Source: a virus
IMG/VR virus record: IMGVR_UViG_3300020129_000509
Location: 1 to 20,405 of that record
Direction: 5' to 3' (one strand)
DNA: 20,405 nt
A model generated the notes under the pieces. It searched no databases. It was not told the DNA's origin and saw only the letters and a program-made list of their open reading frames with translations. Below, piece by piece: positions 1-20,405 of the stretch. The position numbers and the translations under genes are program-made. Position 1 is the first letter of the stretch, and the number at the start of each line of letters is the position of its first letter.

Positions 1-87
1 ATGATCGTAACTGGCGCGATCCGTCGGGACCTCTACTGCTGCTGGGGCGGGCGACGATTCCGCCACCGCGGTATTTACGTCTGACAT
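1..87 (-). CDS. Partial N-terminus of a late structural gene (left edge)
   Basis: An ATG at 87-85 on the minus strand opens a frame with no stop through 29 codons to the left edge. The peptide begins MSDVNTAVAESSPAPAAVEV and continues PTDRASYDH. It follows the FN3 gene in the leftward late block after a 51-nt gap. An Ala/Pro-rich start followed by a TDRxxY segment is what I would expect at the N-terminus of a scaffold or capsid-assembly protein, and in P22-like phages scaffold and coat genes follow the portal. That identity is inference from position and cannot be confirmed from 29 residues. There is no clear Shine-Dalgarno sequence. Confidence 0.5.
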   Translation of the reverse strand, partial: MSDVNTAVAESSPAPAAVEVPTDRASYDH

Positions 88-138
88 ATGGTGTGGTGTG
101 CTCGATACGCTCGAGCGGGCGAGTTACTGCAAAACCGT

Positions 139-864
139 TCAGCGTTTGACCCAACGACCGTTGGCGCAGTCGTAGACTTCGCCGTGATAGATCTCGACCC
201 ACGGGAGAACGACTGCCGTCGTGGGATCGCAGGCGCCGCGGGGCCGCCGCGTTTGGAAATACCGGGCCGGCCCGTACCAGACGGTCGACCCGGAGATGTG
301 CGGCACGCCGTAGCCGCCGAAGGCGCCGCGGAAAACATGAAGCCAGACGGCCGCATCGCCGGTTAACTCCGCCATCGACGGTGGGACCGTGATCGTCATG
401 TACTCCCGATCGATCAACACCCCAAAGGTGCTGCTCTTTAAATCTGCCGCGAACGGGACCAGGCCTTTTGCCGTGGGCACTGGGATATCCCGATCCCCCG
501 TCCCGATCGGGGCCGCCAGGGAGGTCGACGGAAAAGCCGGAGGACCGGTCGTGTCTATCGGCGTCACTGAATCTGCCGGATAGATTCCGCAGACCTCTGC
601 CGAGTACCCGCTCTCTCCAATCGCGTTTACCGCCGTCGCGACATAACAATTGAGCGTTCCGGCCGGGCCTACGATGCCGTGATCGGCATAGCTCAGTCCC
701 TGGATCAGGCCCGTGTTGATCTGGGTGTACGGTCCACCGTGGACGTTCGCCCGGTAGACGTTATAACCGTCAGCTCCGGTGCTGGCGTTCCAAGCGAGCT
801 CCGTCCAATGATCGACGCCCCATGCCGCGGAGCACAGCCAGAGGAACGCGAGGATCGTTTTCAC
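139..864 (-). CDS. Secreted/virion-associated protein with fibronectin type III domain
   Basis: 241 aa from a GTG start that directly abuts the portal stop codon. Residues 1-16 look like a signal peptide (MKTILAFLWLCSAAWG). Residues ~19-93 form a fibronectin type III fold, with the recognisable core GYNVYRANVHGGPYT and a closing YVATAVNAIGESGYS. The C-terminal half (~110-241) contains IDREYMTITVPPS and ends in a Trp/Tyr-rich segment; I do not recognise it. FN3 modules in phages usually sit on exposed virion proteins and may bind carbohydrate or the host surface. A Sec-type leader on a gene inside the morphogenesis block is unusual, because virion proteins assemble in the cytoplasm. It may be an exported lysogenic-conversion protein, or the hydrophobic start may not be cleaved. 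Confidence 0.75.
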   Translation of the reverse strand: MKTILAFLWLCSAAWGVDHWTELAWNASTGADGYNVYRANVHGGPYTQINTGLIQGLSYADHGIVGPAGTLNCYVATAVNAIGESGYSAEVCGIYPADSVTPIDTTGPPAFPSTSLAAPIGTGDRDIPVPTAKGLVPFAADLKSSTFGVLIDREYMTITVPPSMAELTGDAAVWLHVFRGAFGGYGVPHISGSTVWYGPARYFQTRRPRGACDPTTAVVLPWVEIYHGEVYDCANGRWVKR

Positions 865-3021
865 TTACGCTGCCGGCTGTTGCGCCGCCTGTGACTGCTG
901 GAGCTGCTGTTGACCCTGGAGTTGCTGTGCCTGTTGCTGCTGGGCGGCCTGGGCCTGCTGCTCCTGCATCTGCTGCGCGTGCGCCTGGTCCGCGGCTTGG
1001 CTCATCTGTTCGTGCTGCTGCTGGGCGGCTTGCTGCTGGGCGTCGGCCTGCTGTCCTTGGAGCTGCTTCCAGAGGTCCGCGACGAACTGCTCGCGCTCGG
1101 AGAGGATCTGACTCTTGGTGGCGATCTCCGCCTTCGCCAGGTCGGCCTCGATCTTCATCTGCTCGATCTTGAGGCGATATTCGTTGTCGACGATCCTGGC
1201 CTGCTTCTCCTGCTCGAGCTCTTTGACCTTCTGTTCCTGCTGTTGCGCGTATGCGTGGATCGCTTGCAGCTCCTGCTGTGATTGCGCGATCGCCGCCTGC
1301 GCCTGCGGCGGAATCTGCTGCTGCTGGTTGTCCGTCGGCGAGATGATCTCCGCCATCTCGTCGCCTTTGGGGCCCAACTGCTTCATCTGGATCGCCAGGC
1401 TCAATAGCTTCGCGGCCTGGGGCGGCGCGACGGGAATGTTGCCCAGGTTCCCGATCAACGTGTCGAGGAACTCAGAAGCGGCGTCCCGCTGCGATTCGTT
1501 GCTGGGGCCGGTCGAGATCGTGATGTCGTGGTCCGAGTCCGCGATCGGATAATGCTGCGGCTCGTTCGTCTCCGGATGCGGGTACGGTTCTGCCGTGTTG
1601 ATTCTGACAACCTGCTGGGTGTCATCCGGCTTACGGATGGCCACATCCCGCTCTGTGTCGTAGACCACCGGGATCCACTCATCGATCACGCGGCCGGCGA
1701 ACTTCAGTGCGCGTTCGTAGTTATCGACGAAATGGAAGGATCCGATCGCCGTCGACTGCTGGATCTTTTCGAGGGCTACGCCGGATTTCTGGTTGTCTCG
1801 CTGGGCGCTCGTCGGTAACGGCGAGATGCCCATGGCGCTCTGGACGGCGCGCCTGGCCGCGTCCTTGGCCATCTCGTAGGCCTGGAAGTTCGGGGTGAAT
1901 TGTACGCGCTGGGGAAGCGGCAGGACCTGGCCGCTCGCGGAATCGGGCAGCGGATCTACCTGCAGATATGCGTGCGGAACTCGTGTTGCGGTGTCCCAGG
2001 ATTCCTTGTCGGTTTCGAACTGGCCGGTATATCCGATGTACGGCGTCTTCGGCGTCAGGCCGCCCTCTTCCATTTCTAAGGAGCAGAGATAGGCGAGGGA
2101 CATTTGCGGATCTCGCGCGATGCGGACCAGGGAGAACAGCTTGCGGACCGGGCCCGCTCCCTCGTCGATCCACCGCTCGAGGCCGATGAACGGAATGATC
2201 GGGATGTGCTCGCCGGGCTGCGGGTTGCGCTCCAGGATCTCGATGCCGTTGGTAATGTACTGGACGACCTGTTTCTTTTCGACCTGGCGCGTTTTGCGCC
2301 GGTTCCATTGCCGGGTGACTTCGACGCGCCAGTATTCTGCGACCAGGACCTGCTTGTCCTGCAGCCAGTCTTTCGCCACGCGCCGGTCTTCTTCCGAGAA
2401 GTCGGTTACCCGGGCGTCGGGATACTGCTTTTTGAATTCTTCGATGTCTAACGGATCGAGGACGAAGACCGCGCGCGCATCGGACCAGTCCGCCGTTTTG
2501 CAATCCGGATCGTATAAGACCGAGTCCGGATTCGCGATGTTCGAAATGACGATCTCCTGATCGTCGGGGCCGTCGACGTCCTGCGAGACATAGCGGCGGC
2601 CGATGCGAATAAATCCGTAGGAGCCCTCGAGCTCCGCCTGGAATGCGTTCGTATAGGCGCCCTGCGCCTGCGACTTATACTCGATGCCGCGGATCAGATT
2701 CTGGCGGAATTCCGCCGTTTTGTCCGATGATCCGTTGCCGCCCGGCTCGACCTTGATGCCGCGGGGATTCGACCGGACGTTGTTGATCCCCTGGTTTACG
2801 TACTGGTTGAGCTCGTCGTGATTGATCGCAGGCCTGCCGGCGTCTTTCCGCGCCTTCAGGTCCTCGTCGGACCACGGCTGGCCGCAGATGTACCGGAGAT
2901 CGATGCGCCGCTCTTCGCGGATCGGCCGCCACTTCTCGGAGAAGTATTCATAGCGGTCGCGGATCTCCTGCAGCAGTTTCTCGTCGGCGGACTGCTGTGC
3001 GGCGGGCTCTTCGTATGGCAT
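865..3021 (-). CDS. Phage portal protein (P22 gp1-like)
   Basis: 718 aa, close to the ~725 aa of P22 gp1. The N-terminal region resembles P22-type portals: RYEYFSEKWRPIREERRIDL, then QPWSDEDLKARKDAGRPAIN, the run NQYVNQGINNVRSNPRGIKV, and VLYDPDCKTADWSDARAVFV further on. The portal forms the dodecameric ring at the capsid vertex through which terminase pumps DNA. From ~residue 560 the protein is predominantly helical and then extremely Gln/Ala-rich to the C-terminus, matching the long helical barrel of P22 portals. Start ATG overlaps the upstream stop as TGATG, so translation is probably coupled. It lies downstream of terminase, the usual order in headful-packaging phages. Confidence 0.93.
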   Translation of the reverse strand: MPYEEPAAQQSADEKLLQEIRDRYEYFSEKWRPIREERRIDLRYICGQPWSDEDLKARKDAGRPAINHDELNQYVNQGINNVRSNPRGIKVEPGGNGSSDKTAEFRQNLIRGIEYKSQAQGAYTNAFQAELEGSYGFIRIGRRYVSQDVDGPDDQEIVISNIANPDSVLYDPDCKTADWSDARAVFVLDPLDIEEFKKQYPDARVTDFSEEDRRVAKDWLQDKQVLVAEYWRVEVTRQWNRRKTRQVEKKQVVQYITNGIEILERNPQPGEHIPIIPFIGLERWIDEGAGPVRKLFSLVRIARDPQMSLAYLCSLEMEEGGLTPKTPYIGYTGQFETDKESWDTATRVPHAYLQVDPLPDSASGQVLPLPQRVQFTPNFQAYEMAKDAARRAVQSAMGISPLPTSAQRDNQKSGVALEKIQQSTAIGSFHFVDNYERALKFAGRVIDEWIPVVYDTERDVAIRKPDDTQQVVRINTAEPYPHPETNEPQHYPIADSDHDITISTGPSNESQRDAASEFLDTLIGNLGNIPVAPPQAAKLLSLAIQMKQLGPKGDEMAEIISPTDNQQQQIPPQAQAAIAQSQQELQAIHAYAQQQEQKVKELEQEKQARIVDNEYRLKIEQMKIEADLAKAEIATKSQILSEREQFVADLWKQLQGQQADAQQQAAQQQHEQMSQAADQAHAQQMQEQQAQAAQQQQAQQLQGQQQLQQSQAAQQPAA

Positions 3022-3557
3022 CAGTTTCTACTTGCGGGGCAGTCGGGGCAGATCTCGCGACCTTCGCCGGCGTCGTCGACGCCCCAGGTCCAGCCGGCGG
3101 CGCGTAATTTGTAGATCACGTCGGCGCGCGTGCCACCGTGAAAGGTCTCTTCGCGCGTGCATTTGCGGCAGGTGACGGTGAGGTGCTTCTTCGCCAGCGT
3201 CTCTTCGACGACGTCCTTGATGTCTTCGGCCAGGTCCGGTGATTCCGTGCGGATCTCCGGGGTGCGGTACTCGTGAAACTTGCCGTCGGCATCGACCGTC
3301 GGCAGCTTCTCGATCTCGGCCTGCATCCCCAACTCCGCGATATACACGTCGAGCGGACGCGCCTCAAAGCGGAGATGGGGGCGCAGAGCTTCGTACATGT
3401 CGCGCCGGTACTGCGGCAGGCACTTGTTCAACATCTGCATGAAGTGCCGGTCATCCTCGACGAGAAATCCGAGCTGCTGGCAGAGCCCCTGCGGATTGTC
3501 GAGAGTCGAAAGGCCTCGATTGCCGAGGTAATTGTTGATCGTCTTCCGGTTGTCCAT
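3021..3557 (-). CDS. Zinc-ribbon phage protein of unknown function
   Basis: 178 aa between a 40-aa ORF and the portal, joined to both by 1-nt stop/start overlaps. The N-terminal ~100 residues are helical and hydrophilic (YRRDMYEALRPHLRFEARPL). The C-terminus has a four-cysteine metal-binding pattern, CRKC around residue 130 and CPDC near residue 172, typical of a zinc ribbon. I do not recognise the family. Its place between terminase and portal suggests a role in packaging or head assembly, or simply a coupled accessory protein. That is inference from context. Confidence 0.82.
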   Translation of the reverse strand: MDNRKTINNYLGNRGLSTLDNPQGLCQQLGFLVEDDRHFMQMLNKCLPQYRRDMYEALRPHLRFEARPLDVYIAELGMQAEIEKLPTVDADGKFHEYRTPEIRTESPDLAEDIKDVVEETLAKKHLTVTCRKCTREETFHGGTRADVIYKLRAAGWTWGVDDAGEGREICPDCPASRN

Positions 3558-3679
3558 TAGCGTTTCATGGTGAGTCTGTCCGCCTTCTCGAGAATCCTGT
3601 CCGCGGCGGCCGGCGAGAGGCGCGGCTGCTTCGGGGCCGGCATCTTCTTCGGGTCGAGTTCGATGTTTTTCTTCTTCAT
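3557..3679 (-). CDS. Small basic phage protein (40 aa)
   Basis: ATG at 3679-3677, 40 codons, TAA overlapping the next ATG by one base (TAATG). The peptide starts MKKKNIELDPKKMPAPKQPR and ends in a short helix, LSPAAADRILEKADRLTMKR. It is highly basic. A GGAG motif seven bases before the ATG, and only 3 nt after the terminase stop, support translation. No family is recognised. The tight packing on both sides argues that it is a real gene despite its length. Confidence 0.7.
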   Translation of the reverse strand: MKKKNIELDPKKMPAPKQPRLSPAAADRILEKADRLTMKR

Positions 3680-3682
3680 GTG

Positions 3683-4960
3683 TCAGCTCCAGACTGAGGT
3701 CGGGATCCGCGGCCGGTCCGCCGGCGGGGCCGGCTTCTTCGGCGTCTTGATTCCCACGGCAAACATCCGGAAGGCGTCCGCGGCGTGCGAGTGCTCGTCG
3801 TGTTTCGGCTTGCTCTTCAGCTGGCCGGTGTCTTCGTCCTTCTCAAACGTGTAATGGCGCAGCGACTGGATGCCGTCGGCGCACTTCGCCTCGTCGAACC
3901 AGCACAACGGGAAAATCGTTCGGGCCGCGTTGATCCCGTCCACAATCGAAAGCTGCGGCACGATCTGCACGCGCCGGCCGGATCGCCGCATCAACTCCTC
4001 GACCGACTTGCCGGTGCCGAGCTCCCGGGCCCGCGCATCGTGCGGCAGATAATCCGTGCCGTAGACGTAGGGCTTCGATTGCAGGATCTTGAGGTACTCC
4101 GGAATCGCTTTGCCGGTGCCCTCGATGAAATCGATCAGGTGGTATTCCCTGCCGACGGCCTGCACGCACCAGATCGACATCGCGTCCGCGATGCCCAAAT
4201 CCCAAAATGTGTGGACCGGGAGCTCCGGGTTATGCGGAACCCGCGTGATCCGCTGCTCGGCGTCGGCCGCCCGCAGCTGCGCCGCGTAGATCGCGCCCTC
4301 GAGAGTCGACCGGGGGCATCCTTCCCAGATGTGGTTGTACCCGTCCGGATCGGTTTCTCTCAGCTCTTCCATCTCCGCCCGCGATTCGTCCGACAGCCAC
4401 GGGTTGTCTCGCCAGTTGACCTTGACTACCTTAGCCCGCGGCGACGGATGCACTACAAACCGCTGATATGTGTCGTCCTTCGCCAGCTCCGGGTTGAACG
4501 AAACCCAGATTTCGGAGCCCGGTTTCCGAACCGTCGGGATCAGCTTGTCCCAGCTCGTCTTCGATACGGTCTGCGCCTCTTCGACCCAGACGATGTCGCA
4601 TCCCTCGAGGGACTTTATGTTGTCGACGTTCAGCCGGAGGCCCGCGAAAATGAACGCTCCGCCGCGGCGGTTCCTGATCTCCGCTTTCTGGACTTCAAAG
4701 AAGTCCTGCAGGCCGAGCGCCCTGATCTGGTCGCACAAAAGTTTGTGGACGGAGTCCTTGAGGGACTTCATCGTCTCGCGCGCGCATAAGATTAGGGGCC
4801 CTTCCGTGCGGCCCGGCCATAAGATCTCAGGCTGCACGCTGATCAGCGCGAGCGCCCGCGCTATGTTCCAAGATTTCGCGCCCGCCCTGCCCCCGAACGG
4901 AACCTTGAACCGGTGCCGCTCAAAGAGAAACTGGAGGCTCTCCGGAAATTCCGCGATCAC
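3683..4960 (-). CDS. Terminase large subunit (ATPase and nuclease)
   Basis: 425 aa, the usual length for PBSX/P22-type large terminases. It powers DNA translocation into the prohead and cuts the concatemer. Visible motifs in order: Walker A GGRAGAKS (23-30); Walker B CDIVWVEEAQ (121-130) with catalytic Glu at 127/128; the coupling motif SFNP (154-157); then the RNase H-like nuclease with WDLG (Asp254), YGTDYLPHD (Asp303/Asp308) and a late acidic site near KHDEHSHAADAFR (Asp388/Asp395). All expected catalytic positions are present, so it should be active. The start is GTG, overlapping the small-subunit stop as GTGA, so the two are coupled. Confidence 0.96.
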   Translation of the reverse strand: MIAEFPESLQFLFERHRFKVPFGGRAGAKSWNIARALALISVQPEILWPGRTEGPLILCARETMKSLKDSVHKLLCDQIRALGLQDFFEVQKAEIRNRRGGAFIFAGLRLNVDNIKSLEGCDIVWVEEAQTVSKTSWDKLIPTVRKPGSEIWVSFNPELAKDDTYQRFVVHPSPRAKVVKVNWRDNPWLSDESRAEMEELRETDPDGYNHIWEGCPRSTLEGAIYAAQLRAADAEQRITRVPHNPELPVHTFWDLGIADAMSIWCVQAVGREYHLIDFIEGTGKAIPEYLKILQSKPYVYGTDYLPHDARARELGTGKSVEELMRRSGRRVQIVPQLSIVDGINAARTIFPLCWFDEAKCADGIQSLRHYTFEKDEDTGQLKSKPKHDEHSHAADAFRMFAVGIKTPKKPAPPADRPRIPTSVWS

Positions 4961-5421
4961 GCCGGCTTCACAAATTTGACTTCCAGGTGCAGTGGCGCGC
5001 CGCCGGGGCCGCTATGCTCGACGCTCGAATTTTCGCGATATTTGCCGGGCTTCGAACCCTTGAGGAGCAGTTGCATCAATCCGTCCGAGAAGCGAAGGAC
5101 CTTTCCGCATTGCTCGCCCTGATAGAACACGGGCTCGTAATATCCCGCGATCGCCCGGCGTTTCGCCTCTTCCTCGAGAACATCCGAGGCCTGCTGCTCG
5201 GCGTCGGCGAAGAGCGTCTGATAATGCGGGTCGCTCTTCTGCCAGCGGTAATGCATGTTGCGCGAGATGCGCGCCGCTTTCGCCGCCCAGCAGATTCGTC
5301 CGCCGCAGGTTACATACGCCGTTAAAAACGCGGCCTGCTTCGGTTCGGCGCCCGGCCATGCGTGAGGATCGGCCGGCGCTCCTTCCTCTGGACCTGGTAT
5401 CTCGTCGTCGTCTTCGAACAT
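4957..5421 (-). CDS. Terminase small subunit-like DNA-binding protein
   Basis: 154 aa directly upstream of, and 4-nt overlapping, the large terminase. After an acidic N-terminus comes PKQAAFLTAYVTCGGRICWA and then AAKAARISRNMHYRWQKSDP, the helix-turn-helix arrangement typical of small terminases (KQ.xFL.aY....n...AA..agis..t.yrW.k). A helical segment with DAEQQASDVLEEEAKRRAI and a C-terminal tail follow. Small terminases recognise the packaging site and load the large subunit. The family assignment rests on this pattern plus synteny. Confidence 0.85.
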   Translation of the reverse strand: MFEDDDEIPGPEEGAPADPHAWPGAEPKQAAFLTAYVTCGGRICWAAKAARISRNMHYRWQKSDPHYQTLFADAEQQASDVLEEEAKRRAIAGYYEPVFYQGEQCGKVLRFSDGLMQLLLKGSKPGKYRENSSVEHSGPGGAPLHLEVKFVKPA

Positions 5422-5622
5422 TCAATAGCGCGGGAGAACCGCTTTCTTTCGATTCCGCGCCCACTTCAGCCACCGCATGTACCGCTCGGTCGTTTCGATT
5501 TCTTCTTCCGCGATGTCCCGCATGGACAGCAGGAAGGCCTCGACCTCTTCGTGCGGGGTCGGATCCCGCGGCATTTGAGCGCACGGGATGTATGAGATGG
5601 TCCTGCGGCGCTTCTTCGCCAT
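5422..5622 (-). CDS. Small phage protein, unknown function (66 aa)
   Basis: 66 aa, ATG overlapping the preceding TAA by 1 nt (TAATG) and ending right before the terminase small-subunit ATG. Basic N-terminus (MAKKRRRTISY), an acidic helical middle (HEEVEAFLLSMRDIAEEEIE) and a basic aromatic C-terminus (YMRWLKWARNRKKAVLPRY). No family recognised. Gap-free placement between two genes and compatible codon use support expression. Confidence 0.7.
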   Translation of the reverse strand: MAKKRRRTISYIPCAQMPRDPTPHEEVEAFLLSMRDIAEEEIETTERYMRWLKWARNRKKAVLPRY

Positions 5623-5807
5623 TACCGCTTGAAGAGCATCAGCAGCAGCGTCCCGGTAGAGGCCGCGCTCGCGTACAGAATGGCCCAGATCAGCTTTTTG
5701 AAGTCCGCCCGCGTCTCCTTCTGATCCGCTTGGAGCTGGGCCACCTCAACGGCCAGGACCGCGACAGGGGTCGCGAGGTTGCATTCGTGTGGCATGGAGG
5801 GGCTCAT
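5622..5807 (-). CDS. Small tail-anchored membrane protein, XhlA/holin-like
   Basis: 61 aa. Residues ~13-40 form an amphipathic, coiled-coil-prone helix (AVEVAQLQADQKETRADFKK). It is followed by one hydrophobic segment of about 17 residues (LIWAILYASAASTGTLLLML) and a basic C-terminal FKR. This layout, coiled coil then one C-terminal membrane span, is that of XhlA/hemolysin-type phage proteins, which act with holins at the cytoplasmic membrane. No endolysin is nearby, so a lysis role is not secured. A plain membrane anchor or superinfection protein is also possible. The start at 5807 lacks a good Shine-Dalgarno sequence; an internal ATG at residue 5 is an alternative. Confidence 0.65.
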   Translation of the reverse strand: MSPSMPHECNLATPVAVLAVEVAQLQADQKETRADFKKLIWAILYASAASTGTLLLMLFKR

Positions 5808-5899
5808 GGGGCGTTGAAGGTTACGACGGACCGCCCGGCCTCCAGGGCCCTGTGAGACCGGGCTAATCGCTAGTTAGGCGATCGGGGAGAGGTCCGCCG

Positions 5900-5911
5900 C
5901 TCTACGTAGAG
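5900..5911. repeat. Perfect 12-bp palindrome in the 5808-5924 gap
   Basis: CTCTACGTAGAG is a perfect palindrome in the 117-bp gap between the Cys-rich gene and the XhlA-like gene, the only sizeable break in the left block. A second short dyad, ATCGC with GCGAT around CTAACTA, lies at about 5867-5883. Both could be an operator, a processing hairpin or a weak internal terminator. I see no convincing promoter here. Confidence 0.35.
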
Positions 5912-5924
5912 GCGTTATGAAAGA

Positions 5925-6386
5925 TTAAAAATCCGAGAAGGGGCTGGATCGCGCCCCTGTGGCGTTGCGCTCGTAATAGGTGGGGTCTTCGAACTTCTCG
6001 CGATAAATCCGCTCCCACCGGGCGCAGTCGCACTGCAATTGTCCGCAACGGCATCCGAGAAGCTCGGCGCGCTTCTCTCGCGCGCGTGACGACGCTTCTT
6101 CCGCGGCCTGGCATATCTGGCAATTCAGGTCGAAACACTGATGCCCTTTCGTCTTCGGGGGCGCGGGATCCTGTCCGGTCAATTCACGGATCAGGGTCCG
6201 GATCCGCAACTCGTCCGGATCAAGAGGAAACAAACGTCTGCCTGCCAGTCGCCGCCGGCGGTTGTACTCGCGTTGAAACGCCCTATATCTGCACTTCGGG
6301 CAGGATTCGTCGGAGCACTTCCCGCATTGTTTTCGCCGGTAAGGGCGGGCCCGCGGATCGAGTGCGGCCTGCTGAACGGGTTTCAC
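5925..6386 (-). CDS. Cysteine-rich phage protein of unknown function
   Basis: 153 aa from a GTG start that overlaps the upstream stop as GTGA. It has two Cys clusters. Residues ~21-33 read CGKCSDESCPKC, followed by a basic helix (REYNRRRRLAGRR). Residues ~103-125 have CFDLNCQIC, and ~137-147 CRCGQLQCDC. The pattern suggests one or two bound zinc ions or an iron-sulfur site. I do not recognise the family. The basic patch beside the first cluster would fit nucleic-acid binding. It belongs to the coupled KTSC-Gam-106aa-Cys run. Confidence 0.75.
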   Translation of the reverse strand: MKPVQQAALDPRARPYRRKQCGKCSDESCPKCRYRAFQREYNRRRRLAGRRLFPLDPDELRIRTLIRELTGQDPAPPKTKGHQCFDLNCQICQAAEEASSRAREKRAELLGCRCGQLQCDCARWERIYREKFEDPTYYERNATGARSSPFSDF

Positions 6387-6703
6387 GCCGCTTTGAGATT
6401 GTCCAGGACCGATGCCCGATAGATGTCCTGCACCTGGGAGCTCAGATGACGCATTGTCCAGACGCGCGGGGGGTTGTCCGCGGTCTCGTGATCGTGGCTG
6501 TAGCGCCGCGGATTGCCGCGGTGCTTCACCAGGCCGGAATCGTCCGAGACATTCGAGAGGATGATCCTCACGATCTTGCCGTCTTTTCGCCGGCGCACCG
6601 GCGTGGCATTGCCGCCGGCTGCGAGGCGTTTGGCCCGCACCTGGTCGGCCAGCTCGATCACGCGATCGTTTGATCCGATGACCATCACGCGATCGGTGTT
6701 CAT
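6383..6703 (-). CDS. Phage protein of unknown function (106 aa)
   Basis: 106 aa, with ATG overlapping the Gam-like gene stop as ATGA and its own stop overlapping the next GTG. The N-terminal half has VMVIGSNDRVIELADQVRAK and a basic stretch (ATPVRRRKDGKIVRIIL). The middle is rich in Ser, Asp and His (GNPRRYSHDHETADNPPRVW). The C-terminus is a helix, HLSSQVQDIYRASVLDNLKAA. No domain recognised. Its place right after Gam suggests DNA metabolism. That is weak inference. Confidence 0.75.
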   Translation of the reverse strand: MNTDRVMVIGSNDRVIELADQVRAKRLAAGGNATPVRRRKDGKIVRIILSNVSDDSGLVKHRGNPRRYSHDHETADNPPRVWTMRHLSSQVQDIYRASVLDNLKAA

Positions 6704-7200
6704 GCGGCTTGCTTCTCCGCGAGGTCGAGCCGGTTCAGCTCGATGTAAAACGATTCGGTGGCGTCCAGCTTGAGGCCGGCCGCGGCGAGCTGCTCGGCCG
6801 AGAGCTCACGCTTGATCTTCACTTTGTCGATGCCCGGCGGCTTCGGTGCGTGAAAGTATTTCGACTTCCAGAGACGCTTCAGCTTGCCCTCGATCTTCTT
6901 CCAGGTCCATTTCCCATCGAGGGGCACCAGAGCCGGATTCGACGGGGCGCGCATGCCGATGAGGCCGTGAGCAAATTGGAGGCTCTTCTGGCCTTCGGGC
7001 GGATGCTCGGTGTAATACTCCTCGAGGGCCCTCTCCGCGGCCGCGATTTCGCGCGCGGTTTCCGCCAGGTCGAACGAGTATCGCGTCTGGATGTTCGCGA
7101 TCTCCGCATCGCGCGCGGCGAGGATAGACTCTTCGGTGACGGTGCTCCGCAACAGCATGCGGAGGGCTTCGTCTGCGTCCGCGGCCGTCGCGAGCTTCAT
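6700..7200 (-). CDS. gam: Mu Gam-like host-nuclease inhibitor
   Basis: 166 aa, against 174 aa for Mu Gam. The layout matches the Gam family: an N-terminal helical hairpin (~20-65, with ESILAARDAEIANIQTRYSF and AETAREIAAAERALEEYYTE), a beta core carrying the G.(I/L).R.PS motif (GLIGMRAPSNPALVPL, 79-94), then a Lys-rich segment (WTWKKIEGKLKRLWKSKYF) and the acidic end FYIELNRLDLAEKQAA. Mu Gam dimers encircle linear DNA ends and block RecBCD-type exonucleases, and are Ku-like. Here it would protect replicating or recombining phage DNA. Start ATG overlaps the KTSC stop (ATGA). Family confidence is good; the nuclease target is inferred. Confidence 0.8.
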   Translation of the reverse strand: MKLATAADADEALRMLLRSTVTEESILAARDAEIANIQTRYSFDLAETAREIAAAERALEEYYTEHPPEGQKSLQFAHGLIGMRAPSNPALVPLDGKWTWKKIEGKLKRLWKSKYFHAPKPPGIDKVKIKRELSAEQLAAAGLKLDATESFYIELNRLDLAEKQAA

Positions 7201-7442
7201 CCGCTGACCTTGCTGACCTTCCGCCCGCGAAAGTTCTTGTGATAGAACAACCCGGGCGATGCCGCTTCCATCAGCATCTGGTGCTCCTGCGCCGACACGT
7301 TCGCGATGTCATACACGCCCCCGCTCGAGAACTCGATGCGGAGGGTGTTTGTCTTCGCGTCGTGGCCTACGGCCGAAATGGCCGAGCTCTCGACCGGAGT
7401 CGTTGGGATGTGGCGCCGTTTAGACGCACCTGTAGTGTTCAT
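7197..7442 (-). CDS. KTSC-domain protein
   Basis: 81 aa. After a short basic N-terminus comes the KTSC fold (~16-79): VESSAISAVGHDAKTNTLRI, then EFSSGGVYDIANVSAQEH, then AASPGLFYHKNFRGRKVSKV. The order V.SS.I..(I/V)G.D....L.I.F..GgvY....V and a late S.G.(f/y)...(f/i)r matches the KTSC family, small beta-rich domains found alone in phages and also appended to lysyl-tRNA synthetase-like proteins. The function is unknown. It heads the four-gene overlapping run, and its stop overlaps the Gam ATG. Confidence 0.82.
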   Translation of the reverse strand: MNTTGASKRRHIPTTPVESSAISAVGHDAKTNTLRIEFSSGGVYDIANVSAQEHQMLMEAASPGLFYHKNFRGRKVSKVSG

Positions 7443-7509
7443 GGGGGATCCGGAAGGTGGATCGCGGACTAGTTTTTGTGGGGACCGGCCCGGCAGTCCC
7501 TGACGCCCG

Positions 7510-7674
7510 TTACGCGGCTTCCGTGGGCGTCTCTAGTACTGCCGTCTCCAGTTTGTCAGCCAGTGCCAATATGTTCTTGGCGCGGTCGCGCAGGTTGCTG
7601 ATTTCAGCCAATATCTGCTGCTGCCTGGTTAATTTCGCCGGCTTGCGAATTATGACTTCCAGGCCTGATTTCAT
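7510..7674 (-). CDS. Small helical phage protein (54 aa), first gene of leftward block
   Basis: ATG at 7674-7672, 54 codons, TAA at 7512-7510. It starts MKSGLEVIIRKPAKLTRQQQ, and almost all the rest is a single predicted amphipathic helix (ILAEISNLRDRAKNILALAD). It begins 33 nt downstream of a plausible leftward promoter (-35 at 7735-7730, -10 at 7712-7707), so it would be the first gene of the leftward operon. There is no clear Shine-Dalgarno sequence. It may be a small regulator or coiled-coil partner protein. No family is recognised. Confidence 0.55.
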   Translation of the reverse strand: MKSGLEVIIRKPAKLTRQQQILAEISNLRDRAKNILALADKLETAVLETPTEAA

Positions 7675-7704
7675 CTGCAGTAAATAGTAATGTGTTTTGC
7701 CGAA

Positions 7705-7745
7705 CGATACAATATCGTAAATCTACTGTAGTCAATGGTCTACAG
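7705..7745 (-). promoter_or_regulatory. Leftward promoter with two dyads; divergent control region
   Basis: On the minus strand TTGACT (7735-7730) and TTGTAT (7712-7707) are spaced 17 bp, a plausible sigma-70 type promoter for the 7674 gene. Two dyads overlap it: CTGTAG at 7726-7731 with CTACAG at 7740-7745 (8-nt spacer), straddling the -35; and CGATA-CAA-TATCG at 7705-7717, covering the -10. Such placement is typical of repressor or activator operators. The divergent LuxR-type gene starts 30 bp to the right and may regulate this site and itself. The -10 is weak (3/6), so an activator is plausible. Confidence 0.55.
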
Positions 7746-7774
7746 AAAAGAAGTGCTAGTGCCGGTTCAGAGAC

Positions 7775-8098
7775 ATGATCCGATCCCAGGAACCCACCAG
7801 GCCGGGCTCGCCGGGCCCGCTCGTGGCGCTCTCGCCACGCGAGATTGATATCCTCTCACTTACCTGCCAGGGTAAACGCACCCGCGAGATCGCACGCCAG
7901 CTCGGCCTGTCGATCCGCACCGTAGATGACTACACCTGGAGGCTCTGCCAGGGTCTGCAGCTGCGGGGGCGCGTGGAGCTCATCATCTGGGGGCACCAGA
8001 ATCCGAGGGCACTAGCTGGAGTACCGGCCCACACCGGCTTACATCGCGCCGGCTGTAAGTGCGGGGCGTTGGTCTGTTCTATTCAAGAGGCGGCTTGA
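7775..8098 (+). CDS. Single-domain LuxR/GerE-type HTH regulator
   Basis: 107 aa. Residues ~19-72 form a LuxR-type (GerE) helix-turn-helix: LSPREIDILSLTCQGKRTRE, then IARQLGLSIRTVDDYTWRL with recognition helix 46-57. No receiver or autoinducer domain precedes it, so the HTH stands alone. A C-terminal tail has Cys residues (CKCGALVC, 94-101) that might bind metal. It is transcribed rightward, divergently from the leftward block, with dyads and a promoter in between. It is therefore a likely regulator of the late or leftward genes. No strong Shine-Dalgarno sequence precedes the ATG. Codon use is like its neighbours. Confidence 0.82.
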   Translation: MIRSQEPTRPGSPGPLVALSPREIDILSLTCQGKRTREIARQLGLSIRTVDDYTWRLCQGLQLRGRVELIIWGHQNPRALAGVPAHTGLHRAGCKCGALVCSIQEAA

Positions 8099-8538
8099 TA
8101 TCAAACAAAAAGGGAAGGCAGAAATTCATTGTGGTTTTCCGCCTCGAGGCGTTAACTTAGGCTAGTCGCCGCAGTATTGAAGGACTAAAAGTACTGGAGA
8201 GCGGGCGTATCAGTTTCCAAGCCGGTCGCCCGCTCCCAGTTGCTATTCACGGATTTAAAACGAAAGGCTATTTTCGCTTTGCCCGGAATCATTGGTAGAT
8301 TAGCGCAGCCCGCCCGAGTCCGCCATCGGCTTTCACCGAGGCAGAGCCCTACAGCAAATATTTTTTCCGTGAGGTGTGCGCCCGCGCTCGTTTCATGGCA
8401 TTCTGATCTCGCTGGCGGCTGTTGCAACGGTCGCGAGCTGAAAAAGTTGGGGGGCCCGGGCGCGTCCGCAGTCAAAGGCGGATCACTACCGTGCCCGGCC
8501 CCCATAACGCTCTGTAGTGGAGCGAGATTGAAAAAGCC
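8099..8538. other. Non-coding gap between LuxR-type gene and integrase
   Basis: I find no convincing gene in these 440 bp; open frames on either strand lack conserved motifs and start signals. It holds a 12-bp palindrome CGCCTCGAGGCG (8140-8151), a strong hairpin (8193-8240) and an AT-rich patch with a T6 run near 8350. It separates two convergent genes, so terminators are expected. An attachment core could also lie here, next to the integrase gene, but I could not identify a repeated core within the window. Confidence 0.5.
8193..8240. terminator. Strong hairpin, probable (bidirectional) terminator
   Basis: Arms 8193-8207 and 8227-8240 pair over 14 bp (GAGCGGGCG with CGCCCGCTC, and ACTGG with CCAGT) with a single bulged A and a 19-nt loop. 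Reading leftward, the hairpin is followed by ACTTTTAG, a short T-run, so it could end leftward transcription from the integrase gene. Reading rightward, no T-run follows. It lies between convergent genes. Confidence 0.5.
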
Positions 8539-9492
8539 TCACAGATCGAGCAGGGCCACCGCGGAGTGGAAGACGTCGCGCCGGCGGAAGTACGCCGCGA
8601 GCGAGCGCCGGTCGTGGTGCAGAGTCTGCGCCATGATCAGCAGCTCGTCGATGTCCTGCTCGACGGCCGCGGTCACCATGCCGGAACGCAATGAGTGGCC
8701 CGAGTATTTCTCGGACTCGAGTCCGATCCTTGCTACCGCGTGCTGCACGATCTGGCCGATGCGCTCCGCCTCGAGCGGGATGTGGCGCCGGGCGATCCGG
8801 CCGAACCGCGTGAAGACGGGCCCCGCGTATGCTCCGCGGCGCGCCATCCAGTCGCGCAGCGCCGTTACCGGACAGGTTTCGGGATGGCGGCCATGAGGCA
8901 GTCCCAGCGTGGCGCCGCGGCCCTCCTGATCCGTCTTCGACCTGCGTATCTGAAGCTTCACTCCCTTCTCGCAAAACTCCACATCCGCCATCGTCAAGCA
9001 GGCGAGGTTCGCACTCCGCAATGCGCTCGCGAATCCGACAACGAGAATGGCGCGATCGCGAATCGACATGGGCGTGTCCTCCTCGACGAGCAGGCGCGCG
9101 ATCGAGCGCAGCTCCTCGATCGACAATGGGCAGACACGGTGGACGTCCTCGATACGGGTGTGGTCTCGTTTCGCGCCGCGGAGCAGCATCCGGACGTCCG
9201 CCGTGACGGGCGAGGGGAGATCGTTCGCGCGGTGGATGTGCGCGATCGCAGCCAGGCGCCGCGTGACGGTCGACACCTTGAGGCCGTCGCTCAATTGCGA
9301 GGCGACGTAGAGTCCGACGGTGTCGCTCGACGCCGGCAGTGGAGCTCGTCCCAGACGGTTGCACCACGTCGCGAACTGCTTGCAGTCGTAGTCGTAGCCT
9401 CTAATGGTGTTCGCTGCGATGAGAATCTTTGCGAGCCGGGATTGCTCGGCCCGCAGACGCGCCATAAGGGCGCTAGAATCCGGATCAGCCAT
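8539..9492 (-). CDS. int: Tyrosine recombinase / phage integrase
   Basis: 317 aa. The N-terminal SAM-like core-binding domain (~20-105) includes NTIRGYDYDCKQFATWC. The C-terminal catalytic domain carries all expected residues: Arg159 in SALRSANL, Lys186 in RRSKTDQE, His266 and Arg269 in GHSLRSG, His292/293 in TLHHDRRS and the nucleophile Tyr301 in AAYFRR. It should catalyse site-specific integration and excision through a covalent 3'-phosphotyrosine. Length fits integrases without a long arm-binding domain. GGGAG lies 7 bases before the ATG. That ribosome-binding site falls in a small hairpin (CAGCT at 9495-9499 with AGCTG at 9506-9510), which could lower translation. Confidence 0.95.
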   Translation of the reverse strand: MADPDSSALMARLRAEQSRLAKILIAANTIRGYDYDCKQFATWCNRLGRAPLPASSDTVGLYVASQLSDGLKVSTVTRRLAAIAHIHRANDLPSPVTADVRMLLRGAKRDHTRIEDVHRVCPLSIEELRSIARLLVEEDTPMSIRDRAILVVGFASALRSANLACLTMADVEFCEKGVKLQIRRSKTDQEGRGATLGLPHGRHPETCPVTALRDWMARRGAYAGPVFTRFGRIARRHIPLEAERIGQIVQHAVARIGLESEKYSGHSLRSGMVTAAVEQDIDELLIMAQTLHHDRRSLAAYFRRRDVFHSAVALLDL

Positions 9493-9875
9493 GTCAGCTC
9501 CCTAAAGCTGGTATTGGTTAGGGCGGTTGCGGTGTTACTAGCGCCGCGGCCGCCTGTTCTCAGACTAACTCCCTTAACGCAGGATATACAGGCCCGCAGG
9601 TACTTTTGCGGCGAGGGGGAACTGCGGAAACGTACTGGGGCATGCGTTCAAAACTCGCGATTGTACCGCGCCCGAAGGCATGTCCAATCGATTGTGAATG
9701 CGGCCCGAAAGCGGGGTAGGTCACCACCCGGCGCGCCGGAAGCATTGCCCGGGCTCTCTTAACTTGGCGGTCGAGATCAGCCCAAAACAATTAACGAGTG
9801 ACGCCGGGAGCAACTCCCCCCAGTGTAGAGCCTCCCTGCCTGTCATTCAAATACTTTCCAGCCCAGGAGTTTTGA
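9493..9875. other. Intergenic region between integrase and replication genes
   Basis: 383 bp with no supported gene. It must hold the divergent promoters for the integrase and for the 9876 operon, and is a candidate for the integrase-binding (attP) region. Visible structure: an imperfect inverted repeat around GTACTTTTGC (~9600-9609) and GGAAACGTAC (~9627-9636), a perfect palindrome CAATCGATTG (9685-9694), and an AT-rich patch with CAAAACAATTAACG near 9782-9795. No consensus promoter is convincing. Confidence 0.4.
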
Positions 9876-10067
9876 ATGTTGTCCAAAAGTGTGACCAAGA
9901 CAGTCAGACGTAACGCAACCTGCGCCGAATGCCAGCGAGCGTTCTTGAATCCATCACAGTATCGTTACGAGAACGGCCGGCCGGTGTGCCGTGCCACCAA
10001 GGAATGCGTGCAGCGGAGCCATGCCAAATATCGACGCCTTACGCAGGGCGCGGGAGGTGGCCGATGA
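9876..10067 (+). CDS. Small zinc-finger phage protein
   Basis: 63 aa, with AGGAG six bases before the ATG. Basic N-terminus, then a four-Cys pattern: CAEC at residues 16-19, then Cys38 and Cys44 (PVCRATKECVQRSHAKYRR). The spacing suggests one zinc site similar to small treble-clef or FCS-like fingers, followed by a basic tail, so nucleic-acid binding is likely. Its TGA overlaps the next gene's ATG (ATGA), so it is probably co-translated with the initiator-like gene. Exact family not recognised. Confidence 0.72.
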   Translation: MLSKSVTKTVRRNATCAECQRAFLNPSQYRYENGRPVCRATKECVQRSHAKYRRLTQGAGGGR

Positions 10068-11260
10068 GGACCGACAAGAATAAAGAGCTAATGCTCGCCG
10101 CCGGATCGAAAACGGGAGCGTATGACGTCGAAGCGCCCGACCAGTGGAAGTGGGTTCTCCGCCACGGGGAGCGCACCGAAAAGGGGATGGCCTGGGTTAA
10201 ATCGAAGACCACGGCCTTCAACCATGAATCGCCGTTCTGCGTCGACGAGCACGGCAACGCACTATACGCCTCGCATATGGCGGTGGAGTGTGGATGGGAG
10301 GAACAGACCGCAAGAAATGTCCTGGCGGAACTGCAGTCACAGGGGAGGGTGCGGCTCGACGAGAGCAGGCAGGCTAAAACCGGGAAGCGAATCTGGTACT
10401 GCGCCGATGTTCCCCAAGCCTACGAAAAGGACGGTCTAAAAAACGAATCTCACAACTCTGTACATAGTTGTGAGACCACTTATGTTGTTGATTTTATTGA
10501 AAGCCTCCCTGACGAAAAACGGGCCACCGCGAAGCTCAAACTGGAAGCCTGTTTCCACTGGAAACGTGAGTTCATCGCTGACGGGATGGCGGCGCTTCGT
10601 GCCATAGCTGATCGAGTCGAAGATAACACACTGCGCGAGATCGGTATACCAAAAAAGCGTCTGCCGAAGCGGCGCCCGGCAAAATGTAAATGGGTCCAGC
10701 TCAGCCTGCTCGCCGAGCCTGACTTTGTACAAAGTTGCGAGATCCAGTCTGTACAAACCGCGGATTCGGGTTCGTACAAACCGAAAACCGAGACCGTACA
10801 AAGTAAAAATGGCGGCGCATCCTTTAGTGTTTCAACCACAACCACAACACAGCTAGCTAGCGAGTCCGCTCCAGGGGCGGAAGACGTCGCCGAGCTGCAG
10901 CAGTTCCTTCACGATGTGGCAGCTAAACGCTTCCCTCGATTGAAGCCTCCGACCCCCAACAAGCAGACCTGCATTAACCTCCTGCGGATGGCACGGGCGA
11001 AGAAACCGGACGCAGTCTCGATCGAGATCGCGGAGGCTGTCGCCAGCTTTGCAGCCAAAAACACTGGCTTCGAAACCTGGGGAGGTGTGGTCGACCTGTT
11101 AAGGAAGAGCTGGAGTAACGGGGAAGACCGTGCGGCGCCGGCAGTGGGAGCCCCGAAGTGCTGGAGTTGTGGGAAGCCAATCACGGGCACCGCGATTAAT
11201 GGCGCCTGCTTTGACTGTATCGAGGCTAGACGATCACAGATTGCGGGAGGCGGCGACTGA
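10064..11260 (+). CDS. Replication-initiator-like protein with internal iterons
   Basis: 398 aa from the ATG overlapping the upstream stop (ATGA). Residues ~43-115 look like a winged helix (ASHMAVECGWEEQTARNVLA then ELQSQGRVRLDES, with a hairpin wing before ADVP). A basic helical middle follows (~150-210). Residues 215-270 are a Ser/Thr/Gln-rich linker with FVQSCE, SVQT, SYKP and TVQSK. The helical segment 273-350 resembles C-terminal phage replication regions. A zinc ribbon closes it: CWSC at 367-370 and CFDC at 382-385. The architecture plus the DNA repeats in the linker coding region resemble lambda O and related initiators, which bind iterons inside their own gene. The initiator role is inferred; a plain DNA-binding phage protein is the alternative. 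The middle is AT-richer than its surroundings. Confidence 0.7.
   Translation: MRTDKNKELMLAAGSKTGAYDVEAPDQWKWVLRHGERTEKGMAWVKSKTTAFNHESPFCVDEHGNALYASHMAVECGWEEQTARNVLAELQSQGRVRLDESRQAKTGKRIWYCADVPQAYEKDGLKNESHNSVHSCETTYVVDFIESLPDEKRATAKLKLEACFHWKREFIADGMAALRAIADRVEDNTLREIGIPKKRLPKRRPAKCKWVQLSLLAEPDFVQSCEIQSVQTADSGSYKPKTETVQSKNGGASFSVSTTTTTQLASESAPGAEDVAELQQFLHDVAAKRFPRLKPPTPNKQTCINLLRMARAKKPDAVSIEIAEAVASFAAKNTGFETWGGVVDLLRKSWSNGEDRAAPAVGAPKCWSCGKPITGTAINGACFDCIEARRSQIAGGGD
10448..10475. promoter_or_regulatory. 28-bp near-perfect palindrome inside the initiator-like gene
   Basis: Arms TCTCACAACT (10448-10457) and AGTTGTGAGA (10466-10475) are exact reverse complements around an 8-nt centre that contains TGTACA. 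Thirteen of 14 base pairs match. Its right half, TGTACA.AGTTG.GAGA, recurs at 10727-10742 in the iteron cluster. It sits about 265 bp upstream of the cluster, within codons 129-138. It may be a high-affinity dimer site for the same protein, for autoregulation or looping. Confidence 0.6.
10722..10804. repeat. Iteron-like direct repeats (GTACAAA), candidate replication origin
   Basis: GTACAAA occurs four times, with the GTAC at 10727, 10751, 10774 and 10796, so spacing is 24, 23 and 22 bp, close to two helical turns. The first copy is embedded in the perfect 14-bp palindrome ACTTTGTACAAAGT (10722-10735). Flanks are partly conserved: a pyrimidine pair on the left, and AG or CC on the right. Downstream (10803-10860) is an A/T- and CA-rich stretch that could be a DNA-unwinding element. 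The repeats encode the low-complexity VQS/VQT linker. Position inside an initiator-like gene matches lambda-type origins. Confidence 0.65.
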
Positions 11261-11265
11261 ATATG

Positions 11266-11778
11266 CTACTCGCGCCCATGTTCAGCAAAGACACCCGCGG
11301 CCCACTCCTTCTGGTCGTCGTCACCGAAACGTTCCGCGTCACGCGCAAACGCCCGAATCAGGCAGAGGCGATGCCAGCGGAATATTCTGTGCTCGTCGGA
11401 GGTGGAAGGCTTACGGCAAGCTGGACAAGCCCCGGGTCCCAAAATGAGGCGACGGAGGACCTTTACAGCAAGCCCCTGATCATCAAAATCCGGCATTGGC
11501 ATACTCATAGCCTCGCCGCCCTGCACTGCGTAGGGGTACCAGTTGCCCCAGGACTTCCGCAGCAGGCAGAGTTCGACGCGAGTTTTAAGGGGAAAGCTTT
11601 GGTCTCCCATGACGAGGTCGAGAGCTCTATCGAGCGCCGGTGTGAAATTAAAGCCCGGGTTCTCCTGGCCGTATTCCCAAAACTTGTCCAGCGCATCGGC
11701 GTCAGTCCCCGGCGTATCGACCGCCGCGCGGTTCGTTCCCCTAGCTCTATGCGGCGACTTCGGCTTCTTGAATCTCAC
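11266..11778 (-). CDS. Phage protein with Cys pair, opposite strand, unknown
   Basis: 170 aa from a GTG with GGGGAT upstream. It runs opposite to the replication genes and ends only 5 nt from the end of the initiator-like gene. N-terminus is basic (MRFKKPKSPHRARG). The core has LDKFWEYGQENPGFNFTPAL and TRVELCLLRKSWGNWYPYAV. A CPAC pair at ~residues 119-122 is followed by HRIFRWHRLCLIRAFARDAE, so a zinc site is possible. No family recognised. Trp/Tyr-rich conserved-looking segments make it better supported than the antisense frame. The lone leftward orientation hints at separate regulation. Confidence 0.62.
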   Translation of the reverse strand: MRFKKPKSPHRARGTNRAAVDTPGTDADALDKFWEYGQENPGFNFTPALDRALDLVMGDQSFPLKTRVELCLLRKSWGNWYPYAVQGGEAMSMPMPDFDDQGLAVKVLRRLILGPGACPACRKPSTSDEHRIFRWHRLCLIRAFARDAERFGDDDQKEWAAGVFAEHGRE

Positions 11779-11893
11779 GAGCTGATCCCCCTATCAAGGC
11801 TTGCGGGAGGGGCGGCAGTGATAGGCAACCGTCCCAGCCCGCAAAAGATACCGGGAGCGACCCGGCAGTTCTCAATTCTACAGGAGCGACTTC

Positions 11894-12133
11894 ATGATCA
11901 GCGAAGCTGAACTGATCGAGATTGAGGGCCGTGTGCTCGAGCTGTACAAGAGGCTCCGGGATATGGAAATGGGGTCGAGGGTGCGGCACGAGCTGCCTGT
12001 GACGGAGGCTGCGCGATTACGCCAGGTGATTGCTGATGTCCGCGTGTTGATACCTACTCTCATGGAAGACATCGATCGGCTGGTGGAACAGGCGAGGCGC
12101 AGCCGGCCGAAGGTGATGGGAGCGGGCGAATGA
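11894..12133 (+). CDS. Small helical phage protein (79 aa)
   Basis: 79 aa with AGGAG (11882-11886) seven bases before the ATG. Nearly all helical: SEAELIEIEGRVLELYKRLR, then VTEAARLRQVIADVRVLIPT and a final coiled-coil-like segment ending in basic residues. It opens a rightward run of four genes; its TGA overlaps the next ATG (ATGA). Unknown function. Confidence 0.78.
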   Translation: MISEAELIEIEGRVLELYKRLRDMEMGSRVRHELPVTEAARLRQVIADVRVLIPTLMEDIDRLVEQARRSRPKVMGAGE

Positions 12134-12516
12134 GCGACAAATATGTCCTCGTCGGACAGACGCCGGTGCCGGTGGACGATCTGCTCGAATGGGCAGTGCA
12201 ATTCGAGGTGATGGACCGGCGGGTCGCGTTCACGAGAGTGTTCGACCTGGTCGACGTGTCCACCGTGTTCCTGGGCCTCGATCATTCGTTTCACGGCGGG
12301 AGGCCGCTGCTCTTCGAATCGATGGCTTTCTGGGCTGACGAGCACGGAGCCGAGATGGCCCGGTGTTCGACCTGGCTGGAGGCGGAGCTGCAGCATGCGG
12401 AGATGGTGCGGGAGGTCTCTTCCTGGCGGGCACTGTGCGCTTACGTCTGGCGCCGGTGGGTTGCCCACTGGACGGCGGCCGCGGAGGACTGGAGGGTATT
12501 GTGGCCCAGCCTATAA
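12130..12516 (+). CDS. Conserved phage protein, VSTVFLGLDH family
   Basis: 128 aa. The segment RRVAFTRVFDLVDVSTVFLG then LDHSFHGGRPLLFESMAFW, followed by ARCSTWLEAELQHAEMV, matches a very common unnamed phage protein whose hallmark is VSTVFLG(L/I)DH, PLLFETMVF and a late STW..A...H..M pattern. It has no established function. Start overlaps the upstream stop by 4 nt. Two Trp-rich helices at the C-terminus (CAYVWRRWVAHWTAAAEDW) replace the usual short end. Confidence 0.85.
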   Translation: MSDKYVLVGQTPVPVDDLLEWAVQFEVMDRRVAFTRVFDLVDVSTVFLGLDHSFHGGRPLLFESMAFWADEHGAEMARCSTWLEAELQHAEMVREVSSWRALCAYVWRRWVAHWTAAAEDWRVLWPSL

Positions 12517-12761
12517 AGCGGCAATTAATGGCCGAGCAGTGGGACCAGTTCGCGCGGCAGGTCCTGCACCCTCAGGCGCCGGCGATTCAGAAGCAGGAGA
12601 TGCGCCGGGCCTTCTATGCGGGAGCCCAGGCGATCCTATTCCGTGTCATCCAGGCCCTCGCGCCTGAGTCCGAGCCGACGGCCGAGGACCTGCAGGTCAT
12701 GCAGGACCTCGAAGACGAGCTGCAGGCGTTCGGCAAAGCGATCAAGGAGGGGAGGGCGTGA
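12501..12761 (+). CDS. Small conserved phage protein (86 aa)
   Basis: Start chosen at GTG 12501 because GGAGG (12491-12495) lies five bases upstream; this overlaps the previous gene by 16 nt. ATG 12528 is a weaker in-frame alternative. The body reads WDQFARQVLHPQAPAIQKQE then MRRAFYAGAQAILFRVIQAL, a pattern (Q..E.rrAFyAGa....) I associate with common small phage proteins of unknown function. The C-terminal half is acidic and helical (EDLQVMQDLEDELQAFGKAI). Confidence 0.78.
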   Translation: MAQPIKRQLMAEQWDQFARQVLHPQAPAIQKQEMRRAFYAGAQAILFRVIQALAPESEPTAEDLQVMQDLEDELQAFGKAIKEGRA

Positions 12762-12973
12762 TGCCTGATCTGCGATACGTGCCGATCGAGCGCGTCGCCT
12801 GGAGCTGCGATCGCTGCCATGCCTGCGGCGTAGTCGAGGTTACGACTTCCGCAGGGCATGAGGGTATCCGGATGCTCACCGAACTCGAGCACGCAGCCGA
12901 GAACGGCGAATGCGCCTTGACCTGGTGCGGCGTCTACTTGCGGTACGCACAGACTGCGCCGTTGCCGGATTGA
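12761..12973 (+). CDS. Small Cys-rich phage protein (70 aa)
   Basis: ATG overlaps the preceding stop by 1 nt (TGATG), with GGAGG upstream; a GTG three bases earlier is possible. SCDRCHACG gives a CxxCxxC-type cluster near residues 15-21, with Cys51 and Cys56 later (ECALTWCGVYLRYA), a plausible zinc ribbon. Unknown function. Last gene before a structured 112-bp gap. Confidence 0.72.
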   Translation: MPDLRYVPIERVAWSCDRCHACGVVEVTTSAGHEGIRMLTELEHAAENGECALTWCGVYLRYAQTAPLPD

Positions 12974-13037
12974 GTTTTCCCGTTGGGGGAAAGAGGCCAG
13001 GCGCCGGGCCAGACGGCGCGGATGAAACAGGGTTGGG

Positions 13038-13065
13038 ACCGCCGCTGCTCTCCCGCGGCGGCGGT
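13038..13065 (+). promoter_or_regulatory. Leader hairpin upstream of the 13086 gene
   Basis: ACCGCCGC (13038-13045) pairs perfectly with GCGGCGGT (13058-13065) around a 12-nt loop, 20 nt upstream of the GTG start and just before its GGGAG ribosome-binding site. A smaller hairpin, TTTCCC/GGGAAA around GTTGG, sits at about 12975-12991. They may be a leader structure, an attenuator or a small processed RNA. There is no T-run to make a standard terminator. Confidence 0.4.
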
Positions 13066-13085
13066 ATCCCATGGGAGAACCCATT

Positions 13086-13298
13086 GTGACCGTTACTATC
13101 CAAGGCGATCGCGTCAGCCTCGACATGACGCGGGATCAGTACGACAGTCTGATGACGATGCTCGGCTTTGCCCTGGGAGCAGTGATGGCCCAGATGGACG
13201 ACCGGGAGCTGTTCTATTCCTGGCTGCGGTTTCACAACGAGCTGAACAACGGAAGGCCGGATTTCATCCCCTATGAGATCCCGGGGAGCCCTGTATGA
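13086..13298 (+). CDS. Small phage protein (70 aa), unknown
   Basis: Start set at GTG 13086 because GGGAG (13073-13077) lies eight bases upstream; an in-frame ATG at 13071 has no comparable site. The protein begins MTVTIQGDRVSLDMTRDQYD, then SLMTMLGFALGAVMAQMDDR and a Trp/Phe-containing segment. It looks like a compact alpha/beta protein. No family recognised. TGA overlaps the next ATG. Confidence 0.72.
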   Translation: MTVTIQGDRVSLDMTRDQYDSLMTMLGFALGAVMAQMDDRELFYSWLRFHNELNNGRPDFIPYEIPGSPV

Positions 13299-13519
13299 GA
13301 GCGCCGCGGTGGGCTGTTGGGATGAAGAAGATCGGACCAGGCCTGTACGTAGAGGGGGAATCCATTCACTTCTATACGCCCGAACTGTGCGAGCACCTGG
13401 GCGTGCCGGCGACGCCGGAGAATCAGCGGGTCGCCGAAGAAGCCGCACGGGAGGCGATCCAGGAACAACTTGGCCGCATCCTGATCACGGTAGTCGATGA
13501 CGACGTCCCTTGGGAGTAA
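13295..13519 (+). CDS. Small phage protein (74 aa), unknown
   Basis: ATG overlaps the previous stop (ATGA), and GGGGAG at 13283-13288 is six bases upstream. The sequence has GPGLYVEGESIHFYTPELCE and an acidic C-terminus (ILITVVDDDVPWE). No recognised domain. Its stop codon runs into the A-run of the hairpin that terminates the convergent gene. Confidence 0.72.
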   Translation: MRAPRWAVGMKKIGPGLYVEGESIHFYTPELCEHLGVPATPENQRVAEEAAREAIQEQLGRILITVVDDDVPWE

Positions 13520-13552
13520 AAAAGGCCCGGCGAGAGCGGTTGTCGCCGGGCC
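13518..13552 (-). terminator. Rho-independent terminator for the leftward PAP2 cassette
   Basis: GGCCCGGCG (13524-13532) pairs perfectly with CGCCGGGCC (13544-13552) around an 11-nt loop. Read leftward it is followed at once by six T residues (complement of 13518-13523), the classic intrinsic terminator. It lies 30 bp past the PAP2 stop. In the rightward direction only the stem exists, with no T-run. Confidence 0.85.
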
Positions 13553-13581
13553 CTGAATTCGAAGTTTTCGCCGCTTCCAGC

Positions 13582-14346
13582 TTAAACCACCCTCCTCGCC
13601 GCCCACTGCGATCCCAGAGCTACCAGGCTCCCGCCGATCACATCAATTCCGTAGTGCCAGCCTGTCGTTACCGTAGAGATACAGATCGCCGTTGCTAATG
13701 CTGCCGCGGTGTAACGGGCCCGGCGCACCGGCCACCACGCGCAGGCGCAGAGAATGGCCAGAACACAGTGGAAGCTAGGGAAGGAGACGATCGCCTGTGA
13801 GTCCATACTCGCGGCCGCCGTGCCCGCCTTCAGATCGTGAAGCTCCCGGGTGACGAATGCCTGCATTTTCGTCGGCTGGTAATGCTCGACCGTCCAGGGG
13901 CCTGCGGCCGGGAGGACCGTAAAGACTGCCACAGTGATCAGCGTGCCGATGGCCACCGCCAGAATGACGCGATAGGCCGATTTCGAGTAGCCCAGGGCCG
14001 CCGGCAGGACAATTGTGATACCCGCGAAGGGGAAGAGCGAGGCATAGACCAGGGACGAGAGCGTCCGCAGCCCATAATGCCAGTTGAGCCAATTCACAAT
14101 CACCGCGGTCATTCCGTGATCGATGCGGCCGAGCGCATCGTCCACCAGGACGAACGGAGCCCGGGCCGCGGCCTCGATCAAGGCCGAGGCGAACAGGACG
14201 AACAGGACGCACCAGGTGAGGACCAGCAATACATCGCGAACCCGCCGGTGGCCCGCCCACCAGCAGTAGGCCGTAATCGCCACAAAGGGCGCGAGGGACG
14301 GAATTGCGGCCAGCAGGTCGAGCGTCTGCTGCCGGGCGATCCACAA
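13582..14346 (-). CDS. PAP2-superfamily membrane phosphatase-like protein (AUR1/PAP2_3-type)
   Basis: 254 aa, about six hydrophobic spans (around 10-30, 38-60, 95-118, 126-147, 192-206, 212-245). It carries two PAP2 signature motifs: SFPSFH (188-193, catalytic His193) and HYGIDVIGG (231-239, with His231 and Asp235), arranged as in PAP2_3/inositol-phosphorylceramide-synthase-like lipid phosphatases. It would act on a lipid phosphate or undecaprenyl-type substrate at the membrane; the substrate is unknown. The only start for this frame is TTG immediately after an in-frame TGA. The stretch upstream reads as its missing N-terminus, so the gene may be interrupted. It ends the leftward cassette, before a good terminator. 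Confidence 0.8.
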   Translation of the reverse strand: MWIARQQTLDLLAAIPSLAPFVAITAYCWWAGHRRVRDVLLVLTWCVLFVLFASALIEAAARAPFVLVDDALGRIDHGMTAVIVNWLNWHYGLRTLSSLVYASLFPFAGITIVLPAALGYSKSAYRVILAVAIGTLITVAVFTVLPAAGPWTVEHYQPTKMQAFVTRELHDLKAGTAAASMDSQAIVSFPSFHCVLAILCACAWWPVRRARYTAAALATAICISTVTTGWHYGIDVIGGSLVALGSQWAARRVV

Positions 14347-14463
14347 TCAGAGGACCGCCATCATGGCGAGAATGCCGCCCATTGTCCACTGGAAACGGGC
14401 GGCGCCGGAGAGAGGCCGGGTGCCTGCAGAGGTAGACACGGGCGGCGCGTAGGTGGTGCTCAT
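14347..14463 (-). CDS. 38-aa ORF, possible detached N-terminus of the PAP2-like gene
   Basis: ATG overlaps the HNH gene stop (ATGA), which makes it the natural translational start after that gene. It encodes MSTTYAPPVSTSAGTRPLSG, then FQWTMGGILAMMAVL, a half membrane span, and stops at TGA. The next codons in the same frame (Leu-Trp-Ile-Ala) continue the hydrophobic span into the PAP2-like protein. Either it is the true beginning of a 293-codon gene broken by one nonsense codon, or it is a tiny leader ORF followed by reinitiation. Confidence 0.5.
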   Translation of the reverse strand: MSTTYAPPVSTSAGTRPLSGAARFQWTMGGILAMMAVL

Positions 14464-14828
14464 TTTACGAGGCTCCTGTAGGCAAACCAGTCGTGGTTGA
14501 GACGCCGCACCAGATCGTGCAGGTCGAGGCCGTGGCGTTTCGCGAATTCATCGCGTCCGAGGACGTGGTACGAATCCGGATCTAGCGTGTGATGGTTCTG
14601 GCAGAGAGGGACGCACGAGTAGTCCGACGCCTTCTGAGCCGTGCCGCCATCCGAACCCGTGTGCGCCGCTTCGACATGCCTTGTTGTACCGCATACCGCG
14701 CAGGGTAAGGAGCGAATCCAGGCCCGGTATTTCCAGGAGCGGGCCGGTCCGCGGCCGCTCGATCGACGCCGCGGCACCCGGGGCGGCTTGACCCCGTGGA
14801 CTTGGAAATAGAGGAATCTCGAGCTCAT
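14460..14828 (-). CDS. HNH-type nuclease, DUF968/Ref-like
   Basis: 122 aa from the ATG that overlaps the upstream stop and is preceded by a G-rich ribosome-binding site. Basic N-terminus, then WIRSLPCAVCG (CxxC at 43-46), VEAAHTGSDGGTAQKASDY with His56, then CVPLCQNHH (Cys76, His79, His80), and YHVLGRDEFAKRHGLDL. This set is characteristic of DUF968-type phage proteins related to the P1 Ref RecA-dependent HNH nuclease and to NinG-like recombination proteins. It would cut DNA during recombination. The zinc/HNH residues are present, so activity is plausible but unproven. Confidence 0.8.
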   Translation of the reverse strand: MSSRFLYFQVHGVKPPRVPRRRSSGRGPARSWKYRAWIRSLPCAVCGTTRHVEAAHTGSDGGTAQKASDYSCVPLCQNHHTLDPDSYHVLGRDEFAKRHGLDLHDLVRRLNHDWFAYRSLVK

Positions 14829-14932
14829 GGCCGGGCCCCCTCGAGGAAGAACGCGATGAACGCGAGGAAGAGGAACGCGAGGAGCCACCAGGTGCGCTCC
14901 GTCCAGGTCAGACGACGATCACCGAGGCGCAT
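14825..14932 (-). CDS. Tiny single-span membrane protein (35 aa)
   Basis: ATG at 14932 with GGGGG five bases upstream. The protein is MRLGDRRLTWTERT followed by one clear span, WWLLAFLFLAFIAFFLEG, ending ARP. Basic and polar residues are at the N-terminus. The ATG lies inside the end of the upstream gene (14-nt overlap) and its stop overlaps the HNH ATG (ATGA). It could be a membrane-interacting small phage protein such as a holin-like or superinfection peptide. No family is recognised. Confidence 0.7.
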   Translation of the reverse strand: MRLGDRRLTWTERTWWLLAFLFLAFIAFFLEGARP

Positions 14933-15257
14933 TGATCCCCCTGTAGTGCGTTGGCTCCGCGATCGTGCCGTCCAGCCGGCCGCGCACATAGTCAACGGCC
15001 GACGCGACGGTAGGCCATGCCACGCCGTAATCGGCACGGCCTGAAACCGCCGCGCCGGTGAGGATCATGCGGCCGTCGGGATCCTCGAGCACATACGGCC
15101 AGAGAGCCGTAGGATGGCCACAGTGGCTGATTGTCCAGCCATTGCGGTGGACATACTTGCGGCCGAAATTGCCGGGCTCAAACCTCGAGCCGAATTTCTC
15201 CCAGCCATTCACGGCCAGCTCCTTCGGGGAGATCTTGCGATTAGAGAGTGACCTCAC
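14919..15257 (-). CDS. Phage protein of unknown function (112 aa)
   Basis: GTG start with GGGAGG six bases upstream, overlapping the previous stop (GTGA). Aromatic-rich: WEKFGSRFEPGNFGRKYVHR, then NGWTISHCGHPTALWPYVLE and ILTGAAVSGRADYGVAWPTV. The central part resembles a small beta-rich phage protein with repeated G.(x)nW/Y pattern. No family recognised. It is in the middle of the leftward overlapping chain. Confidence 0.78.
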   Translation of the reverse strand: MRSLSNRKISPKELAVNGWEKFGSRFEPGNFGRKYVHRNGWTISHCGHPTALWPYVLEDPDGRMILTGAAVSGRADYGVAWPTVASAVDYVRGRLDGTIAEPTHYRGINAPR

Positions 15258-15451
15258 TCGACACCTCCCGTGCGGCGGATCTCTTCGCGTTCCTGGCGAG
15301 CGCGGCGGCCGCCATAGTTGTAGATCGCGTCCGAGAGAACCGCCAGTTCATCGCGCGTGAGCTTCTCGAGGCCCACGTACACGGCCATGAATTCCGCGGG
15401 AATGTTGCGGCGGATCCAGGCCAGCTTCGAATGTTCACGAATGCGGGGCAT
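15254..15451 (-). CDS. Small phage protein (65 aa), unknown
   Basis: ATG at 15451 overlaps the upstream TAA by 1 nt; GGAGG is eight bases upstream. It reads MPRIREHSKLAWIRRNIPAE, then FMAVYVGLEKLTRDELAVLS and a basic helical end. No domain recognised. The next gene's GTG overlaps its stop. Confidence 0.74.
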   Translation of the reverse strand: MPRIREHSKLAWIRRNIPAEFMAVYVGLEKLTRDELAVLSDAIYNYGGRRARQEREEIRRTGGVE

Positions 15452-15669
15452 TAGAGGAGCCTCCGGAGACGATCCAGCTCGAGCTGCTCCCATGCCTCCA
15501 GGGCGCCTTGCGCGTGCCGGTGCTTGAGGACGTAGAGGCGTTCAGACTGAGCGGGTGTGATAGACCGCGGGGATGACGCGGGGATCTCGGCCTGCTGCGC
15601 CAGCTTCTCAGGGCTGGCGCCGAGGCACAGGAGGTCCAGACGGCGGAGTATGGGACGGCGGTGGGGCAT
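15451..15669 (-). CDS. Small phage protein (72 aa), unknown
   Basis: ATG at 15669 with GGAGG seven bases upstream and a TAATG overlap with the preceding gene. It has HRRPILRRLDLLCLGASPEK and a C-terminal helix, AQGALEAWEQLELDRLRRLL, which could be a coiled coil or DNA-contacting helix. No family recognised. Confidence 0.72.
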   Translation of the reverse strand: MPHRRPILRRLDLLCLGASPEKLAQQAEIPASSPRSITPAQSERLYVLKHRHAQGALEAWEQLELDRLRRLL

Positions 15670-15845
15670 TACTGCGCCTCCCCCTTCAGGGCGTGGGCTC
15701 CCTGCCCGCACGATTTCCAGATCAGATAGGCGATTGCCTGGAAATAGGCGCGGTCTTTGTTGGTGTCGGCGTTCGCGGAAGCTTTCTGCGCGATTGCGAA
15801 GGCCTGTTGAAGTTCTGAGAGTCGTGGCGTGACTTTCTTCTGCAT
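15669..15845 (-). CDS. Small phage protein (58 aa), first gene of leftward cassette
   Basis: ATG at 15845, TAA overlapping the next ATG. Sequence starts MQKKVTPRLSELQQAFAIAQ and continues with KDRAYFQAIAYLIWKSCGQG. It is helical and close in style to small single-domain phage regulators or partner proteins. The -10 box (15857-15852) ends six bases before the ATG, so its mRNA is probably leaderless. No Shine-Dalgarno sequence is needed or seen. Start is supported by the promoter and by the downstream overlaps. Confidence 0.68.
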   Translation of the reverse strand: MQKKVTPRLSELQQAFAIAQKASANADTNKDRAYFQAIAYLIWKSCGQGAHALKGEAQ

Positions 15846-15949
15846 TCTCTAATTCTATACTTGCTAGCGCTAGCACGCAAGAGAAAAACGCAGAGATGCG
15901 GCAGTAATGTGCGCGTTGCCAGCGCTGGCAAGCTGTATACTCGAAAGCG
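15846..15949. promoter_or_regulatory. Divergent promoters with twin palindromic operators
   Basis: TGCTAGCGCTAGCA (15862-15875) and TTGCCAGCGCTGGCAA (15916-15931) are both perfect palindromes of the same type, consensus TTGCYAGCGCTRGCAA, with centres 55 bp apart. On the minus strand, -35 TTGCGT (15880-15875) and -10 TAGAAT (15857-15852) have a 17-bp spacer occupied by the first operator. On the plus strand, -10 TATACT (15936-15941) lies just past the second operator and eight bases before the ATG. A single dimeric repressor or activator could control both directions. Confidence 0.75.
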
Positions 15950-16168
15950 ATGAAGAAGTCAGGCGCCGACACGCCAAAGAAGAATCCCGCCGCCGTTGCC
16001 CTTGGGAAGCTCAGGGCTGCGTCGATGACCACGGAAGAACGTGTGACCGCTGCACGGGCCCGGGCTGATCAGCTCTCGGACAAGCGGAAGAAGGAAATCG
16101 CCAGCCAGGCGGCTAACGCTCGCTGGGAGAAGTTTCGGGCTGCCAAGAAAGTGGCGAAGAAGAAGTGA
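15950..16168 (+). CDS. Small basic protein (72 aa), possible DNA-binding protein
   Basis: Lys/Arg/Ala-rich. It begins MKKSGADTPKKNPAAVALGK, then has an internal helix pair (LRAASMTTEERVTAARARAD and LSDKRKKEIASQAANARWEK), and ends KKVAKKK. The pattern AAvALGkl....LS...++EIA..AA.ARW resembles short basic repeats found alone or attached to DNA-associated proteins. It is expressed from the divergent promoter with nearly no leader, a position often held by a phage repressor. No classical helix-turn-helix is visible, so a regulator role is only a suggestion. Confidence 0.65.
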   Translation: MKKSGADTPKKNPAAVALGKLRAASMTTEERVTAARARADQLSDKRKKEIASQAANARWEKFRAAKKVAKKK

Positions 16169-16236
16169 ATTACAGACTGTGGCTAATAGTGACACCTTAG
16201 GCCAATACACGCCGATCAGGTGCAAGGGGTGTACAG

Positions 16237-16749
16237 GTGAAAACGACAGAAAAGACGAAGCTCACGCGCTCTCTTGACGACCTGCAACGAGAGTCCGCAA
16301 TTCTCGCGAGGAACGCGATCGCGCTCCACCCCGAGCTTCCCGCCGGAAATTTACTCGACGTCATGCTGGAGATCGCGGAGCCGGACTTCCTGGCCGAGCT
16401 CGACGCGATGCTTCGTGGCAGGCACTTGGTGACCGCGGTCCGCACCGAACGCGCCAAAGATCGTCGCCAGCAGCAGGAGTCCGCCTGGCTGTCGCCCCAG
16501 ATCCGATCCGCCGCGATGGCGCTACCGGTCCGCGTTCCTATCGGAGACGGTAAGACAATACCGCGCGACAAGCTGGAATATGCCCATCTCGATCTGTACC
16601 TGGAGGTTCTCGCAAACCAGGACAAGGCCCGATGGGAGCAGGACGCGAAACGTGCGGCAGTCGAGCAGATCAGAAAGCTCTGGCCACGAGCGAAAAAGAG
16701 GCCGCGGTTGATGACGCTGGCCGAGGTTGATGCTGTTAAGGCAAAGTGA
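16237..16749 (+). CDS. Phage protein of unknown function (170 aa)
   Basis: GTG start with GGGG ten bases upstream. Mostly helical and charged: TRSLDDLQRESAILARNAIA, then LLDVMLEIAEPDFLAELDAM, and a basic middle (RTERAKDRRQQQESAWLSPQ). The C-terminus is lysine-rich (RKLWPRAKKRPRLM). No family recognised. It follows the basic protein by 68 bp. Confidence 0.68.
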   Translation: MKTTEKTKLTRSLDDLQRESAILARNAIALHPELPAGNLLDVMLEIAEPDFLAELDAMLRGRHLVTAVRTERAKDRRQQQESAWLSPQIRSAAMALPVRVPIGDGKTIPRDKLEYAHLDLYLEVLANQDKARWEQDAKRAAVEQIRKLWPRAKKRPRLMTLAEVDAVKAK

Positions 16750-16814
16750 TCATCGACGCGACAGTCACTGCCACGGTGGGTGCCGGGTCGAGTGAATTGC
16801 AGGGTGTAGCCGTT

Positions 16815-16846
16815 TTGACTACAGATTGGCGGTACACCGCATACAG
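16815..16846 (+). promoter_or_regulatory. Candidate promoter with dyad in long spacer
   Basis: TTGACT (16815-16820) and a weak -10, ATACAG (16841-16846), are 20 bp apart, or 19 bp if CATACA is used. The spacer contains a perfect dyad GCGGT-AC-ACCGC (16829-16840). Long spacers with a central dyad are typical of MerR-type activated promoters. The predicted start would fall at or near the AGGGAG ribosome-binding site, so an alternative -10 cannot be excluded. The 10 bases TTGACTACAG also occur at the leftward promoter at 7735-7726. Confidence 0.4.
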
Positions 16847-16861
16847 TGGCAGGGAGTGTAT

Positions 16862-17053
16862 ATGGATCAATTCGAGGTTGAGGAATTCTGGAAGGGTTTG
16901 AACCGGCTATACGAGGCCACTGACAAGCTGCAGGTTGCTACTGAAGCCCTACGAGACATCGCACAAGCGCACGAGTCGCGACTGGACAAGCTCGAGGTCG
17001 TTCAGGAGTGGCTCGCGCAACGGGAGCGCAATCGAGAGAAGCGCGGAGAATGA
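16862..17053 (+). CDS. Small coiled-coil phage protein (63 aa)
   Basis: ATG at 16862 with AGGGAG (16851-16856) five bases upstream decides the start; an upstream in-frame TTG has no such signal. It reads MDQFEVEEFWKGLNRLYEAT, then heptad-like helices (LQVATEALRDIAQAHESRLD and KLEVVQEWLAQRERNREKRG). It is a small coiled-coil oligomer, of unknown role. Confidence 0.72.
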   Translation: MDQFEVEEFWKGLNRLYEATDKLQVATEALRDIAQAHESRLDKLEVVQEWLAQRERNREKRGE

Positions 17054-17064
17054 GCCTGAAACGC

Positions 17065-17100
17065 AAAAACGGCCTGCCGCTCGTTTGAGAGCAGCAGGCC
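17065..17100 (-). terminator. Rho-independent terminator for the 17126-17533 gene
   Basis: GGCCTGC (17071-17077) pairs with GCAGGCC (17094-17100), extended inward by GCTC with GAGC. Read leftward, it is followed by GTTTTTG, and it begins 26 bp after the leftward gene ends. It lies just past the stop of the convergent 16862 gene, as the terminator at 13518 does for its pair. Confidence 0.78.
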
Positions 17101-17125
17101 TATGCCTTAGATCGTGGACTTGATT

Positions 17126-17533
17126 CTATCCTGCCCCTGCCGCCGCGGTCTTCCCTTTCGGCTTTTGCAAGGCCAGCTTTTCGGCCTTTCGCCTCGCCGC
17201 CAGGGCCCGCATTCTCTCCGCATGGGCCGCCCTTTGCGTGGGGGTCATCTTCCGCCGGCCCCTCCGCTCCGGCTGGGCTCCTGCCGTCGTCTCTCCGTTA
17301 ACGGCTGAGTTTTGACCGCCTGCGGTGCTCACCGTGAATCTGCCGGCCTGGCCGCCGCTGAATCCGACGAGATACTGCGAGCTGATCAGCGAGAGCTGGC
17401 CGGCGATCCAGTTGAGAGCGCCGAACTCCTGATACCCCCAGCTGCCCGGGAGGGTGATGTTGAACGTGTGCCGCTGCTGGGTGTTTTGAGTCGTGCGATT
17501 CTGCTGCGTTGGTGCTGCTGCTCCTTGTGCCAT
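17126..17533 (-). CDS. Phage protein with Gln/Asn-rich N-terminus and basic tail
   Basis: 135 aa from ATG 17533, with GGAG eight bases upstream. Low-complexity N-terminus (GAAAPTQQNRTTQNTQQRHT), a middle with GSWGYQEFGALNWIAGQLSL and SSQYLVGFSGGQAGRFTVST, then a basic tail (RRGRRKMTPTQRAAHAERMR, then LAARRKAEKLALQKPKGK). The basic end suggests nucleic-acid or surface contact. No family recognised. It stands alone in the leftward orientation between two rightward groups and has its own terminator. Confidence 0.7.
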   Translation of the reverse strand: MAQGAAAPTQQNRTTQNTQQRHTFNITLPGSWGYQEFGALNWIAGQLSLISSQYLVGFSGGQAGRFTVSTAGGQNSAVNGETTAGAQPERRGRRKMTPTQRAAHAERMRALAARRKAEKLALQKPKGKTAAAGAG

Positions 17534-17584
17534 ACTGACTCTCCTTGGGTTCAACTATAGCGATCTGATACCCTGGAGCGCATC

Positions 17585-17731
17585 ATGGAAATGAAGCTGC
17601 GCCGGTTGCCGTGGTGGCAGAAGGTGATTCTTCTACTCAGCCCGAGGCGCCGCCGGTGCTATGAAGCGGGACTCCTCGCCGGTATCCGCTTTGCCGTGGA
17701 GCATCCAGATATTCAAGTGAGGGTTGAATGA
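17585..17731 (+). CDS. Small basic phage protein (48 aa)
   Basis: ATG at 17585 with GGAG six bases upstream; its TGA overlaps the next ATG (ATGA). It reads MEMKLRRLPWWQKVILLLSP, a basic Arg run (RRRRCYEAGLLAGIRFAVEH) and a short acidic end. One short hydrophobic stretch (VILLLS) could be membrane-associated. Good start signals make it likely to be expressed. Function unknown. Confidence 0.66.
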   Translation: MEMKLRRLPWWQKVILLLSPRRRRCYEAGLLAGIRFAVEHPDIQVRVE

Positions 17732-18108
17732 CCACTCGTCAGCTGTGGAAGGAGAGCCCCGATTTCCGGCGATCCATGCGTAACCTTATCATCTGGGGCA
17801 CCGGTGGCCTGCTGGTAGGAATTGCCTGGGGTCTGATCGGAAAGCAATTGCCGGCTATGTGGAGTGCGGTCTGGTCGCTGGGATTCTGCGGCGCCGTACT
17901 GGTGGTGGCCCTATATATGGCCTGGGATCTGAGGAGGATGGAGAAGGAGAGACTCGAGATGATGCGCGCCATCCAGATCGCCCAACGCGCCGGGAAACAT
18001 GCCGTCGAGGACGTTCTGCGGATTCTCGCTGAGCTGCCAAATGTCAGTGAAGAGACCCGGGGCAAGGCCCGGGAGACGCTGAAGGATGGCGGTCTGTGGC
18101 TCAATTGA
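17728..18108 (+). CDS. Two-span membrane protein with cytoplasmic helix (126 aa)
   Basis: Two hydrophobic spans, NLIIWGTGGLLVGIAWGLIG (~19-38) and SAVWSLGFCGAVLVVALYMA (~46-65), followed by a long charged helix (MEKERLEMMRAIQIAQRAGK) and a C-terminal EETRGKARETLKDG. The two-span-plus-helix layout is seen in small phage holins and spanin-like or immunity proteins, but no lysis gene is nearby. Start overlaps the 48-aa ORF by 4 nt. Confidence 0.72.
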   Translation: MTTRQLWKESPDFRRSMRNLIIWGTGGLLVGIAWGLIGKQLPAMWSAVWSLGFCGAVLVVALYMAWDLRRMEKERLEMMRAIQIAQRAGKHAVEDVLRILAELPNVSEETRGKARETLKDGGLWLN

Positions 18109-18404
18109 ATCGCCGTGGATTCCTGGGTGCGATCGCCGGCGGCCTGGTGCTCGACCCTGAACGTCTATTGTGGAGGCCGAAGCGGTACGTCTGTGGCGTC
18201 GACCGCGGCCGCTCCGTTGTCGTTGTTCATGAGTTCTGGGCTCGCGATGAGAGGGGATTCTGGGTCCGCACCATCTGGGACGACGCCGGCCAGCGCATCA
18301 TCGGCCGCGGGACGTGGCCCCATTCGGAGCCGCCGTTTGCTGGTCCCTACCTGTTCGACGGCTTCGTCTGGCGAGGCGCACCGGACGATGCAGGGGATGT
18401 CTGA
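18096..18404 (+). CDS. Small exported phage protein with Tat-like signal (102 aa)
   Basis: GTG start inside the end of the previous gene. The N-terminus NRRGFLGAIAGGLVL has a twin-arginine motif (R-R-x-F-L) followed by a hydrophobic stretch, resembling a Tat signal. The rest is a beta-rich, Trp-rich domain (VVVVHEFWARDERGFWVRTI, then WDDAGQRIIGRGTWPHSEPP). Small phage proteins starting MNRRGFLG are common and of unknown function; the export itself is inferred. It may be a periplasmic or cell-surface protein made by the lysogen. Confidence 0.68.
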   Translation: MAQLNRRGFLGAIAGGLVLDPERLLWRPKRYVCGVDRGRSVVVVHEFWARDERGFWVRTIWDDAGQRIIGRGTWPHSEPPFAGPYLFDGFVWRGAPDDAGDV

Positions 18405-18471
18405 GCCACCAGGAGGCGTCGTCGTCGTCCCAGTCTTCTATGGAGAGGTAAGGGATTTTCATGGGAAGTAA
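18397..18471 (+). CDS. Possible 24-aa ORF (uncertain)
   Basis: ATG 18397, overlapping the previous stop, to TAA 18471, overlapping the next ATG. The peptide is MSEPPGGVVVVPVFYGEVRD followed by FHGK. It fills the small gap between two genes, and overlaps at both ends suggest it may be translated. There is no separate ribosome-binding site. This is only a possible small gene. Confidence 0.25.
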   Translation: MSEPPGGVVVVPVFYGEVRDFHGK

Positions 18472-18661
18472 ACCTGAAGAGCTGACAGAGGAGATGCTGA
18501 TCACGGCGATGCTTCACCCCGACGTCGCGATCGCCCGCATCGCGCGCCAACTGTGGGACCGCCGGCATGGCGCCGATCCGGAGCCGGCCACGCCCGCGCA
18601 TTGCGACGAATGCTTCGAAGGATGTCCGAAGTGCGATCCAGGAGGGTGGCTCACCCGGTAA
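18461..18661 (+). CDS. Small Cys-rich phage protein (66 aa)
   Basis: ATG with AAGGG six bases upstream. A helical first half (PEELTEEMLITAMLHPDVAI, then ARIARQLWDRRHG) is followed by a knuckle with CDECFEGCPKCDPGG. This CxxCxxxCxxC cluster (around residues 48-58) is likely to bind zinc. No family recognised. Its TAA overlaps the next ATG by 1 nt. Confidence 0.7.
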   Translation: MGSKPEELTEEMLITAMLHPDVAIARIARQLWDRRHGADPEPATPAHCDECFEGCPKCDPGGWLTR

Positions 18662-18930
18662 TGCGAATCGACGTCAGAATGCACCCGCAGGGATACTGGG
18701 TTGCCAGCGATTCCAAGACCCATACGAAGGTGTGGGTGGCCTACGACATCATTCACCGGCAGTTTCTCTACCGGGTGAACGATGGGCCGGCTTTGCATCT
18801 ACCGGGCAGCATGACGAAGAAGCAGGCGCGCACGCTGGCCATCGAACTCTGTGAGGAAGAGGCGAAGAAGCACCGATCAGGTGCAATCCGACCAGGGCAC
18901 GAATTGACGCGGCCGCCGAGCGATGTTTGA
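18661..18930 (+). CDS. Phage protein of unknown function (89 aa)
   Basis: ATG 18661 overlaps the upstream stop (TAATG); GGAGGG is 14 bases upstream. Sequence: DVRMHPQGYWVASDSKTHTK then VWVAYDIIHRQFLYRVNDGP and a Lys-rich helix (MTKKQARTLAIELCEEEAKK). It is a small beta-hairpin plus helix protein. No domain recognised. Last gene of the rightward group. Confidence 0.7.
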   Translation: MRIDVRMHPQGYWVASDSKTHTKVWVAYDIIHRQFLYRVNDGPALHLPGSMTKKQARTLAIELCEEEAKKHRSGAIRPGHELTRPPSDV

Positions 18931-18939
18931 CGGCCGTTT

Positions 18940-18956
18940 TCCACAAAAACTGTGGA
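18940..18956 (+). terminator. Short hairpin after the rightward group, weak terminator
   Basis: TCCACA (18940-18945) and TGTGGA (18951-18956) pair around AAAAC, 10 bp after the 18661 gene and before the convergent methyltransferase. Only TTCT follows on the rightward side, so it would be a weak terminator. A second dyad GCTCACC/GGTGAGC (18969-18983) overlaps the methyltransferase stop. Confidence 0.35.
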
Positions 18957-18970
18957 TTCTCAGAGGTAGC

Positions 18971-19489
18971 TCACCTGGTGAGCCACTGATACCAGATCGA
19001 GTCGTAGACTTCGACCGCTCCTAGCGTCTCTGTGACGGCCTTCAGCACTCCTGGCCAGGATGCCGAGAAATCATGGCCGCAGAGCAGGCGTTTCGCCTTC
19101 GGACGCCATGCCAGGATGTCCTTCTTCACTTCCTCGTATCGATGATCGGCGTCGATGAAGACCATGTCGAAGGCGCCATCCCGAAACATGGTCGCGGCGT
19201 GCAGACTGGGCAACCGGACGGTGCAGAGGTTCGGCGCGTTCCCCGTGTTTGCGATGAAATCGCGGTAGATGCCATCCGCCACCGCATCCCGTGCGTGGGC
19301 GTCCTCGCCGGCCGAGCCGTAGAAGTGGTCGACAGCCGTGACGTAAGCGCCGGCCGATAGCAATGCATGCGTCGAGCGGCCCTTATATGACCCGATCTCC
19401 ACGATGGTTTCCATCTCGAGAGCCTGAGTGTAGAGCCAGTCCAGCTCCTCCGGCTTCATCCAACCGTCGATGTTTGGCGAGGTGTACAT
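18971..19489 (-). CDS. Class I SAM-dependent methyltransferase (Methyltransf_24-like)
   Basis: 172 aa from ATG 19489; a longer GTG start at 19549 has no ribosome-binding site. Rossmann-fold motifs are clear: motif I VEIGSYKGRSTHALL (30-44), acidic Asp54 in AVDHFYG, FDMVFIDADHRY (107-118) with a DxD-H cluster that can bind a divalent metal, and LLCGHDF (135-141). This arrangement fits the Methyltransf_24/CmcI-MycF-type O-methyltransferases. The substrate is unknown; phage-borne members may modify glycans or small molecules. It lies between the resolvase and the rightward group and may be cargo. Confidence 0.85.
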   Translation of the reverse strand: MYTSPNIDGWMKPEELDWLYTQALEMETIVEIGSYKGRSTHALLSAGAYVTAVDHFYGSAGEDAHARDAVADGIYRDFIANTGNAPNLCTVRLPSLHAATMFRDGAFDMVFIDADHRYEEVKKDILAWRPKAKRLLCGHDFSASWPGVLKAVTETLGAVEVYDSIWYQWLTR

Positions 19490-19561
19490 GCAGTCTCTGA
19501 TTTTGCTCCGGCGATTTTTTGGCGTCGGGATACCCCCTGCGGCGCCCACTTTTGTGACGGC

Positions 19562-19642
19562 CGCCGGAGGCTCAAAACGCCTCAGAACGGCGTAAGTCGC
19601 TGGAAATAATGGCGTCAGGGGTGTGCAACAATCGGTCGATTG
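19562..19642. promoter_or_regulatory. Dyads in the gap between resolvase and methyltransferase
   Basis: A stem of CGCCG-GAGGC (19562-19571) with GCCTC (19579-19583) and CGGCG (19588-19592), interrupted by AGAA, lies in the leader of the methyltransferase gene. To its right is the dyad CAATCG-GT-CGATTG (19629-19642), with a two-base centre. The first may be a terminator for the resolvase, though no T-run follows, or a leader structure. The second has the geometry of a serine-recombinase crossover core, but this is only a suggestion. Confidence 0.35.
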
Positions 19643-19705
19643 CCGCTCAGGAAAACCGGCAAATCCAGCCCTTTTGTTTGCCGCACGGGGCTGCCGGGGC
19701 CTCGA

Positions 19706-20299
19706 CTACGTTTTCTGTACACCCGAAAGCGCCAGCCGGATGGTCGAATGCGGCACACCGAGCTCCCGCGCGATCGCCCTCCAACTCATTCCCTGGGTCC
19801 GCAGCTCGAGCGCGCGATCGCGCCGGAAGACCTTCACCGGGCGCCCGCCGCATCTCCCCTGTTTCTTCGCTCGCGCCAGGCCGGCCTTCGTCCGCTCGCT
19901 GATTCGCAGCCGTTCCTGCTTCGCGATCCAGGCCGCGATCGCCAGCATCAACTCGCCGGCCGGTCCCGTTGTCCGGAAGTGCGCCTCGCTGTAGCTTTCG
20001 AACTGGACGCCGTACTTCGTTAGGTCGCGAATGTATTCGAAGGTCTCGAGCACCCCTTCCCTGGTGAATCGATCGAGCGCCCAGACGAGGACGACGTCGA
20101 ACTTCCGTTTGGAGGCGTCCGCGAACAAACGCTTGAAGTTTTCCCGATCGCCGCTCTTGCCGCTGACGTGGTCGATGTACTCCTCTGTGACCGTCCAGTT
20201 GGCCCGGGCGCAGTAATCGCGCAACTGTAGAAGCTGGTTCTCGGTGTCTTGCCCTTTGTCCTTCGTCGACACGCGGGCGTAAATCGCTACTGTTGTCAT
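19706..20299 (-). CDS. Serine recombinase, resolvase/invertase family
   Basis: 197 aa, typical of small resolvases (~180-200). Nucleophile Ser11 in IYARVST, with Arg9. Also VVLVWALDRFTR (69-80), the helix E segment (ELMLAIAAWIAKQERLRISE) and a basic linker. A C-terminal helix-turn-helix (SWRAIARELGVPHSTIRLAL, 172-191) follows. All catalytic residues appear intact. It would cut and rejoin DNA at a short site with a two-base core, for multimer resolution or inversion. ATG 20299 has GGGAA nine bases upstream. It is distinct from the tyrosine integrase 11 kb away. Confidence 0.93.
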   Translation of the reverse strand: MTTVAIYARVSTKDKGQDTENQLLQLRDYCARANWTVTEEYIDHVSGKSGDRENFKRLFADASKRKFDVVLVWALDRFTREGVLETFEYIRDLTKYGVQFESYSEAHFRTTGPAGELMLAIAAWIAKQERLRISERTKAGLARAKKQGRCGGRPVKVFRRDRALELRTQGMSWRAIARELGVPHSTIRLALSGVQKT

Positions 20300-20405
20300 C
20301 GAATCGTTCCCTTCGATTCCCCGCTGGAAAGCTGGATGCCGCCAACCAGGTGGGTCTCTGGTGTTTCGCCTCGCGAAGGCTAGGCGGCGCCAGTATTATG
20401 CGGCA
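20300..20405. other. Right edge, upstream of resolvase
   Basis: The last 106 bp have no supported gene. A hairpin CGCCT/AGGCG around CGCGAAGGCT lies at about 20367-20386, and CATAAT near the edge on the minus strand could be a -10 box for the resolvase, with its -35 beyond the window. Resolution sites usually lie next to resolvase genes, so part of a res site may be here. Confidence 0.3.

Follow-up and report, generated by a model that had tools for sequence, protein, structure and literature searches.

Positions 10722-10851 of the window (the whole 20,405-bp stretch of viral DNA analysed here) are, with a probability of about 0.83 as judged from sequence, the core of an intragenic iteron origin of the lambda-O/RepA_N style, carried inside a candidate initiator gene. 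The GTACAAA copies in this core are candidate binding sites, very probably of the protein that the gene encodes. A preliminary description had already placed the phage origin in an initiator-like gene, and three lines of evidence support that placement: i) a codon test that separates DNA-level from protein-level constraint; ii) the occurrence of GTACAAA arrays in or beside phage initiator genes; and iii) the presence of linker arrays in initiator genes that were sampled by their N-terminus.

The GTACAAA array

On the + strand GTACAAA occurs at 10727, 10751, 10774 and 10796, with spacings of 24, 23 and 22 bp and a span of 76 bp, and at no further position on that strand of the window. Both strands together hold five matches against 0.43 expected, a number reached in 0 of 100 shuffled windows. 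The fifth match, on the - strand at 10724, is the other half of a 14-bp palindrome around the first iteron. No second GTACAAA array is present elsewhere in the 20,405-bp IMG/VR record. The four repeats with their spacing, the perfect palindrome around the first of them and the lack of a similarly spaced copy had all been reported in the preliminary description, and the motif scan reproduces them. The features of the array are:

10722-10735: perfect 14-bp palindrome, ACTTTGTACAAAGT, holding iteron 1; 7/7 pairs
10727-10733, + strand: iteron 1, GTACAAA, coding for VQS; 7/7 pairs about GT^AC
10751-10757, + strand: iteron 2, GTACAAA, coding for VQT; 5/7 pairs about GT^AC
10774-10780, + strand: iteron 3, GTACAAA, coding for SYK in another frame; 6/7 pairs about GT^AC
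10796-10802, + strand: iteron 4, GTACAAA, coding for VQS; 3/7 pairs about GT^AC

Iterons 1 to 3 are thus dyads about GT^AC, and iteron 4 is weaker. A second GTAC arm past the A-tract matches at 2-3 of 4 positions at best, which is the chance level. The array uses two reading frames and lies, as first described, in the S/T/Q-rich linker-coding part of the open reading frame 10064-11260. DnaA boxes are at chance level, no Rfam structured RNA family is matched, and no promoter-like site near the array rises above chance.

Selection on the DNA

In this phage GTA makes up 9.5% of Val codons and CAA 14% of Gln codons. All three VQ pairs in the array are encoded by the rare GTA CAA, and the one remaining VQ pair of the protein by GTC CAG. 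Multiplying the codon probabilities for the given amino acid sequence yields 1.8e-8; when the linker codons were resampled in 200,000 trials, three copies of the motif appeared in 2 trials and four copies in 0. The codon choice shows that selection acts at the DNA level on the array. Taken together, the rare codons, the use of two frames and the resampling test mean that the repeats are DNA words and not a protein repeat.

The candidate initiator

The array-bearing gene looks like that of a winged-helix phage initiator, although its sequence support is weak. Its recognizable or predicted parts are:

10064-11260, + strand: candidate replication initiator gene, 398 aa; open frame, a farther upstream start being possible in the same ORF
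10256-10408, + strand: predicted winged-helix DNA-binding segment, aa ~65-115; from two low-confidence AlphaFold2 models and Foldseek
10877-11116, + strand: predicted all-helical C-terminal domain, aa ~272-351, presumed to contact the helicase or loader; from a low-confidence model
11159-11218, + strand: CWSC...CFDC, a possible C-terminal zinc ribbon; from sequence and a weak HscB_4_cys match (E 0.04)

A 48-residue stretch (aa 70-117) gives a weak match to PHROG 428, "replication initiation protein", with an E value of 0.033 for the full-length protein and 0.016 for aa 1-221. The single-sequence AlphaFold2 models are of low confidence (pLDDT 38 and 58) and show a helix-helix-strand-strand order at aa ~69-113; the full-length model (pLDDT 38) was discarded as unusable. 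In Foldseek searches the 86-residue piece (pLDDT 58) retrieved winged helices with probabilities up to 0.97 and E values of 0.23 or worse (also given as 0.2), TubR and AspA being among the weak PDB fold matches. Against BFVD the top two entries were both named "Replisome organizer" (E 0.035 and 0.040). The earlier assignment as a winged-helix protein is thus weakly supported and stays a prediction.

Other searches gave little. The window protein had no Phage_rep_O, RepA_N or Rep3_N match in a Pfam scan to E 0.1, no tblastn match in phages at E 0.01, and no relative among solved structures; hhalign against two initiator families was negative, with probabilities of 2.7% and 0.3%. Close homologues comprised one near-identical IMG/VR contig and none in genome contigs, phages or plasmids. 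That contig (L004) has the same array but, being 99.92% identical, adds no independent evidence. We would not file the 398-aa product in a family by its sequence. No helicase or helicase loader was recognized among the window ORFs scanned.

Elements flanking the array

Three further elements of the gene lie upstream or downstream of the iterons:

10420-10519: second least stable 100 bp of the window, a candidate unwinding element; nearest-neighbour stability z 4.2
10448-10475: 28-bp palindrome, 13/14 pairs, GTAC-centred; candidate extra initiator site or minus-strand terminator stem
10833-10851, + strand: CAACCACAACCACAACACA, a 19-nt A/C-only tract coding for Thr-rich linker; candidate opening or loading tract

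The 28-bp palindrome, absent like its unstable flank from the preliminary description, is the sole palindrome of its kind in the window, and 0 of 60 Markov windows had one. Its centre is TGTACA, and TGTACA.AGTTG.GAG is common to it and iteron 1. It falls inside the unstable segment 10420-10519, about 200-300 bp upstream of the iterons; near the array itself, the best 100 bp for instability starts at 10715 (z 2.3). Read on the - strand, 10446-10477 is a terminator-like hairpin: a stem, an 8-nt loop and then a T-run. An antisense transcript would end there, inside the initiator gene. It is conceivable, at slightly under even odds, that the iterons are the initiator sites and 10448-10475 is an antisense intrinsic terminator and not part of the origin, a refinement that is compatible with the origin reading. 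The stem, loop and T-run agree with this, as does the predicted RNA fold of -15.4 kcal/mol (z -3.1). A terminator, however, has no need of a TGTACA centre or of bases common to iteron 1, and terminator-like sites in the region are at the chance level (4 versus 3.0 expected).

Downstream of the iterons the preliminary description had noted an A/T- and CA-rich tract. That stretch is not markedly unstable, 100-bp windows starting at 10800-10830 being of ordinary stability (z 0.3-0.9). Its unusual feature is the tract at 10833-10851: nowhere else in the window, on either strand, do 14 or more consecutive bases consist of A and C only. The tract may be the site of helix opening or helicase loading. 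An A-rich, T-poor strand-biased tract also follows the array in lambda O.

GTACAAA arrays in other phages

Viral contigs were searched with the pattern GTACAAA-N13-19-GTACAAA-N13-19-GTACAAA. It matched at least 119 stretches, 84 being non-redundant among the matches listed; these 84 include a near-identical copy of the window (L034), which was omitted from the scan of neighbours. The commonest PHROG classes among 130 ORFs at or beside the 84 arrays were 678 (O-like initiation), 428 and 270 (initiation proteins), with 12 matches each, and 186 (DnaD-like loaders), with 10, the sets overlapping. By Pfam, five of the 130 were Rep_3 initiators. One array elsewhere has TubZ as a neighbour, and some matches, in AT-rich phages, plainly arose by chance or from coding repeats. 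The working control was the reversed motif AAACATG: an initiator-type neighbour was found at about 1/20 loci, and 8 non-redundant tight arrays were present.

Fourteen initiator genes with GTACAAA arrays all carry the motif on the coding strand. Jointly they use all three frames (VQx, xTN/xTK and xYK), and most mix frames. The spacing run of 24, 23, 22 seen in the window recurs in L076, whose initiator is unrelated. Many GTACAAA phages (L024, L117 and others) have a second half-site across the A-tract. The pattern was absent from 398 genomes of one bacterial phylum, and no 7-mer array of this kind was found in TP901-1 rep.

GATCAAA had been considered as a negative control and was rejected, since 16 of 66 neighbouring ORFs match PHROG 428 and 14 match PHROG 678: it is another iteron of the same kind of initiator gene. 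At the tight 22-24 bp spacing GTACAAA has 76 stretches and GATCAAA 54 (50 versus 37 non-redundant); as GATCAAA is itself a phage-initiator iteron, an argument from raw counts was dropped in favor of gene context. The GATCAAA iterons of the initiator genes in L260, L264, L268, L285, L302 and L308 contain GATC, the Dam methylation site. Methylation may control the origin in these GATCAAA phages, though not in the window.

Initiator families sampled by N-terminus

Two families were gathered by the N-terminal domain only, A5 (80 loci, 37 non-redundant) and A3 (79 loci, 56 non-redundant). The seed proteins had come to attention via their arrays; the collected loci had not. Six-mers recurring at 21-24 bp are present in the linker of 36/37 A5 genes and 44/51 A3 genes. 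The same test gave 7/37 (A5) and 7/54 (A3) for the N-terminal domain; for the part past the linker the counts were 12/36 and 8/47, respectively. Lag 12 and its multiples are dominant too among the A3 genes, and this 12-bp signal is partly codon-periodic.

The iteron cores vary among phages in both families. In A5 they consist of arms converging on AAAAT, for example GATC-AAAAT-GATC, GCTC-AAAAT-GAGC and ACCC-AAAAT-GGGT, and the iterons annotated in lambda are of the same arm style (PMC6022878, PMC7466680). Arm pairs in A5 match at 2.93 of 4 positions versus 2.02 when partners are shuffled among genes (maximum 2.32 in 2000 shuffles), the shuffled value being inflated by arms common to several phages; AAAAT sites that lie outside the linker give 0.95 of 4. 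In 79/80 A5 loci (L302-L381) a CAGAGACTAC-type repeat lies 3' of the array, at nt ~380-500 of each initiator gene, and codes for PETTTETT or ENTTEITTE whatever the iteron core. This conserved repeat may be an origin opening or loading element.

Two spring-water phages, L226 (25597-25630) and L228 (7033-7070), have initiator-like genes that are unrelated and hold linker repeats of their own, AAGTAACGC three times at 12 bp and AAACATAA three times, respectively. These phages share the terminase at about 50% identity; terminase and origin module therefore seem to be exchanged independently.

Comparison with known systems

In lambda ori the iterons lie inside gene O at spacings of 20, 24 and 23 bp (PMC7466680, PMC6022878). 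As in lambda, the window has four phased direct repeats in the linker, between the parts coding for the DNA-binding and C-terminal domains, and the two share imperfect dyads holding an A-tract; a strand-biased tract follows in both, that of the window being of ordinary stability. The lambda iterons are 18-bp hyphenated dyads about the A-tract, whereas those window repeats that form a dyad have it about GT^AC, and the A-tract lies to one side of it. In addition, the window protein has no detected O or Phage_rep_O homology, no P-like gene is recognized in the window, and the strongest unstable segment and the palindrome lie upstream, not downstream.

The Rep protein of pSK41, a RepA_N member, has four Rep boxes at the centre of rep and binds DNA through its N-terminal domain, and the protein can dispense with the linker that the ori encodes (PMC5703833), a fact that accounts for the ability of origins to sit in linkers. 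The window protein differs in that it has no RepA_N match and its C-terminal part showed no sequence relation in the tests made. In SPP1, oriL is contained in gene 38, which encodes the replisome organizer gp38 (PMC6316719); no sequence relation of gp38 to the window protein was detected. Initiators of the PHROG 428/678/6493 type, with GATCAAA and other arrays, resemble the window in having 22-24 bp linker arrays, recurrent CAAA(A) and mixed frames. Their dyad arms flank the A-tract, as in the AAAAT cores above, while the second arm of the window is not above chance. A literature search on GTACAAA iterons returned a single match, the putative origin of the Fusobacterium plasmid pFN3, where TAGTACAAATTTCCC repeats, several at 22-bp intervals, lie beside the replication gene (PMC1924603). 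Unlike those of the window, they are upstream of the gene and on a plasmid.

The window array is an ordinary lambda-like arrangement, and most genes sampled in the two initiator families are built alike, with landing-site words that differ by phage.

Mechanism and alternatives

The observed repeats, their phasing, the DNA-level selection and the recurrent link between such arrays and initiator genes suggest a theta-type replication origin whose core, 10722-10851, would lie within the gene for the initiator that acts on it. The four iterons would be bound by the N-terminal winged helix, in the form of a dimer or of paired monomers. As these are about two helical turns apart, the bound protein would lie on one face and the DNA would be wrapped. 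The resulting strain would open the DNA next to the iterons, in the A/C tract (10833-10851) or in the unstable palindrome region (10420-10520), and the C-terminal domain would recruit the host helicase or its loader. The linker would be the stretch that tolerates the residues dictated by the iterons. Lambda O is known to work by binding, wrapping, opening and helicase recruitment, and the outline of this scheme is also established for SPP1 gp38 (PMC7466680, PMC6022878, PMC6316719).

The array could instead be an operator cluster, at which a winged-helix regulator binds within its own gene and blocks transcription while replication starts elsewhere. Many repressors have this fold, palindromic GTAC-centred sites would suit a dimeric one, and the gene holds the 28-bp GTAC palindrome upstream of the array. 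Such a role is nevertheless improbable: arrays in initiator genes have the same linker position, 22-24 bp phasing and coding-strand orientation, replication initiators are among the weak family and fold matches, and promoter-like sites near the array are at the chance level. Less probable still is that the array serves partition, as a centromere-like site for a winged-helix protein of the TubR/ParR type. Partition sites are also iteron arrays, and the TubR and AspA fold matches and the TubZ gene beside one GTACAAA array point in that direction, but no ParA, ParM, TubZ or AspA partner was recognized among the window ORFs scanned, and a 398-aa protein with a linker and a C-terminal domain is unlike the short TubR and ParR. 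That the repeats are a by-product of a repetitive, low-complexity VQ/YK linker that they encode, with no role as DNA, is scarcely credible, as the spacing is not a multiple of three throughout, the frame shifts between copies, and the codon test contradicts it with rare codons placed exactly at the repeats.

Other features of the window

Stability over 100 bp is lowest in the window at 7649-7750 (z 4.7), where the inverted repeat CTGTAG/CTACAG occurs. The genes on its two sides diverge, an operon that includes a Mu Gam-like protein being on the - strand and a LuxR-type HTH gene on the + strand, and the segment looks like a divergent promoter/operator. Just past the initiator gene, two long ORFs, 11263-11910 (+) and 11266-11778 (-), lie on opposite strands with almost complete overlap; no family was matched by either. 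The same small genome fragment holds a Mu Gam-like end-protection protein (6700-7200, -), a tyrosine integrase (8539-9492, -) and a serine resolvase/invertase (19706-20299, -).

Implications

The wider pattern is more interesting than the window array itself. There is an even chance that winged-helix phage initiators share one origin format: phased linker iterons, with a constant A-tract and with self-complementary arms that vary from phage to phage, and after them a conserved strand-biased tract. Initiator and cognate origin would then form one inseparable, diversifying cassette that can be read from sequence, and the window would be an outlying GTAC-centred version from an initiator lineage with no detectable relatives. 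A statement of this pattern, one format with diversifying arms, was not found in the literature searched, which was covered in part.

For the window, the analysis points to a likely location of the replication origin in a phage that is uncultured and has an initiator barely recognizable by sequence. The combination of a linker array with a codon-choice test may find origins and initiators in phages that have no annotation. With closely related initiators that differ in their iteron arms, the code by which a winged helix recognizes its iteron can be tested directly.
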